From Acinetobacter colistiniresistens (GTDB lineage Bacteria; Pseudomonadota; Gammaproteobacteria; Pseudomonadales; Moraxellaceae), in the NCBI RefSeq assembly GCF_000413935.1, contig NZ_KE340379.1, forward strand, positions 452,595 to 516,594: a DNA stretch of 64,000 bases. Direction: 5' to 3'. Under the pieces are notes generated by a model. The model was not told where the DNA came from. It did not search any database and saw nothing but the letters and a program-made list of their open reading frames with translations. A program made the position numbers and the translations under genes. Positions 1 through 64,000 of the stretch are shown piece after piece (within the stretch, counting starts at the first letter, position 1; each line of letters begins with the position of its first letter).

Positions 1-1704
1 CCAACAACCAATGCTGATGGCTCAAGCAACTATCAAGTCGCGACTGCAAAAGACGTGAACTTCGATAAAGTGACTGTAGGCAGTGTGGTGGTTGATAAAG
101 CGACCAATACGATTAACGGCTTAAGCAACAAGACTTGGAACGGTACAGCAGTCTCAGGTCAAGCAGCGACTGAAGACCAATTGGCTGCAGTGGATAGCAA
201 GTTAGGTAATTTGGATGATGCAGCGGTTAAATACGATGACCCAACGACCAAAGACAAAGTGACTTTAGGTGGAGCAGGTTCAACTACACCAGTGACTTTG
301 ACTAACGTTAAAGCGGGTGCGGTGAATTCAAGCTCAACTGATGCAATCAATGGCAGCCAGTTACATGGTGTTGCAGATAGCGTGAAGAATGCGATTGGTG
401 GCGCAACCACGATTGATGCAACCACAGGTGCGATCACCACCAGTAACATTGGTGGCACAGGTTCGAACACCATTGATGGTGCGATCACCAGCGTTAAAGA
501 TGCAGCAACCAAAGCGAAAACAACTGTTACAGCGGGTGATAACGTTGTTGTAACCCCAACAACCAATGCTGATGGTTCAAGCAACTATCAAGTCGCGACA
601 GCAAAAGACGTGAACTTCGATAAAGTGACGGTAGGCAGTGTAGTCGTTGATAAAGCGACCAATACGATTAATGGTTTAAGCAACAAGACTTGGAACGGTA
701 CAGCAGTCTCAGGTCAAGCGGCGACAGAAGACCAATTGGCTGCAGTGGATAGCAAGTTAGGTGGTTTGGATGATGCAGCGGTTAAATACGATGACCCATT
801 AACCAAAGACAAAGTGACTTTAGGTGGAGCAGGTTCTACTACACCAGTGACTTTGACCAATGTTAAAGCGGGTGCGGTGAATTCAAGTTCAACTGATGCA
901 ATCAACGGCAGCCAGTTACACGGTGTCGCGGACAGCGTCAAGAATGCGATTGGTGGTGCAACTACGATTGATGCAACCACAGGTGCGATCACCACCAGTA
1001 ATATCGGTGGCACAGGTTCGAACACCATTGATGGTGCGATCACCAGCGTTAAAGCAACAGCAGACAAAGGCATCAAATTTGGTAATGGCACGATAAATAA
1101 TCAGTTTGCTTTAGGCGATACGATTAATGTCAAAGGTTCAAGTGATGGCAGTATTACCAGTACCACAACAGCCGATGGTGTACAGCTTGGTTTAGGTAAT
1201 ATCATCAAAGTGGGTACAACTAACCCAGTTACGATTGATGGTACAGCAGGGACAATCGGCGGCTTAAGCAATAAGACCTGGAATGGTACAGCGGTATCAG
1301 GTCAAGCAGCAACAGAAGATCAATTGGCAATCGTTGATGGTAAGTTGGGTGGTTTGGATGATGCAGCGGTTAAATACGATGACCCAACGACCAAAGACAA
1401 AGTGACCTTAGGTGGAGCAGGTTCAACCACACCAGTAACCTTGACTAACGTTAAAGCGGGCGTGGTGAATTCAAGCTCAACTGATGCAATCAATGGTAGC
1501 CAGTTACACGGTGTCGCGGACAGCGTCAAGAATGCAATTGGTGGTTCAACCACGATTGATGCAACCACAGGTGCGATCACCACCAGTAACATTGGTGGCA
1601 CAGGTTCGAACACCATTTCACCAGCGTTAAAGCGACAGCAGACAAAGGCATCAAATTTGGTAATGGTACAAGTAGCAACCAGTTTGCATTGGGTGATACG
1701 CTGA
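1..1704 (+). CDS. 5' fragment of the adhesin (partial, ends after the frameshift)
   Basis: This piece holds two complete passenger repeats and most of a third. After residue I encoded at 1615-1617 the frame goes wrong and reads about 29 unrelated residues before a stop. Without the anchor it could not insert in the outer membrane, so on its own it should be non-functional. The first codon in the window is inside a repeat, so no start can be assigned. Minus-strand open frames over this region are products of the repeat composition, not genes. Confidence 0.75.
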   Translation, partial: PTTNADGSSNYQVATAKDVNFDKVTVGSVVVDKATNTINGLSNKTWNGTAVSGQAATEDQLAAVDSKLGNLDDAAVKYDDPTTKDKVTLGGAGSTTPVTLTNVKAGAVNSSSTDAINGSQLHGVADSVKNAIGGATTIDATTGAITTSNIGGTGSNTIDGAITSVKDAATKAKTTVTAGDNVVVTPTTNADGSSNYQVATAKDVNFDKVTVGSVVVDKATNTINGLSNKTWNGTAVSGQAATEDQLAAVDSKLGGLDDAAVKYDDPLTKDKVTLGGAGSTTPVTLTNVKAGAVNSSSTDAINGSQLHGVADSVKNAIGGATTIDATTGAITTSNIGGTGSNTIDGAITSVKATADKGIKFGNGTINNQFALGDTINVKGSSDGSITSTTTADGVQLGLGNIIKVGTTNPVTIDGTAGTIGGLSNKTWNGTAVSGQAATEDQLAIVDGKLGGLDDAAVKYDDPTTKDKVTLGGAGSTTPVTLTNVKAGVVNSSSTDAINGSQLHGVADSVKNAIGGSTTIDATTGAITTSNIGGTGSNTISPALKRQQTKASNLVMVQVATSLHWVIR

Positions 1705-2400
1705 ATGTCAAAGGTTCAACTGATGGCAGTATTACCAGTACCACAACAGCAGATGGTGTACAGCTTGGCTTGGGTAATACCATCAAAGTGGGTACAACTA
1801 ACCCCGTTACGATTGATGGTACAGCAGGTACAATCGGCGGCTTAACTAACAAGACTTGGAACGGTACAGCAGTCTCAGGCCAAGCGGCAACAGAAGATCA
1901 ATTGGCAATCGTTGACGGTAAGTTGGGTGGTTTGGATGATGCAGCGGTTAAATACGACGACCCAACTGCCAAAGACAAGATCACATTAGCTGGAGTAGGT
2001 GGCACAACAATTACTAACGTTAAAGCAGGTGCTGTGAATGCTACTTCAACTGATGCAATCAATGGCAGCCAGTTACATGGCGTCGCGGATAGCGTCAAGA
2101 ATGCAATTGGTGGTTCAACCACAATTGATGCAACCACAGGTGCGATCACCACTAGTAACATCGGTGGCACAGGCTCGAACACCATTGATGGTGCAATCAC
2201 CAGCGTTAAAGACGCAGCAACCAAAGCAAAAACAACCGTTACAGCGGGTGACAACGTTGTTGTAACGCCAACAACCAATGCTGATGGTTCAAGCAATTAT
2301 CAAGTTTCTACAGCGAAAGACGTGAACTTCGATAAAGTGACTGTAGGTAGTGTGGTGGTTGATAAGGCAAGCAATACTATTGAAGGCCTGAGCAATAAAG
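1..2400 (+). repeat. Long tandem repeats in the adhesin passenger (555-588 bases per unit)
   Basis: The same block recurs with the motif TWNGTAVSGQAATEDQLA. The codon for its Trp starts at 136, 691, 1279 and 1857. The spacings are 555, 588 and 578 bases. The 555 and 588 types differ by a module containing IKFGNGT and FALGDT. The 578 spacing is 588 minus 10, which is independent support for the 10-base deletion in that unit. Units are nearly identical at the DNA level, as expected of recombining repeats. Confidence 0.9.
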
Positions 2401-4664
2401 ACATTACAGCCAGTGATTTTGCAACCAAAGGCAGAGCTGCAACTGAAGAGCAATTGAAAGTTGCAATCAGTAGCAATATCACTGAAGTTGTTGATGGTAA
2501 TGGCAACAAAGTCAATATCATTGACCAAATTGTAAATACCAAACCAGACAACAAAAACCAAGATTCATTGTTCTTAACCTACGATAAGCAAGGTCAAGAA
2601 ACCACAGATCGCCTGACGATTGGACAAACGGTTCAGAAGATGAATACCGATGGAATTAAGTTCTTCCATACCAATGCCGATACCTCAAAAGGTGATCTAG
2701 GGGCAACCAATGACTCAAGTGCTGGTGGTCTCAACTCTACAGCGATTGGTGTAAATGCAATTGTTTCAACAGGTGCAGACAGTGCAGTGGCTTTAGGTCA
2801 CAACAGTAAAGCTGGAGGCAAAGAGTCCATTGCAATTGGTAAAGGTGCTGAAGCAACAGGCCTGCAATCCATCAGTATTGGTACGGGTAACAAAGTGAAA
2901 GGTGATCACTCCGGTGCGATTGGTGACCCAACGATTGTGGATGGTGCAAACAGTTATTCTGTAGGTAATAACAATCAGGTACTGACAGATGATACCTTTG
3001 TACTTGGTAACAATGTGACCAAAACAGTGGCGGGCTCAGTTGTATTAGGGAGTGGTTCTGCTGCAACAACTGGTGCAGGTGTTGCAGGTTATGCATTGTC
3101 CGCTGTGACAGGTGCAGACAAAGCGGCCATTGATAAGACGACATCAACGACAGGTGCGGTTGCAGTTGGTGATGCTGCAAATGGAATTTATCGCCAGATC
3201 ACAGGTGTTGCGGCAGGTAGTGCAGATGCAGATGCCGTGAACGTTGCACAATTGAAAGCGGTAGGCAATCAAGTTGTAACTACACAGAATACACTTGTGA
3301 ATAGCTTGGGTGGCAATGCTACGGTCAATGCCGATGGCACCATTACCGGACCGACTTATAATGTGGCTCAAGGGAAACAGACTAATGTGGGTGATGCATT
3401 AACGGCACTCGACAAAGCCATTGGCACGGTAGGAACAACCTCTAAAACGACGGTGACCAATGGTCAGAATATTGTTGTGAATAAGAGCAAGAATGCAGAT
3501 GGTTCAGATAACTATGAGGTTGCTACAGCCAAAGACTTAACGGTTGATTCTGTGACAGCAGGTAATACAGTTCTGAATAATGCCGGAATTAACATCGGTA
3601 ACAATGCGGTTGTGTTGAACAATACTGGCTTAATCATTGCAGGTGGGCCAAGTGTCACGACCCAAGGGATCAATGCTGGGAATAAACAGATCAGCAATGT
3701 TGCAGCGGGTACCAATGCAACAGATGCCGTGAACAAGGGCCAATTGGATAGTGCGATTAGCAATGTGAATAACAATGTGAATGAGCTTTCCAATAATGCT
3801 GTGAAATACGATGATGCATCAAAAGACAAGATCACACTGGGTGGTACTAATGGAACCACTATTACCAATGTGAAAGACGGTAATATTGCTCAAGGCTCTA
3901 AAGATGCGGTGAATGGTGGGCAAGTTGCGCAAATCAGAGATGATTTACAAGGGCAAATTACTAACAATACCAATAATATTAATAACATTAAAAATGATAT
4001 TAATAATGGTACGGTGGGTCTGGTTAAACAGGCAAATAGTAGTGCTGAAGTTACCGTTGCCAAAGATACTGGAGGTACTAAAGTTAATGTTGCTGGTACC
4101 GATGGTAATCGTGTTGTCACTGGTGTTAAAGATGGTGCAATCAATAAAACATCTACAGATGCAATCAATGGCTCTCAATTAAATGCAACAAATCAAAAAG
4201 TTGTTGAGTTCTTAGGTGGTGGTGCTGGTTATGACAACATTACCAATAGCTTTACCAATCCAACATATAACGTAGGCGGTAAGGACTATAACAATGTGGG
4301 TGGGGCAGTTGATGCATTGAATAAGGCTGATGTAGCGATTAATAATCGTATTGATAGTCTGGAGCAGTCTTTCTACGATACGAATAAGCGTATAAATGAT
4401 GTTGAGAAAAGAGCCAATGGCGGTATTGCTTCTGCACTTGCTGTAGCAAGTTTGCCGCAGCCAACAGAAAAGGGTTACACAATGCTGAGCGCGGGTACTG
4501 GTGTATGGCAGGGTGAATCAAGTGTTGCAATTGGAGCATCAGGTGTAACCGAGGATAGAAGAGTTTTTGGTAAACCAGTGAATTATGTCTGGAAATTCTC
4601 AGGTACAGGTGATAGCCGCGGTAATGTAGGCGGTGGAGCTGCGGTGGGTGTTCAGTGGAAATAA
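1689..4664 (+). CDS. 3' fragment of the adhesin: head, stalk and YadA membrane anchor
   Basis: This frame continues the adhesin after the deletion and in fact reopens from 1618. The codon at 1689 is TTG inside a conserved repeat, with no ribosome binding site, so it is not a believable start. The C-terminus contains the coiled coil before the membrane (NNRIDSLEQSFYDTNKRIND) and the four-strand YadA anchor. The last residues are VGVQWK, so the usual terminal aromatic residue is followed by one Lys. A signal peptide is absent, so the fragment cannot be exported unless joined with the 5' part. Confidence 0.75.
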   Translation: MGDTLNVKGSTDGSITSTTTADGVQLGLGNTIKVGTTNPVTIDGTAGTIGGLTNKTWNGTAVSGQAATEDQLAIVDGKLGGLDDAAVKYDDPTAKDKITLAGVGGTTITNVKAGAVNATSTDAINGSQLHGVADSVKNAIGGSTTIDATTGAITTSNIGGTGSNTIDGAITSVKDAATKAKTTVTAGDNVVVTPTTNADGSSNYQVSTAKDVNFDKVTVGSVVVDKASNTIEGLSNKDITASDFATKGRAATEEQLKVAISSNITEVVDGNGNKVNIIDQIVNTKPDNKNQDSLFLTYDKQGQETTDRLTIGQTVQKMNTDGIKFFHTNADTSKGDLGATNDSSAGGLNSTAIGVNAIVSTGADSAVALGHNSKAGGKESIAIGKGAEATGLQSISIGTGNKVKGDHSGAIGDPTIVDGANSYSVGNNNQVLTDDTFVLGNNVTKTVAGSVVLGSGSAATTGAGVAGYALSAVTGADKAAIDKTTSTTGAVAVGDAANGIYRQITGVAAGSADADAVNVAQLKAVGNQVVTTQNTLVNSLGGNATVNADGTITGPTYNVAQGKQTNVGDALTALDKAIGTVGTTSKTTVTNGQNIVVNKSKNADGSDNYEVATAKDLTVDSVTAGNTVLNNAGINIGNNAVVLNNTGLIIAGGPSVTTQGINAGNKQISNVAAGTNATDAVNKGQLDSAISNVNNNVNELSNNAVKYDDASKDKITLGGTNGTTITNVKDGNIAQGSKDAVNGGQVAQIRDDLQGQITNNTNNINNIKNDINNGTVGLVKQANSSAEVTVAKDTGGTKVNVAGTDGNRVVTGVKDGAINKTSTDAINGSQLNATNQKVVEFLGGGAGYDNITNSFTNPTYNVGGKDYNNVGGAVDALNKADVAINNRIDSLEQSFYDTNKRINDVEKRANGGIASALAVASLPQPTEKGYTMLSAGTGVWQGESSVAIGASGVTEDRRVFGKPVNYVWKFSGTGDSRGNVGGGAAVGVQWK

Positions 4665-4680
4665 CTTGATCATTAAAACC

Positions 4681-4710
4681 AGATTGCAGATATTAAGATA
4701 TCTGCAATCT
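4681..4710. terminator. Perfect 13-bp inverted repeat after the adhesin gene
   Basis: The arms AGATTGCAGATAT (4681-4693) and ATATCTGCAATCT (4698-4710) pair perfectly around a 4-base loop, 16 bases after the adhesin stop. On the plus strand it is followed by an A-run rather than a T-run, so it is an incomplete intrinsic terminator by sequence. Confidence 0.45.
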
Positions 4711-4728
4711 TAAAAAAATACTGCAACA

Positions 4729-4900
4729 ATGTGAACGGCACCCTGAAAATTGGACAGATTTATGCTAATTGGGCGGGTGCTTTTCTATTGCTAAATATTC
4801 TCAAGCATTTCAACTTGAACTTGCCGAATATGATTTGTCTGCTTTGGGTAGAAATCACCAAGCTATTTGACCCAATGGGATCAGGTTTTAAAAGTTAGAT
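4729..4900 (+). mobile_element. Degraded remnant of an IS3-like element (start of OrfA)
   Basis: The rest of the 418-base gap after the adhesin holds this scar. The stretch starting TGTGAACGGCACCCTGAAAA looks like an IS terminal repeat. It is followed by a frame reading IAKYSQAFQLELAEYDLSAL and then GRNHQAI before a stop, which resembles the N-terminus of an IS3/IS150-type OrfA. The right end and OrfB are missing. Recognition is from memory of the family, so confidence is moderate. From about 4900 to 5082 only AT-rich sequence upstream of the AraC gene is seen. Confidence 0.4.
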
Positions 4901-5082
4901 AGCGTTTGTATGTATTGGAGATCATGACTAAACCCTAATTGTGATGGGGTGGGGGGATGTAAGATAAATCATTGAACATGGTCACATGATTACACTAAAA
5001 ATATGAGCTGATAATGTGAACTGATGTTTTAAGATGAATAGATTACTGTTCACTTCAACATTTTGGGATAATTTATTTGGAT

Positions 5083-5991
5083 ATGACGACTTCTGTTGAA
5101 CGAAATAGAAATACTGATCAGCTGATTCAAGCAGTTTCAGATTTAGCTATGCAGCAAGGCGATCATATTTCTACGATTCCTCAGCTTTCTTTTCACCATC
5201 GGATGCGCCCAACCGATAGCACCCATTGTATTTACAATTTGGGTATCGGTATGATTTTACAGGGACAAAAAGAGGTTGTGATTGGTGATCGGAATTACCT
5301 TTGTCATGAAGGGCAAAGTATGTTGACCACCATTGATTTACCCGTAACTTCACATATTGTAAAGGCTTCACCACAGCAACCATTTTTAGCGCTCTTATTA
5401 CTACTTGATCTGCAAATGGTCAACCAAGTGGCGGCAGAAATGCCTGTAGACGTTTTAAGCATGTCAGATGAGAGCCAGCATTCTTTTTCGGTGGAAATTG
5501 CTGATCCTCCCTTGATTGATGCCTTTTTGAGGCTGGTTCGTGTTTTAGATGAACCTTTGATGTTGCCGCATTTAGCTCCTTTAATTCAAAAAGAAATTAT
5601 TGTGCGGGTTTTGAATGGCCCACATGGTCGGTACTTACGTCAGTTAGTGAAATCAGGCTCAGCAAATCAGAAAATTCATCAGGTGGTGAGTTGGTTAAAG
5701 CATCATTATGTGCAACCTATGCGGATGGATGATTTAGCGGATAAGGCCTTTATGAGTCCTTCAACTTTTAGGCAACATTTCCGTGCAGTGACGGGCATGA
5801 GTCCATTGCAATATCAAAAGCAGTTACGGTTACAGGAAGCACGACATTTGATGTTTAACCAAAATGTTGATGCAGGACATGCTGCAGGATTAGTGGGGTA
5901 TGAAAGTGCTTCTCAGTTTAGTCGTGAATATAGCCGTTTATTTGGTGAGTCACCGCAACGGGACATTCAACGCATGCGACAAGGTCTATAA
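5083..5991 (+). CDS. AraC-family transcriptional regulator (first of two paralogues)
   Basis: A DNA-binding regulator of about 302 residues with an AraC-type N-terminal sensing domain (about residues 25-185) and a C-terminal double helix-turn-helix (about 205-295, including MSPLQYQKQLRLQEAR and FSREYSRLFGESP). An in-frame TTG two codons earlier could serve as start, but the ATG at 5083 is preferred. It is followed by a paralogue that shares CIYxLGxGxxLQGQKEV and QSMLTTIDLP-like segments. Together with the paired operators in front of the nearby hydrolase genes, it is a candidate activator of this block. Its ligand is unknown. Confidence 0.88.
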   Translation: MTTSVERNRNTDQLIQAVSDLAMQQGDHISTIPQLSFHHRMRPTDSTHCIYNLGIGMILQGQKEVVIGDRNYLCHEGQSMLTTIDLPVTSHIVKASPQQPFLALLLLLDLQMVNQVAAEMPVDVLSMSDESQHSFSVEIADPPLIDAFLRLVRVLDEPLMLPHLAPLIQKEIIVRVLNGPHGRYLRQLVKSGSANQKIHQVVSWLKHHYVQPMRMDDLADKAFMSPSTFRQHFRAVTGMSPLQYQKQLRLQEARHLMFNQNVDAGHAAGLVGYESASQFSREYSRLFGESPQRDIQRMRQGL

Positions 5992-6067
5992 CGATTGGCT
6001 TTAAAGAGATCGTACGTATTTCTCATCTTCTATATGAGATCAGATGTACAGCAAGATAGGTGATGAG

Positions 6068-6946
6068 ATGGATGCGTCAGATCAAACCAAAGAACTTGTT
6101 AAAATACTGGCTGATAAGGTAGGCAGGTTAGTACAGGATGAAGATTTTCAGACTGGGATTTCAGGTTTTTCTTTACATCGACGTACAGTCAAACAGTCTA
6201 TCCATTGCATTTATGGGCTTGGTTTAGGCATTGTCTTGCAGGGGCAAAAAGAAGTTCTGATTCGTGATAAGGTGTATGGCTATGGAACTGGGCAAACCAT
6301 GCTCACCACCATAGATTTACCTGCGATTAGCCGAGTGACGCAGGCATCTTATCGTGAGCCTTTTTTGGGTATGATGCTGCCATTGGATTTGGACCTGATT
6401 ATTGAAACCGTGCAGGCATTAGATAACAAGATTAAACTTAAAAACCTGCCTGCATTTTCAATCGAGGACCTCGATACCCCACTGATCAATGCATTGTCAC
6501 GTTTAGTCGATTTGATTGAAGAACCCCAAATGATTGAACAACTTGCACCCATCATCAAGCAAGAAATTGTGCTCCGTTTACTGGTTGGGCAACACGGTGT
6601 TTATTTACGTAATTTAGTCAAGGCAACTATTTCGAATCAACATATTTTCAGCGTGATTCATTGGCTAAGAAATAATTTTCTGCAAGAAAATTGTTTACAA
6701 GTGGCTTTTGAGCAGGCCAATATGAGTGCAGCGACATTCAGAAATCAGTTCAAAAACATCACTGGGATGACCCCGCTGCAATACCAAAAACAATTGAGGT
6801 TGCAGGAAGCTCGAAAATTGGTGTTATCACAAACCCTGAATATACAACAAATTGCTGATCGGGTTGGTTATGAAAGTCAGTCACAATTTATTCGAGAATA
6901 TTCACGCTTATTTGGCAGTACGCCCAGCCGAGATGGACAGCGATAA
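6068..6946 (+). CDS. AraC-family transcriptional regulator (second paralogue)
   Basis: About 292 residues, with the same architecture as the preceding gene: an N-terminal AraC sensor with CIYGLGLGIVLQGQKEV and TMLTTIDLP, then a C-terminal double HTH with GMTPLQYQKQLRLQEARK and FIREYSRLFGSTP. The start at 6068 is chosen over the ATG at 6044 because AGG lies 7 bases before it. The two genes probably arose by tandem duplication. The first operator copy begins only about 10 bases after its stop, ahead of the first hydrolase gene, so this protein is a prime candidate to bind it. Confidence 0.88.
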   Translation: MDASDQTKELVKILADKVGRLVQDEDFQTGISGFSLHRRTVKQSIHCIYGLGLGIVLQGQKEVLIRDKVYGYGTGQTMLTTIDLPAISRVTQASYREPFLGMMLPLDLDLIIETVQALDNKIKLKNLPAFSIEDLDTPLINALSRLVDLIEEPQMIEQLAPIIKQEIVLRLLVGQHGVYLRNLVKATISNQHIFSVIHWLRNNFLQENCLQVAFEQANMSAATFRNQFKNITGMTPLQYQKQLRLQEARKLVLSQTLNIQQIADRVGYESQSQFIREYSRLFGSTPSRDGQR

Positions 6947-6956
6947 AACCTTAAAA

Positions 6957-7011
6957 TAGGCAAACTATTTTTAAGAATAGGCAACTTTGATTTGCAGCAA
7001 CTCTCTAGACT
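6957..7011 (+). promoter_or_regulatory. Paired TAGGCAA operator and -10 box in front of hydrolase 1
   Basis: TAGGCAA occurs at 6957-6963 and 6978-6984, a 21-base (two helical turn) direct repeat, as is usual for AraC/XylS-type regulators. A -10-like TAGACT begins at 7006, which is 28 bases after the start of the second site, so the second site abuts or overlaps the -35 region. The same layout is seen at 8187-8241 and on the minus strand at 13954-14008. Confidence 0.7.
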
Positions 7012-7068
7012 GAAGATATCAGCAAAGAGAACTTTGCTTATGCTTTCCTAGATTGAAGAGGTGATGAA

Positions 7069-7983
7069 ATGGAAGCAGTCAAAATTAAAAATACCTATTG
7101 GGATATTGCCGCAGATTTATATTTCCCCCCCGCGTTTGATCAAACTAAAAAATATCCAACCATTATGAGTGCACATCCAATTGGTAGTTGCAAAGAGCAG
7201 ACCTCGGGCAATGTGTATGGCGAAGCACTCGCCAAAGCGGGTTTTGTGGTGATTGCATTTGATGCCAGTTTTCAGGGAGAAAGTGGAGGGGAGCCTCGTT
7301 ATATCGAAGACCCGTCGTTACGTGTTGAAGATTTTCGCATCGTGGTAGATTATCTGGTTACGCTGGATTATGTCGATGAAAATCGAATTGGTGTTTTAGG
7401 TATCTGTGGTGGCGGTGGATACTCGATCAACGCAGCCATGACAGAACGTCGGATTAAAGCGGTAGGGACAATTACGGGTGCAAACTATGGGCGTGTGATG
7501 CGCGAAGCAAGTGGTGGTAATCCGATTGCATTTTTAGAGGCGATTGCAGCTCAACGTACAGCGGAGGCAAGAGGGGCTGTACTTCGGGTGGATCAAGGCT
7601 TGTATCCAACGGTTGAAGCAGCCAAAGCGGATCATGCCGATATTGATCCGTTAGAAGCGACGGAATATTACCGTACTGTACGGGGCGAAAAGCCAAATGG
7701 TGTGAATAAAACGCTGTTCTCTCACAACGCTGTTGCTGTGGGTTGGGATGCTTTTCATTTGGCAGAAATCTTATTGACTCAACCCCTGATGATTATTGTG
7801 GGGAGTAAGCCGGGTGGTTTCGGTGCCTATCGCGATGGTTTTGAAATCATTAATCGTGCTGCCTCAAAAAATAAAGAGTTGGTGGTGGTCGAAGGTTGGT
7901 CTCATTATGACCTCTATGACAAAGCAGAGCCGGTCAAAATTGCTTTAGATAAGCTGATTCCATTCTATCAAGCCAATCTTTAA
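7069..7983 (+). CDS. Alpha/beta hydrolase, dienelactone-hydrolase-like (Cys nucleophile)
   Basis: A cytosolic alpha/beta hydrolase of 304 residues. The nucleophile elbow is GICGG with Cys113, as in dienelactone hydrolases, rather than Ser. The HPIG motif near residue 36 fits an oxyanion-hole segment, and His279 in GWSHYDLYD is the likely catalytic His. The segment CKEQTSG is shared by paralogue 2 and, partly, by paralogue 3. GAGGTGATGAA supplies a good ribosome binding site before ATG 7069. It lies directly behind an AraC operator and next to two AraC genes. The substrate, probably an ester or lactone, cannot be read from the sequence. Confidence 0.85.
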   Translation: MEAVKIKNTYWDIAADLYFPPAFDQTKKYPTIMSAHPIGSCKEQTSGNVYGEALAKAGFVVIAFDASFQGESGGEPRYIEDPSLRVEDFRIVVDYLVTLDYVDENRIGVLGICGGGGYSINAAMTERRIKAVGTITGANYGRVMREASGGNPIAFLEAIAAQRTAEARGAVLRVDQGLYPTVEAAKADHADIDPLEATEYYRTVRGEKPNGVNKTLFSHNAVAVGWDAFHLAEILLTQPLMIIVGSKPGGFGAYRDGFEIINRAASKNKELVVVEGWSHYDLYDKAEPVKIALDKLIPFYQANL

Positions 7984-8186
7984 TTCTTGCTTGTTGTTAA
8001 AAAATGGTGTTGTGAGTTGATCGGGTGACTGATCAACTTTCAAATTTTGCAAAATCTCCTGCTGGAGGGAGGTGAGAGCTGTGGAGCCTGCGTGAATTGC
8101 GAATTATTCCAGTCTTTTTAATTAACACTTTGTATTATTTATCTGAAAATTATAAATAAAATTAAATGAAATATGAACTAACAAAA
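7984..8186. other. Gap between hydrolases 1 and 2
   Basis: The non-coding stretch from 7984 to 8314 is 331 bases. The first 200 bases are AT-rich and show no gene or convincing terminator. The second part holds the paired TAGGCAA operator and promoter listed separately. Confidence 0.5.
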
Positions 8187-8241
8187 TAGGCAAATATCCC
8201 GTCGGAATAGGCAATTTGATCAGGTTTTTGCATCCTATACT
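8187..8241 (+). promoter_or_regulatory. Paired TAGGCAA operator and -10 box in front of hydrolases 2 and 3
   Basis: TAGGCAA occurs at 8187-8193 and 8208-8214, again exactly 21 bases apart. TATACT begins at 8236, 28 bases after the start of the second site, the same distance as in the 6957 copy. The sequence between the sites differs, so the match is in the half-sites and the geometry, not a simple duplication of the promoter. Confidence 0.7.
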
Positions 8242-8314
8242 CGAAGTATGAAAAGTAGCCCTCAATCTAAAAATGGATTGTTGTTACACATCATCATCAA
8301 GCGAGGTACTCAAC

Positions 8315-9241
8315 ATGCAAGCGGTTCGCTATAAAAATTTGGCATGGGAATCGGCAGCAAATCTCTTATTCCCAAATGATTTTGATCCAGCTCAAAAATA
8401 TCCTGCAATCGTTAGTGTTCATCCAATTGGTAGTTGTAAGGAGCAGACTTCGGGCAATATTTATGGCAAGGCATTGGCCGAAGCAGGCTTTGTTGTTTTA
8501 GTCATTGATGCATCTTTTCAGGGAGAAAGTGGTGGTGAGCCACGTTTTATCGAGAATCCGTATCACCGTGTCGAAGACATTCGCTATGCCGTGGATTACT
8601 TGGTTACACAAGACTTTGTTGATGAAAACCGAATTGGTGCGCTAGGAGTGTGTGGGGGTGGTGCGTATGTCTTAAATGCGGCATTAACAGAGCGTCGTCT
8701 GAAAGCCGTGACCTCGATTACAGGGGTGAATTTTGGCCGTATGACGCGTGAAGGTTATGGCGGTACAGGGCAGGCCTTAATTGAAGGGCTAGAAGCAGTT
8801 GCACGGCAACGTACTGCCGAAGCTCGAGGCGCAGAATTATTAGTTAATAACTTATTACCGCCATCCGTAGAAGAAGGTAAAAAAGCTGGAATTACAGATA
8901 TTGATCCACTAGAAGCGACCGATTACTACAAAACATCTCGCGGACAGCAACCGAATGGAGCAACCAGTGCCCTGTTCTCCCGTATGAGTGTGGCATTAGG
9001 TTGGGATGCATTCCATTTATCTGAGGTCCTATTAACCCAACCGATTTTAGTGGTGATCGGTGATAAACCCGGTGCATTTGGGGCTTACCGTGATGGACAT
9101 GAAATCATACGTCGTGCTGCATCAGCACAAAAAGAGTTATTGGTGTTAGAAAACACCTCACATTATGAACTTTATGATCAACCAGAACCTGTAGCGAAAG
9201 CTTTGGAAAAGGTGATTCCCTTTTTTAAGCAATACCTTTAA
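8315..9241 (+). CDS. Alpha/beta hydrolase, dienelactone-hydrolase-like, paralogue 2
   Basis: A paralogue of the gene at 7069 over its whole length (308 residues from ATG 8315), with HPIGSCKEQTSGN, the elbow GVCGG with a Cys nucleophile, and a terminal His in NTSHYELYD. The start at 8315 is preferred over an in-frame ATG at 8273 because GAGG lies 8 bases upstream and the N-terminus then matches paralogue 1. It is the first gene of a probable two-gene unit with the next hydrolase (40-base gap), driven by the AraC-type operator at 8187. Substrate unknown. Confidence 0.85.
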   Translation: MQAVRYKNLAWESAANLLFPNDFDPAQKYPAIVSVHPIGSCKEQTSGNIYGKALAEAGFVVLVIDASFQGESGGEPRFIENPYHRVEDIRYAVDYLVTQDFVDENRIGALGVCGGGAYVLNAALTERRLKAVTSITGVNFGRMTREGYGGTGQALIEGLEAVARQRTAEARGAELLVNNLLPPSVEEGKKAGITDIDPLEATDYYKTSRGQQPNGATSALFSRMSVALGWDAFHLSEVLLTQPILVVIGDKPGAFGAYRDGHEIIRRAASAQKELLVLENTSHYELYDQPEPVAKALEKVIPFFKQYL

Positions 9242-9281
9242 GCCTTAAGTCTAAATCAAAAATATTCATAGGAATAAGATT

Positions 9282-10199
9282 ATGTCTAAAGATATTAGTA
9301 TTCAAAATCATAATGGTCAGGGGATCACCCTTGCAGCAGTGATTAATTTTCCGGACGGATTTGATCAAAACAAAGTCTATCCCGCGATTGTCGTCAGTCA
9401 TCCAGGTGGTGGTGTCAAGGAACAAACAGCAGGCCTATATGCACGAAAATTAGCTGAGCATGGATTTATTAGCATTGCCTATGATGCATCGTATCAAGGT
9501 GCGAGTACTGGCTTACCACGTCAGTTAGAAAACCCATATATCCGTACCGAAGATATCAGTGCCGTGATTGATTATTTAACAACGTTGCCTTATGTCGACA
9601 ATGAGCGTATTGGTGCAATGGGGATTTGTGCAGGGGCTGGTTATACCGCAAATGCAGCAATTAATGATCGTCGTATCAAAGCGGTGGGCATGGTAAGTGC
9701 GGTCAACATTGGACAAATGTTCCGTAATGGATGGGAGAACAATGTCAGAGATGCCGATGCGCTTCCTTATATTCAAGCAGGTTCCGATGCGCGAACTTCA
9801 GATGCCAGTGGCACTGAAATTGCCACAATTCCGCTTGCACCGTTGAGAGAGGAAGATGCTCCCAATGAGGAATTACGTGAAGCGTGGGAGTATTACCATA
9901 CTTCACGTGCCGAGCATCCGAATGCACCAGGTTTTGCCACTGCGCGTAGTTTAACCCAGATCATGACTTACGATGCTTACAACAAAGCTGAAGCTTTTTT
10001 GACTCAACCTTTATTGGCAATTGCAGGAAGCGTAGCAGGCAGTAAATGGATGAGTGAAGACTTGATTCATCGTGCGGCAAGTAGTGATAAGCAACTCTAT
10101 ATCGTGGTTGGAGCCAACCACATGTCACTTTATGACAAATTAAACTTCGTTGATGAAGCCATACAACAGTTAACGGCGTTCTTTAGTGCCAAGCTTTAA
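9282..10199 (+). CDS. Alpha/beta hydrolase, more divergent paralogue 3
   Basis: 305 residues with an alpha/beta hydrolase fold. It keeps the HPGGG oxyanion segment, KEQTAG, the nucleophile elbow GICAG (Cys), and a late His in GANHMSLYD. It differs from the other two in its middle cap region (about residues 150-215). AGGAATAAG precedes the ATG. It lies 40 bases after paralogue 2 with no terminator between, and a strong terminator follows, so the two form one transcript. Substrate unknown. Confidence 0.85.
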   Translation: MSKDISIQNHNGQGITLAAVINFPDGFDQNKVYPAIVVSHPGGGVKEQTAGLYARKLAEHGFISIAYDASYQGASTGLPRQLENPYIRTEDISAVIDYLTTLPYVDNERIGAMGICAGAGYTANAAINDRRIKAVGMVSAVNIGQMFRNGWENNVRDADALPYIQAGSDARTSDASGTEIATIPLAPLREEDAPNEELREAWEYYHTSRAEHPNAPGFATARSLTQIMTYDAYNKAEAFLTQPLLAIAGSVAGSKWMSEDLIHRAASSDKQLYIVVGANHMSLYDKLNFVDEAIQQLTAFFSAKL

Positions 10200-10210
10200 T
10201 ATAACGCGAT

Positions 10211-10241
10211 AAAAAAGACAGGCGATTGGTCTGTCTTTTTT
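10211..10241. terminator. Bidirectional intrinsic terminator after hydrolase 3
   Basis: The arms AAAAAAGACAG (10211-10221) and CTGTCTTTTTT (10231-10241) pair perfectly around a 9-base loop. The A-run and T-run on either side serve both the hydrolase genes and the converging LysR gene. Confidence 0.85.
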
Positions 10242-10263
10242 ATATTTTCAGACTTTGAAACGG

Positions 10264-11169
10264 TTATGCATACAGTTGTTGCGGTAATTTTTCCACGAGT
10301 TGATCAATCGCCAAACGGGTTTTAAGGGGCATGAAGGGCAGAGTGGGCCAAAGGACGTAGATTGGAAAGTCAACACTGGAGAAATTTGCCAATACCTGAA
10401 TTAAGGTCCCTTGTTGCAGCTCGTGATGAACCAGCCAATCGGGTAGCCAAGCAATGCCATGATGTGACAGGACCGTATTTTTAATCGCTTGCATATCATT
10501 TAACATCAATTTTGCTTGTGGTTTGATGGTATAGCTCTGTTTATGTTCATCTTGAAGATGCCATTTGGGTTGCTGTCCTGAATAGGGATAAGCAATCGTC
10601 GTATGCTGTTGTAGATCATCGAGCTGATGTAAAGCACTCGACCTTTCAAGATATTGTGGTGTTGCACAGAGCAGCATGCGGTGATCCCCCAGTTTTCTTG
10701 CAACCAAATGATGACTATCGGGCAGCGTACCAATCCGAATGGCCAAGTCAAAGCCATCCTCAACCAGATCTATGGTTCGGTCATTCAATGAGAGTTCGAT
10801 TTGCAAATCAGGATGTTGTTGTGCAAGTTCAACCATCAGTGGCGCAACATAGAGCTGTCCAAACAGTACTGGGGCTGAAATTCTCAATAGCCCCGTCGCA
10901 TTGATTTTGCCTTGATCTAATAAACTTTCAGCAGTATGGATTTCTGCGAGCGCACGATGGCTATGTTCATAAAACAGAGCACCTTCTGTAGTTAGGCTCA
11001 GTGTACGAGTGGTGCGCTTAAACAAAGTCACGCCCAAGCGCTCTTCTAAGCGAGCGATACTCTTACTGACAGCTGAGCGAGTCAGATGCAATTGTTCAGC
11101 CGCGTTGCTAAAACTTCCTGCTTCAACCACGGTGACAAAGATTGAGATGGTATTGAGTTCAGTTTGCAT
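10264..11169 (-). CDS. LysR-family transcriptional regulator
   Basis: 301 residues with the LysR N-terminal winged HTH (VVEAGSFSNAAEQLHLTRSA, about residues 14-33) and a periplasmic-binding-protein-like effector domain (about 90-295). It is transcribed divergently from the AzoR-like reductase gene across a 99-base gap, the classic arrangement in which a LysR protein controls its neighbour and itself. Many family members of this type respond to quinones or electrophiles, which would suit the neighbour. That is an inference from position. Confidence 0.9.
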   Translation of the reverse strand: MQTELNTISIFVTVVEAGSFSNAAEQLHLTRSAVSKSIARLEERLGVTLFKRTTRTLSLTTEGALFYEHSHRALAEIHTAESLLDQGKINATGLLRISAPVLFGQLYVAPLMVELAQQHPDLQIELSLNDRTIDLVEDGFDLAIRIGTLPDSHHLVARKLGDHRMLLCATPQYLERSSALHQLDDLQQHTTIAYPYSGQQPKWHLQDEHKQSYTIKPQAKLMLNDMQAIKNTVLSHHGIAWLPDWLVHHELQQGTLIQVLANFSSVDFPIYVLWPTLPFMPLKTRLAIDQLVEKLPQQLYA

Positions 11170-11206
11170 TATTGTAGATTATTTGGAATCAATTTATAGA
11201 AATAGT

Positions 11207-11221
11207 ATCACTACTGGTGAT
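11207..11221. promoter_or_regulatory. Palindrome between the LysR gene and the azoreductase gene
   Basis: ATCAC (11207-11211) and GTGAT (11217-11221) form a 15-base palindrome with a T-N11-A pattern, as in LysR boxes. It sits in the divergent gap about 48 bases before the reductase start. Candidate operator only. Confidence 0.4.
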
Positions 11222-11268
11222 TTAAATCTAATAGTAAGATAGCTTCATCAAAGATATGGAGAACAACC

Positions 11269-11865
11269 ATGGCGAAAGTGCTGGTATTAAAATCAAGTAT
11301 TATGGGTGATCAATCACAAACCAGTCGTTTAGTCGATGTATTTTTACAAGAGCGTGTGGAGAAAGGATTGCAGGATGAAGTCATCATCCGTGATTTAGCA
11401 ACACTGAATCTACCTGTACTTGATGCCGAGATATTCCAAGCGTTACGTGGCGCTGAGAATGTTGCAGCACCGATTCAAAAGATTATTCAGTTATCAGATG
11501 AACTTATTGCCGAGTTGAAGGCAACCGATTTATTGGTCATTGGGGCGCCAATGTATAACTTGAATGTTCCGACACAGTTAAAAAACTGGTTTGATTTAGT
11601 GGCCCGTGCCCGTCACACCTTCCGATATACCGAAACTTACCCGCAAGGTCTGGTTGAAAATGTAAAAGCCATTGTGATGACTAGTCGTGGTGGAATTCAT
11701 TTGGGACAGGTAACGGATGCAGTGACGCCTTATCTTCAGTCTGTTCTAGGCCTGATGGGTATCCATGATGTGAATTTTGTCTATGCAGAAGGCCTGGATA
11801 TGCCAGCATTAAGAACAGATGCCTTAAAAGCTGCACAGCAAAAGGCCCAGCAGGTTGCCGTTTAA
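11269..11865 (+). CDS. azoR: FMN-dependent NADH:quinone oxidoreductase / azoreductase (AzoR-like)
   Basis: A cytosolic flavodoxin-fold reductase of 198 residues. It has the N-terminal phosphate-binding segment LKSSIMGDQSQTSRL (about 7-21), the PMYNLNVPTQLKNWFD motif (about 94-109) that holds FMN in AzoR, and the SRGG segment near 145. AzoR reduces quinones and azo dyes by two electrons and protects against thiol-reactive quinones. GGAG precedes the ATG. The divergent LysR gene is its probable regulator, and a clear terminator follows. Confidence 0.9.
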   Translation: MAKVLVLKSSIMGDQSQTSRLVDVFLQERVEKGLQDEVIIRDLATLNLPVLDAEIFQALRGAENVAAPIQKIIQLSDELIAELKATDLLVIGAPMYNLNVPTQLKNWFDLVARARHTFRYTETYPQGLVENVKAIVMTSRGGIHLGQVTDAVTPYLQSVLGLMGIHDVNFVYAEGLDMPALRTDALKAAQQKAQQVAV

Positions 11866-11902
11866 AAATTGATAAACCCCTTTACTGCTGCTCGATTGGC
11901 AG

Positions 11903-11937
11903 AATCGGACAATGATCCAACTCATTGTCCGATTTTT
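11903..11937. terminator. Terminator between the convergent azoR and NAD(P)-binding genes
   Basis: The arms AATCGGACAATGA (11903-11915) and TCATTGTCCGATT (11922-11934) pair perfectly around a 6-base loop, followed by a T-run on the plus strand. Confidence 0.85.
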
Positions 11938-12578
11938 TATGCGTTGATGAAGTAAGGTCGATCTGCAGCTGTATTGGGTTTATTCACCCCGAGATTTTTT
12001 CGTGAAGCAACGTTGGGCTGCTGAATGATTTTGACGACCAGCGCCGCAACACTTTTACGGGAAACCACGGTGCCTTTAAAGTCTTGATCACGTTCAGTGG
12101 TTTCATAATCAATTTCATCTTCATCCATGAGCCATGCTGCACGCAAAATACTGTAATCCAGATCAGAGGCTTCTAACAAATCAGCTGCTTTACGGTAGGG
12201 GCCGAGGTAGGCACCAATTTCTTTGCGATTCCAGTCACTAAACTTACCTTTGACCTCATCATAGATGCCTAATGAATTGATCAAAATAATGCGTTGAACA
12301 CCCGCTGTGTACATGGCAGCAATCATGTTTTCTGTTTGCGCTTCGAGCTCACCAGCCAAGTTTGCATAGACGATATCTTGACCTTGAACGGCTTGTTGCA
12401 CTTGTTCCAAGTTCAATGCATCACCTTCGATAACTCTTGTATTGGCAGGTAGATTCGACGCTAATTTTCTTGCATCGCGGACAAATAAGGTTTGGGTGAG
12501 ATCAGCTTCATTGGCTAACATGTCAATAACCCATTTAGCGATTTGGCCTGATGCACCAAGAATCAATACATGTTTCAT
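11937..12578 (-). CDS. NAD(P)H-binding protein of the atypical SDR / NmrA type
   Basis: 213 residues with an N-terminal Rossmann motif GASGQIAKW (about 8-16), the glycine-rich NAD(P) signature of atypical short-chain dehydrogenases such as NmrA- and YwnB-like proteins. The ATG at 12578 is chosen because the protein then begins [11 protein letters not shown] and GAGGG lies 8 bases upstream. The family includes quinone-responsive or NAD(P)-sensing proteins as well as reductases. The exact reaction is unknown. It converges on azoR. Confidence 0.8.
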
Positions 12579-12736
12579 TTTAGCTGCCCTCTGCATAGAG
12601 AATCCGTCTGTATGGCGTATTCTTACTGTTTTTGATGTTTTTATTAAAGCTTAAATAGTCAAACAGAAATGACCTGAAATGCGCAGTTATTTGCCTAATT
12701 TGATGAGCTTGACCGTTTTTAAGATATCCATAAAAA

Positions 12737-12754
12737 GCCCCATCGAAATGAGGC
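12737..12754 (-). terminator. Terminator of the metallo-hydrolase gene
   Basis: On the minus strand GCCTCAT, a TTCG loop, and ATGGGGC pair with one G-T wobble and are followed by TTTTTA. It is placed about 25 bases after the stop of the gene at 12779. The remainder of the 12579-12778 gap shows only the promoter region of the downstream gene. Confidence 0.7.
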
Positions 12755-12778
12755 GGTATATTGTAGAGGCGAGTTTCT

Positions 12779-13900
12779 TTAACGAATGTTCTGCCACCAT
12801 TGTTTAAAGCTTTGATGCTCATTATCCAGTTCAACCAACTCGCCAATCATGGGAGTGGCAAGGCGATATTTTCTGTTCTTTGAATATTCGACAATGCGGG
12901 TAATTGGTTCATCCCATGCGTGCTTGGCCAAACTGAATTTTGAATGATGCACAGGAATCATATTGCGTGCATTCAGTTCTTCGGTCGCTTGCGCCACTTC
13001 ATCTGGATGGCAATGCACGGAACGCCAGGCGGCATCGTATTGTCCATTTTCCATCAAGGCCCAATCAAAGGGACCATATTTTTGTCCAATCTCGATAAAG
13101 TGTTTGTCATAACCGCCATCGCCGGTATAAAAAATCTTTTTATCAGGGGATTGAATCACGAACGATACCCAAAGGTTTTTGCCGCCATCAAACGCACGTC
13201 GAGAATCATGATGGGTGGTTTCAGTGATAATACTAATGCCATCATCAAATTCGATTTTGTCACCCCAATCTCTTTCGATCAGCTTTTCTTTGGGATAACC
13301 CCAGTACTCAAAGTGTTCGCCTACACCTAGACCTGTAATGACATATTTAACTTTATCTTTGAGTTTAAGTGTTGTTTCATAATCCAGATGGTCATAGTGA
13401 TCATGCGAAATCAGTAGATAATCAATATTAGGTAACTCTTCAACGGTATAAATATCAGTCCCTTTATAGGCTCGTGTGCCCCAAGGAAAAGGGGAGGCTT
13501 TGCCGCTCATGACGGGATCAATCAAAAAGGTTTTACCATGCAATTGCATAAATACGGATGAGTGTCCAAACCAGATGATGACATCCTGTTTAGGGTTGAG
13601 GCTGAGTAGATTGGTTTTAATTGAAGGAATCGGATCAATTGGATTGCGATGAGGAATGGTTTTAATAAAGGTTTTGTAGAGTTCTACCGCAATACTTGAA
13701 CCTTCACTCATTCCAGATTTTTCGATCAGGTTACGGAATTGGCCTTGTCGATAATTGGGAGAGTTCTCGATCAATTGGAGGCGTTTACCAGAAGGGATTT
13801 TACCGAATAGAGGTTGTTGGGTATATATGGCACTGCCAGCAATGAGCAGAACAACAGCGATCGCAAAAAGAATAAGCATAAATGGAGTCCACCTTTTCAT
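12779..13900 (-). CDS. Membrane-anchored metallo-beta-lactamase-fold hydrolase (NAPE-PLD/UlaG-like)
   Basis: 373 residues from ATG 13900. A Lys-Arg start followed by one hydrophobic segment (about residues 5-24) makes a signal anchor, so the enzyme domain should face the periplasm. The domain carries the metal motif HDHYDH (HxHxDH), GDGGYD and a later His, typical of the Lactamase_B_2 family that includes N-acyl-phosphatidylethanolamine phospholipase D and UlaG. An earlier TTG at 13942 is less likely. Its promoter carries the same paired TAGGCAA operator as the hydrolase genes, so it is probably in the same AraC regulon. Substrate unknown; a lipid-like phosphodiester or a lactone is possible. 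Confidence 0.85.
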   Translation of the reverse strand: MKRWTPFMLILFAIAVVLLIAGSAIYTQQPLFGKIPSGKRLQLIENSPNYRQGQFRNLIEKSGMSEGSSIAVELYKTFIKTIPHRNPIDPIPSIKTNLLSLNPKQDVIIWFGHSSVFMQLHGKTFLIDPVMSGKASPFPWGTRAYKGTDIYTVEELPNIDYLLISHDHYDHLDYETTLKLKDKVKYVITGLGVGEHFEYWGYPKEKLIERDWGDKIEFDDGISIITETTHHDSRRAFDGGKNLWVSFVIQSPDKKIFYTGDGGYDKHFIEIGQKYGPFDWALMENGQYDAAWRSVHCHPDEVAQATEELNARNMIPVHHSKFSLAKHAWDEPITRIVEYSKNRKYRLATPMIGELVELDNEHQSFKQWWQNIR

Positions 13901-13953
13901 TTGAGCATTCGATACAACAGTAATAAAAACTAAAAGCGACAAAATGATGAAAT

Positions 13954-14008
13954 ATTATCTAAAAGTCGACGAATGAAAATTTGCCTATAGTTATTGAATT
14001 TTTGCCTA
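13954..14008 (-). promoter_or_regulatory. Paired TAGGCAA operator and -10 box of the metallo-hydrolase gene
   Basis: Read on the minus strand, TAGGCAA occurs at 14008-14002 and 13987-13981, 21 bases apart. GATAAT starts at 13959, again 28 bases after the start of the second site. This is the third copy of the same layout, in opposite orientation about 7 kb away from the first, in front of an unrelated hydrolase. Confidence 0.7.
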
Positions 14009-14158
14009 AACTAAGAAAACGTTTATTTTCGAGGCGAATTGAATTTGGATTGATGTGATTGAGCAAAAGGAAGTCATTTAGGCTGGGTTGGTTTATGTTA
14101 GACTAGGCAGGGTTACAGTGTTGCGAATCACTGTGAATGAGGACAACGAGTAGGTAAG

Positions 14159-14797
14159 ATGATCGGGCAGCAAAGAAACATATTGGCAACTTTAGGAATA
14201 GATGTTTGGATTCCGAGAGAAGTCGTGTGTCAAAAAAATACTGCATCGAGTCTATGGCGAGATCAAGTGGCGGATGAAACACCACAGCCTTCAGTACCGA
14301 TGATTGCTCCTGCATCAGTTGTTCAAGATCGTATTTTACCGGTATCGACAACCACCACAATTGAAGAACCTCAGCCTGCAGAGATCATTGCCAAGTCTGT
14401 GGTCAAAGAAGCGGTTGTTGAAAAAGAGCAGATTGTCATTACAGCGCAGATTCAAGCCTTTGAACTGCAAATGTATATCTTGGAAAACAGTGCCATTTTA
14501 TTAGAGAGCAGCCAGCTTAGCGATGTGCAACGTCAGCTTTGGCAAAATATTCAAAAGGCGAAACTCGGACAATATGCTGAATTGAAATGGCCATTTCCCT
14601 TGGCTGCATTTCAAGAGAGCAGAGGACTGTCGTCTTATATCCAAGGCTTTTTGGACGCGACAGCAAATAACAAAAAAATATTATGCTTAGGTCAACTGGA
14701 CTTTATTCAGCATTCCAATATATTACATTTAGCGAGTTTAGAAGAAATGCTGGCTCAACCTGTCTTGAAAAAACGGTTGTGGCAGCTCATGCAATAA
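14159..14797 (+). CDS. Putative DNA polymerase III psi subunit (HolD-like)
   Basis: 212 residues without signal or membrane segments. The N-terminus LATLGIDVWIPR and the C-terminus, where LASLEEMLAQP is followed by LWQLM, resemble the start and end of HolD, the psi subunit that links the clamp loader to single-strand-binding protein. Between them lies a Pro/Glu/Val-rich low-complexity linker (about residues 38-90) that is absent from the short enterobacterial HolD, which is about 137 residues. TAGGTAAG precedes the ATG. The next gene, ghrB, starts 17 bases later. The similarity is judged by eye, so this is a moderate call; otherwise it is an Acinetobacter hypothetical protein. Confidence 0.5.
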   Translation: MIGQQRNILATLGIDVWIPREVVCQKNTASSLWRDQVADETPQPSVPMIAPASVVQDRILPVSTTTTIEEPQPAEIIAKSVVKEAVVEKEQIVITAQIQAFELQMYILENSAILLESSQLSDVQRQLWQNIQKAKLGQYAELKWPFPLAAFQESRGLSSYIQGFLDATANNKKILCLGQLDFIQHSNILHLASLEEMLAQPVLKKRLWQLMQ

Positions 14798-14814
14798 AGA
14801 ACGGAAATCGAATC

Positions 14815-15780
14815 ATGAAGAAAGTCGTTGTATTCAGCCAAATAGATCAGGACGTTTTAGCGCAGTTACAGCAAGATTATCAGGTGGTGGTACTCAACCC
14901 AAAACTGGGTGATATCAATGAACAGATTCGAACTGAAGTGGTTGATGCTGATGCCATGATTGGTGCAGGACGCTTACTCAATGAAAGCAATTTAGCGCCT
15001 GCCCAAAAACTTAAAATTATTTCGACCGTGTCGGTTGGTTACGATAACTACGATGTCGACTATCTTAATCAAAAGAAAATTTGGCTTGCCAATACCCCAC
15101 ATGTACTGACAGAAACAACAGCTGATCTTGCCTTTACTTTATTGCTCAGTGCCGCACGTCAAATTCCCTACTTAGATGCATGGACCAAACAAGGTCAATG
15201 GAAACGCACTGTTTCTACTGAACAATTTGGTGTGGATGTTTTTGGTAAAACCTTGGGTATTATTGGCTTGGGGAATATTGGGGCTGCCATTGCCCGCCGT
15301 GGTTTTTATGGTTTCAATATGAATATTTTGTACCATAACCGCCGTGAAAAGATTGAAGTGGCGCAAGCCTTCAATGCGCAGTATCGCGACTTAGACCAGC
15401 TCTTACAGCAGTCGGATTTTATTGTGGTGGCTGTTGATTTAAATCATGAATCAAAAGCACTGATTGGTGCAGAGCAGTTTGATTTAATGCAAAAACATGC
15501 CGTCTTCGTCAATATTGCACGGGGTTCTGTGGTCGATGAGAATGCTTTAATCGAAGCCTTACAACAACACAAAATTTTTGCTGCTGGTCTAGATGTCTAT
15601 GCCAAAGAACCGTTGCAAAGTTCTCCCTTATTCGAATTAGCAAATGCAGTCACTGTACCGCATTTAGGTTCAGCGACAGCCGAAACACGTCAGAAAATGG
15701 TGAAGCTGGCTTATCAAAACCTGATTGATGCTTTAGAGGATCGTACGCCGCGTTATCTGGTCAATCCAAAGTTTGAATAA
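14815..15780 (+). CDS. ghrB: D-2-hydroxyacid dehydrogenase, glyoxylate/hydroxypyruvate reductase B type
   Basis: 321 residues from ATG 14815, matching the family length. It reduces glyoxylate, hydroxypyruvate or 2-ketogluconate with NAD(P)H in the cytosol. Seen in order: the STVSVGYDNYDVD substrate segment, the Rossmann motif GLGNIGAAIARR, RGSVVDE with the catalytic Arg, and PHLGSATAETR with the catalytic His. The whole sequence follows E. coli GhrB closely. An earlier in-frame start at 14683 lies inside the preceding gene and is rejected. Confidence 0.9.
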   Translation: MKKVVVFSQIDQDVLAQLQQDYQVVVLNPKLGDINEQIRTEVVDADAMIGAGRLLNESNLAPAQKLKIISTVSVGYDNYDVDYLNQKKIWLANTPHVLTETTADLAFTLLLSAARQIPYLDAWTKQGQWKRTVSTEQFGVDVFGKTLGIIGLGNIGAAIARRGFYGFNMNILYHNRREKIEVAQAFNAQYRDLDQLLQQSDFIVVAVDLNHESKALIGAEQFDLMQKHAVFVNIARGSVVDENALIEALQQHKIFAAGLDVYAKEPLQSSPLFELANAVTVPHLGSATAETRQKMVKLAYQNLIDALEDRTPRYLVNPKFE

Positions 15781-15891
15781 TTGCTTACAATGCTGACCAA
15801 TTGGTTGCTGCATTCTTGTGCGATCCCATCTTTTTAAATTGATTAATATTGGTACACTTGCGCCCTTTGTGACTTCGTCTTGGGGTATCTG

Positions 15892-16479
15892 GTGTTCGAG
15901 AAATTAGCTGAACAAAGTTTGGGCTTAATGGGCTGGGAAATTGATAATCATTGGGATTTAAATATTGACCAATGTGTGATGATTGCGGCTCCGCATACCA
16001 GCAATTGGGATGCGCTTTATGCCCGTTTGGCATTGAAGGCTTTAGGTGTTAATGTTCGACTTACCATCAAAGACAGTTATATGAAATTGCCCTTTGGTCC
16101 CTTTGTGCGTGCTATGGGGGGGATTGGAATTGATCGTAGCGTGAAGCATGAAGGTCAAGCACGACCAAGCATGGTTCAACTGATGAGCGATTTATTTAAG
16201 ACGCATCCCAAGTTGGTGATGTTGGTGACCCCAGAAGGGACACGTGCCAAGCAGGAACAATGGAAAACAGGTTTTTATCATGTTGCAATGACAGCAGGTG
16301 TACCGATTGCACTCGCATATATGGACTATGCCAAGAAAAAAACTGGTGTAGGGAAAATTGTCTATCCTACGGGCGATTATCAAAAAGATATGACTGAAAT
16401 TATGTCTTTTTATGCGGAAATCAGCGCCAAATTTCCAGAAAAATTTAGTGTCGACCAGCGTTACATCGCGGCAGAGTGA
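15892..16479 (+). CDS. 1-acyl-sn-glycerol-3-phosphate acyltransferase family protein (PlsC-like)
   Basis: About 195 residues. It carries the acyltransferase motif I HTSNWD (HX4D) and motif III PEGTR, so it should move an acyl chain to a glycerolipid or a related acceptor at the inner membrane. It is shorter than classical PlsC, is not clearly membrane-spanning, and resembles small PlsC-like proteins of unknown acceptor. The start is uncertain: GTG 15892 has GGGG six bases upstream, and TTG 15880 is also open. The AT-rich gap 15781-15891 should hold its promoter. Confidence 0.85.
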   Translation: MFEKLAEQSLGLMGWEIDNHWDLNIDQCVMIAAPHTSNWDALYARLALKALGVNVRLTIKDSYMKLPFGPFVRAMGGIGIDRSVKHEGQARPSMVQLMSDLFKTHPKLVMLVTPEGTRAKQEQWKTGFYHVAMTAGVPIALAYMDYAKKKTGVGKIVYPTGDYQKDMTEIMSFYAEISAKFPEKFSVDQRYIAAE

Positions 16480-16507
16480 TTCAAGCGCTTGCAAAAATCA
16501 TAAAGTC

Positions 16508-16529
16508 AGGCAGGTTTTTCCTGCCTTTT
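16508..16529 (+). terminator. Terminator after the acyltransferase gene
   Basis: AGGCAGG (16508-16514) pairs with CCTGCCT (16520-16526) around a T5 loop and is followed by TTTA. Confidence 0.75.
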
Positions 16530-16604
16530 ATAACACTTTGTTGCAAATTTCTCCTACTTTCAATGCTATATTGAATTTCTTTATTAAAATCATAGAGAAA
16601 CCAC

Positions 16605-18047
16605 TTGAGATCGTTGCTGCTCGCCTGTGGCCTTTTCGCCACAACTCAACTCAGTCACACTGAAGTTTTTTTACCTTCGCAGGGCGTAGGGCAAGCAGAA
16701 GTGCCTGAAATTGGCAGTGGCATAGGTTTGCTCGATCAACAAAAAGAAAAATTTATTGGTGAAAAAGTTTATCGTGAAGTGCATCGCCAAATGCCTACAG
16801 TGCAAGATGCATGGTTGGAAGATCAATTTTTACAAGTTTTTGCGGGTATTCTCAGCCAGACTCAACTTGGGCAGCCAATTGGTTTGGTCATTATCAAAGA
16901 TCCTCAAATCAATGCCTTTGCTGTACCAGGTGGTTTATTTGCACTGAATACCGGCTTAATTACATCTGCAAAAAATATTGATGAGATTGCAGGTGTGATG
17001 GCACATGAAATTGCACACGTTGCACAGCGACACTATAGCCGCTCTCAAGAAGCGTTTAAGGGGCAGGGTTTACTGGCTTTGGCGGGAATTATCGTGGGTG
17101 CTGCGATTGCATCTCAGGCAGATGGTAATGCGGGTGCAGCGGTAATGCTGGGGACACAAGCAGCATTGATGGATAAGCAGTTGAGTTATAGCCGTAATCA
17201 GGAACGTGAAGCGGATCGTATCGGGATGCAGTTTATGTATGCTGCTGGTTATAACCCGCAAAGTATGGCCGATTATTTTGAAACGATGCATCGAGCGACC
17301 AGTCGTGTCAGCTTCTTACCCGATTTTTGGTTTACCCATCCCTTAACCACCGAACGGATGAGTGAGGCGCGTTTGCGTGCCAATCAACTACCTAAAGTGA
17401 AATCAAAAATTTATGATCTCGATTTTGAAATTTTAAAACTTTACACTTTGGTTGTTTCAAATCAGGCCACTGAAATTCAATTGCAGGCGTTGGCGAATCA
17501 AAACAATACTGCAGCGCAATTGGCGCTGAGCAAGTTTTATCTTGAACAAGGTGATTATGCGCAAGCGCAAGCCAACTTGGATTTGGTGAAGACGAAACTC
17601 AAGAACCATGTGCTGATTCCCTTGATTCAAACTGATATCTATCTAGGCCAAAATAAATTAGATCAAGCATATAGCAGCATTAATTCAATCCAGAAAGTTA
17701 TGCCTGAAAATAGAGCTTTATCTTATAAGCTAGCAGAAGTCCTGATCCGCCAAGGGCAAATTGTGCAGGCACAGGCTTTGGTACAGCGTTTTATTCATAA
17801 AAACCAACGTGACATTGAAGGTTGGCAGTTGCTGCAACAAGCCACCAATTTAGACAAGAGTTCCCCCTTACAAGCTGTCAATGTGTTGGGTTATCGTGCA
17901 GAGGCTGAGTACTGGTCAGGTTATGAAGAGAATGCAATTAAGTCGATGCTCCATGCACAACGACTTGCGAAAGGAAATGTGGCGATGTCGGCTAAGATTG
18001 ACGCACGGTTGAAACAGATGCAAGATGAGCGTCGTATGAAGCTCTAA
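16605..18047 (+). CDS. bepA: Periplasmic M48 metalloprotease with TPR domain (BepA/YfgC-like)
   Basis: 480 residues. A short hydrophobic N-terminus (SLLLACGLFATTQL) acts as export signal. The M48 protease domain has HEIAH (His134, Glu135, His138) and the third zinc ligand in QEREADRIG. A C-terminal TPR region starts near residue 290. BepA-type proteins degrade or help assemble outer-membrane beta-barrel proteins such as LptD. The start is TTG 16605, since a stop lies four codons upstream and AGAG precedes it. A Cys at position 8 could be read as a weak lipobox, but the n-region is too short to be convincing. Confidence 0.88.
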   Translation: MRSLLLACGLFATTQLSHTEVFLPSQGVGQAEVPEIGSGIGLLDQQKEKFIGEKVYREVHRQMPTVQDAWLEDQFLQVFAGILSQTQLGQPIGLVIIKDPQINAFAVPGGLFALNTGLITSAKNIDEIAGVMAHEIAHVAQRHYSRSQEAFKGQGLLALAGIIVGAAIASQADGNAGAAVMLGTQAALMDKQLSYSRNQEREADRIGMQFMYAAGYNPQSMADYFETMHRATSRVSFLPDFWFTHPLTTERMSEARLRANQLPKVKSKIYDLDFEILKLYTLVVSNQATEIQLQALANQNNTAAQLALSKFYLEQGDYAQAQANLDLVKTKLKNHVLIPLIQTDIYLGQNKLDQAYSSINSIQKVMPENRALSYKLAEVLIRQGQIVQAQALVQRFIHKNQRDIEGWQLLQQATNLDKSSPLQAVNVLGYRAEAEYWSGYEENAIKSMLHAQRLAKGNVAMSAKIDARLKQMQDERRMKL

Positions 18048-18077
18048 TATGCATTAAAACAATTCAAGGAAAGGCTC

Positions 18078-18443
18078 ATGATTCAAGGGCAATGTTTGTG
18101 TGGCGCTGTGCAGTACCAATATCATGGTGAAATTGAAAACAGCATTTTATGTTATTGCAGCCATTGCCAACAGGCACAAGGCTCTATTGCAGGCTGGAAC
18201 AGTCCAGTCGAGCAAAGTAAATTTGAACTGATTACTGGGCGTGAGCAACTAAAAGAATATTTTCACACGCCAAATAAGGCGCGTGTATTTTGTCAAAACT
18301 GCGCCAGTCCACTCTATTCTTACCGCAAGGATTTACCTGATGTGATTCGTTTAAGGCTCGGTACGGTGACCGAAGGAGAAGTTCCTGCACCTAAAGAAGA
18401 ATTTTTTCTTGAGCATAAACCAAATTTTATTGAATTAAGATAA
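18078..18443 (+). CDS. GFA-family zinc protein (CENP-V/GFA domain)
   Basis: 121 residues, one domain. It shows the zinc-ligand pattern of the glutathione-dependent formaldehyde-activating family: CLCG at residues 6-9, CYCSHC at about 25-30, and CQNC at about 74-77. The founding member was linked to S-hydroxymethylglutathione formation, but most bacterial members have no proven reaction. AAGGAAAGGC precedes the ATG. Neighbours give no functional hint. Confidence 0.88.
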   Translation: MIQGQCLCGAVQYQYHGEIENSILCYCSHCQQAQGSIAGWNSPVEQSKFELITGREQLKEYFHTPNKARVFCQNCASPLYSYRKDLPDVIRLRLGTVTEGEVPAPKEEFFLEHKPNFIELR

Positions 18444-18483
18444 GATGACGAGCGTAAAGAATCGCTAACAAGTTAGAACATTT

Positions 18484-18843
18484 ATGAAGAAGATTTTAGT
18501 TTTTATTTTTGCGATAAGCAGTGTAGGGATCAGCTCGGCAGCATCGATTGAGCAGTATGCAAACTCAGTCGATAAAATTCGTGGCACATATGCACAGGAT
18601 ATTCGGAGTTTTTTACGGAGTCTAAATCCACAAACTTCACAATTTAGCCCTGAGCAACAAACAAAGTACTGTCAGATTAATCAGCGTTATATTCAGGAAA
18701 TGTCTGATGCGATTGAAAAAAATCGCTCATCATTACCAGCGCAATATGCCAGTATGAGCAAACAAGATTTAATCAAGCAGGTAGTTGAATCAAAAGAAAT
18801 GCAAATGCTGGCGAAATATAATGTTCAGTGTGATTTTAAATAA
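18484..18843 (+). CDS. Small secreted protein of unknown function
   Basis: 119 residues with a clear signal peptide (MKKILVFIFAISSVGISSA, cleavage likely before or after the next Ala). The mature part is helical, charged and contains two Cys (in KYCQI and NVQCDF) that could form a disulfide. No domain is recognised. It is followed after one base by the next ATG, so the two are probably translated together. Confidence 0.75.
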   Translation: MKKILVFIFAISSVGISSAASIEQYANSVDKIRGTYAQDIRSFLRSLNPQTSQFSPEQQTKYCQINQRYIQEMSDAIEKNRSSLPAQYASMSKQDLIKQVVESKEMQMLAKYNVQCDFK

Positions 18844-18844
18844 T

Positions 18845-19228
18845 ATGGCGATATCAGAGCAGCTTGAAAATATTTTTACAGAAGAAATTGTATTTAAAGA
18901 TGCAAGAGAGCATTTATTGGGTTTCTTAAAAGAATCAAAAGCGGAAACTATCATCTTAAATTATGATGATGTAGGTGAAAAAGTCACAAATAAAAGCTGG
19001 ATAGATGAAATAGATTTTAAAATTGAAGCGATTGTTTACCAAGATAATTGTCTACTTGGACATAGTACAGTCAGAATATATGTGGCTTTAGGTGAATGTC
19101 ATATAGACAAAGCGATTAGCGTCGTATCTTCAGAATTGGGAAATCTAATTTTGTATTATAGTATGGACAGCGTAGCAGAAGGCGAAATATACGCATATTC
19201 TTCTGATCTTATTTACCAATCTATTTAA
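18845..19228 (+). CDS. Small cytosolic protein of unknown function
   Basis: 127 residues from ATG 18845, which lies one base after the stop of the secreted protein gene and has no ribosome binding site of its own, consistent with translational coupling. An upstream in-frame ATG at 18785 would overlap the previous gene in another frame and is rejected. The protein is acidic, with no signal or membrane segment and no recognised motif. A weak inverted repeat follows (19254-19275). Confidence 0.65.
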   Translation: MAISEQLENIFTEEIVFKDAREHLLGFLKESKAETIILNYDDVGEKVTNKSWIDEIDFKIEAIVYQDNCLLGHSTVRIYVALGECHIDKAISVVSSELGNLILYYSMDSVAEGEIYAYSSDLIYQSI

Positions 19229-19307
19229 ACTTGCTGATCTGTAAAAGATATAGCAAGACAAAGAGAAGTGTCTTGAGCTAATACAAACATAAGCGTTAAA
19301 ATTTTAC

Positions 19308-19754
19308 TTAACTCAATTTTGCTTTGATTTTAGCAGATACTTGTGCAGGATCGGCACGCCCGGCTATGATCGGACGTAGAGAATTCATCACCTTACCCAT
19401 ATCTTTCATGCTAGTAGCTTCTTGAGCAGCAATCGTTTGCTCAATGATAGAATCAAGTTCTTCCTCAGTCATAGCTGCTGGTAGAAATTGAGAAATAACC
19501 TCAACTTCGGCTTGTTCTTTACTAGCTAAATCATCTCGACCAGCGCCAGAAAAGGCCTTGATCGATTCTTTACGTTGTTTAATTTGCTTTTCAATGACCG
19601 CAAGAACCTGAGCATCGTCAAGCTCTATGCGCTCATCGACTTCGATTTGCTTAATTGCTGCCTGTACACCACGAATAACCGTTACTGTTGCCATATCTTT
19701 GGCACGCATTGAGTTTTTTAACACGTCAGTAATTTGGTTTTTTAAAGTATTCAT
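19308..19754 (-). CDS. yqeY: GatB/YqeY domain-containing protein
   Basis: 148 residues from ATG 19754. The whole protein is the YqeY-type domain related to the tail of GatB, with LKxSMRAKD near the start and the segment MKDMGKVMNSLRPIIAGRAD near the end. The family is thought to touch tRNA or aminoacyl-tRNA metabolism but has no settled role. It lies directly after rpsU on the same strand (29-base gap), a linkage common in Gammaproteobacteria. Confidence 0.9.
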   Translation of the reverse strand: MNTLKNQITDVLKNSMRAKDMATVTVIRGVQAAIKQIEVDERIELDDAQVLAVIEKQIKQRKESIKAFSGAGRDDLASKEQAEVEVISQFLPAAMTEEELDSIIEQTIAAQEATSMKDMGKVMNSLRPIIAGRADPAQVSAKIKAKLS

Positions 19755-19783
19755 AGTCTCTTCAGCAGTCAATCACAAATTAA

Positions 19784-19999
19784 TTAGTAAAGGCGAGTAG
19801 TACGTACAGATTCGCGAGTCAATTTCTTTTGATAACGCTTAACTGCAGCAGCTTTTTTACGCTTACGTTCTTGAGTTGGTTTCTCATAGAATTCGCGCTT
19901 ACGAACGTCAGCTAAAACACCCGCTTTTTCGCATGAACGTTTGAAACGACGGATAGCTACGTCTACTGGTTCGCCTTCTTTCAACTTAACTTGTGGCAT
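19784..19999 (-). CDS. rpsU: 30S ribosomal protein S21
   Basis: 71 residues, the standard length, very basic, with the conserved start [20 protein letters not shown] and the segment [15 protein letters not shown]. It is part of the small ribosomal subunit and helps mRNA binding during initiation. GAGGATTTTAC precedes the ATG. It is divergent from tsaD across a 145-base gap that must hold both promoters. The same rpsU-tsaD neighbourhood is widespread in Gammaproteobacteria. Confidence 0.97.
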
Positions 20000-20144
20000 G
20001 TAAAATCCTCTAAGATTATGGATAAGATCTAACGCACTATTGCACTAGATCGCAAGTGAAGGTCAGTATTTTACTCATTTACAACTCAGATCACAAGTCT
20101 ATAATAGCTTCGATATTATTTTTGATCGTTGTAAAGGCAGTTTA

Positions 20145-21152
20145 ATGATTGTTTTGGGCTTAGAAACTTCGTGTGATGAAACTGGGTTAGCACTCTATGA
20201 TAGCGAGCTCGGCTTACGTGGACAGGTTTTATATAGCCAGATTAAATTGCATGCGGAATATGGTGGCGTTGTTCCTGAGTTAGCTTCACGCGATCATGTT
20301 CGTAAGATGATTCCTTTGATTAATCAACTGCTTGAACAGAGTGGCGTCAAGAAACAAGAGATTGATGCGGTTGCCTATACCCGTGGTCCAGGGTTGATGG
20401 GGGCATTGATGACAGGTGCTTTATTTGGCCGCAGTTTAGCCTTTGCATTTAATAAGCCTGCGATTGGTGTACACCATATGGAAGGTCATATGCTTGCACC
20501 ATTACTTTCGGAAACTCCACCGGAATTTCCGTTTGTGGCTTTATTGGTTTCAGGTGGGCATACTCAATTAATGGCAGCCTATGGCATCGGTCAATATGAG
20601 TTATTGGGTGAATCCATTGATGATGCAGCGGGTGAAGCCTTTGATAAAGTCGCAAAAATGATGAAACTGCCTTATCCGGGTGGACCGAATATTGCGAAAT
20701 TGGCGTTACAGGGGGATGCCAAAGCATTTGAATTCCCACGACCAATATTACATCAGGGTTTGGATTTTTCTTTCAGCGGTCTTAAAACAGCGGTTTCTGT
20801 ACAACTGAAAAAGTTAGGTGAAGAAAATCGCGATGCCGATGTGGCAGCTTCTTTTCAAGAGGCTGTTGTCGATACACTGGTTAAAAAATCAGTAAAGGCT
20901 TTAAAGCAAACAGGTTTAAAACGTTTGGTGATTGCAGGTGGTGTGAGTGCCAATCTAAGATTGCGTGAGCAATTAGAAACGTCACTGGCAAAGATCAAGG
21001 CACATGTTTATTATGCCGAGCCCGCATTGTGTACAGACAATGGTGCCATGATTGCCTTTGCTGGATATCAACGTTTAAAAGCTGGGCAACATGATGGTTT
21101 GGCGGTGACGACAACACCAAGATGGCCAATGACTGAGTTACAGCCGACCTAA
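20145..21152 (+). CDS. tsaD: tRNA N6-adenosine threonylcarbamoyltransferase
   Basis: 335 residues, full length. It transfers threonylcarbamoyl to A37 of ANN-decoding tRNAs (t6A) together with TsaB and TsaE. The ASKHA fold shows LETSCDETG at the start, the metal-binding HHMEGH (His111, His115) and the [10 protein letters not shown] segment near the end. The ATG is clear. The next gene starts 1 base after its stop, so a kinase-like and a Thg1-like gene are co-transcribed with this tRNA-modification enzyme. Confidence 0.96.
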
Positions 21153-21153
21153 A

Positions 21154-21606
21154 ATGGAACTTATCATTTTTGTTGGTGGGCAGGCTTCAGGTAAATCAAC
21201 ATTTTTTAAGCAATATTTCTCTGATACACATATTCGTCTCAATCTTGATATGTTGAAAACCAGACATCGTGAGAAAATATTGTTTCAGGCCTGTTTAGAA
21301 GCAAAACAGAAAGTTGTTATTGACAATACCAATCCGAGCAAACTAGATCGAAAGATATATGTTCAAGAAGCAAAAAATGCCCATTTTAAAGTGGTTGCAT
21401 ACTATTTTGACAGTGGTCTGGATGATGCTCTTTTGCGGAATGAACAACGTGTAGGTAAGGCGAAAATTCCTCGAGTTGGGGTTATTTCAACTTTTAAAAA
21501 GTTAGAAATACCTGAGCTTAATGAGGGTTTTGATGAAATTTACAGCGTTTCAATTGATCAAGAAAATGACTTTAATATGAGCTTGCTGTATCAAAGAGAA
21601 CAATAA
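21154..21606 (+). CDS. P-loop polynucleotide 5'-kinase-like protein (AAA_33)
   Basis: 150 residues, a single P-loop domain. The Walker A motif is GGQASGKST (residues 8-16). The later order resembles the kinase domain of T4 polynucleotide kinase: NLDMLK, VIDNTNPSKLDR, a beta strand ending in YYFD, and RNEQR near the position of the lid Arg residues. This points to phosphate transfer to a 5'-OH of RNA or DNA. It starts 1 base after tsaD and overlaps the Thg1-like gene by 1 base. Substrate identity is an inference. Confidence 0.75.
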   Translation: MELIIFVGGQASGKSTFFKQYFSDTHIRLNLDMLKTRHREKILFQACLEAKQKVVIDNTNPSKLDRKIYVQEAKNAHFKVVAYYFDSGLDDALLRNEQRVGKAKIPRVGVISTFKKLEIPELNEGFDEIYSVSIDQENDFNMSLLYQREQ

Positions 21607-22361
21607 TGAGATTTGAAGATTTAGATACAAGATTAAGAAAATATGAGACGGCTTACGATTTCTGTATTCCGCCTGAAAACTATATTGTGGTCAGGCTAGA
21701 TGGTCGGGGGTTTACACGGCTAACCAAAGAGATCTGGCAATTCGAAGCACCATTTGATGTACATTTTAGGGATTTAATGGTAGAAACCACAACCCATTTA
21801 TTACAGTGTGGTTTTAATATCGTCTATGGTTATACTCAGAGTGATGAAATTTCTCTTTTATTCCATTATCGCGATGAAAGTTTTAACCGTAAGGAACGAA
21901 AAATCCTTTCTATCTTAGCGGGTGAGGCCAGCGCAAAGTTCTCTGTTCTGCATGGCCAAATTGCTACTTTTGATGCTCGAGTTTGTATTTTACCCAATTC
22001 GCAATTAGTAGATGACTATTTCCATTGGAGACAAGAGGATGCTCATCGAAATGCATTAAATGCGCACTGCTATTGGATGTTAAGAAAATCGGGTCATGCC
22101 GTAGGTGAAGCAACGGAACAAGTGAAAGGATTAAATCGTCAAGAAAAGCATGATTTACTCTTTTCACAACAGATTAATTTTAATGAACTCCCTGCATGGC
22201 AAAAGCGTGGTACCGGTATTTATTGGAAAGACGTTGAAAAAACGGGGCTGAATCCGAAAACTGGTGAAATTACACAAACGACAAGAAGGCAGTTAGTTGC
22301 TGACTTTGAGTTGCCTTTAAATGAACTCTATAGTGAATTTATAGGTCAAAAAATTTTTTGA
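21606..22361 (+). CDS. Thg1-like protein (tRNA-His guanylyltransferase family, 3'-5' polymerase)
   Basis: 251 residues. Thg1-family enzymes add nucleotides to RNA 5' ends in the 3'-to-5' direction. The metal-binding carboxylates are visible in RLDGRGF (Asp32) and QSDEISLLF (Asp80, Glu81). The later block with HCYWMLRKSG, LLFSQQINFNELP and KRGTG is typical of the family. Bacteria encode G-1 of tRNA-His in the gene, so bacterial members usually repair 5'-truncated tRNAs instead. The ATG overlaps the stop of the kinase gene by 1 base. The family call is firm and the repair role is inference. Confidence 0.88.
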   Translation: MRFEDLDTRLRKYETAYDFCIPPENYIVVRLDGRGFTRLTKEIWQFEAPFDVHFRDLMVETTTHLLQCGFNIVYGYTQSDEISLLFHYRDESFNRKERKILSILAGEASAKFSVLHGQIATFDARVCILPNSQLVDDYFHWRQEDAHRNALNAHCYWMLRKSGHAVGEATEQVKGLNRQEKHDLLFSQQINFNELPAWQKRGTGIYWKDVEKTGLNPKTGEITQTTRRQLVADFELPLNELYSEFIGQKIF

Positions 22362-22371
22362 AAATATTTTT

Positions 22372-22387
22372 ATGAACAGTCGTTCAT
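22372..22387. promoter_or_regulatory. Inverted repeat before the small gene at 22402
   Basis: ATGAAC (22372-22377) and GTTCAT (22382-22387) face each other across 4 bases, immediately ahead of the ribosome binding site of the next gene. It could be an operator of the encoded protein or a small mRNA hairpin. Confidence 0.35.
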
Positions 22388-22401
22388 AATGGAGTAGTAA
22401 G

Positions 22402-22905
22402 TTGAAAATTTCTTATATTTTTACATGTGGCCGATTAGAGTCTTTATTTAAGATTCTCTGCCTCACTCAAAAAGGTGAGGAGAAGGTTGCATCAAAAGAA
22501 AAAGTCATTGAACAATATAGAAAAGATATCGCTTTGGGGCGACCATTTGAAGAAACTGAGCTTTATCAATTGATTGAGCAAAGTGAAGAAAAGATTGTGA
22601 TTAACCGCTTGAGTAATATTCTGCGCGAAAAACCTACTCAGCAGAAGGGTAGCTTTGATGCGGACGAATATAAGACCGGTGCATGGTCTGAGTTTAGTGA
22701 TTATAAGCTGGCAGTTCGATTCTCAAATGCGAAAACTGAGTTAAGTGAAAAGCACTTTGCGAAAACCGGTGAGTATATGACCAGTCGTGGTATCGCAAAA
22801 TTGACTGGTTTTAATCCAAGCAATATTAAGAATATGTTGCAGCATAAAAGAAGTGTAGTGAAAAAAATGCTCGCGACATTAGAGAAGTTAGCAAAAGAGT
22901 ATTGA
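22402..22905 (+). CDS. Small protein with a possible C-terminal helix-turn-helix
   Basis: 167 residues starting at TTG 22402, chosen because GGAG lies 7 bases upstream. The protein is charged. The last 45 residues (TSRGIAKLTGFNPSNIKNML and onward) look like a helix-turn-helix with a basic recognition helix. It lies 40 bases after the Thg1-like gene on the same strand and may be its regulator or partner. No family is recognised, so the HTH is an inference from pattern. Confidence 0.6.
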   Translation: MKISYIFTCGRLESLFKILCLTQKGEEKVASKEKVIEQYRKDIALGRPFEETELYQLIEQSEEKIVINRLSNILREKPTQQKGSFDADEYKTGAWSEFSDYKLAVRFSNAKTELSEKHFAKTGEYMTSRGIAKLTGFNPSNIKNMLQHKRSVVKKMLATLEKLAKEY

Positions 22906-22922
22906 TATTTAAGCTCTATTTT

Positions 22923-22953
22923 CGATGCAGAGAAAATCTATTTCTCTGCATCG
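22923..22953. terminator. Perfect 13-bp hairpin after the kinase/Thg1 cassette
   Basis: CGATGCAGAGAAA (22923-22935) pairs with TTTCTCTGCATCG (22941-22953) around 5 bases, 15 bases after the stop. No clear T-run follows, so it may stop transcription inefficiently or protect the mRNA 3' end. Confidence 0.55.
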
Positions 22954-23004
22954 CTAGTCAAATTTATACAAAATCGTTTTATTAGAAAAGATCTGTTTTT
23001 TGTA

Positions 23005-23412
23005 TTAAATAAAATGATTGATACACATTTTAATCGTCTTGAGCGCTAAATTCGTACACCCATGATGAATACATTTCTCTACTGAAAATCCATCGTGGCT
23101 AAGAACTGCCAGAAATTGTTTGACTGCTTTAATTTCATTGTCAGATAGGACATGATCTTTAGTATCTAACTTAATACCGAATATTGGGTATGAGCTCTCT
23201 GTGGGCGAGCACTCAAAATACCACCATTGCTGACATACTGAACATTGATAGGACGTAATAGAATAATCAAAATTAGGTAGGACGTCATCTGTAGGGATTT
23301 CTTCTTTTAAGTACTCTGGAAATCTATAACTTGCCTGATAATCAAAACTGAAAAGATCAGTAAAATCATCAGGACATGCAAAAAAAGATTTTACCTTTTG
23401 GCATTCACACAT
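23005..23412 (-). CDS. Cys-rich protein of unknown function, putative zinc binder
   Basis: 135 residues from ATG 23412, giving the start MCECQKV. It contains CEC near the start, CSVC near the middle (QCSVCQQWWYFEC) and a late cluster with CIHHGC and MCINH. These spacings fit metal binding, but no family is recognised. It lies just after the EamA transporter gene on the same strand, with a short gap. An upstream frame extends to 23469 but would overlap the transporter gene. Confidence 0.6.
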   Translation of the reverse strand: MCECQKVKSFFACPDDFTDLFSFDYQASYRFPEYLKEEIPTDDVLPNFDYSITSYQCSVCQQWWYFECSPTESSYPIFGIKLDTKDHVLSDNEIKAVKQFLAVLSHDGFSVEKCIHHGCTNLALKTIKMCINHFI

Positions 23413-23434
23413 ATTCAACACTCTGTCAAACTGA

Positions 23435-24343
23435 TTAATTATTTTTAGACAACACGGCCAGACACACAAAAATCAGTACCATACCGACCCAACCAATCGG
23501 TGCCAGTTGCTCACCCACCAATAAGACTGCAAATAAAGCGGCAACCAGTGGTTCAAACAAGGTCAGTGTAGTGGCAGTACTGGCTGAAATGGTCTTTAAG
23601 GCATAACCAAATAACAGATAACCGAGAAACATTGGAATCAGCATCATATAAGTGACAACATACAGATTTACGGGTTCATCAAATAGGTTATAACCCGTAA
23701 AAAATAGTGTTGGTAATAAAATTAAAGCACCAAAACCAAAAATTAATCCCATAGACGCTTTCGAGTCGACCCCACGATCAATCATCTTTTTGGCAGCCCA
23801 AGAATATAAAGAATAGGTGAGCGCAGCGATCAATCCGAGAATAATCCCAAGGGTTTTCTGGTCTGTTGCAATCGTTTGTGCTGTTGCTTGGGAGTGTGAT
23901 TCACCAATCGAGAGTAATAGGACACCTGCAACCCCGAAAATAAAGCTAATAAACCACTTTTTAGAGAGGGCTTTTTTATCAAAGAACTTTTCCAGTAACG
24001 CGGTAAATAAGGGGGCTGAACCGATTGAAACCACCGTACCAATGGTAATCCCTGCCATACGCATCGACGAATAGAATGCTAATGGGTAAATCGCAACCGA
24101 GACCATGCCAATCAGCAGCAAAGGGTAGTAAGAGCGAATTTGTGGTAAATGGCTGCGGATATTTTTATGGGCCAATAAGGCCTGTAATAATCCACCGCCC
24201 CCCATGGCGATTGCGCCAATGGCTAAGGGGCTTAAATTGGGTGCATAAGAGGCGGCTGTGCCTGTGGTGCCCCATAAAATAGAAGCGACTAAAACAGCGA
24301 TAAAGCCAGAATGAGAACTTAAATTCAAGGACGTATTGTTCAC
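23435..24343 (-). CDS. EamA/RhaT-family drug/metabolite transporter
   Basis: 302 residues with ten predicted membrane helices arranged as two EamA halves (about residues 12-145 and 165-298). These inner-membrane carriers export metabolites, amino acids or drugs; the substrate cannot be told from sequence. The start is GTG 24343, with AGAGG 7 bases upstream. It overlaps the stop of the TetR gene by 4 bases (GTGA), so the pair is one operon and the regulator probably controls it. Confidence 0.87.
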   Translation of the reverse strand: MNNTSLNLSSHSGFIAVLVASILWGTTGTAASYAPNLSPLAIGAIAMGGGGLLQALLAHKNIRSHLPQIRSYYPLLLIGMVSVAIYPLAFYSSMRMAGITIGTVVSIGSAPLFTALLEKFFDKKALSKKWFISFIFGVAGVLLLSIGESHSQATAQTIATDQKTLGIILGLIAALTYSLYSWAAKKMIDRGVDSKASMGLIFGFGALILLPTLFFTGYNLFDEPVNLYVVTYMMLIPMFLGYLLFGYALKTISASTATTLTLFEPLVAALFAVLLVGEQLAPIGWVGMVLIFVCLAVLSKNN

Positions 24344-24918
24344 TTTGCAACCTCTTGTTCTAAGAGGTTGTGAACCATGTGTTTAGCGGCAAATACTTTG
24401 TCACTGGCACTTTCTAAACCGGCACGAGCAATTGAACCTTCCAAGATAAATGAAAGCAGCAGTGCCAGCTCATTTACCCGCTGTGGGGTGATACTGAGTT
24501 GCTGCAAATGACCCGCTAAAATGGCTTCGATTTCATCTTTATGCTGTTTAACGGCCAAACGTTCAGGACTATGTGCGGGAAATTCGGCGGCTGCATTGAG
24601 TAAGCCACAACCACGGAAGCCTTTTTCATAGGCAAATTCGGCATGATCTTGATAAGCATCAAAAACCGCCAAAATACCATCAATCGGGGTTTGGATTTGC
24701 ACTTTTCTTTTTTCGTATAAATCCAGCCATTCTTGATGACGGGCTTCGATATAACAGGTGATCAAGTCTGATTTGGTGGCAAAGTTATTGTACAGCGACA
24801 TTTTGGCGACATTGGCTTTCTCTGTAATGCTGTTGATGCCTGTATTACTGATGCCATCGTTATAAAATAGGGTTGCTGCTGCATCCAGGATTTTTTGTTT
24901 TGCTGATTTTGAGCTCAT
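24340..24918 (-). CDS. TetR/AcrR-family transcriptional regulator
   Basis: 192 residues. The N-terminal HTH (about 8-55) includes LFYNDGISNTGINSI and KMSLYNNFATKSDLI. The C-terminal ligand domain has the GFRGCGLLNAAAEFP segment. It is the first gene of an operon with the EamA transporter, so a local repressor of export is likely. A candidate operator is the motif TAGGTAGGTCGGTATAC on the minus strand, about 20-40 bases before the start. Ligand unknown. Confidence 0.9.
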   Translation of the reverse strand: MSSKSAKQKILDAAATLFYNDGISNTGINSITEKANVAKMSLYNNFATKSDLITCYIEARHQEWLDLYEKRKVQIQTPIDGILAVFDAYQDHAEFAYEKGFRGCGLLNAAAEFPAHSPERLAVKQHKDEIEAILAGHLQQLSITPQRVNELALLLSFILEGSIARAGLESASDKVFAAKHMVHNLLEQEVAK

Positions 24919-25068
24919 AAGAAAATATATTTATGTATACCGACCTACCTAATTTTATGGAAAAGTAAATTATTTGCAAGCAAAAGTTTATGCGTTCTAT
25001 TTATTTAAGTTGGATTGATAAAAGGAAATCGATTAAAGCGTATTGATCAGGTTTTAATCGATCAGGAT

Positions 25069-25611
25069 TTATTGAAGATTCTTTTTACTGTGGATAAAAG
25101 CCAATCCATACACAGGCCATTTCTTCTCGGATTTTAGATTGTTGACCAGCCATGCAACCAGCACCAATGCAATTGAGCCTAAGAGCACAGGGAAGAATAA
25201 GAAACTCCAATGATATTGAATGGTATCTGCCGTGAGTAAAATCACCAATGGATTTGCACCAGCGGGTGGATGCACACAGCGCAAAATTTGCATGGCTGCG
25301 ATGGCACAGCCAACAGACAGCGCAATGCTCAGTGTTGAGACACCCAACACTTTAAGAAACAGTAGGCCAATAAAAGCCGAGACAAAATGCCCCAAAATCA
25401 CATTACGAGGTTGTGCTAAAGGCGATTGTGATACTGCATAGAGAATAACGCAGGTTGCACCGAATGGTGCCATGATAAATAGATTGTGAGTGAGCTTACT
25501 GAGGAAAATTAAGATCAAGATACTCAATGTTCCACCGATGAGACTTCTTATGACATCAATGGATTGGGGCATGGGGGCGAGATGTTCTCTACCGTTGAAT
25601 AAAGATAACAT
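25069..25611 (-). CDS. HPP-family integral membrane protein
   Basis: 180 residues with four to five hydrophobic helices and the family signature HPPAGANP (about residues 112-119). HPP proteins are inner-membrane proteins; plant plastid members have been linked to nitrite transport, while bacterial ones are poorly characterised. AGAGAG precedes the ATG. It is divergent from a TetR gene, and a long palindrome lies between them. Confidence 0.87.
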   Translation of the reverse strand: MLSLFNGREHLAPMPQSIDVIRSLIGGTLSILILIFLSKLTHNLFIMAPFGATCVILYAVSQSPLAQPRNVILGHFVSAFIGLLFLKVLGVSTLSIALSVGCAIAAMQILRCVHPPAGANPLVILLTADTIQYHWSFLFFPVLLGSIALVLVAWLVNNLKSEKKWPVYGLAFIHSKKNLQ

Positions 25612-25657
25612 GGTGATCTCTCTGCGGGGTTGCTTTACGGCGATAATAAAACTAAAA

Positions 25658-25689
25658 TCAAAAATAGTACAGGTCTGTACTATTTTTGA
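25658..25689. promoter_or_regulatory. 32-base near-perfect palindrome, probable TetR operator
   Basis: TCAAAAATAGTACAG (25658-25672) and CTGTACTATTTTTGA (25675-25689) are exact reverse complements separated by 2 bases. It is centred in the 92-base gap between the HPP gene and the TetR gene, 14 bases before the TetR start codon, so it could block both transcription units. The core is GTACAG-GT-CTGTAC. Confidence 0.75.
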
Positions 25690-25703
25690 TTGAGTAAATT
25701 TTT

Positions 25704-26264
25704 ATGTCAAAGTCAGCCAATAAAATTTTGCATACCGCAGAAAAATTATTTTATGAAAATAGTTTTGTTGGAGTGGGGGTTGACCTGATTCGAGATGAGT
25801 CTGGCTGTTCAAAAACCACCATGTACACCCATTTTAAAAATAAAAATCAATTGGTGAAATCCGTCTTAAAGGCGCGGGATGAAAAGTTTAGAAACAGCCT
25901 GCTGGATTATGTTGCGGATGCAACAGGACGAGAGGCGTTGAGCAGGCTGATCGATTGGCATTTATTATGGTTTCAAGAAGATAACTTTAAAGGTTGCTTA
26001 TTCGTAAGAGCGGTCGCTGAGTCGCATTTGGGCGATCAAGAGATCATCTCCGTGTCAAAAGAACACAAAGTTTGGATTAGAAACTTAATCAGAGCATATC
26101 TGCATGCTTATCCAAAGGCAGAGATGTTGATTGAAGTAAGTTATACCTTGATTGAAGGATTGATTAGTCGCTTTTTGGTGGAAGGTTATGATGCAAATGT
26201 AGCAGCGCAGATCAAGGTATCTATTCAGCAAATGATCGATGCATTTAATCCAACAGCAGATTAA
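25704..26264 (+). CDS. TetR-family transcriptional regulator
   Basis: 186 residues. The N-terminal HTH is typical (NKILHTAEKLFYENSFVGVG, then CSKTTMYTHFKNKNQLV). The remaining helical domain should bind the inducer. It is divergent from the HPP membrane protein gene with a long palindrome between them, so it most likely represses both. An intrinsic terminator follows the gene. Confidence 0.9.
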   Translation: MSKSANKILHTAEKLFYENSFVGVGVDLIRDESGCSKTTMYTHFKNKNQLVKSVLKARDEKFRNSLLDYVADATGREALSRLIDWHLLWFQEDNFKGCLFVRAVAESHLGDQEIISVSKEHKVWIRNLIRAYLHAYPKAEMLIEVSYTLIEGLISRFLVEGYDANVAAQIKVSIQQMIDAFNPTAD

Positions 26265-26296
26265 ATGTTGTTGGTCGCATTATTCTTATCGTATAA

Positions 26297-26336
26297 CAGT
26301 AAGCCTTTGATCAAGTACCAAAGGCTTACTGTTTTT
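26297..26336 (+). terminator. Terminator after the TetR gene
   Basis: CAGTAAGCCTTTG (26297-26309) pairs with CAAAGGCTTACTG (26319-26331) around a 9-base loop and is followed by TTTTT. Confidence 0.85.
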
Positions 26337-26338
26337 AT

Positions 26339-27439
26339 TTATTGTTGAAATGCGTTTTGGTCTTCTACATCTACATATTCAATATAACCACGACCTTGAA
26401 CGGGTTTATTTAAATATTCCCCCGTGAAGGTATAAGCACTGGCATAACCAACACCATGACCATAGCGGAATGGACTATCAATTTCTGCAGTGATTTCGAG
26501 AACCTTTTGATCAGCATCATCTTTGACTGACCAAGAGAACAGTTGCGGTAAACGCATTTTCTTGCCGCTCGGGGAAACATAATCATCAACTTGATGGGCA
26601 ATCACCTTAAATTCGACCTTGGTATAGATTTCTGCTGGTTGGTCGGTATGACGGACGTGCAGACTATAGGCCGCAGGTTGCCCCAGAATATCTGCTTTGG
26701 TGAGCAGTAACTGGGTGGTCTCGGTTAAATTAATAATTTGATAAGTGAAAAAGTCTAAAGGCAATTTATAGGGTTCAGGCAGGAGTTTTTTCACCACGCC
26801 ATGGGCACCTACTGCACGGGCATATTCATAAGTACATAAGCCTTCGGCAGGGGTGGTTTTACCTTGATACTCAAGCTGACCTTTAAAGTTCGCCAATAGA
26901 CTAAAATGATCATAGATCGGGGTTTTAATAAACCATGAAATTTGGTCTGTGACATCCAAATCAAACTCAAAGCTGAGCCCATGATAGCTGCCTTTGAGAT
27001 GAATATTCGGTAATGTGCCTTGAATGGAAACTTCTTCGCCCAGTTCGATCAATGTGCCATTGTCTTGGATATTGGTTTCTTCTGGAATGATGTAGGCTTT
27101 TAGTAGATGTTCATCTACAGCAGCGGTACTAGAAAAGAAAGTTGCGGTTTTTCTCGGGTCACCTACAGTAATGTCATCATGGTCAAAAGCCAATGCGCCA
27201 GGCGTACCCAACAAAATCATAATATTTAAATAACGATGAGGTTCTGGGAGGAGTGGAAAGAAAATTCCATAATGTGTCCAAGTATAAAATTTTTCTTCTG
27301 TACGTGGGCGGATAATTTCAGGTTCCGAAAACGGAAGGGTAGAATATTTGACGGCTTTATCGAGCGTACCTTGAGCAAGCAATAAGCTTTTGCCCATGAT
27401 TTTGCTGGTCAGGGAGGTTGGTGGCAATTGTTTCTTCAT
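26339..27439 (-). CDS. Conserved protein of unknown function (about 366 residues)
   Basis: The ATG at 27439 is chosen because AGGA lies 6 bases upstream; an in-frame TTG at 27457 is weaker. The protein has no signal peptide or clear membrane helix. It is rich in beta-type segments with regularly spaced aromatic residues (FYTWTHYGIFFPLLPEPHRY near residues 50-70, then many short strands), which suggests a lipocalin- or CrtC-like beta-barrel. This fold idea is weak. It follows the DUF815 ATPase gene on the same strand after 101 bases. No function is assigned. Confidence 0.7.
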   Translation of the reverse strand: MKKQLPPTSLTSKIMGKSLLLAQGTLDKAVKYSTLPFSEPEIIRPRTEEKFYTWTHYGIFFPLLPEPHRYLNIMILLGTPGALAFDHDDITVGDPRKTATFFSSTAAVDEHLLKAYIIPEETNIQDNGTLIELGEEVSIQGTLPNIHLKGSYHGLSFEFDLDVTDQISWFIKTPIYDHFSLLANFKGQLEYQGKTTPAEGLCTYEYARAVGAHGVVKKLLPEPYKLPLDFFTYQIINLTETTQLLLTKADILGQPAAYSLHVRHTDQPAEIYTKVEFKVIAHQVDDYVSPSGKKMRLPQLFSWSVKDDADQKVLEITAEIDSPFRYGHGVGYASAYTFTGEYLNKPVQGRGYIEYVDVEDQNAFQQ

Positions 27440-27540
27440 CTGGTTTCCTAGACTCAATCCATGCTGTGAAAGCTAGGGTATGAAAAACAATTGCCAGTGC
27501 TAAGCGGAAATGAGGACAAAACCACAGCTTTTGAGGACAA

Positions 27541-28431
27541 TTACTGACTTATCTTATTGGGCAATTTTTCTAGATTTTGTGAACCAATCCAATGTTTTGA
27601 GAACTGATAAGCAGCACGACCAGAGCGTTGGCCACGTGCCTGACACCACTTCAAACTTTCACCACGAACCAGATCGTTATAGTCCAAATTGGCCTTCACA
27701 ATATAGTGTTCAACGATTTCCAGATAGAGTTGCTGATCCATTGGATAGAAAGACAGCCATAGGCCAAAACGGTCAGAAAGCGAAATTTTTTCCTCAATCG
27801 CTTCCTGTGGATGCAGCTCGGTATATTGCGGTACATCGACTTTACGCACAGGGGTATTTTCGTGCATAAACTCGGGCAGTAAGTGGCGGCGGTTACTGGT
27901 GGCATAGATAATGAAGTTACTTGAACCTGATTGTAGAGAACCATCCAGCACACTTTTCAAGCTGCGGTAATTTTCATCTTCGGCATTAAAAGCTAGATCA
28001 TCACAATAGACGATGAATTTTTCAGGACGATTCTCAATCAGCTTTTGAATCTTGGGTAAATCCGACAAATCATCGCGTTCAATCTCAATCAAACGTAGAC
28101 CTTGAGCTGAATATTGAGTGAGCAGGGCACGTACAATCGATGATTTCCCGGTACCGCGAGAACCTGTCAGTAATACATCATTGGCAGGTAAACCATTCAG
28201 AAACTGGAGCGTATTTTGAATGATTTTGTCTTTTTGGCGTTCAATCCCTTTTAGATCTTCCAGATGCATTTTTTTGGGCTGCTGTATTGCGACCAACTGT
28301 TGATTTTCCCAACGGAAAGCAATTGCCGAAAAATCAGTGGGTTGCTTTGGGGCAGGTAGAACTTGCTGCAGTTGTGTTAACACGCTGGATAAAGATTGAA
28401 GAATAGACTCGGGTAAATCAAGGATAGCCAT
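27541..28431 (-). CDS. DUF815-family AAA+ ATP-binding protein
   Basis: 296 residues. Walker A is GSRGTGKSS (about residues 87-95) and Walker B is FIVYCDDL (about 139-146), followed by a sensor-like ATSNRRHL. The N-terminal 70 residues are less conserved and contain AFRWE. The family is annotated as predicted AAA+ ATPase without a defined role. The ATG at 28431 is clear. No terminator separates it from the next minus-strand gene. Confidence 0.88.
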   Translation of the reverse strand: MAILDLPESILQSLSSVLTQLQQVLPAPKQPTDFSAIAFRWENQQLVAIQQPKKMHLEDLKGIERQKDKIIQNTLQFLNGLPANDVLLTGSRGTGKSSIVRALLTQYSAQGLRLIEIERDDLSDLPKIQKLIENRPEKFIVYCDDLAFNAEDENYRSLKSVLDGSLQSGSSNFIIYATSNRRHLLPEFMHENTPVRKVDVPQYTELHPQEAIEEKISLSDRFGLWLSFYPMDQQLYLEIVEHYIVKANLDYNDLVRGESLKWCQARGQRSGRAAYQFSKHWIGSQNLEKLPNKISQ

Positions 28432-28605
28432 AAATATAAACCAAACTCAATGATGAATAGGGATACTATCACTGCTATTACGGAAATAAAGAAAATATCA
28501 TCAGAAATATCGAAATAAATCGATTTTACCCTTGATTGTTGCTGCGGCTTTTTGCATTGTATAGGTGCAAGAATACAAAAAATAAGCTGAAAATCGGGAT
28601 TGCAA

Positions 28606-30114
28606 ATGTTCAATAGAGTTCAGGAAAAAAAGAATACATATCAGTCGTATAGAGTTGATGTGTTGCAAGAACGCTTACGACATGCCAGCTCATATGATGA
28701 ATGGAAAGACATTGCACTGAAACTGGATGAAGAGTCGGGGCAAGAGGCCTGGAAATATGACAATGAATCGCCTTATTTTGATGCAGAAATACTCTCTAAA
28801 CGCTATAACCTATTAAAAAAATATCGAACCCAGCACCGAACGCTTGATCTGATCTATGTATTAAGAGAAGGGTTGTCTTATGACTTTGCCAATATTGGAC
28901 ATCCGATGCTATTTGCCGAAACCTATTTTGGCACGAAGAAAATTATTGAAAACTATGTTGAAGAAATGAGTGACTGTTTACGTTACTTGGCTTCGAGTGA
29001 ATGTATTACGTTTCAGTTAAAAGAGAAAATTCAGTTTTTTGAGGAATGCCAAAAAGCCTATGGTCAACCTGCTTTAATGTTTTCTGGTGGTGCCACTTTG
29101 GGTTTATTTCATACCGGGGTCTGTAAGGCACTTTTAGAGCAAGACCTGATGCCGCAAGTTTTATCTGGCTCAAGTGCAGGGGCGATCATGACAGGCATGC
29201 TGGGGGTTTCTATACCCGATAAAGTTCCTGAATTGCTGCAAGGTGAACATTTTTTTAGTGATGCATTTAAGTTCAGAAAAATCAGTGAACTGGTTCGGGG
29301 TCGTGGCGGTGTTGCCGATGTGATGTATTTGAAAAAATTCCTGATGCAGAACTTGGGTGATGTCACCTTTGCCGAAGCATACAAACAGTCGAAACGCCAT
29401 ATTAATATTGTGATTGCGCCCTACAACACCGCACAAAACCCACGCATTATGAATGCATTAACTGCACCGAATGTATTGGTCTGGAGTGCAGTATTGGCTT
29501 CTTGTGCGGTGCCTGTATTATTTCCACCTGTGCATTTGACCAGTAAGCGCTATGATGGACAACATACGCCGTATCTCGCCAATACCAAATGGGTGGATGG
29601 CAGTATGCGCAGTGATTTTCCGCAGGAGAAAATGGCTCGGCTATATAATATTAATTACACCATTGCCAGTCAGGTGAATCCACATATCGTGCCGTTTATG
29701 CAGAGTGATTCAGAAAGATTTCGTCGAGATGTACTGAGTTGGCCAGAAAGAATTATTCGCCATCAAGGTAAAACCATTGCGATGGATGTTATGGATTTAA
29801 CCCGCAGCTATATGGGGAGTTTTTTCCCGATTCGCCGTATGCTCGATCATGGTTATGGGATTTTAGGGCAACGCTACTATGGCGATGTCAATATTATTGC
29901 CAGATATGGGCTGCGACACTATAGCTATATGCTAAAAAATCCGCGTCCGAAACTGTTTAAAGTATTGCAACAAGAAGGCGAACGGGCAACTTGGCCGAAA
30001 ATTGCCTCGATTGAAATCCATGCACGGATTGGTAAAACGATTGAGCATTGTTTAACATCATTGCGAAAGCAGGACGAAAAGCAGCAGAATGAGTTTTACT
30101 ACGTGGATCTCTAA
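28606..30114 (+). CDS. Patatin-like phospholipase with DUF3336 domain
   Basis: 502 residues. An N-terminal DUF3336 region (about 10-140) precedes the patatin domain. Seen there: the oxyanion motif SGGATLGLFHTGV, the nucleophile elbow GSSAG (Ser near residue 189), and the catalytic Asp in VDGSM (near 331). These enzymes act as lipases or triacylglycerol/phospholipid hydrolases. The ATG at 28606 is preferred over TTG 28600. The end overlaps the following kinase-like gene by 26 bases. Confidence 0.88.
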   Translation: MFNRVQEKKNTYQSYRVDVLQERLRHASSYDEWKDIALKLDEESGQEAWKYDNESPYFDAEILSKRYNLLKKYRTQHRTLDLIYVLREGLSYDFANIGHPMLFAETYFGTKKIIENYVEEMSDCLRYLASSECITFQLKEKIQFFEECQKAYGQPALMFSGGATLGLFHTGVCKALLEQDLMPQVLSGSSAGAIMTGMLGVSIPDKVPELLQGEHFFSDAFKFRKISELVRGRGGVADVMYLKKFLMQNLGDVTFAEAYKQSKRHINIVIAPYNTAQNPRIMNALTAPNVLVWSAVLASCAVPVLFPPVHLTSKRYDGQHTPYLANTKWVDGSMRSDFPQEKMARLYNINYTIASQVNPHIVPFMQSDSERFRRDVLSWPERIIRHQGKTIAMDVMDLTRSYMGSFFPIRRMLDHGYGILGQRYYGDVNIIARYGLRHYSYMLKNPRPKLFKVLQQEGERATWPKIASIEIHARIGKTIEHCLTSLRKQDEKQQNEFYYVDL

Positions 30115-30913
30115 TCCCAACATTCAACTTGAAGATTTAAATTTAACAACAAAAGCGCAAAGCTATGCCTTTGGGCGGCGTGTCTATACTTTTCAAGTGG
30201 AGCAACAAGCTTATTGGCTTAAATTTCATAAGCTGGGGACTCATCCGCTTCTAGAACAGGCCTTTCTGCGGGAACTCGTATTCTATCAGCAATCTGCTCA
30301 GGCGCAGCAATTGTTTTTATTGCCCTATCAAGTGATTCAATTAAGCCATATTGCAACAGGCTTAGATCTTGGGGGAGCTGAGCAGGGGCTGTTGACTGTC
30401 AATTCAGATGCATTTTTTAGTGATATCACGGTAATCAATGATATAGAAGTAGTAAAACAAAAGATTATAAGTGCATTAGATGCTTTAGATGCCTTGCACC
30501 AAGCAGGCTGGATTCATGCTGATTTGAAGACTGAACATTTCCGTTTATATGAATACACATGTCGGTTGATTGATTTTGAGCAATCTTTTAGAGCGGAACA
30601 ACCCATCCAGACTTTAGATGCAACACCACATTATATGGCACCAGAGCTTTTTCACGGGGTAGGCAAAAGCATTCAAAGTGATTTATATGCTTTGGGGATC
30701 ATTGTGTATGAATGGTTGACTCAATCTCGATTAAAGGCCAGTACGTATCATGATTGGGCCGTTTTGCATTGCCAGCAATTACAGATTCAGCTTCCAACTG
30801 AATTTGAGGTTTTTCTTCCTTTATTGAATGGGTTAACTCAAAAGCATGTTAAACAACGTTTTAATTCAGTTTTAGTGGCAAAAAACTGCCTAAACGGCAT
30901 TGATTTGCCGTAA
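30089..30913 (+). CDS. Protein-kinase-fold protein (Ser/Thr kinase or Kdo-kinase-like)
   Basis: 274 residues. The kinase fold shows YWLKFHK with the likely ATP-binding Lys, the catalytic loop HADLKTEHF (near residue 143), a variant metal motif DFE instead of DFG (LIDFEQSF, near 160) and an APE motif in YMAPELFHG. The mix of a bacterial LPS-kinase-like loop with a clear APE segment leaves two readings: a small Ser/Thr kinase or a lipid-sugar kinase. It overlaps the phospholipase gene by 26 bases, so the two are translationally linked. Confidence 0.72.
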   Translation: MSFTTWISNPNIQLEDLNLTTKAQSYAFGRRVYTFQVEQQAYWLKFHKLGTHPLLEQAFLRELVFYQQSAQAQQLFLLPYQVIQLSHIATGLDLGGAEQGLLTVNSDAFFSDITVINDIEVVKQKIISALDALDALHQAGWIHADLKTEHFRLYEYTCRLIDFEQSFRAEQPIQTLDATPHYMAPELFHGVGKSIQSDLYALGIIVYEWLTQSRLKASTYHDWAVLHCQQLQIQLPTEFEVFLPLLNGLTQKHVKQRFNSVLVAKNCLNGIDLP

Positions 30914-31019
30914 AAATAAACATCAATACGCGATTTGAATATTATGTGTTCAGTTGATTGATTTTTTTATACGAAGGACTTGTCATACTGCATCTTTCTC
31001 ACTAATATGCATAGCCATC

Positions 31020-31104
31020 GGGGGCGTGGCGAAATTGGTAGACGCACTGGATTTAGGTTCCAGCGCCGCAAGGTGTAAGAGTTCGAGTCTCTTCGCCCCC
31101 ACCA
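31020..31104 (+). tRNA. tRNA-Leu (anticodon TAG)
   Basis: 85 bases including an encoded CCA. The acceptor arms GGGGGCG and CGCCCCC pair fully. The anticodon stem CTGGA/TCCAG encloses TTTAGGT with anticodon TAG. A long variable arm (CGCCGCAAGGTGT) marks the Leu type. The T-loop TTCGAGT is standard. Confidence 0.96.
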
Positions 31105-31109
31105 TATTT

Positions 31110-31137
31110 AAAAAGCAAGTTTATCTTGCTTTTTTTA
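31110..31137 (+). terminator. Terminator after tRNA-Leu
   Basis: AAAAAGCAAG (31110-31119) pairs with CTTGCTTTTT (31125-31134) and runs on into further T residues, so the two tRNA genes are probably separate units. Confidence 0.75.
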
Positions 31138-31172
31138 TGGTTAAATCTGAGTGGATTTAATCATGTGGTTAT

Positions 31173-31246
31173 AGAGGATTGGTGTAATGGTAGCATGACG
31201 GTCTCCAAAACCGTTCGTCAAGGTTCGAGTCCTTGATCCTCTGCCA
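31173..31246 (+). tRNA. tRNA-Trp (anticodon CCA)
   Basis: 74 bases with an encoded CCA. The acceptor arms AGAGGAT/ATCCTCT pair, the anticodon stem ACGGT/ACCGT encloses CTCCAAA with anticodon CCA, and the T-arm CAAGG/CCTTG is regular. The D-arm (GTGT, then GCAT) relies on wobble pairs and lacks the usual TAGCTCA start, so it does not look like the common proteobacterial tRNA-Trp. Confidence 0.92.
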
Positions 31247-31253
31247 AATCAAT

Positions 31254-31285
31254 AAAAAAGCCCTTGTGAAAACAAGGGCTTTTTT
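31254..31285. terminator. Bidirectional terminator between tRNA-Trp and the porin gene
   Basis: AAAAAAGCCCTTGT (31254-31267) pairs perfectly with its complement at 31272-31285 around a GAAA loop. A- and T-runs on both sides serve both directions. Confidence 0.88.
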
Positions 31286-31290
31286 ATGGT

Positions 31291-32484
31291 CTATTTCTTT
31301 TGATATGCCAGTTTTAAGCCCAAAAGCATACTGTGATTATCGGCAAAGCTTCCAACAATATCACCATTTTGACGTTTGGCCTGAGCATCTCCAAGCCATA
31401 AATATTTTCCGCCGAGTGAAAGTGCCCAGTTAGGTTGGAAATTATATTGCAATCCAAGGCCAGCACCCCAGTAGCCATTGACAGGTCCAAGCGCATTGGC
31501 AGGATCACCCAGCCCTGAATCCCAACTGATTGAGGTTGAGACTGAAAATTTATCAGTCAGTTTTTGCGCGATCCCAAGTTGCGCAGACCATTGATCTTTC
31601 TCATAGCTGAGTAAGGGGAGTCCTGTTTGATCTGGACTGACTGGGGCTGTTCGCTCTGCCAATTTGGCGGGTTTAAATTGAAAGTCTTGCCAAGGCACCC
31701 AGCGAATATTGGCACTGAGTAAGGTTTGTTTGCTTAAGCCTGTTTGAAAATCAAAATTTACTGATTCTGGCGAAGTAAATGTGACAGGTAGCGTGTAAAG
31801 ATCATTACTTAATGCTGAAAACTGCTCTGTGGTGCGTGTCTGATGTTTTATTTCGGAGCGATAAGTCAGTGCTGCTTTTAATCCAATTTCAGGTTTTTTC
31901 AGGATGAACCCTGTGACCCAACCTATCGCATAATCTGAATGTAATTTAGCATTGTAATTGGCTGTTCCTCTATAAATTTGCCCACGTAACTTGATTTCAC
32001 CTTGTATTTGCTCAAGCGCTGGGCCTGCATAGATGCTTAGGTTTTTATTGATATTTAAGCCAAACAGCCCAGTTACATTATGACTGTCTAGGCTGGCCTG
32101 CGTTCCTTCTGCGGGCTTATTCGAAAATTGAGAGACAAAATCGCTCTGTCCACGATGTTGAAGGTCAATATTGAAAGGCTGATCGTAGATCAGTCCTAAA
32201 CTTACCTTCTCGGTTAAATCTGTTTTAAGGCTGCCACGCAAGGTACTGTTGTTGGCACTGATATTGGGAATGTCATTGGGATTGCCTTGGCTACTCAACC
32301 CTTTATCCTGTCCACTGACATTCGGCATTGAATAATTATAAGAGAGGGATGCATAGCTTCCATTCTGAAAAAAATCAGTAATGGATTGGCCAGAGCGATC
32401 TAGACCTGCGCCATATACAGCGCTGATCATAAAGGGTGCCATGATTAAAGTGGCTAGTGTGTATTGTCTGATAGGTGAATTCAT
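31291..32484 (-). CDS. FadL/OmpP1/TodX-family outer-membrane channel
   Basis: 397 residues from ATG 32484, where GGAGG lies 6 bases upstream. A signal peptide ends near AVYGAG. The mature N-terminus (AGLDRSGQSITDFFQNGSYA) is the FadL-type plug region, and the rest reads as alternating beta strands. FadL-type barrels bring hydrophobic molecules such as fatty acids or hydrocarbons through the outer membrane. It is the second gene behind a secreted protein of unknown function, with a divergent LysR gene beyond. Substrate unknown. Confidence 0.85.
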   Translation of the reverse strand: MNSPIRQYTLATLIMAPFMISAVYGAGLDRSGQSITDFFQNGSYASLSYNYSMPNVSGQDKGLSSQGNPNDIPNISANNSTLRGSLKTDLTEKVSLGLIYDQPFNIDLQHRGQSDFVSQFSNKPAEGTQASLDSHNVTGLFGLNINKNLSIYAGPALEQIQGEIKLRGQIYRGTANYNAKLHSDYAIGWVTGFILKKPEIGLKAALTYRSEIKHQTRTTEQFSALSNDLYTLPVTFTSPESVNFDFQTGLSKQTLLSANIRWVPWQDFQFKPAKLAERTAPVSPDQTGLPLLSYEKDQWSAQLGIAQKLTDKFSVSTSISWDSGLGDPANALGPVNGYWGAGLGLQYNFQPNWALSLGGKYLWLGDAQAKRQNGDIVGSFADNHSMLLGLKLAYQKK

Positions 32485-32566
32485 TGCAGCCTCCAAATTC
32501 CTTTTGGGGCATACAACACGCAAGTTTTTATTCTTTTCTTGGGTGCTGTATGGAATATTTTGATTG

Positions 32567-33931
32567 TTATTTAAAACACGGATTAAAAATTTCAACTTGA
32601 TTTGGCATTAGGTAATGGGTTTTGGGTAGATATTCACCCATAACCGACGTTAAATCTTTTTGCTGCTCTACATTGGCAATGGTGTGTTTAAAATTATTAG
32701 ATGCGAGCATATGTCTGATTTGGACAATGGTCATATCTGGATCGACTGCACCATCGCCGTCTTCTGCCATCGGTAACCAACCGATACCGCATTCTGGTTT
32801 GGCATTGCGTGGACGATCAGCAACTCGACTGACGACAACGGTGTAATAACCATTTTGATCGACAGGGATTTCTTCATCAAATAAGCAGTCATTGACACGT
32901 GTATTGGCAAAACCTTGATTTGAACAGATTGACCAATAGCGCAACTCACCTTGAGTGAATCGCCCTATATTATTGAAGGTTTTAGAAACGGTGGGTGCTT
33001 TCCCTCGTAGAACGAAGACCTTGCCATATTTTCGATTCACAATCGTTCGGATGTACTGATTATCGAGGTTTGGATAAAAGCCACCTTCTGAACGTCTTGC
33101 TTGCTCATTGATTTTGCCAGTGAACATACCCAAAAGGCTTTCTCTGTCTAATTGAATAAACCATTCTGCAGGATTCTGTGCAGGCCATGTATCTGGTTTG
33201 CCCGCTTGATGAACTAGCTGTCGATAATCATTAGCAGGAATACTCACCGCAGCGGCAGAGAGTTGGAGCGGTTGTTTGGTGTTGAGTTGTGCACAGGCTT
33301 GATCGCCCTCAAGCACGCGACCATCTGCAAGGGTCAGTTGAGGAGTGGGTAAACTGACGCCGCCTGTGACACTTTGTCCGTTATCAGGCAAATAGATCCG
33401 ATATAGAACGGTTTGTTGTTTTTTACCATAGGCTGGAGCGTATAGCTGGTTAACACTTTGTGCTTGACCGAGCTGCCCCACCTTGCGTTGTACTGTTACA
33501 GGTGTAGTTGATAGATCTAATGTGTAATTACGTTGTAATGAACTGCGTTGCTGTCCATAAACGAAAGGATTCACAGAATTATTGTCTGGTTTGATTAAAT
33601 AGTCGGCAACAGACTCAATGGGTTTTCCTGCCTCATTATAGCTAATAAATGAGATATAACGAGAATGGGGAAATTGACCTTTTAATTGAAGTTTTGCACC
33701 GTCGGGAATCGTGAAGGTACCTGCCCAATAATAAACATTAGCATCTGGGTAGGCGATATTGATGTATGGGTCAGCACTGACAGGGCCACGCGCCCAAAAG
33801 CATGAACGTGGCCCCGGAATTGCGTCTGGCTGTTGAGCGTTTATTTGGGGTGTGACTTCTTGTGCTTGTGTGGAACAACTAAGCGAAAATATAGCGCTTG
33901 CAATCAGCAGCGGTATGAAAGAGCGATTCAT
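32567..33931 (-). CDS. Large secreted protein of unknown function, partner of the FadL-type channel
   Basis: 454 residues from ATG 33931, with AAGGATG in front. The signal peptide (MNRSFIPLLIASAIFSLSCS) ends near TQAQ; the Cys is not in a good lipobox. The mature protein has beta-rich segments (VYYWAGTFTIPDGAKLQLKG, FPHSRYISFISYNEAG) and several Cys. No family is recognised with confidence. It is the first gene of a probable operon with the FadL-type channel (82-base gap) and is divergent from a LysR gene, so a periplasmic or surface step in uptake of a hydrophobic substrate is plausible. Confidence 0.72.
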   Translation of the reverse strand: MNRSFIPLLIASAIFSLSCSTQAQEVTPQINAQQPDAIPGPRSCFWARGPVSADPYINIAYPDANVYYWAGTFTIPDGAKLQLKGQFPHSRYISFISYNEAGKPIESVADYLIKPDNNSVNPFVYGQQRSSLQRNYTLDLSTTPVTVQRKVGQLGQAQSVNQLYAPAYGKKQQTVLYRIYLPDNGQSVTGGVSLPTPQLTLADGRVLEGDQACAQLNTKQPLQLSAAAVSIPANDYRQLVHQAGKPDTWPAQNPAEWFIQLDRESLLGMFTGKINEQARRSEGGFYPNLDNQYIRTIVNRKYGKVFVLRGKAPTVSKTFNNIGRFTQGELRYWSICSNQGFANTRVNDCLFDEEIPVDQNGYYTVVVSRVADRPRNAKPECGIGWLPMAEDGDGAVDPDMTIVQIRHMLASNNFKHTIANVEQQKDLTSVMGEYLPKTHYLMPNQVEIFNPCFK

Positions 33932-34065
33932 TTTACATCCTTGTGAATATGACATTTATCTCTGTTGACGAATTTTGGATTAAAAAATGTTTAATCCAAA
34001 ACGAGCATAGAAAGTTTCAGATATATTGGATAATGGATTTTTTGTATGGAAGTTATAGTTTTTAG

Positions 34066-34099
34066 ATATAGCTAGAAGGAGAATAAAAATAAGCTATAT
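34066..34099. promoter_or_regulatory. Inverted repeat between the secreted protein gene and the LysR gene
   Basis: ATATAGCT (34066-34073) and AGCTATAT (34092-34099) face each other across 18 bases in the 238-base divergent gap. It is AT-rich but could be part of the LysR binding region. Confidence 0.35.
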
Positions 34100-34169
34100 T
34101 TTAGGCAAAGGTGAGAGGGACCCTTTTTAATACATTGATGAATCACAATAAAATATTCAAGGAAGAGAG

Positions 34170-35072
34170 ATGATTAAGCCAAGACATTTACAGCAAATTA
34201 TGGTACTGACTGAAATCGGAACCATCAATCAGGCAGCTGAGGTACTTTGTATGACTCAGCCCTCGTTAACCAATAGTATTAAAAAATTAGAACATGATTT
34301 GGGAGTGAGCTTGTTTGAAAGGACCAGTAAAGGGGTGAAACCTACTTTATATACCGAGCATATTCTAAAACAGGCACCACAGATCTTGCAGCAGTTAGAT
34401 ACTTTACATAAAGAAATTAAGTTACTTTCAAGTGGTCAGGTTGGGGAACTACATATCGGTACAGGGCCTGTCATTATTCATGCGCTAATGAAAGATGTGA
34501 TTCCATTATTTTCAAAACGATATCCTGAAATTGAAGTGCATTTATATGTAGATCATCCCAAGAACATTATTGATAAATTGGAAAATGGAACTTTGGATTT
34601 AGGCATACTCAGTACTGAATATGTCGATCTCAGTGAAGAGCTGATTTCAGTATCACTGTTGCAGGATCCTACTCGTTTTATTGTTCGCGCTGGACATCCA
34701 TTACTCGAAGTTGGGCAGCTTGAATTTAAGCATCTGTTGGCTTATCCATTTGCATTGCCGCGGATTGCAAAACAAAAAATACAATGGTTGAGATCACAAA
34801 CTCATGCGGGGCATTCAGCTCGTATTTGTTTGACAGTCAATGACTATGATTTATTGATTCATCAAGTTAAACACAGCAATGCCATAACGGCAGGGCCTAG
34901 CCATTTGTTTCAAGCCTTATTAAAGCAAAAAGAGATTGCGATTTTGGATTATCAGAACCCTGCTTTCACTTGGCATGCATGTGCAGTCTATAAGTCAATT
35001 ACTATTCACTCGATGGGGATGAAGCTTTTTTTAGAAATGATCCGGGATTGGTTTGAGCAGAAAAATGTCTGA
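34170..35072 (+). CDS. LysR-family transcriptional regulator
   Basis: 300 residues with a LysR winged HTH (INQAAEVLCMTQPSLTNSIK, about residues 18-37) and a C-terminal effector domain. GGAAGAGAG precedes the ATG. It is divergent from the secreted-protein/FadL operon and is the likely regulator of that pair. The effector domain suits a small aromatic or carboxylic ligand, but which one is unknown. Confidence 0.9.
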   Translation: MIKPRHLQQIMVLTEIGTINQAAEVLCMTQPSLTNSIKKLEHDLGVSLFERTSKGVKPTLYTEHILKQAPQILQQLDTLHKEIKLLSSGQVGELHIGTGPVIIHALMKDVIPLFSKRYPEIEVHLYVDHPKNIIDKLENGTLDLGILSTEYVDLSEELISVSLLQDPTRFIVRAGHPLLEVGQLEFKHLLAYPFALPRIAKQKIQWLRSQTHAGHSARICLTVNDYDLLIHQVKHSNAITAGPSHLFQALLKQKEIAILDYQNPAFTWHACAVYKSITIHSMGMKLFLEMIRDWFEQKNV

Positions 35073-35343
35073 ACGTTCTTTTTAGACAGACTTCTGTTTT
35101 TTCACATTGTCACTGTCAATAAATAAAATGCTAAAAAACAGCCCTTTTTTTGCTTAATTTTAAATTTTTTGTGCCAATTAGTTTTTGAATAATAGAGTGA
35201 TTAGCTTGGTTGTTGAGCATTTTAGCGTATTCAAATTTGATTTCAGCTTGATGAAAGACGTTAAAAAAGACTGACATAAATAAAGCCAGTTCAGCCTTGA
35301 ATAGGTTGTTACTAGGGAAAATTGAATAATTAAGGAAGAGGCA
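35073..35343. other. Intergenic stretch after LysR
   Basis: An AT-rich gap. Minus-strand frames here lack a ribosome binding site and family features and are not called. No hairpin with a T-run is clear. The promoter of the following genes probably lies in the second half. Confidence 0.5.
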
Positions 35344-35451
35344 ATGTCTGTATTGTGCATGGTTCAGCATAGAAAAAGTAATTTAGATGGCCTTAGCCCA
35401 CAAAATCATCCAAGCAGCCGTGGCTTGATTGTGATTCAAAAAAGGGGTTAA
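35344..35451 (+). CDS. Possible small peptide (35 residues) upstream of astA
   Basis: The ATG at 35344 has a strong AGGAAGAGG ribosome binding site. The frame ends at 35451, only 5 bases before the astA start. The peptide begins MSVLCMVQHRKSNLDG and is basic. The tight spacing suggests translational coupling or a leader peptide. No family is recognised, and chance cannot be excluded. Confidence 0.4.
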   Translation: MSVLCMVQHRKSNLDGLSPQNHPSSRGLIVIQKRG

Positions 35452-35456
35452 GTCAT

Positions 35457-36494
35457 ATGATGCTGATTCGTTATATCAAACAAAAAGATATCCATGATCT
35501 TTATCAACTGGCGCAAAAAGCAGGTTTTGGTTTAACCTCTTTGCAACCTGATATGGAAATACTGGCTGCACGGATAGATCGAGCAATTAAGACGGTCGAA
35601 GGCAAATTGGACAAGTCGGAGCAGGGCTATTTATTCGCCTTAGAAGATACCACACTGCATAAAGTGGTTGGTGTATGCGGAATCGAGGTGGCCTTAGGTT
35701 TAAAAGAACCTTGGTATAACTTTCACGTCGGTACACAAGTGCACTCTTCAGAGCCATTAAATGTCTATAAATCATTACCGACCTTATATTTGAGTAATAA
35801 CCACACCAACTGTAGTGAGTTATGTACTTTATTTTTAGACCCCGATTATCGCTTAAATAAGAATGGCAAATTTTTATCCAAGGTTCGGTTCTTGTTTCTT
35901 TCTGCTTTTAGACAATATTTTGAAGAAACTATTGTGGCTGAAATGCGGGGCTTTTCAGATGAAAATGGCCGTTCACCATTTTGGGATGCAGTTGGCCATA
36001 AATTCTTTGATATGGAGTTTAGTAAGGCAGATTATCTGAGTGGTACAGGTAAAAAGGCATTCATTGCAGAACTGATGCCACGACATCCACTTTATGTAGA
36101 TATGCTGCCCGATGAAGCCAAAGCGGTGATTGCTGCGGTCCATCCCAATACGGTACCTGCCTATAATCTTTTGATTGAAGAAGGTCTACGTTATAAGGGC
36201 TATGTCGATATCTTTGATGCAGGTGCGACTTTGCAAGCCGATATTGAAAATTTAAGAGCGATCAAAGACAGCCATGCGGTGACGGTAAAGATTGAGCCAT
36301 CTGATCACATCATTCTAGGTAATGATCCTTATATCATTGCCAATGACGATTATAAAAATTTTCGCGCTCTCCTCATTTACAGCCAGCCAGATACAAACCA
36401 AGTGACATTGGATCCTCAGCAGGCCCATCAGTTACATGTGAAAGAAGGAGCATCGGCACGGATGCTTAATATCAATATTCCAAAGAAAAATTGA
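35457..36494 (+). CDS. astA: Arginine N-succinyltransferase
   Basis: 345 residues, the usual length. AstA transfers succinyl from succinyl-CoA to arginine in the first step of the AST catabolic pathway. Typical segments are LTSLQPDME near the start, CSELCTLFLDPDYR in the middle, and MRGFSDENGRSPFWDAVGHK. The rest of the ast operon is not next to it: the following gene is a CycA-type permease. It may therefore be a stand-alone copy or act on another amine. Two adjacent ATG codons make the start slightly ambiguous. Confidence 0.9.
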   Translation: MMLIRYIKQKDIHDLYQLAQKAGFGLTSLQPDMEILAARIDRAIKTVEGKLDKSEQGYLFALEDTTLHKVVGVCGIEVALGLKEPWYNFHVGTQVHSSEPLNVYKSLPTLYLSNNHTNCSELCTLFLDPDYRLNKNGKFLSKVRFLFLSAFRQYFEETIVAEMRGFSDENGRSPFWDAVGHKFFDMEFSKADYLSGTGKKAFIAELMPRHPLYVDMLPDEAKAVIAAVHPNTVPAYNLLIEEGLRYKGYVDIFDAGATLQADIENLRAIKDSHAVTVKIEPSDHIILGNDPYIIANDDYKNFRALLIYSQPDTNQVTLDPQQAHQLHVKEGASARMLNINIPKKN

Positions 36495-36951
36495 GGCATT
36501 GTCAGTTGAAAATGAGAACGAGGATGAGGACTTAATTAATCTACTTATCTCGTAATTTTATGCGCTAATTAAACCTGTTTTGATTTGTTTGCAAACCGTG
36601 TAAGCAGATCAATTCAATTTTAATTTGCACAAAATATTCGCGTTGTTAATTGAATATATTTCACGTTTAATTGTTGGTAAATTGAGCGGAAAAGCACGGC
36701 ATGATCTTACAGTGTTTGAGGAATGAGATATGATGCTTTCGCCCAAAGAACTTTTGACCAATAACAACAGGTTTTAGGGTGCATATAAGGACTTTATGGA
36801 AAATAACAGATAAGCGAGGTGGCTGAGTTAAGCACTAAATTTAAAAATAATTTTATTGAGAAAAATGGAATTTTGATATTCAGGCATTTTAAAAATATTT
36901 TAATTTTATTAGGCAATTATAACGGCTGTTATACATTGGAGTAAGGATTAC
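36495..36951. other. 457-base gap between astA and cycA
   Basis: An AT-rich region. A 15-codon frame at about 36731 (MMLSPKEL...) has a GAGGAATGAG site in front but is too short to call. I looked for a glycine riboswitch before cycA and saw no matching core. The cycA promoter should lie within the last 150 bases. Confidence 0.5.
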
Positions 36952-38415
36952 ATGAGTCAGGATAAAGATAAGCAGCTTCTGGAAGGAGATCTGCTTGGTA
37001 GTCAACATATGACTCAGCAGGATGAAGAAAAATTACAACGCTCTTTAACCAATCGTCATATTCAGATGATTGCCATTGGCGGTGCAATTGGTACGGGGCT
37101 ATTTATGGGCTCTGGTAAGACCCTAAGTGTTTCGGGTACCTCCATTATTTTAACTTATTTAATTATTGGCTTTTTCTTTTTCTTTGTGATGCGGGCGATG
37201 GGCGAACTGTTGCTGGCAAATACCAATTTTAAGACTTTTGCTGATTTTGCAACAGCGTATATCGGTCCGTGGGCTGGCTTTTTTCTCGGATGGTCGTATT
37301 GGTGTAACTGGATTATTACCGCAATTGCAGATGTGATTGTGATAGGAGGGTATATGCAGTTCTGGTATCCCGATGTTCCTGTCTGGATTCCTGCTTTTAC
37401 CTCCTTAGCTATTCTTACGATTCTGAATTTTGTTGCGGTTCGCATGTTTGGTGAGTTGGAGTTTTGGTTCTCATTGATCAAAATCGCCGCCATTATTATG
37501 TTTATTCTGGCAGGGATTTATTTAATCAGTACTGGTTTTACTTCGCCGAGCGGTGTCAAAGCGTCGATGAGTCATGTATTTGAAACTCAGTCGATGTTTC
37601 CTTATGGGGTTACTGGCTTTTTAGCTGGTTTCCAGATTGCGATTTTTGCCTTTGTTGGTATTGAATTGGTTGGAACCACAGCGGCTGAAACTAAAGATCC
37701 GCATAAATCACTGCCTAAAGCGATTAACTCGATTCCATTGCGTATTTTACTTTTCTATGTTGGTGCATTGGTTTGTATTATCGCAGTTACATCATGGGCA
37801 AAAATTTCACCAGAAAAAAGTCCATTTGTAGAAATGTTTTCCTTGATTGGATTGCCGATTGCAGCAGGGTTGGTCAATTTTGTGGTGGCGACTTCTGCAC
37901 TTTCTTCAGCGAATAGCGGTATTTTTGCGACCAGTCGTATGCTTTACGGTTTGGCTTTGGACAATGACGCGCCGAAAAGTTTTAGTAAATTGTCAAAAAG
38001 AAAGGTACCGATTCGTGGTCTGATCTTTTCAATGACTTGTGTCACCATTGGAACCTCGATTTTATTTATTGTACCGAATGTCATGACGGCGTTTACCATT
38101 ATTTCGGCCCTGACGTCGATTCTATGTATTTTTACTTTTATGCTGATTATTCTGTCTTATATCTGCTATCGGAAAAAATTCCCGGAGTTGCACCAACAGT
38201 CTAAATTTAAAATGCCGGGTGGCTTGGTTATGGCATGGCTGACCATGTCATTTTTGGTGTTTACCATTGTGATCTTGGCTTTAGATCACGATACAATGAT
38301 TGCGCTGGCTTTTTCACCTGTGTGGTTCATTGGCTTGCTGATTGCATATCGTCGTAAAAAGAAAAAAATGCTGCAATTGGATCTGTTAAAAGCAAGAGCG
38401 GTTGATTATGTTTAA
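36952..38415 (+). CDS. cycA: D-serine/D-alanine/glycine permease (CycA-type APC transporter)
   Basis: 487 residues with twelve membrane helices of the amino acid-polyamine-organocation family. The segments LTNRHIQMIAIGGAIGTGLF, MRAMGELLLAN, AIFAFVGIELVGTTAAETKD and NSGIFATSRMLYGLA follow E. coli CycA closely. It imports D-Ser, D-Ala, Gly and beta-Ala with protons. GGAGTAAGGATTAC precedes the ATG. A terminator follows. A link with the preceding astA (amine or amino acid catabolism) is possible but unproven. Confidence 0.9.
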   Translation: MSQDKDKQLLEGDLLGSQHMTQQDEEKLQRSLTNRHIQMIAIGGAIGTGLFMGSGKTLSVSGTSIILTYLIIGFFFFFVMRAMGELLLANTNFKTFADFATAYIGPWAGFFLGWSYWCNWIITAIADVIVIGGYMQFWYPDVPVWIPAFTSLAILTILNFVAVRMFGELEFWFSLIKIAAIIMFILAGIYLISTGFTSPSGVKASMSHVFETQSMFPYGVTGFLAGFQIAIFAFVGIELVGTTAAETKDPHKSLPKAINSIPLRILLFYVGALVCIIAVTSWAKISPEKSPFVEMFSLIGLPIAAGLVNFVVATSALSSANSGIFATSRMLYGLALDNDAPKSFSKLSKRKVPIRGLIFSMTCVTIGTSILFIVPNVMTAFTIISALTSILCIFTFMLIILSYICYRKKFPELHQQSKFKMPGGLVMAWLTMSFLVFTIVILALDHDTMIALAFSPVWFIGLLIAYRRKKKKMLQLDLLKARAVDYV

Positions 38416-38462
38416 GTTAATTTGATCTGTTGTCATCATAGATTTTTGGCTTTTAAATACGC

Positions 38463-38488
38463 AAGCAGAGTGAAGGCTCTGCTTTTTT
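38463..38488 (+). terminator. Terminator after cycA
   Basis: AAGCAGAG (38463-38470) pairs with CTCTGCTT (38477-38484) around a 6-base loop, followed by a T-run. Confidence 0.8.
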
Positions 38489-38663
38489 ATTTAAATGCTA
38501 AGAACATTGATTTGAATGCAGATGTATCTACATGAATAGAAAGGATTCTTTCAAGCCAATCAATAATGGGTGACAAAAAACGTCATAAACAGACCATGCT
38601 GTATAGACAGAGGCGGATTAATATCGTTACAATGCCGTAAATTTAAGCAAAAAAATCTATAAA

Positions 38664-41411
38664 ATGTTGAACAATATCTATCAGGCCTTGGACAGTTTGG
38701 GCCTTACTGCACAGAGACGTGCAATCCATATTCAGTTTTCCAATCAAAAACTAAATTCACAGGTTTTCCTGCAACGGATTGATGGTCAGCATCAACTGAA
38801 TGCGGGCTTTAAAGCAGAATTAATTTGCCTATCGACCAATGCTACTATTCCGCTGAAACAATTTATTGGTAGCCAAGCCGCAATTGACACCGTTACGGAT
38901 CAGGGGCAATTGACCCGTGTCACAGGCATTATCACCCAAGCCCTGCAAGGGCAATCGGATGGTAGCCTCACGGTATATAAACTGACTTTAGAAGACCCAA
39001 CCGCATTGTGGAAACAACGCCGTAACAGCCGCGTGTTTATGAACAAGAGCGTGCCTGATGTGGTGCAAATCATCTTTAAAGAGTGGCAACAAAAAAGTCC
39101 CTTGTTTGCATCAAGCTTAACTTTAGATTTAAGCGGACTGAGTCAGGATTACGATATCCGTCCCTTTATTATGCAATATAATCAATCGGATGAAGCATTT
39201 TTAACATCCTTGATGCGTAGCGAAGGCATTAATTGGTTAATTGATGAAGCGGAGCGAACCGTTGCACTCAGTAGTGCTGCGATTCAGCCACAAAAATTAC
39301 GCTTGATTGATGACAATAGCCAATACCAAGCACTCGATCGTCGTCAGATTCGTTACCATCGCAGCAGTGCCACTGAACAATACGACAGCATGACCAGTCT
39401 GGTCGGGCAACGCAGCTTACAACCGAGCAGTGTACATGTACAGCGTTGGCAAGCTGATGCACTGGAACAGGAAGATGGTGCAGGCAGCGTACAAAGCACA
39501 CATAAACACAGTGAGCAATACAACAATGCCAGTCTAGGTCTGGAACAGGCATGGCATTTTTCACCTGCGTGGATGCAAGACCTGAATGGGGAAGATGGTG
39601 CAACCGCATCAGGCAATGCACAGATTGAAAAGCTGAATCAGAATCTGGGGCAATATTACGACCAGCAATCCAAACAATTTACTGCCGATAGCACTGTTCG
39701 AGATACCCATGTCGGTTACTGGTTTGAATTGACCGAACATCCTGAAATTGATCAACACGATGGGGCAGATAAAGAATTCCTGATTACAGGCAAAAACTTC
39801 TATAACCAAAACAACTTGCCTAAAGACCTCAATCAGCAGATCAACCAATTATTAGCGCAGAGTAATTGGCAGCCAACCCAAACCAACAATGAAGAACGCC
39901 AAGCCAATCAACTGACGCTACAACGCCGCAGCATTAAAACCGTACCCGAATTTAATCCCTTACAACACCGTCCAGTCGCTTCACCGCAGCGTGCCAAAGT
40001 GGTTGGGCCAAGTGGTGAAGAAATCCATGTCGATGAATGGGGGCGAATCAAAGTCCGTTTCCTATTCACTCGTAACGATGATCACAGCCATGATGGCGGT
40101 GCGGGTGCCAATGACAACGATACCGATTCAGCTTGGGTTGATGTACTCACGCCTTGGGCTGGTGAAGGCTATGGTGCACGTTTTTTACCGCGTATTGGTG
40201 AAATCGTGGTGATTGACTTCTTTGATGGCAATATTGACCGTCCGTTTGTGGTGGGAAGAATTCATGAAGGCCATCGTAGCCCAACCAAGTTTGACAACGC
40301 AGGCAAGCTGCCAGACACCAAGAAACTGGCAGGAATCAAATCTAAAGAGTACCAAGGAGAAGGCTTTAACCAACTGCGTTTTGATGACACCACAGGACAG
40401 ATCAGCGCCCAGTTGCAAAGTAGCCATGCGGCCAGTCAACTAAACCTCGGCAAACTGAGTCATCCCAAAGATAAAGCCGAAAGTGAAGATCGAGGTGAAG
40501 GTTTTGAGCTACGTACCGACCAGTGGGGTGCAGTGCGGGCAGGCGAAGGTTTATTGCTTTCCACCTATAAACAGGATCAAGCCCAAGGTGAACATCTTGA
40601 TGCACAAGTTGCTAAACAGCAGCTTGAGGGCAACCAGAGCAATGCCAAGGCACTGAGCGAAATAGCTAAGAATCAGCAAACCGATGAGGTTGAATCTTTA
40701 ACGCAGTTAAAGGCATTTTTTGAATCCATTGAATCTGATATTGCCAAGTTTAATAAAGCTGTACTTCTACTTAATTCACCAGCGGGCATAGGTCTGAGCA
40801 GCAATGAAGATATTCATTTATCAGCCGATGGGCAAATTAATCAGATTGCAGGCGATAGTATTAATTTAAGTACGCAAAAAAATCTGATTAGCCATGTCCA
40901 AAACAGAATCAGTGTGTTTGCCGCGCAGAATGGCATTAAGCAAGTGGCTGCCAAAGGTAAGTTTGAAATGCATGCCCAAGGGGATGGTATGGATTTACTT
41001 GCCAAGCAAGGCATCCAGATTACCTCGACCGAAGACCGCATTGAAATTACTAGTCCAAAAGAGATTGTGATTACCGCAGGTGGTTCTCAGATCAAGCTGA
41101 ATAGTTCAGGTATTTTCCCGATTACCAGTGGCAAGTTTGAGGTGAAGGCAGGGCAGCATTTATTTATGGGTGGGGCGAAGGTTCAGTTAACACCAATTAA
41201 TTTACCAGGTGCTGATATAAAAAATTGGATCGAATTAGATTATCGCGACCCTGAAACAAGAAAAGGGATTGCAGATAATGGTTATAAAATTTTCTTTAAA
41301 AATGGAACGACGTTAGAAGGAAAATTAGATGAACCGTACCGGGTTTGTCGGAGAGTCAATATTCTGAGAGACTATCCCGATGACAAAACCAAACTATACC
41401 CCCGAAATTAG
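38664..41411 (+). CDS. vgrG: Type VI secretion spike protein VgrG, C-terminus truncated by an IS
   Basis: 915 residues as it stands. The N-terminal gp27-like part (about 1-370), the gp5-like OB part (HVDEWGRIKVRFLFTR, VDVLTPWAGEGYGARFLPRI, FFDGNIDRPFVVGRI) and a long DUF2345 needle (about 560-840) are intact. The last 26 residues come from the IS end. If the IS and one copy of the AGA duplication are removed, the frame continues into the fragment at 42642-42810 and gives 944 residues ending in a stop that overlaps the toxin ATG. The lost tail begins DANGFARHENVP, a typical VgrG end that often binds cargo. The spike core may still work; loading of the toxin may not. Confidence 0.92.
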   Translation: MLNNIYQALDSLGLTAQRRAIHIQFSNQKLNSQVFLQRIDGQHQLNAGFKAELICLSTNATIPLKQFIGSQAAIDTVTDQGQLTRVTGIITQALQGQSDGSLTVYKLTLEDPTALWKQRRNSRVFMNKSVPDVVQIIFKEWQQKSPLFASSLTLDLSGLSQDYDIRPFIMQYNQSDEAFLTSLMRSEGINWLIDEAERTVALSSAAIQPQKLRLIDDNSQYQALDRRQIRYHRSSATEQYDSMTSLVGQRSLQPSSVHVQRWQADALEQEDGAGSVQSTHKHSEQYNNASLGLEQAWHFSPAWMQDLNGEDGATASGNAQIEKLNQNLGQYYDQQSKQFTADSTVRDTHVGYWFELTEHPEIDQHDGADKEFLITGKNFYNQNNLPKDLNQQINQLLAQSNWQPTQTNNEERQANQLTLQRRSIKTVPEFNPLQHRPVASPQRAKVVGPSGEEIHVDEWGRIKVRFLFTRNDDHSHDGGAGANDNDTDSAWVDVLTPWAGEGYGARFLPRIGEIVVIDFFDGNIDRPFVVGRIHEGHRSPTKFDNAGKLPDTKKLAGIKSKEYQGEGFNQLRFDDTTGQISAQLQSSHAASQLNLGKLSHPKDKAESEDRGEGFELRTDQWGAVRAGEGLLLSTYKQDQAQGEHLDAQVAKQQLEGNQSNAKALSEIAKNQQTDEVESLTQLKAFFESIESDIAKFNKAVLLLNSPAGIGLSSNEDIHLSADGQINQIAGDSINLSTQKNLISHVQNRISVFAAQNGIKQVAAKGKFEMHAQGDGMDLLAKQGIQITSTEDRIEITSPKEIVITAGGSQIKLNSSGIFPITSGKFEVKAGQHLFMGGAKVQLTPINLPGADIKNWIELDYRDPETRKGIADNGYKIFFKNGTTLEGKLDEPYRVCRRVNILRDYPDDKTKLYPRN

Positions 41412-41697
41412 AGAAAGAGCGGTTCAATTACTAATTGAATCTGAAAAAGATTATCCTTCTACTTGGGCAGCAATCACAGCTATTGCTCCTAAAATCGGTT
41501 GTACTCCTGAAACATTGCGTGTTTGGTATTTAAAGCATCTGGATCAACTAAATCCTGCCAAAGTACAACAGATATCTGACCAAGAAAAAATGAAGCAAAT
41601 GGAACGTGAAATTAAAGAATTAAAACGTGCCAATGAAATTCTACGTAAAGCAGCCGCTTTTTTCGCCCAGGCGGAGCTCGACCGCCCACACAAATAA
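41380..41697 (+). CDS. IS3-family transposase OrfA
   Basis: 105 residues: an N-terminal HTH of the transposase_8 type (YTPEIRERAVQLLIESE, GCTPETLRVWY) and a C-terminal leucine-zipper helix (KMKQMEREIKELKRANEILR). It binds the IS ends. Near its end the DNA contains T TTT TTC in the reading frame (41658-41664), a fitting slippery heptamer for -1 frameshifting into OrfB to make the fused OrfAB transposase. Confidence 0.93.
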   Translation: MTKPNYTPEIRERAVQLLIESEKDYPSTWAAITAIAPKIGCTPETLRVWYLKHLDQLNPAKVQQISDQEKMKQMEREIKELKRANEILRKAAAFFAQAELDRPHK

Positions 41698-42599
41698 TGG
41701 TGGATTTTATCCATAACAATAAAGATCGATATGGTGTTGAAGCGATTTGTAGAATTTTACCGATTGCACCTTCAACCTATTACCGAACTTTAGATCTCAC
41801 TGACAATCCAGAACATCGAGCGAAACGAGATCTACATGATGAGTATCATGCTGAACAAATTAAACGAATTTGGAAAGAAAGTTCAGGTCGATATGGTGTA
41901 CGTAAAGTTTGGCAAAAATTGAAACGTGAGGGTTATGTTATTGCACGTTGTACAGTTGCTCGATTGATGCAAAAGCTAGGTATACAAGGTGTTTGGCGTG
42001 GTAAGAATAAACAAACCACCCGTAACCGAGATGACCAAAAACGGGCAGATGATTTAGTGAAACGTAATTTTAATGCTGATCATCCAAACCAACTATGGGT
42101 GGGTGACTTTACGTATATTCAAACTCATTCAGGCTGGGTATATACCGCATTTGTTATTGATGTGTTCTCACGAGCAATTGTTGGATGGAAAGTATCTACA
42201 CGGATGAATACAGATATGGTGCTTGATGCATTAGAGCAAGCATTGCATGATCGAGGCATGCCAAAGAATGTGATTCATCATTCCGACAGAGGTGTGCAAT
42301 ATCTTTCCATTCGCTATACCAATCGTTTAGAAGCAGCAAATTTACGAGCATCAGTCGGTACAACGGGTGATTCATACGATAATGCTCTGGCTGAAACGGT
42401 GAATGGCTTATACAAAACAGAGGTGATTGAATATTTAAAAGCAGATTGGCAAGGTTTAGCAGATGTACAACTTGCGACACTAAACTGGGTAGATTGGTTC
42501 AATAAAAAGCGTGTACACAGTGCACTGGGTTATGTATCGCCTTTTGAGTTTGAAGCAATGTACTATGATAAGATTAACCCGTTAGGTCAGGTGGCTTAA
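41697..42599 (+). CDS. IS3-family transposase OrfB (DDE integrase)
   Basis: 300 residues, in the -1 frame relative to OrfA. The N-terminal HTH_21 part is followed by the rve integrase core with the catalytic triad Asp137 (WVGDFTY), Asp197 (HHSDRG) and Glu233 (ALAETVN), a D-D-35-E spacing. Its ATG overlaps the OrfA stop (TAATG), so it may be made alone by coupling or as an OrfAB fusion by frameshifting. All catalytic residues are present. Confidence 0.95.
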   Translation: MVDFIHNNKDRYGVEAICRILPIAPSTYYRTLDLTDNPEHRAKRDLHDEYHAEQIKRIWKESSGRYGVRKVWQKLKREGYVIARCTVARLMQKLGIQGVWRGKNKQTTRNRDDQKRADDLVKRNFNADHPNQLWVGDFTYIQTHSGWVYTAFVIDVFSRAIVGWKVSTRMNTDMVLDALEQALHDRGMPKNVIHHSDRGVQYLSIRYTNRLEAANLRASVGTTGDSYDNALAETVNGLYKTEVIEYLKADWQGLADVQLATLNWVDWFNKKRVHSALGYVSPFEFEAMYYDKINPLGQVA

Positions 42600-42641
42600 C
42601 TTAAATAAAAAAGTCTCCGACAAACCCGGTACGGTTCAAGA

Positions 42642-42810
42642 TGCTAATGGATTTGCTAGGCATGAAAATGTACCACCTGAAACTATAAAAAAAGTAGTGT
42701 ATGAAACTCAAGACGGTAAAGAAAAAATTGCCAATCCACTAGAAGAGTTATTAGAAATTGAAGACGATTCAACAATCCGTAGTTCTGGGGATTTAAATAA
42801 TGGCAAATAA
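42642..42810 (+). pseudogene. vgrG: C-terminal fragment of vgrG cut off by the IS
   Basis: This fragment encodes the last 55 or so residues of the original VgrG (ANGFARHENVPPETIKKV at the start, ending GDLNNGK and TAA at 42808-42810). It joins in frame with the vgrG codons up to 41329 when the IS and one AGA copy are removed. The original stop lies 11 bases inside the toxin gene, so the toxin was translationally coupled to vgrG before the insertion. Confidence 0.9.
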
Positions 42811-44350
42811 TATTCCTAATGCTACACAAGCTAGAGATGCATTGGCTTGGATGACTGGTGAGCAAAAAGACATTCAAGAGGAAAAAAGTATATGGGAGTG
42901 GATGGTAGAAGCCATTGAAGGAGACTTCAATGACAATCGTAGTACGGGGCAAATTGTATTTGATGCAGCAATTTCCATGATCCCATTTGTGGATCAGATA
43001 TGTGATGTTCGCGATTTGGTGGCAAATTGTAAGAAGTTAAATGAAGATATTTCGGATCAGTGGGCTTGGGTCGCATTGGCCCTTACTTTAATTGGTCTAT
43101 TTCCAAGCCTAGGGAGTTTGGTTAAAGGGGTTTTAAAAATCTTCTTCTTGTTTGTAAGACGAAGTGGAGGAAAAGCCGTTGTTAAAGCTGTCGATTCAGC
43201 TATGACATGGGTTATTACTTTTTTAAGGAAAAAACAAGTACAAGATTATATTAAAAAATATCTACCGAACGTGGATATTCTCGTTTATTTAAAGAATGAA
43301 ATTATAAAAGTAAAAAATAAGCTTAGTGCAAAGGAGTTATTGGCTGCTTTTGACCGAGGGATTCAACTATTAGATAACTTAACGAATAAGGCTAAATATA
43401 TTCCTGGTTTAAAAGATAAAATTAAAAATACTGTCGCCATTGTTAGAAAGATTCGAAAAGCTGCAGATGCCCCACTGGCAAAAGCTTTAGCGCCTCTTAA
43501 TGATGCTTTGGCAAGAGTTATTTATAGATTGGATATGGAGTCATATCTACAAAGAACAGCGGTAAGGAATACTACCAATGTTCATTTTAGAGGAACGTTG
43601 CCAGAAGCGCGTGCTATTACTTTAATGCGTACTAAAAAGCCACGGCCGACTTGGTTAAGTAGGGGGGATTTAGAACATGCACCATTAGAGCCTGCTAGTA
43701 AAAGAAAGACGGTTAATGAAATGGTAAAAGATGGTTATCCTCCTTTGGCTGATTATAATATTGCTTCATTTAGTAGGTTGTCAGCAGATATTATTACTGG
43801 CCCTGCCAGATTATACCGTGTAACTTCACCTGCAAATGGTGCATTTGGTGAGTGTTGGGTCACAGAAGAAGTCTTTGTTAAAATTAAAAATAGTCCTGAT
43901 CCGAAAGCGGCTTGGCGTAAATATCTAGCGGTATGGCCAGACTGGAATGCAAATGGACAGTTTGTAATTTATGATATTCCTGCTGGTCAATCAATTAAGG
44001 TATGGCGTGGCCCTGCCTCAAGCCAAACAAAAGATGCTTTAGGAGATAGTTATCATTTATCAGGTGGTTGGGAACAGGTTATTTTCAAAGAAGGAAAGTT
44101 CGACAATACCATTTATTATCCCGTGGATACTTATGGACGTTTATCGCTTAAATCCCCAATAAGACGGGATGCCTATAATAGTTTGTCTCCGGCTGAGAAA
44201 GCTAAATATCAGGCAGTACGAAGCAAAATTAAAGAACAGAATATTCATGGTCCTTATGATACAAATTGGGGAATGACTGATTTTGATGAGCAGCTAAAAG
44301 ATGTCAGAATTGGTCTTCCAAATATATCTGGACAAGTTATTAATAGATAA
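42800..44350 (+). CDS. VgrG-linked T6SS toxin (effector), C-terminal enzyme domain unassigned
   Basis: 516 residues without a signal peptide. The N-terminal region (about 15-120) with MIPFVDQICDVRDLVANCKK and two hydrophobic stretches near 90-117 is the pre-toxin or translocation region common to VgrG-linked effectors. After a helical middle part, the C-terminal domain (about 325-470) contains LYRVTSPANGAFGECWV, AVWPDWNANGQF, VWRGPASSQ and HLSGGWEQVIF. This pattern resembles polymorphic toxins of an NADase or ADP-ribosyltransferase style, but I cannot name the family. It sits directly between vgrG and an immunity-type gene, so the effector role is well supported by context. Confidence 0.75.
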   Translation: MANNIPNATQARDALAWMTGEQKDIQEEKSIWEWMVEAIEGDFNDNRSTGQIVFDAAISMIPFVDQICDVRDLVANCKKLNEDISDQWAWVALALTLIGLFPSLGSLVKGVLKIFFLFVRRSGGKAVVKAVDSAMTWVITFLRKKQVQDYIKKYLPNVDILVYLKNEIIKVKNKLSAKELLAAFDRGIQLLDNLTNKAKYIPGLKDKIKNTVAIVRKIRKAADAPLAKALAPLNDALARVIYRLDMESYLQRTAVRNTTNVHFRGTLPEARAITLMRTKKPRPTWLSRGDLEHAPLEPASKRKTVNEMVKDGYPPLADYNIASFSRLSADIITGPARLYRVTSPANGAFGECWVTEEVFVKIKNSPDPKAAWRKYLAVWPDWNANGQFVIYDIPAGQSIKVWRGPASSQTKDALGDSYHLSGGWEQVIFKEGKFDNTIYYPVDTYGRLSLKSPIRRDAYNSLSPAEKAKYQAVRSKIKEQNIHGPYDTNWGMTDFDEQLKDVRIGLPNISGQVINR

Positions 44351-44368
44351 AATTGAGAGATGCTCATA

Positions 44369-45487
44369 ATGCAGAATATAGAACAGCAATTGACTCGTTT
44401 TCAAAAGCAATCAGTTGCCCTAATCTATTATGTTACTTCACGATCTTATTTAGAGATGTTACTGACCAAATTGGATGATTTGATTCAATATACTGGTGGA
44501 GTAATTGATCTAGCTGATCAACAATATCGGGATCGTGTCCTATTGCAAGAAGGTTGGGGAATGGGGGATACCTCAGCCAATTGGAGCACCTATGCTTACC
44601 CGTCTTTACTTGATTTCAGATTAGGTTTGATTAGGATTATAGAACAGACTAAACAGGAAAAATATGGCTGGACACCTGCATATAATACAGCACGTATGTT
44701 AGGCGAGTTTCAACCCAACTGGATGTCAGAAGAAGAAGAAACAGATTTTAAAATGCGCTTTGATGAACTATATAGATTATGTAGTTATTACGATTCTTGT
44801 GTTAAGCCTCCAAGATCATGGAGTTTATATACTTTATTTGAAGTGATTAAAGAACTGGGAATTTTTGATCGTAAAGTGCCAAAGCTTCGAGTTCATACAG
44901 ATATACGAGTAAATAGTGGGGAACTTATCCCAAAAACAGGCGTATATATCCCTGTGGGTGATCAATATGGCGTACCACAATTTGCTTGGACTTATCAGGA
45001 GTCAGATACATTTGAAAGAGGATGGTTAGAAGAGTGCCGTACAATAAATGCTTTAGGTAAGCAATTGTTTTCTAAGTTTAATGAATATACAGCATGGACT
45101 CCATCTGAAGAACTAAGAACATTCGCAATTGAAAATATTAAAAAGAAGAAAATAGATGATGATTTTGGTTATGTAAAACTAAGTTATGATAGCCAATTAG
45201 GATTGGCCCCAGAGCTGATTGCAAATAATGTTTTTTCTGAGGTTGATTGTAGTTGGTATTTTGTTGAATTAGTAGAAGGTGAGTTTGAAGATATTGGGGG
45301 AGAAGAGATAAGTGTTTTTGCTACACCTGATTTAAAAGTTATAGGTGGCGAGCTATGCCCAAGAACAGGTTATTGGATTTTATCTAGCCAAAAGGAGAAG
45401 CGTTTGTATTTTACTAAAGGAACATTAATTCCTAAATATAACAAAGACTGGGGTGAGGAATACTGGATCTTTGATAGCGAGTCATAA
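44369..45487 (+). CDS. Immunity protein of the Imm71/Imm72 type
   Basis: About 372 residues from ATG 44369, where GAGAG lies 9 bases upstream; an earlier ATG at 44360 has no room for a ribosome binding site. The protein appears to hold two related parts, each with a Gly-Glu-Leu and Thr-Gly-x-Tyr/Trp motif (NSGELIPKTGVY near 190; GGELCPRTGYW near 325). This matches the paired Imm71/Imm72 immunity style. It should bind and block the toxin encoded just upstream. The class call is from motif memory. Confidence 0.7.
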   Translation: MQNIEQQLTRFQKQSVALIYYVTSRSYLEMLLTKLDDLIQYTGGVIDLADQQYRDRVLLQEGWGMGDTSANWSTYAYPSLLDFRLGLIRIIEQTKQEKYGWTPAYNTARMLGEFQPNWMSEEEETDFKMRFDELYRLCSYYDSCVKPPRSWSLYTLFEVIKELGIFDRKVPKLRVHTDIRVNSGELIPKTGVYIPVGDQYGVPQFAWTYQESDTFERGWLEECRTINALGKQLFSKFNEYTAWTPSEELRTFAIENIKKKKIDDDFGYVKLSYDSQLGLAPELIANNVFSEVDCSWYFVELVEGEFEDIGGEEISVFATPDLKVIGGELCPRTGYWILSSQKEKRLYFTKGTLIPKYNKDWGEEYWIFDSES

Positions 45488-45710
45488 TAAGTTTTAGTTT
45501 TTAAAAGCCTCATCTTGTATGGGGTTGAAATGACTAGATACGATTTAAATAGAGCCTATTTCCATACCAGTTGATTGGTGAAGTCCTGTAAGTCAATTGC
45601 AGTCCCGTTATTTTGAATGTGGTGAAGTACTTCAAAAGATTGAGAAGTAGCTAGGGAGAAACGATTTGGCATTTAGAAGTGACGAATAAGAAATAACTTA
45701 TAGTTTAAAA
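45488..45710. other. Gap between the immunity and lipoprotein genes
   Basis: 223 bases without an open frame worth calling. No terminator or repeat is clear. It may contain decayed coding sequence, as expected in a toxin island. Confidence 0.4.
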
Positions 45711-46097
45711 ATGAAATTAAAAAATAGAGTTCAAACAAATGAAAAAATTCTGATACTAATATCATTATTTATATTAGGTTGCTCTAATATAAGTAATGAT
45801 GTCTTTTTGACAAAAGAAATCCCTAGAGGAAAGGTTGGAAGCCCTTATTATGCGGAAATAAAGATGAAGGAATACCGTGTGATTGAGGATACTTTTTTTG
45901 TGGAATCAAATATAGATCAAAAGAGTGGTTTGATTGTCTTATCAAGTCAAGGGGATAAAGATTTTGCTCCTCATGCTTTGACTAAGATTGAAGGTACGCC
46001 AATCAAGTCTGGTATTTATAAGATTAATATTTCTGGTACAGTCAGGGATGGGCTGAAAGACTTTAATAAAGATTTTGTTTTGAAAATTGAGGAGTAG
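45711..46097 (+). CDS. Small predicted lipoprotein of unknown function
   Basis: 128 residues. A basic start and a hydrophobic stretch end in the lipobox ILGC (Cys near residue 27), so the protein should be lipid-anchored in the envelope. The mature part is beta-rich (SGIYKINISGTVRDG), possibly an Ig-like domain. Its position after the toxin/immunity pair allows a second, envelope-level immunity role, but this is only a positional hint. Confidence 0.62.
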   Translation: MKLKNRVQTNEKILILISLFILGCSNISNDVFLTKEIPRGKVGSPYYAEIKMKEYRVIEDTFFVESNIDQKSGLIVLSSQGDKDFAPHALTKIEGTPIKSGIYKINISGTVRDGLKDFNKDFVLKIEE

Positions 46098-46397
46098 CAA
46101 TCTTCCATGTTTTATATTAATTTTCTTTTCAGTTTTTGAGTATAAAGAAGCTAGTTGTTATGGGGGAATAAGCTATTTTCTACTATAAGGGATATATTTT
46201 TAACTATTAAATATGATGAGGATATCAATCCAAAGATGCGTGAAATGCTATTCAAGAAATATAAAATAGAACCATCTGAATTTGGGTGATATTAGGAGTG
46301 ATGCTTAAAGTGAAGTCTATTAAATCAAAATTTTAAAAATTTTTTAGAAATAGGCTGTGAGAATGGCTTCTAAAAATAATTGTAGGGTGATGAAACA
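46098..46397. other. Gap with a possible decayed gene end
   Basis: An AT-rich stretch. One frame at about 46157-46289 reads KYDEDINPKMREMLFKK and ends EPSEFG before a stop. It has no credible start and looks like the tail of a lost gene. The purB terminator lies at its far end. Confidence 0.4.
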
Positions 46398-46427
46398 AAA
46401 AAAGCAGAGCCGAAGCTCTGCTTTTTT
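46398..46427. terminator. Strong bidirectional terminator before purB end
   Basis: AAAAAAGCAGAGC (46398-46410) pairs with GCTCTGCTTTTTT (46415-46427) around a CGAA loop. It serves purB on the minus strand and stops plus-strand transcripts from the toxin island. Confidence 0.88.
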
Positions 46428-46440
46428 AAGTCAATCAGTT

Positions 46441-47838
<1,398 letters not shown>

Positions 47839-47918
47839 TTAAATTAAAGTCTCTCCTTACAGGAGAGATTTAGAGAGGTTGTAAAACGGTATAAAAATAA
47901 ATTCGTTGTAGCATCGGT

Positions 47919-48650
47919 CTATACCACCTGATACTGCAAACGAGCGAGAGCTTGGATATCTTGTAATAACTTGCGTTTGCTAAAGATCATCGCCCAAGAG
48001 CTACCACCGAGCTGTTTCCATAAATGCGCCATCTGCAAGCCTGTAAATAGGCAGGCACGAATACGGTTGGTATGGTTGATGTCTTTAAAAGCTTCTGCAT
48101 TGCCACGCACTAAAATACGTGGATTAATCTGCCCGGCAGTTTCAACATAGGTCTGTGCGAGATTGGCAATAATGCTTGGGTGCAGATAGTTATTATCGAA
48201 AAATGAGAGTTGCTTTAAGATTTTTTGTTGTGCGGTTTCGATGATTTTGACGTATTCGGGATTACTGTAGACTTTCTTTTCCAGTTGCAATAAGGCCATT
48301 GCATAGGACATTGGCAGTTTAGCGGTGGACATTTTGGGAACACGAGATTTGGGTGACGTATTAAAAGGTTGGGTAATACAACCTTCTAATGTTTTTAAAC
48401 CAAGTGAAATATCAGCAAGCTGGTTAAAGAAATCGAGGGTTTGCTTGGCATTATTAGCGGTCGGGCGGATATTCAGACTGGCTTTGATCAAGAGTTCAAA
48501 GTAAAAATTACCACTATCGCCAATACTTTGCTGACCTGCCATTGCGGTCATATGTGTAAGCTGGGTTGCTTGAAAGACCGCAGCCAATGCCAGAGCACGG
48601 TTCTGTCTAACATTCAACGCTTGAGTGTGCTGAAAGGGTAACTCGACCAT
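47919..48650 (-). CDS. hflD: High frequency lysogenization protein HflD homologue
   Basis: 243 residues, all-helical, membrane-associated family. HflD of E. coli interacts with phage lambda CII and lies between mnmA and purB, as here. Typical segments are [20 protein letters not shown] near the start, and [17 protein letters not shown] with [10 protein letters not shown] further on. GGAAG precedes the ATG. It is 18 bases behind mnmA, so they form an operon. Confidence 0.9.
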
Positions 48651-48668
48651 GCTTCGCTTCCAATTTCC

Positions 48669-49802
<1,134 letters not shown>

Positions 49803-49806
49803 CTAA

Positions 49807-50295
49807 TTAAGCGTCCAAATGAGAAGTTAATGAGGGAGAGAAAGGGTGCTCGTAAATAAGCGATAAAGGATATTTTTTGCCAGCAAGGGCATCTTTAACA
49901 GCTTTTAAAACCAATGGACTACGTGCACGTGCGGATTCTTCTAGTTCATCCAGATTCATCCAGACCGCAGCAACAATGCCTGTATCCAGTTGCGCATTTT
50001 CTTCAACTGCCGTGACATGGGCCAAGAAGCAAAAGCGGTAATAGGTGCGGTCAGGAAACATTGGCGGTGTATAGGTGTAAATCCCGAGCAGATGATCAAT
50101 TTCGACATGATGACCTGTTTCTTCTAAGGTCTCACGGATTGCTGCTTCGATAATGGTTTCACCACATTCGACATGACCCGCAGGTTGATTAAACACGGTA
50201 TGTACAAAGCCTTCGCTGTGTTCTTCAACAAACAGAAAACGTCCGTCTTTTTCGACTACAGTGGCGACTGTGACATGAGGTGTCCAAGCGGTCAT
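49807..50295 (-). CDS. nudJ: Nudix hydrolase, phosphatase NudJ type
   Basis: 162 residues from ATG 50295, giving MTAWTPHVTVATVVE, which aligns with the E. coli NudJ start. The Nudix box runs from GHVECGETIIEAAIRET to LEETG. NudJ removes phosphate from nucleoside di- and triphosphates and from thiamine pyrophosphate intermediates. An ATG at 50307 is also open but has no ribosome binding site. The neighbouring mnmA supports the assignment. Confidence 0.9.
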   Translation of the reverse strand: MTAWTPHVTVATVVEKDGRFLFVEEHSEGFVHTVFNQPAGHVECGETIIEAAIRETLEETGHHVEIDHLLGIYTYTPPMFPDRTYYRFCFLAHVTAVEENAQLDTGIVAAVWMNLDELEESARARSPLVLKAVKDALAGKKYPLSLIYEHPFSPSLTSHLDA

Positions 50296-50594
50296 AGAAA
50301 GCACCATGGTTTTAAAAAACGTATTCTACAAAATTTGGCTGTTTTTGGCTATATAGGAAGGTTAATTCACTAAAGTAGAAGAAAAATATTTGTTGCCATT
50401 GGTGAGTATTTGTTGTGTTGAGAATCGAAAAGGAATTGCTTCAAAAAAACAGAATGTGCTAGTGTGTTTTTTGATCGCAAGGTAAAAATAATTATTCCAT
50501 CCAAGAAGTGTAGCCTTTGTTTGGCCTTTCAATGATTTAGAAGTAGAACAGATAATTGATTAGATTCATATACATCACACGGAGTTGAAGTCAT

Positions 50595-51770
50595 ATGCAA
50601 CATATTAAAATTAAACCTGGTGTCGCTTTAGCGGAACAAGCAGAGATTGGCCATAATCGCTGGCATCCAGATATTCCATTTTTAACATCGGTGAAACCAG
50701 GTGAAGAAATTCTGATTGAAAGTCTGGATTTTTTAGATGCCCAAATCAAAGATACCGATGATGTCTCCGATGTGAAAAATGTGGATCTCACACGAGCGCA
50801 TCCACTGACAGGGCCTTTTTATGTTGAAGGGGCTGAGCCAGGGGATTTATTGGTGATCGATCTACTGGATATACAGCCAATCTCTTCGGTTGGCTTTTCT
50901 GGAGTCTTTGCCAAGGAAAATGGCGGTGGGTTTTTAGCTGATTATTTTCCTGAAGCAGATAAGGCGATTTGGGATTTAAAAGGCTTATTTGCAACCTCGC
51001 GTCATATTCCCGGTGTACGTATCGCAGGTTTAAAACATCCCGGATTAATGGGAACGCTTCCTTCGCATGAACTTTTAAAGGAGTGGAATCGTCGAGAAGC
51101 GTTATTGGTGCCTAAAGGGCAGGCCAATCCACCCGATCCAAGAACTGCGGTGCTGAGAGGCGTGACAGGAGCAGAGTTTGATCGGATGGCTGCTGAAGCA
51201 GCACGTACAGTGCCACCGCGTGAGCATGGGGGTAATACCGACATTAAAGATCTTGCTGCGGGCAGCCGTATTTATTTTCCTGTATATCAAAAAGGTGCCG
51301 GCTTCTCTATGGGGGATTTACACTTTTCACAAGGTGATGGTGAAATCGGTTTCTGTGGCGCGATTGAAATGGATGGGGTAACCCGTGTTGGTTTTGATCT
51401 GATTAAAGGCGGAATGGAAAAATATAATATTGATTCACCGATCTTTGTTCCAAGTAATGTCAGACCTAATTACGATCAGTGGTTAACCTTTGAAGGCATC
51501 AGTGTTGAAAATGGGGTAAATCATTATTTGGATGCCACGGTTGCTTATCGCCAAGCCTGTTTAAAAGCGATTAAGTATCTTGAGAATTTTGGATTTACCG
51601 GATCTCAAGCCTACATGTTGCTGACTGCTGCACCTGTTGAAGGGCGTATCGGTGGTATTGTGGATATTCCAAACTGTGCCTGCACAATTTCTTTACCGAC
51701 CTCTATTTTTGAGAAGAATATTTTGCCGCAGGGTGCCTTAAACGAGAATAAGTTTTGGGGACACCGCTAG
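50595..51770 (+). CDS. fmdA: Formamidase / acetamidase family enzyme
   Basis: 391 residues. Family members hydrolyse formamide or short amides to the acid and ammonia in the cytosol. Recognisable segments are GHNRWHPDIPFLTSVKPGEE, LTGPFYVEGAEPGDLLVIDL, and PREHGGNTDIKDLAAGSRIY, which carries the core Glu and Asp residues. GGAG precedes the ATG. The fmdB-type gene follows after 35 bases, the classic pair. The 299-base gap upstream holds the promoter; no regulatory repeat was recognised in it. Confidence 0.92.
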   Translation: MQHIKIKPGVALAEQAEIGHNRWHPDIPFLTSVKPGEEILIESLDFLDAQIKDTDDVSDVKNVDLTRAHPLTGPFYVEGAEPGDLLVIDLLDIQPISSVGFSGVFAKENGGGFLADYFPEADKAIWDLKGLFATSRHIPGVRIAGLKHPGLMGTLPSHELLKEWNRREALLVPKGQANPPDPRTAVLRGVTGAEFDRMAAEAARTVPPREHGGNTDIKDLAAGSRIYFPVYQKGAGFSMGDLHFSQGDGEIGFCGAIEMDGVTRVGFDLIKGGMEKYNIDSPIFVPSNVRPNYDQWLTFEGISVENGVNHYLDATVAYRQACLKAIKYLENFGFTGSQAYMLLTAAPVEGRIGGIVDIPNCACTISLPTSIFEKNILPQGALNENKFWGHR

Positions 51771-51805
51771 TAATATGAATACCAGCGTATAAGAAGGATT
51801 TTAAG

Positions 51806-52102
51806 ATGCCATTGTATGATTTTAGATGTGAACATTGTGAAGGGATTTTTGAGCAGAATGTCCCGATGGTCAGTATTGCAAGGGATAATACGTCCTGCCC
51901 ATATTGTCAGCAATCCATGTTATTAAAACCGATGATTACAGGGCATCAAAAGATCTCGGTTAAAAATAAATGGAGACCCTCATCGGGTGCCGAGCAATTG
52001 GCAGGGCCATTGGTTGAAGGACCCGGGACCCATAAAAAGGGTGCTCGGACATCGGTATTGCACAATTGCCGAGGCGTGAATTGTTCTTTATGTGAGCTGT
52101 GA
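51806..52102 (+). CDS. fmdB: FmdB-family zinc ribbon protein
   Basis: 98 residues. The N-terminal zinc ribbon is typical: CEHC near residue 8 and CPYC near residue 32. The tail (NCRGVNCSLCEL) carries three more Cys. In Methylophilus FmdB was proposed to regulate formamidase expression. It lies immediately behind the formamidase gene, with AAGGATT in front of the ATG. Confidence 0.9.
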   Translation: MPLYDFRCEHCEGIFEQNVPMVSIARDNTSCPYCQQSMLLKPMITGHQKISVKNKWRPSSGAEQLAGPLVEGPGTHKKGARTSVLHNCRGVNCSLCEL

Positions 52103-52139
52103 TATCTCACTGGTGTCAGCGCTTAATTATTTATATTTG

Positions 52140-52174
52140 ATCAGCATTTAATAGAGCATTAAATGCTGATTTTC
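52140..52174 (+). terminator. Terminator after fmdB
   Basis: ATCAGCATTTAAT (52140-52152) pairs with ATTAAATGCTGAT (52158-52170) around a 5-base loop, followed by TTTT. Confidence 0.75.
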
Positions 52175-52177
52175 AAA

Positions 52178-52720
52178 TTAATTCTCTTGATTGAGATAAT
52201 TATCCTTCACTTTCACATAATGACGTGCTGAGTAAGGTAAAAATTCCATTTCTTTTTCAGTCAGTGCGCGAACTTGCTGAACTGGACTACCGACATAGAG
52301 ATAACCACTTTTTAACACTTTACGTGGTGGAACCAGACTGCCTGCACCAATCATCACATCATCTTCAATAATGACGTCATCTAATACCACGGTATTAATC
52401 CCGATCAAGACACGATTGCCAATGCTACAACCATGTAAAGTCACATGATGTCCAACCGTCACATCTTCGCCAATTAGCAATGGAGAACCATTCGGTTTAG
52501 ATTGATTTTTATGGCTGACATGCAACATACAATGATCTTGTACATTGCTGTTTTTACCAATCTGAATTGAATTGACATCACCACGAATCACCGCAAATGG
52601 CCAAACTGAAACATTCTCTGCTAATTTGACATCACCAATGACCACGGACATGTCATCCACGTAGCAGCTTGGATCAACATCAGGATTTTGGTCTAAATAA
52701 GGACGGATGTTCTTTGGCAT
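52178..52720 (-). CDS. Gamma-class carbonic anhydrase family protein
   Basis: 180 residues. A left-handed beta-helix of hexapeptide repeats runs from about 35 to 150. His residues in DHCMLHVSH and VTVGHHVTLHGC provide the metal ligands of the gamma-carbonic anhydrase/YrdA type. Such proteins bind zinc, but many have no proven carbonic anhydrase activity. The gene is a single minus-strand unit between fmdB and the carboxypeptidase terminator. Confidence 0.92.
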   Translation of the reverse strand: MPKNIRPYLDQNPDVDPSCYVDDMSVVIGDVKLAENVSVWPFAVIRGDVNSIQIGKNSNVQDHCMLHVSHKNQSKPNGSPLLIGEDVTVGHHVTLHGCSIGNRVLIGINTVVLDDVIIEDDVMIGAGSLVPPRKVLKSGYLYVGSPVQQVRALTEKEMEFLPYSARHYVKVKDNYLNQEN

Positions 52721-52763
52721 AGTTGCTTTCGATCGAAAAATTTAAAGGAATTATAAAATAAAA

Positions 52764-52793
52764 AAGCATTCATGCCCAAGGGCATGAATGCTT
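52764..52793 (-). terminator. Terminator of the D,D-carboxypeptidase gene
   Basis: AAGCATTCATGCCC (52764-52777) pairs over 14 bases with 52780-52793 around a 2-base loop. On the minus strand a T-rich stretch follows. Confidence 0.8.
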
Positions 52794-52812
52794 AATCTGA
52801 CTCTTCTAAAAT

Positions 52813-53961
52813 TTAGAATAAGTTGCTGAAGAACATTTTGATATGGTCAATCATGCGGGCAAAGAAACCAGCTTCTTCAACAGGTTTTAATGCCACAAGT
52901 GGTTTCTCAGCAATCACTTTACCATCAAGACTCGCCACTAATTTACCAACCACTTGACCTTTGGCTAAAGGTGCATTGAGTTTCGGTTGAACCACAAGCT
53001 GAGTCTTGATTTTGTCAGCTTGGCCTTTAGGCATGGTAACGTTGAAGTTTTCAGCTAAGCCAATTTGAACTTCATCTTGTTTACCAAACCATACTTTTGC
53101 TTTAGCAAGTACTTGGTTGGCCGGTTGAACGTTTGCCGTTTCAAAGTTGGCAAAGCCCCAAGCCAATAAAGTACGAGTTTGGCTGGCACGTTCATTCATG
53201 CTTGGTGTACCAAAGATCACCGAGATCAAACGCATTGGACCACGTTTGCTCGATGTGGTTAAGCAGAAGCCAGCTTCATTGGTATGACCTGTTTTTAAGC
53301 CATCAACGCTTGGATCGGTATAAAGCAGGGCATTACGGTTACCTTGCTTAATTCCGTTGAAAGTAAATTCTTTTTCAGAATAGATCGGGTAGTACTTCGA
53401 ACTGTCTTTGATAATGTGCTGAGCAAGAATCGCCATATCTTTTGCAGTTGAATAATGACCGTCAGCTGGCATACCTGTTGAGTTGATAAAATGTGTATTT
53501 ACCATACCCACACGTTTTGCTTCTTGGTTCATCATGTGAGCAAAAGTGCCTTCGTTGCCCGCAATGTGTTCTGCCATTGCTTTAGATGCATCATTGCCCG
53601 ACTGGATAATGATACCACGTAGCATTTCCAGAACTGTCGCCGTACCATTTAATGGAACGTACATACATGATTCAGAACTGCTGCCACGACACCACGCAGA
53701 TTCATTCATGCGGACTTGTTCGTTTTCAGTCAATTCACCTTTTAAAAGCTTCTGCTCAATGATGTAGCTTGTCATCATTTTTGTCATTGAAGCAGGTGCA
53801 AGTTTTTCATTTTCATTTTTTGCAGCGAGAATCTGTCCAGTCTCGTAATCCATAAGTACATAGGATTTATTATTTAATTCTGGCGGAGCGGATAGGACAG
53901 TTGCTGCATATGAAAAGCTTGGCAAAAGGAGTAATGCAGCAAGAGCGCTTTTGTGAGTCAT
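52813..53961 (-). CDS. dacC: D-alanyl-D-alanine carboxypeptidase (PBP5/6 type)
   Basis: 382 residues from ATG 53961; an in-frame extension to 54021 lacks support. The signal peptide ends near SFSYAA. The penicillin-binding motifs are all present: SMTK, SGN in QSGNDAS, and KTG in LKTGHT. The C-terminal PBP5 beta domain and an amphipathic end (FARMIDHIKMFFSNLF) give the periplasmic membrane anchor. It trims terminal D-Ala from peptidoglycan stem peptides. Whether it is DacA or DacC cannot be settled by eye. Confidence 0.93.
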   Translation of the reverse strand: MTHKSALAALLLLPSFSYAATVLSAPPELNNKSYVLMDYETGQILAAKNENEKLAPASMTKMMTSYIIEQKLLKGELTENEQVRMNESAWCRGSSSESCMYVPLNGTATVLEMLRGIIIQSGNDASKAMAEHIAGNEGTFAHMMNQEAKRVGMVNTHFINSTGMPADGHYSTAKDMAILAQHIIKDSSKYYPIYSEKEFTFNGIKQGNRNALLYTDPSVDGLKTGHTNEAGFCLTTSSKRGPMRLISVIFGTPSMNERASQTRTLLAWGFANFETANVQPANQVLAKAKVWFGKQDEVQIGLAENFNVTMPKGQADKIKTQLVVQPKLNAPLAKGQVVGKLVASLDGKVIAEKPLVALKPVEEAGFFARMIDHIKMFFSNLF

Positions 53962-54020
53962 TCTAGGTGGTTCCAGTATCTTGTATGAAGCAGACGAGCC
54001 TAGCATTTTAGGACAAAGCA

Positions 54021-54049
54021 AAGCCGACTTCTACGGGAGAAATCGGCTT
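54021..54049 (-). terminator. Terminator of the small secreted protein gene
   Basis: On the minus strand AAGCCGATTTCT and AGAAGTCGGCTT pair around CCCGT with one wobble, followed by TGCTTTG. It separates the secreted protein gene from dacC. Confidence 0.65.
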
Positions 54050-54088
54050 TTTCATACAGTATTGTAACCTGACGCTTAATTGGTCGGA

Positions 54089-54493
54089 TTATTTCGAATA
54101 ATAATTACGAACATCATCGCAAATTTGACGGTTGTCATTGTCAGAAGCTGCTTTTGCATCAGCACGCGCTTCTTTTAACGCTTCTTGGAAATCTTTACCT
54201 TTGACACGTTTGTTTAGGGTTTCGACAGCTTTGGCATCGTTATTTAAATAGGCTTTGACTAAATTGTCATAGGCTTTGTTAAATTTTAAATCTTTGCCGA
54301 TTAAGCTTGGGCAAATTTCAGATAGAACATAGATTGCCGCAAGTTCTTGCTTGGTCACACTATCAGACGTAGGGGTTACTTCAATCTTTTCTGCTTCAGC
54401 GGTTTTTTTATCTGCTGCAAAGGCTGTAGGAGCTAAAGCGCTCGAAGCGATGAGCAATGATAAACCTAGTGTTTTAAAAACATTTTTCTTCAT
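54089..54493 (-). CDS. Small secreted protein, paralogue of the gene at 55307
   Basis: 134 residues with a signal peptide ending TAFAA. The mature part has CPSLIGKDLKFN and a late Cys in QICDDV, matched by CPNLIGKNAKFD and SVCEDV in the second copy. Two conserved Cys suggest a disulfide. No function is known; the pair looks like an Acinetobacter-type periplasmic family. Confidence 0.8.
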   Translation of the reverse strand: MKKNVFKTLGLSLLIASSALAPTAFAADKKTAEAEKIEVTPTSDSVTKQELAAIYVLSEICPSLIGKDLKFNKAYDNLVKAYLNNDAKAVETLNKRVKGKDFQEALKEARADAKAASDNDNRQICDDVRNYYSK

Positions 54494-54819
54494 AAGAAAT
54501 CAAACTCAAAACAAGACTTAAAGAATTTGAATAACTTATAGCATAAAAGCATGTTAAAAAATGTATGTTTGCTGTAGGAAGCGTAGAGAAAGTGTGGCTT
54601 TCAGCTTTCAAAATATAAAATATGGTTCGTACGATAAGAGTAGATATTCCTTGGCTTGACATCCTTGTTTGTACATAACATGCTTAAAAAAATAAGCTAC
54701 AGTGGTTGCCCCGAGTGTTGCTATGAGTAGGCATGAAGTGGCTAGAGCTGTAGGGTGAATGAATAAAGCAAAAAAAGCACAAGAGAAAATAACAAATCAC
54801 ATGGAAAAGGAGTTAAAAG
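54494..54819. other. Gap between the secreted protein and VOC genes
   Basis: 326 bases that must hold two divergent promoters. A TTGACA at 54656-54661 is a possible -35 element, but no good -10 follows at the proper distance. No repeat or RNA gene is recognised. Confidence 0.4.
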
Positions 54820-55182
54820 ATGAAGGCAAAATTCACGGGTGGTGTTGATATCGCCCTTAAACTTCCACCACACCAATTTGAAGCTACGGTTATATTTTAT
54901 CGTGACGTGATTGGTCTTAAACAAATTACAGAAAAATCGCCTGATATTGGTTTTGAACTTGGTCCAGTTAAATTGTGGCTGGCTCCAGCGCCAGAAATGA
55001 GTCAAGCTGAGCTTTGGCTGGAATTGTTTACGGATAATTTTCCTGAGGCTGCTCAATATTTAAATACGCAAGGGGTGACCCGTTGTGATGCAATTGAACC
55101 TTTGCCAGAAGGATTTCGAGGAGGGTGGATTACAAGCCCAGCCAATATTATTCATATGGTTCGAGAACCCGATGCTTGGTAA
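54820..55182 (+). CDS. VOC-family (glyoxalase/bleomycin-resistance fold) protein
   Basis: 120 residues with one vicinal-oxygen-chelate domain: DIALKLPPHQFEATVIFYRD, a VIGLKQI strand, and IIHMVREPD at the end. GGAG precedes the ATG. The usual metal-ligand His/Glu set is not clearly complete, so enzyme activity is uncertain. It lies between the two paralogous secreted protein genes. Confidence 0.8.
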   Translation: MKAKFTGGVDIALKLPPHQFEATVIFYRDVIGLKQITEKSPDIGFELGPVKLWLAPAPEMSQAELWLELFTDNFPEAAQYLNTQGVTRCDAIEPLPEGFRGGWITSPANIIHMVREPDAW

Positions 55183-55306
55183 TAACTGGTTATTGCTTGA
55201 ATTCAAAAAAATGTGGATGGCGGTTGAGAGGTTGATAGATGGCTTATACAGGTTGTGTGGTTTTAAACGATTATGTGTAAAACCACAACAAAATCTTGAA
55301 AGCAGT

Positions 55307-55681
55307 TTAGCCTTCGAAATTGAGTACGTCTTCACATACTGATTTTTGTTCAGCTTTGTCCACTTCTGAGGCGGCTTCGCGTGCTTCTTTGAGTAGGCTT
55401 TTAAATTCTCCATCTTTTTGTAGACTGTCTAAAGATGCAGATTTGTCTGAGTAATTACTTAAATATGAACCCAGCATTTTTTTGATGTTCTGGTCAAATT
55501 TAGCATTCTTGCCAATTAGATTAGGGCACATTTCAATAAGGACTTGTGCATTGGCAATGTCATCTTTAATTAATGCATCCGCTTCTTTTGCTGAAACCGC
55601 TTCATCTGCAAAAACAGCGGGTGCTGTTAAAAGTGTGAAACTTACCCCAAAAATTCGAATAAAATTAGATAAATGTCTCAT
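55307..55681 (-). CDS. Small secreted protein, paralogue of the gene at 54089
   Basis: 124 residues. The signal peptide ends near PAVFAD. The mature part holds CPNLIGKNAKFDQNIKKMLG, a charged helix region, and a late Cys in SVCEDVLNF, in the same places as in the paralogue. Function unknown. Its promoter region faces surE. Confidence 0.8.
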   Translation of the reverse strand: MRHLSNFIRIFGVSFTLLTAPAVFADEAVSAKEADALIKDDIANAQVLIEMCPNLIGKNAKFDQNIKKMLGSYLSNYSDKSASLDSLQKDGEFKSLLKEAREAASEVDKAEQKSVCEDVLNFEG

Positions 55682-55783
55682 GGCTGTATAAATTTCTAAT
55701 ACTATGAAGCCATAAATATATATAATTCAAGGAATAATTCAATTGAAAAAACTGCCTAGTAACATTGAAGAGATTTGATTTTA

Positions 55784-56554
55784 GTGAATATTTTAATCGC
55801 GAATGATGATGGTGTGTTTGCACCAGGATTACAGGCTTTAGCGCAAGCGTTAAAGCCATTAGGCCGAGTGGTTGTGGTTGCTCCTGAAAGTGAGCGAAGC
55901 GGTTACTCGAGTGCTTTGACCTTAGACCGTCCCTTACGTCCTATCCAGATTTCTGAAGATGTCTGGGCTGTTAATGGAACACCTGCGGATTGTGTTTATT
56001 TATCAATGAACGGTCTTTTTGATTTTGAATTCGATCTGGTGGTCAGTGGTATCAACAGCGGGGCAAATCTGGGAGATGATGTTCTATATTCAGGTACGGT
56101 CGGTGCAGCTTTTGAAGGGCGTTTAATGAAACATCCAGCAATTGCCGTGTCGCTAGCGGGATCCAATGTTCGTGCTTATGAACATCCACAGCATTATGCA
56201 GTAGCGGCAAAATGGGTACATGACTTTATTGCTAAAGGTCTGCCAGTGCTGCCACCACGTCACATCTTTAATATTAATATCCCGGATATTGAACAGATCA
56301 AAGGGGCGCAGGTCACCTATCAGGGTCGCCGTGCACAATCAAAGCCGATCAGTAGTCATGTCGACCCACGTGGACGTCAAGTGTATTGGATTGGCTTAGC
56401 TGGAGAAGCAATTACTGATCCGCAAGCTGGGTCAAGTGAAATCCAGTCCGATTTTTTTGCTGTTTCAAATGGCTATGTCAGTATTACACCGATCCAGATG
56501 GATGCAACCAACTATGCGGTACTTGAAAATTTACATGCTCATGTAAATGGTTAG
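55784..56554 (+). CDS. surE: 5'/3'-nucleotidase SurE
   Basis: 256 residues if started at GTG 55784, which gives the family start [13 protein letters not shown] 55775 is also open. Asp8 and Asp9 in ANDDG, Ser in RSGYSSALT, and Asn in [10 protein letters not shown] are the metal and phosphate site. SurE hydrolyses nucleoside monophosphates and short polyphosphates. An NlpD-like gene follows, as in many Gammaproteobacteria, though pcm and rpoS are not between or next to them here. Confidence 0.93.
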
Positions 56555-56585
56555 CCGTATGAATGTTATAAGTTTGTGAATATAG

Positions 56586-56616
56586 AAAGTGAGAACTCGT
56601 TTTTTCTCACTTTTTT
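56586..56616 (+). terminator. Terminator after surE
   Basis: AAAGTGAGAA (56586-56595) pairs with TTCTCACTTT (56604-56613) around 8 bases and is followed by more T residues. Confidence 0.75.
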
Positions 56617-56652
56617 GATACTCTTAGGCGCAAAGTAAATAAGGTTTTTTCG

Positions 56653-57489
56653 ATGAGGGCGAAGATGCACTTAAACCATGTCTCGGTTTTTCTATCACAG
56701 AAGATGATTAAAACAATCGTTTTGTCTATGGCGGTTGCTACAGTGGCAGTTATGACAGGTTGTGCATCTAAACCGCAAGTAAATAATGGAACACGTTATG
56801 TGCAAGCACCGAATTATTATACTGTACGCTCCGGTGATACACTGAGTGCAATCTCAAATCGCTATGGTTTGAACTACTTGGATGTTGCTGCACTGAATGG
56901 AATTGCACCGCCTTATCGAATTTATGTGAATCAGTCTTTGCGTTTAAAAGGTTCTGTAGCGCAGCGTACAACGTCTACGCAAGCCATGACACAAACGACA
57001 CCTATTCAACGTCAAAGTATTAATTTGCCATCTCAGCAACCTGTTGTACCAAAAACACAACCTGTTGTACCGAGACCCGTTGTTCCTGCTGTACCAGTGA
57101 ACCCATCAACGACTTTGGCTTCGAGTCTGCGTTGGGTCAAACCATCGAATGGTCCGATTATTCAAACCTTTAATTTAGCGAGTAATGTGAAAGGGACGCG
57201 TTACGGTGGTAACGAAGGTGATCCAGTTTTTGCTGCAGCAAATGGACAAGTAGTCTATGCCGCGGATGGCCTAAAAGAATATGGTAATCTGGTTTTGGTG
57301 AAGCATATTGATGGTTACATCACCGCTTACGCGCACAACAGTAAAATGCTAGTGAAGAGTGGCGATACAGTGACTGCGGGACAGAAAATCGCAGAAATGG
57401 GATCATCAGGTGCATCACGTGTCATGTTGGAGTTCCAAGTTCGTTTAGATGGTAAACCTGTGAACCCAGTCACGGTTTTACCAAATTAA
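56653..57489 (+). CDS. nlpD: NlpD-like lipoprotein with LysM and degenerate M23 (LytM) domains
   Basis: 278 residues from ATG 56653. The lipobox VMTGC lies near residue 37. If translation starts at ATG 56704 the signal peptide would have the normal length (about 20 residues), so the true start is open. A LysM domain (YYTVRSGDTLSAISNRYGLN) and a Pro/Gln/Val-rich linker lead to a LytM domain. The metal ligands are replaced (RYGGNEGD for HxGxD; LEFQVR for HxH), so it should activate an amidase rather than cut peptidoglycan itself. Confidence 0.88.
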   Translation: MRAKMHLNHVSVFLSQKMIKTIVLSMAVATVAVMTGCASKPQVNNGTRYVQAPNYYTVRSGDTLSAISNRYGLNYLDVAALNGIAPPYRIYVNQSLRLKGSVAQRTTSTQAMTQTTPIQRQSINLPSQQPVVPKTQPVVPRPVVPAVPVNPSTTLASSLRWVKPSNGPIIQTFNLASNVKGTRYGGNEGDPVFAAANGQVVYAADGLKEYGNLVLVKHIDGYITAYAHNSKMLVKSGDTVTAGQKIAEMGSSGASRVMLEFQVRLDGKPVNPVTVLPN

Positions 57490-57495
57490 CGTTAA

Positions 57496-57529
57496 GATTA
57501 TTAATAATCATTCAATAATTTATTAATAA
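57496..57529. promoter_or_regulatory. Two TTATTAATAA palindromes 22 bases apart before the LysR gene
   Basis: GATTATTAATAATC at 57496-57509 is a perfect 14-base palindrome, and TTATTAATAA recurs at 57520-57529. The repeat distance of 22 bases is about two helical turns. It could be an autoregulatory LysR site, although the AT content raises the chance of coincidence. Confidence 0.4.
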
Positions 57530-57626
57530 TCCTCTAGTGCGCAAATAGACTTCCTTGTATACTGAATTGAGATTGCTTTCATTAGAACAATAAGCATATT
57601 AATAAATTAAGGTAAGAGGGAAGTCT

Positions 57627-58556
57627 ATGCTAGATCAATTGCGTGCAATGGGGGTTTTCGCCTGTGTTGTGGAAAGAAGCTCTTTCAGTGGTGCAGCACG
57701 AGAGTTAGGAATCACAACCAGCGCAGTGAGTCAACAAATCCGCTCTTTAGAGCAAGAAATGGATGTCACTTTACTTCATCGCTCAACTCGAAAACTGAGT
57801 CTTACCGAGGCTGGGCAAGCATTCTTTTTAAGTTGCCAAGAAATGTTAGCTGCGGCTGAGCGTGGCAAAATCCGAATTAATGAATTACGTGATGATCTGG
57901 TTGGAGATCTGCGTATTGCGACCACACCTGAACTTGGTGCATTGCATATTATTCCTGCGCTTTCTCATTGGATGTCAGCACATAAAGGCTTAGCCATTCA
58001 TTTTGAAGCGGATCATCGTTATATCGATCTCATTGAAGAGCGTATTGATATTGCGATTCGAATGAGTCTTAAAGTGGATGATCATCAACTGTCAGCTGTC
58101 CCTTTGGCAAGAGTTGATCAGGTATTGGTTGCTTCCCCGAGCTATTTGAATCAAGCCCAACCAATTACGCGCCCTGAAGATTTGCATCATCATGAATTAC
58201 TTCCAATCACCTTGATGCAAAACTACCAACACTTTTCGTTCCGTCATGGGACAAGTGGGGAAGTTGTTAATGTGGATATGAAATCACGTTTAGGCACCAA
58301 TAATGTCTTTGTTGCTAAGTCACTATGCCAACAAGGACATGGAATTGCCCGTATTTTATATATGGATATTCAAAAGGAATTGGTGAGTGGCTCTTTGGTT
58401 GAAGTGTTACCAGATTGGCAGTTACCTGCATATACCTTACATGCGTTAACATCGAAACGTGAACAATATCCAATGAAAGTACATCGCTGTATTGACGCAC
58501 TGAAGCAATATTTTGCTCAGTTACCTGGTGGGCGTTCCTTGCAGGGCGTAGCCTGA
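57627..58556 (+). CDS. LysR-family transcriptional regulator
   Basis: 309 residues. The HTH region reads RSSFSGAARELGITTSAVSQ (about residues 17-36), followed by QIRSLEQEM. The effector domain covers about 90-295. GGTAAGAGGG precedes the ATG. Its neighbours are an NlpD-like gene and a Lon-like protease gene, neither an obvious target, so it may act elsewhere or on itself. Confidence 0.9.
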   Translation: MLDQLRAMGVFACVVERSSFSGAARELGITTSAVSQQIRSLEQEMDVTLLHRSTRKLSLTEAGQAFFLSCQEMLAAAERGKIRINELRDDLVGDLRIATTPELGALHIIPALSHWMSAHKGLAIHFEADHRYIDLIEERIDIAIRMSLKVDDHQLSAVPLARVDQVLVASPSYLNQAQPITRPEDLHHHELLPITLMQNYQHFSFRHGTSGEVVNVDMKSRLGTNNVFVAKSLCQQGHGIARILYMDIQKELVSGSLVEVLPDWQLPAYTLHALTSKREQYPMKVHRCIDALKQYFAQLPGGRSLQGVA

Positions 58557-58561
58557 TTCAT

Positions 58562-58598
58562 AAAAAAGCCATGTTCCTTTGGGAGCATGGCTTTTTCT
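58562..58598. terminator. Bidirectional terminator between LysR and the Lon-like gene
   Basis: AAAAAAGCCATGTTCC pairs with GGAGCATGGCTTTTTC around TTTG, with one wobble. Runs of A and T flank it on both sides. Confidence 0.8.
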
Positions 58599-58604
58599 TT
58601 ACTT

Positions 58605-61235
58605 CTATTTTCGTTTCTTTCGGTTGATTGGCTTTAAGCTTTTTGCTTCAACTACTGTTTCTTCAGTGTTTTTCGCCGCGAGCTCATCTTTTTTGGTTTT
58701 CTTACGCTTTTTCTTTTTCTTTGGTTCGTCATCTTCAACGGCCTCACCATCTTCGATCGCTTGCCAATACTCAAGTTGTTCCATCACTGCAGCATAGATC
58801 GAGTTTTTGGTATAGCGGCCTTTCTTATCGAGTGTTCCGACTGGACGTGCCATTAAAATTTCTAAAGCTTGATCAATAGTATCAATCGCATGGACATGGA
58901 ATTGACCTGCGTGTACCGCATCGCTCACATCTTGGCGTAGCATTAAGTGCTGCATATTTTGACGTGGAATGATGACGCCTTGTTTGCCTGTTAAGCCTTG
59001 AAGTTTACATGCATCGTAGAAGCCTTCAATTTTTGCATTGACGCCACCAATCGGCTGTACTTGGCCCAATTGATTCATCGAGCCTGTAATTGCCCAAGAT
59101 TGATCAATCGGAATTTGACAGATCGCAGAGATCAGCGCTGAAAGTTCTGCAACCGTCGCACTATCGCCATCGACTTGTCCGTAGCTTTGTTCAAAAGCTA
59201 AAGCGGCAGAGAAGTGCAGGATTTGTTCACGACCAAAGTGAGCCTTCAAAAAGCTCGACATCAATAACACGCCTTTGGCATGCAGTGAACCACCGAGCTC
59301 AACACTGCGTTCAATATCCAGAATATCACCGCCGCCCTGATACACCGATGCAGTCAGGCGAGAAGGTAGACCAAATTCAACATCGGCATAATGGATCACG
59401 GATAAGGCATTGATCTGACCGAGACGGTGTCCAGAGGTTTCAATTAATTGAGTCCCGCGAGAAAGATCCTGCCAATACAGTTCTCTTAAATAGCCTAAGC
59501 GATATTGACGGTGATGTAATGCTTGATTGACATGCTGGTCAGTAACGATCTTGTCATCTGATTTAAATGCATGATGATGTGCTTCACGAATGAGGTCACC
59601 TAGGGTAGATGCATGTAGCGATAATGAACTTTGATCTTCCGCCTGACGGCTGGAATCCGTTAACAAAGCCGCAAGTGCAGAACGATCAAAGGGAAGTAAC
59701 TTGTCAGCTTGAACATAATCTGCAATCAGCTGCATATATGCCTGCTCATTACTGTCATTACGTTGTAATGTATCGGTGAAGTCGGCACGAATTTTAAAGA
59801 CACTGCCTAACTCGGGTTCAACTTCCAGAATTTCATAATAAATTTCAGGTTCTGCAAGTAAAACCACTTTAATATCAAGTGGAACGGATGCTGGCTCAAT
59901 TGAAATGCTGCCAGTTAAGGTCAGCATATGTTCGAGTGATGACAGTTTGAGTTGTCCCGATTTTAAAGCGCGTTTTAGACCTTGCCATGCATAAGGCTGT
60001 TCAAGCAGTTGTTCTGCTTCAAGCATTAAAAAGCCACCATTGGCTTGGTGTAAAGAACCGGGGCGAATCAAGGTAAAGTCGGTGGTAATGGTACCGTTAT
60101 GCGTGAGTTGCTCGACATGACCCAACAGGTTGTAGTGCGTTGGGAAGTCTTCAAAAATAACTGGTGCACCGCTATTGGGCTTGTTGGCAACAATCACATT
60201 GGCCTGATAGCGCGAAGGAACACGATTGAATAAAGCAGGGGTAAAGTCATCTTCTTCTTGTTCTAGAATCAACTCTACATTTTCAATTATGTCTTCAGCA
60301 TAATGTTTTAAATATAAGTCGAGACCTTTGACTTCTTTGTTTTTATTTAAGATAGATTCTACACGTGGCATGACCACTTGAGTGGCAATGTCGCGATTTA
60401 GGCTTGAAACCTGATCTCGAGCATCATCTTCTAAATCACCCAGATGCAGACCCAAACGTTCGAGTTTTTTCTCCATATAACGAACATTGGCGTTGATTTC
60501 AGCACGTTCTTTACTGCCAAGTGCATTCAGTTCATTTTGACTTAACTCGTGATATTCATCGTTGCGTAGTTGCATCGGGATGAATGTATGTTTGTCATTA
60601 CGAGAAACCAATTTCAAATCGAGTTCTTCGCCTTCTTTGGTTAACTCGACTAAAGCCTGTTGCTGTACATCGCCGGTATCCTGACGAATACGTTCAATCC
60701 GGTTGTGATAACTTTCAGCGCTAAAACGGCGCTCTAATTGTTTTAAAATGATTTGCCATGCTTGTTGCAAGGTGTTTTGGAATTTAGTGCCTTGACCTGC
60801 TGGAAAGCGTAATGCAATGGGTTGTCTTGGGTTTTTGAAGTTATTCACATACACCCAGTCATTGGGTGTTGGCATGGTTTTCGCATGTTGCTGGAGCAAA
60901 CGCTTGATCATGGTACGTTTACCTAATCCTGCAGTCCCAACCGCAAAAATGTTGTAGCCTGAGTATGGTAGGGAAATACCGGCTTCGACGGAAGCGCGCG
61001 CGCGGTCTTGCCCTAAAAAATTATTCAGTGGTTTGATTCGTTTGGTTGAACTCGGAATTTCTGCGAGATCTGGAATATGTGTCAGTTGGTCGGCACGTAA
61101 AGCTGTTTTAATCAGTGTTGCTTGTATTTCCGTCTGCTCAAAGGCACTTGGTAAAGAGTTTATATTTGCGCTGATAGTGTTTGTTGGTGTTAAAGATAAA
61201 GTTGTTGCAGTCATTTGATCGAGTTTTTGGGTCAC
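58605..61235 (-). CDS. Lon-like ATP-dependent protease (LonB/YcbZ type)
   Basis: 876 residues from GTG 61235 (GGATAG in front); ATG 61214 is an alternative. An N-terminal AAA region has the variant Walker A GTAGLGKRT near residue 105. A helical insertion lies at about 170-290. The C-terminal Lon protease domain shows the Ser/Lys dyad in GDSATVAEL and GGVNAKIEG (Ser and Lys). It differs from classical Lon in lacking the Lon N-domain. The last 45 residues form an unusual Lys-rich tail (EPKKKKKRKKTKKDEL). It degrades unknown substrates in the cytosol. Confidence 0.9.
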   Translation of the reverse strand: MTQKLDQMTATTLSLTPTNTISANINSLPSAFEQTEIQATLIKTALRADQLTHIPDLAEIPSSTKRIKPLNNFLGQDRARASVEAGISLPYSGYNIFAVGTAGLGKRTMIKRLLQQHAKTMPTPNDWVYVNNFKNPRQPIALRFPAGQGTKFQNTLQQAWQIILKQLERRFSAESYHNRIERIRQDTGDVQQQALVELTKEGEELDLKLVSRNDKHTFIPMQLRNDEYHELSQNELNALGSKERAEINANVRYMEKKLERLGLHLGDLEDDARDQVSSLNRDIATQVVMPRVESILNKNKEVKGLDLYLKHYAEDIIENVELILEQEEDDFTPALFNRVPSRYQANVIVANKPNSGAPVIFEDFPTHYNLLGHVEQLTHNGTITTDFTLIRPGSLHQANGGFLMLEAEQLLEQPYAWQGLKRALKSGQLKLSSLEHMLTLTGSISIEPASVPLDIKVVLLAEPEIYYEILEVEPELGSVFKIRADFTDTLQRNDSNEQAYMQLIADYVQADKLLPFDRSALAALLTDSSRQAEDQSSLSLHASTLGDLIREAHHHAFKSDDKIVTDQHVNQALHHRQYRLGYLRELYWQDLSRGTQLIETSGHRLGQINALSVIHYADVEFGLPSRLTASVYQGGGDILDIERSVELGGSLHAKGVLLMSSFLKAHFGREQILHFSAALAFEQSYGQVDGDSATVAELSALISAICQIPIDQSWAITGSMNQLGQVQPIGGVNAKIEGFYDACKLQGLTGKQGVIIPRQNMQHLMLRQDVSDAVHAGQFHVHAIDTIDQALEILMARPVGTLDKKGRYTKNSIYAAVMEQLEYWQAIEDGEAVEDDEPKKKKKRKKTKKDELAAKNTEETVVEAKSLKPINRKKRK

Positions 61236-61421
61236 TGTTGCTATCCAACAAATAAACTAAAGTTGAGTAATTAAAGGTATACAGTTTTAGCCCTAAAGAT
61301 CAAGCGAACTTGTGTTTTTTATCGACAAAACAAAAGAATGATTGCATAAAGCAACTTGCAAGAGAGAGCAAGAAACGATTGAATAAGCACATTCACGCAT
61401 GTTCATGGAAAATAATAACCA

Positions 61422-63593
61422 ATGACAACTCAAGCCTCTGGTTGGGCGTCGGCATTTAAAGCATTTTTAGATCGCCGTGCGCTGATTATGTTATTTCTTG
61501 GTTTCTCGGCAGGGATTCCAATTTTATTGATTTTTTCTAGCTTGTCATTATGGCTAGGTGAGGCTGGTATTGATAAAAGTGCAGTCACTTTTTTTAGTTG
61601 GGCTGCACTCGGTTATTCCTTTAAATTTGTTTGGGCACCACTCATTGATGAGCTGCCTGTTCCTTTTTTGACTAAAAGTTTAGGTCGACGTCGTGCCTGG
61701 TTGTTAATTGCACAATGTTTGATTATTTGTGCAATTTGTATCATGGCCTTTTCTGACCCGGCGCTTGGAAAAAGTTATCTGATCCAGATGGCGGCAGGTG
61801 CGGTCTTACTGGGTTTCTCTGCAGCTACACAAGATATTGTAATTGATGCCTACCGGATTGAGCTGGCCGAGACTGAAATGCAAACGGTTTTAGCTTCGAC
61901 TTACAATGCCGGTTATCGGATCGGGATGATCGTTGCAGGTGCAGGTGCTTTGTTCTTGGCAGCCTATTTAGGCACAGCGAAAGGCAATTATATTTACGAA
62001 GCTTGGAAATATACCTATTTAACCATGGCAGCAGTGATGGTTGTCGGTATTATCACGACCTTATGTGTACGTGAACCCCAAGTAAATCGTGTTTATAAGC
62101 AGTATAAAACCACAGATTATTACCGTTTGGTGTTTGTATTTTTTATTGCCGTTGTGACTTTCGTGCTGAGCTATATCTATTCAGGTAATGTGACCGATGC
62201 GATTGCGAAATCAGCAGCAATCAAAGACACTGCAACTTTGTTTGGTTTAGAAGCATTACGCTTTTTAACCGCAACTGCAATTGCATTATTGGCAGGTTTT
62301 GGACTGGTCAAGATGGGGGTGGTTAACCAGCAAATGGCGAAAGAAACATGGGTCGCGCCGATTCTGGATTTCTTTAAACGCTATGGTGTAAAACTGGCTT
62401 TAGTTTTATTGCTGTTGATTGGATTTTTCCGTATCTCTGACATTATTGCAGGGGTAATTTCCAATGTGTTCTACCAAGATCTGAACTTTAGTAAAGAGCA
62501 GATTGCAGAAGCGGTTAAAATTTACGGTGTACTTTTTAGTCTGGTTGGTGGTTTCTTGGGTGGTTTGCTGGCACAGCGTATGAACATTATGAAATTGATG
62601 TTCGTCGGTGCAGTTTTAGCTAGTTCAACCAATTTGATTTTTATCGGTCTAGTCAAATCGGGCAAGCCACTTGATCAGGTTGAAGTTCAGGTCGGAGATC
62701 AGCACTATCAGGTACAGCCAGATGAAGTTGGGTATTGGAAGTTACAAGTACCGAACGAGGTTTTATTAAAAGCAAACCAAGTGCAGGTGAGTACTCAATA
62801 TCAGAATCAGGCAGCGTCGCATATTCAGTTAGAAGTGCCATATCTCATTCATACGCAACAGCCTGAGATTCAAATATTGCCGATTAACAATGATGATCAA
62901 TTAACACTCAAAGAACTTAAACAAAGTTTGGTGATTAAAGGTCAGCTCGCAGGGGTGAAAGCGGAAGAGTTAGATGCAGAACGTCCAGTGATTTTAAAGT
63001 TGGATGGACAGGAATTTACCGCAAAAATTGACCAAAAGGGCTTGTTTACAGGTGCTGTCGATGGAAAGTTATTACAGGCTTCTCCGACTAAAACACTCCA
63101 GGCTGTGGCGAACTTAAAAGTTCCTGCTGGACACGAAGTGTTGGCAACGCGACAATATCGTATTAATCCTGCTGCTCATGCGGATGTTTTAGATATTGAT
63201 ATCCAGCCGGTGGCTGTGATTGATCCAGGGCAGTCAGGAACTGTAGAGCTTTCTGGTAAAGTGATCAAAAGTTATAGCTCTTTATGGCTGTACCTTGCAA
63301 TTATTATTGATAATCTGGCTTCAGGTCTGGCGGGTGCTGCCTTTATTGCCTTTTTATCTAGTTTAACCAGCGTATCGTTTACTGCAGTTCAATATGCGAT
63401 TTTTAGTTCTCTGATGACGCTCACACCCAAGTTATTGGGTGGGTACTCAGGAACGATTGTCAGCAATATCGGTTATCCGAATTTCTTTTTAATGACGACT
63501 CTCATTGGAATTCCAATTTTATTCCTCGTGGTTTGGGTGGCGAAATTATTACGCGACCATGAAAACCGAACAACACAACAGACAGGTGAATAA
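61422..63593 (+). CDS. ampG: AmpG-family muropeptide permease with a large inserted domain
   Basis: 723 residues, much longer than E. coli AmpG (about 490). The N-terminal half (about 1-410) is a normal MFS permease with [45 protein letters not shown] and [11 protein letters not shown]. At about 410-612 there is a soluble, beta-rich insert ([20 protein letters not shown] and similar), then two or more further membrane helices including [20 protein letters not shown]. AmpG imports anhydro-muropeptides for cell-wall recycling and AmpC control. The insert's role is unknown. Confidence 0.88.
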
Positions 63594-63595
63594 CT

Positions 63596-63997
63596 ATGCG
63601 CATGTTACATACGATGCTACGAGTAGGTAATTTAGAACAATCTTTAAAGTTCTACACTGAGGTGCTTGGTATGAAATTGCTACGCCAGCGTGATTATGAA
63701 GAAGGGCGTTTTACGCTAGCTTTTGTGGGTTATGGTGATGAAGAAAATAACACGGTACTTGAGTTAACCCATAACTGGGATACCGCGAGTTATGATCTCG
63801 GCAATGCTTATGGCCATATTGCGATTGGTGTGGAAGATGCTTATAAAGCATGTGAAGAAATCAAGGCACGTGGTGGTAAAGTCGTGCGTGAAGCAGGCCC
63901 AATGAAAGGTGGCGTTACGGTAATTGCTTTTGTCGAAGATCCTGATGGTTATAAAGTTGAATTGATTCAACAGGATCAAAACGCACGTAATAATTAA
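63596..63997 (+). CDS. gloA: Lactoylglutathione lyase (glyoxalase I)
   Basis: 133 residues, the usual bacterial length. It converts the hemithioacetal of methylglyoxal and glutathione to S-lactoylglutathione. The metal ligands are in place: His5 ([10 protein letters not shown]), Glu in VLELTHNWD, His in YGHIAIGV, and Glu in YKVELIQ. AGGTGA precedes the ATG, which is 3 bases after the ampG stop. The gene is complete just before the window ends. Confidence 0.95.
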
Positions 63998-64000
63998 GCT

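Follow-up and report, generated by a model that had tools for sequence, protein, structure and literature searches.

The window analysed here, a stretch of 64,000 nucleotides, contains between 5.0 and 14.8 kb ten genes, which encode regulators, hydrolases, a flavodoxin-fold reductase, an NAD(P)-binding oxidoreductase, a metallo-hydrolase, and one product with no Pfam match (Table 1). The two AraC-type genes, which the original prediction had placed just upstream of the repeats described below, are borne out by Pfam, as both products carry AraC_N and HTH_18 domains; they are 47% identical to each other. AraC_N and a C-terminal double HTH are likewise present in AraC3 of the related locus L060 and in the AraC proteins adjoining pairs in L109, L133, L143, L254, and L257. 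The nearest solved chains are YcjY (5xb6) and PA2218 (2hdw) for hydrolase 1, and NAPE-PLD (4qn9, 1.6e-35) for the metallo-hydrolase, which is predicted to be membrane-anchored from an N-terminal hydrophobic stretch discerned by eye.

Table 1. Genes, tandem sites, and -10-like hexamers of the locus (positions in the window).
Feature	Position	Strand	Remarks
AraC1, AraC_N (PF06719) + HTH_18 regulator	5083..5991	+	Pfam 7.7e-45, 5.8e-21
AraC2, second AraC_N + HTH_18 regulator	6044..6946	+	Pfam 2.8e-37, 2.3e-22
Tandem site 1, TAGGCAA-N14-TAGGCAA	6957..6984	+	starts 11 bases past AraC2 stop; kept before hydrolase 1 in relatives
-10-like TAGACT of site 1	7006..7011	+	28 bases from second-box start
Hydrolase 1, alpha/beta hydrolase	7069..7983	+	nucleophile-elbow Cys (GICGG), by eye
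Tandem site 2, TAGGCAA-N14-TAGGCAA	8187..8214	+	ahead of hydrolase 2
-10-like TATACT of site 2	8236..8241	+	28 bases from second-box start
Hydrolase 2	8315..9241	+	GVCGG elbow; site 2 upstream
Hydrolase 3	9282..10199	+	GICAG elbow; 3' of hydrolase 2, same direction
LysR-type regulator	10264-11169		within cluster
NAD(P)-binding oxidoreductase (NAD_binding_10)	11937..12596	-	Pfam 8.5e-53
TTTAAT at +28 of fourth site	12648-12643	-	
Fourth, weaker site, TAGGCAA-N14-CAGGTCA	12670..12697	-	3 mismatches; before NAD(P)-binding gene
Metallo-beta-lactamase-fold hydrolase	12779..13903	-	Lactamase_B_2 8.1e-32
-10-like GATAAT of site 3	13954..13959	-	28 bases from second-box start
Tandem site 3, TAGGCAA-N14-TAGGCAA	13981..14008	-	ahead of metallo-hydrolase

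Three tandem pairs of the heptamer TAGGCAA had been reported in this window, and all six boxes lie where they had been placed, at 6957/6978 and 8187/8208 on the plus strand and at 14008/13987 on the minus strand, with 21 bases from one box start to the next. The -10-like hexamers TAGACT, TATACT, and GATAAT likewise begin precisely 28 bases from the first base of the second box, a fixed distance that would put this box at or over the -35 position, and the direct repeats, separated by about two turns of the helix, are arranged as in a class II operator of the AraC/XylS type. In a consensus scan, a pattern test only, none of the three sites gave a sigma-70-like match. Single copies of TAGGCAA are ordinary in the window (17 against 9.9 expected, a count reached in six of 100 shuffles) and, being near background, were dropped as evidence. 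The fourth, weaker site listed in Table 1 had been overlooked before. Hydrolase 3 has no pair of its own within three mismatches.

The original prediction had proposed a genome-wide search for the pattern, in which many random matches outside promoters would speak against it. In the 3.9 Mb genome, TAGGCAA-N14-TAGGCAA occurs exactly three times, each at one of the promoters named above, with no further exact pair anywhere and none for the reversed control, so that in this genome the search does not speak against the prediction. The same three sites are the only exact matches to the pair plus its -10 hexamer; at one to two mismatches this longer pattern gives six further matches, as many as its control. 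Pairs with up to three mismatches are in slight excess (267+266 against 204+217 for the reversed control) and were left unused as evidence. Three one-mismatch pairs found elsewhere in the genome were not counted: those of L004 and L006 fall within reading frames, and that of L005 (also L149) is intergenic amid irregular TAGGC repeats. Among the 42 two-mismatch pairs, the 24 with a locus were viewed, and only their overlaps with reading frames were used.

The pair recurs in the genus: 149 Acinetobacter genomes hold 44 exact pairs, against eight for the reversed control. Of these, 31 are intergenic, and 29 of the 31 precede hydrolase 1, hydrolase 2, the metallo-hydrolase, an old-yellow-enzyme gene, or an AraC gene. 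Exact intergenic pairs in G090 and G030 occur without a close AraC1 relative; the gene names used for these two genomes, flavin monooxygenase and nrdR, respectively, were assigned by eye. The old-yellow-enzyme gene, which is preceded by a pair in relatives, is absent from the locus studied here. Acinetobacter baylyi (L062) has the order AraC2-pair-hydrolase 1-pair-old-yellow-enzyme-AraC3, its AraC3 frame being short. Of the 13 non-promoter pairs, 12 were seen within reading frames and taken as chance (nine loci share one in an opposite-strand frame of 392-408 aa, two lie in a frame of 439 aa, and one in a frame of 304 aa), and the thirteenth, a second match in G053, was classed with the nine by its letters.

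When start-to-start distances from 10 to 60 were scanned in ten related Acinetobacter loci, the window itself being left out, 21 exact pairs were found at 21 bases and none at the 50 other spacings; with one mismatch allowed there were 22 at 21 bases and at most four at any other. Across the 29 intergenic sites, which were selected for exact boxes, the match to a -10 hexamer peaks at offset 28 (4.2-4.5 of 6) and reaches at most 2.8 at the other offsets from 20 to 39. In these same sites the boxes and the -10 are kept, most positions of the linker between the second box and the -10 are poorly conserved, and one 7-base box per repeat stands out, with no second box evident within the spacer. The pair at 21-base spacing is confirmed as real and far beyond chance.

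The pair tends to co-occur with the regulators. An exact intergenic pair is present in 12 of the 13 genomes with an AraC1 relative of at least 46% identity, against four of the 136 others, and the thirteenth carrier (G055) has a two-mismatch pair adjoining its AraC. If the line is lowered to 41%, G133 and G092 join with no exact pair, and the counts become 12/15 against 4/134. At the metallo-hydrolase, within 200 bases upstream, a pair with at most one mismatch is found in eight of the nine genomes with the AraC cluster and in four of the 11 without it, six of these 11 having no pair even within three mismatches. The Fisher p values (1.5e-13 and 0.025) overstate the association, because the genomes are related and the hydrolase 1 and 2 sites may be duplicates. 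Two genomes keep their pairs with only AraC1 in the examined stretch (G097, G017), and in G027 one pair lies directly before an AraC gene. Relatives of hydrolase 1 without an AraC neighbour (L063, L123) show no pair within two mismatches in the whole locus. The fourth site is conserved in all eight loci that carry the NAD(P)-binding gene, which is likely a further target of the same regulators.

Taken together with the additional members in relatives (the old-yellow-enzyme and AraC genes) and the recurrence of the geometry in other genera, the co-occurrence with AraC_N regulators and the retention of boxes and -10 while spacers vary favour the small AraC regulon originally put forward. We consider it very probable that the pairs are tandem operators of AraC1 and AraC2, which would sit next to each other on the same face of the DNA, each monomer making its main contact with one box, and would activate promoters that seem to lack a recognisable -35 box. 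With -12 assumed as the first base of the -10 hexamer, the proximal box spans about -40 to -34 and the distal box -61 to -55, as in class II AraC/XylS promoters. AraC1, AraC2, and, in relatives, AraC3 would recognise one and the same box, as their second recognition helices hardly differ (SASQFSRE in AraC1 and AraC3, SQSQFIRE in AraC2). The enzyme genes are thus likely switched on together, and the enzymes so controlled would be three alpha/beta hydrolases with a cysteine in the elbow, the NAD(P)-binding oxidoreductase, the metallo-hydrolase and, in relatives, an old-yellow-enzyme reductase.

The pairs could instead be read by a regulator whose gene lies elsewhere, for example a remote AraC_N paralogue, with AraC1-3 controlling something else. 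We regard this as unlikely. Some genomes do tell against the main reading: exact metallo-hydrolase pairs are kept in G024, which retains the fourth site too, and in G057, and pairs within one mismatch in G071 and G078, with no close AraC1-3 relative found in any of them among the 15 candidates scored per genome (of 40 and 35 in G024). G024 and G057 would fit a different regulator. Moreover, a third AraC_N gene, 30% identical to AraC2, lies on contig C7 of the same genome as the window, and G057 has a 36-37% AraC relative about 18 kb from its site. However, the co-occurrence with AraC1-3, the G027 pair that immediately precedes an AraC gene, and the fading of the pair at metallo-hydrolase promoters where the AraC cluster is absent all point back to the adjoining regulators. 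In addition, G021, G118, G091, and G028 have AraC2 matches of 28-30%, comparable to the C7 gene in identity level with no orthology implied, yet their metallo-hydrolase promoters have no pair within three mismatches.

That the repeats are by-products of duplicated promoter segments, kept by descent and not as operators, is very improbable. Given the resemblance between hydrolases 1 and 2 and among AraC1-3, the promoters of these genes may be copies; but the same layout precedes genes of other families (metallo-hydrolase, old-yellow-enzyme, NAD(P)-binding), boxes and -10 are kept though spacers differ, and the layout recurs in other genera. Least probable of all is reading by the LysR-type regulator, despite the position of its gene inside the cluster, as exact pairs persist in examined loci without it (L147, L150, L151) and direct heptamers 21 bases apart are unlike the T-N11-A layout usual for LysR sites.

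A class-wide search of 274 genomes gave six exact pairs beyond those of the source genome, equal to the six of the control. Since AraC_N genes were found in only four of 114 genomes of a draw of this kind, the source genome included, the test was redone around AraC1 relatives, with 29 loci scanned within 1500 bases and 12 of them, made up of the five closest plus seven more, over longer stretches. Outside the genus, a degenerate pair with an in-register -10-like box was found in seven of eight loci whose AraC1 relative is at least 46% identical (L105, L109, L133, L254, L255, L256, and L257; L258 was negative) and in none of eight with weaker relatives (L113, L259-L265), where L259 and L264 have a pair within two mismatches with no in-register -10; the 46% line, the limit of three mismatches, and the offset of +28 or +29 were fixed post hoc. 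Not included in this comparison were L085 and L135 (whose AraC matches are partial, at 103 bits), L067, L086, L088, and L097 (AraC matches all below 60 bits), L127 (31% to YqhC), the Acinetobacter locus L143, and the 17 non-extended loci, including L208 and L211 with a one-mismatch pair and an unscored -10. Several of the -10-like boxes are weak (GACACT, GAAACT); in the spacing scan outside the genus, all four pairs at spacing 21 within one mismatch come from a single genus (g226), and spacing 27 also yields three. The helix SASQFSRE is identical in five of the seven positive loci and in YqhC of Escherichia coli.

The tandem operator of XylS at Pm overlaps the -35 region. According to a review, a XylS dimer there contacts two 15-base direct repeats, both of which contain a TGCA and a GGTA box, occupies the proximal one first, and activates transcription (PMC5481539). 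The sites studied here share the two direct repeats upstream of the -10 and differ in that one 7-base box per repeat stands out and that the regulators have an AraC_N domain. In the literature searched, mostly non-subscription and without supplements, TAGGCAA is not reported as an AraC site, nothing links AraC, old yellow enzyme, Acinetobacter, hydrolase, and regulon, and no paper joins two of YqhC, CmrA, and AraC_N; a match for YqhC with a direct repeat concerned, by its listing, YhjX instead.

YqhC is like AraC1 in its AraC_N and HTH_18 domains and its second recognition helix, and it switches on detoxifying enzymes when aldehydes are present (PMC5297802; PMC6115493). From this analogy and from the enzymes controlled, the inducer here may be a reactive electrophile, for instance an aldehyde or an unsaturated carbonyl, and finding it would allow the shared substrate of the regulon enzymes to be sought. 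The controlled genes differ from yqhD-dkgA, and by Pfam none of the ten genes between 5.0 and 14.8 kb is an aldehyde reductase of the yqhD/dkgA type. Between yqhC and yqhD, E. coli has TAGGCAA-N14-TGAGCAT, which keeps the 21-base register, the second box matching at only four of seven positions, unlike the exact pairs here. When the 136-base gap was shuffled by mononucleotides, an exact box with a partner of up to three mismatches at this spacing appeared in 12 of 5000 trials, and 16 of 2000 attained the best pair score; E. coli genomes differ too little from one another for footprinting of the gap, and the assignment of this pair to the same operator type is suggestive only. Published work describes a SoxS-like sequence plus a 24-bp palindrome in the yqhD promoter (PMC6115493), YqhC as a single-target regulator (PMC8249747), and YqhC site patterns from ChIP-exo (PMC8464067).

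The regulon proposed here would provide a concrete DNA code for a common, poorly mapped AraC branch. More tentatively, and with doubt prevailing, two YRGGCAA boxes 21 bases apart with a -10 box 21 bases after the second might form an ancient code of YqhC-type AraC_N regulators from Acinetobacter through Photobacterium to E. coli, read alike by several paralogues within one cell, which would let AraC-operator-enzyme cassettes be shuffled freely among detoxification enzymes. If it held for YqhC, its published sites would be open to reinterpretation, and the targets of unstudied AraC_N regulators would be predictable from sequence. CmrA (PA2047) of Pseudomonas aeruginosa is also an AraC-type regulator linked to the electrophile response. 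Its known output differs, being the mexEF-oprN pump (PMC8151288).

Three pairs of TAGGCAA boxes with starts 21 bases apart (TAGGCAA-N14-TAGGCAA), placed in the window by the original prediction, are confirmed. An exact search of the whole genome (3.9 Mb) returned only these three, and none for the reversed motif used as control. The -10-like box, claimed as part of the layout, also held up: pair and box together match exactly at the same three places only. With one or two mismatches, this combination gave six further matches versus six for the control, so that only these three stand as strong sites in the genome. Their interpretation as a small AraC regulon is supported, with the AraC proteins as putative binders of the pairs. 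Elsewhere on the contig, an intergenic cluster of irregularly spaced repeats includes one pair at 21 bases with a single mismatch, with no recognised target gene close by.

The window (C6:452595-516594) belongs to an Acinetobacter genome closely related to the group of A. gyllenbergii and A. vivianii, and hydrolase 1 identity reaches 96-98% in the best three named loci. The gene order is AraC1, AraC2 (both regulators of AraC_N + HTH_18 type), a pair (beginning 11 bases past the AraC2 stop), hydrolase 1, a pair, hydrolases 2 and 3, a LysR gene with a flavodoxin-fold reductase, the NAD(P)-binding gene, and the metallo-hydrolase with the third pair. In two loci of relatives (L060, L061), the DNA separating hydrolase 1 from the promoter of hydrolase 2 contains two more genes, one for an old yellow enzyme and one for a third AraC_N regulator; both are missing from the window, where the predicted hydrolase 2 operator is still present.

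Coordinates of sites and side features (window positions unless a locus is named)
Feature	Position	Strand	Remarks
Surface-protein frames	55-4664		divided over two frames near 1690
Interval without old-yellow-enzyme and third AraC_N genes	7984-8180		
Fourth site, TAGGCAA-N14-CAGGTCA	12670-12697	minus	three mismatches, register kept, -10-like TTTAAT at +28
NAD(P)-binding gene		minus	
Metallo-hydrolase		minus	
TTTCATCATTTTGTCGCTTT	13880-13960		downstream of third pair; L153-L172
Repeat cluster, own genome	L149:4947-4974 (C6:270947-270974)		five TAGGC-type repeats
Exact intergenic pair, G090	L148:4069-4096		downstream gene resembles flavin monooxygenase (by eye)
Exact intergenic pair, G030	L052:1501-1528		downstream gene resembles nrdR (by eye)

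Among 29 sites selected for exact boxes, the -10 consensus match is 4.2-4.5 of 6 at 28 bases from the start of the second box, and at most 2.8 at other offsets from 20 to 39. At the three window sites, a consensus pattern scan returned no sigma-70-like match that includes a -35. For XylS at its Pm promoter, two direct repeats are described, the proximal one being filled first (PMC5481539). The fourth site is retained at all eight loci with an NAD(P)-binding gene of at least 55% identity, as TAGGCAA-N14 followed by CAGGTCA or CAGGTGA, the box at +28 being TTTAAT or TTAAAT. One of the eight is in G024, a genome in which no close AraC1-3 relative was found.

Across 149 Acinetobacter genomes, 44 exact pairs were found in 28 genomes (control, 8): 31 intergenic, 12 inside reading frames and one put there by its letters. 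Of the intergenic ones, 29 lie in front of hydrolase 1 or 2, the metallo-hydrolase, an old-yellow-enzyme gene or one of the cluster's AraC genes. The remaining two, in G090 and G030, show no clear -10-like box in register, lie in genomes without AraC1-3 relatives, and are probably due to chance. With up to 15 first-look candidates scored per genome, AraC1 relatives of at least 46% identity occur in 13 genomes, 12 of which carry an intergenic exact pair, versus 4 of the 136 others (G024, G057, G090, G030); this line was chosen post hoc, with the data already seen, and at 41% the figures are 12/15 versus 4/134. The thirteenth carrier, G055, has a pair with two mismatches next to its AraC gene.

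What makes these pairs interesting is the possible broader operator code. Around AraC1 relatives outside the genus (29 loci), intergenic pairs within one mismatch numbered four at spacing 21, three at 27, one at 20 and none at other spacings from 14 to 44, a scan that is weak taken alone because all four spacing-21 pairs come from one genus, g226. In larger stretches of 12 of these 29 loci and in the named loci, a pair with an in-register -10-like box precedes hydrolases 3-2 in two Photobacterium species, P. galatheae (L133) and P. ganghwense (L105), and hydrolase 1 in a gammaproteobacterial MAG (L109). Pairs with a -10-like box also lie near AraC1 relatives in G732, G791, G255 and G697 (L254-L257); the pair in L257 is some 1 kb away from the AraC gene on its upstream side and has its box at +29. 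None with an in-register box was found in G750 (L258) or in the eight loci with weaker relatives. The yqhC-yqhD DNA of E. coli carries TAGGCAA-N14-TGAGCAT, a suggestive match equalled in 12 of 5000 shuffles.

The 200 bases upstream of 20 metallo-hydrolase orthologues (at least 76% identity) were compared. With the AraC cluster present, a pair within one mismatch is found in 8 of 9 genomes (G140 has two mismatches). With the cluster absent, this holds for 4 of 11 (exact pairs in G024 and G057, one mismatch each in G071 and G078); G142 has two mismatches, and no pair within three was found in the other six (G056, G021, G118, G091, G028, G096). This pattern fits decay once the regulator is gone, but the four keepers need either a recent regulator loss or a different reader. 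Hydrolase 1 relatives adjoining a LysR gene without AraC (L063, L123) have no pair within two mismatches. By eye, TTTCATCATTTTGTCGCTTT is kept in 19 of the 20 orthologues (except L172), even where the pair is gone, and may be a second regulatory element.

Pairs are kept in G097 and G017, with AraC1 alone within the fetched stretch, and two are kept in A. baylyi (G122; L062/L151), where AraC2 is accompanied by a shorter AraC3 and by an AraC1 frame split in two. AraC1 and AraC3 have the same second recognition helix, SASQFSRE; that of AraC2 is SQSQFIRE. From these differing AraC sets and helices, we infer that the paralogues likely share the box.

By eye, Cys occupies the nucleophile elbow of the hydrolases; dienelactone hydrolase has Cys in this place. 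The nearest solved chains are YcjY and PA2218 for hydrolase 1, neither with a stated function in the structure table, and NAPE-PLD for the metallo-hydrolase, and the old-yellow-enzyme protein of L060 is an Oxidored_FMN member. From these likenesses, together with YqhC, which is described as activating detoxifying enzymes upon aldehydes (PMC5297802; PMC6115493), the putative regulon is predicted, as the least certain step, to respond to an electrophile or unsaturated carbonyl/lactone. Elsewhere in the window, long repetitive surface-protein frames appear by eye to encode a trimeric autotransporter adhesin.
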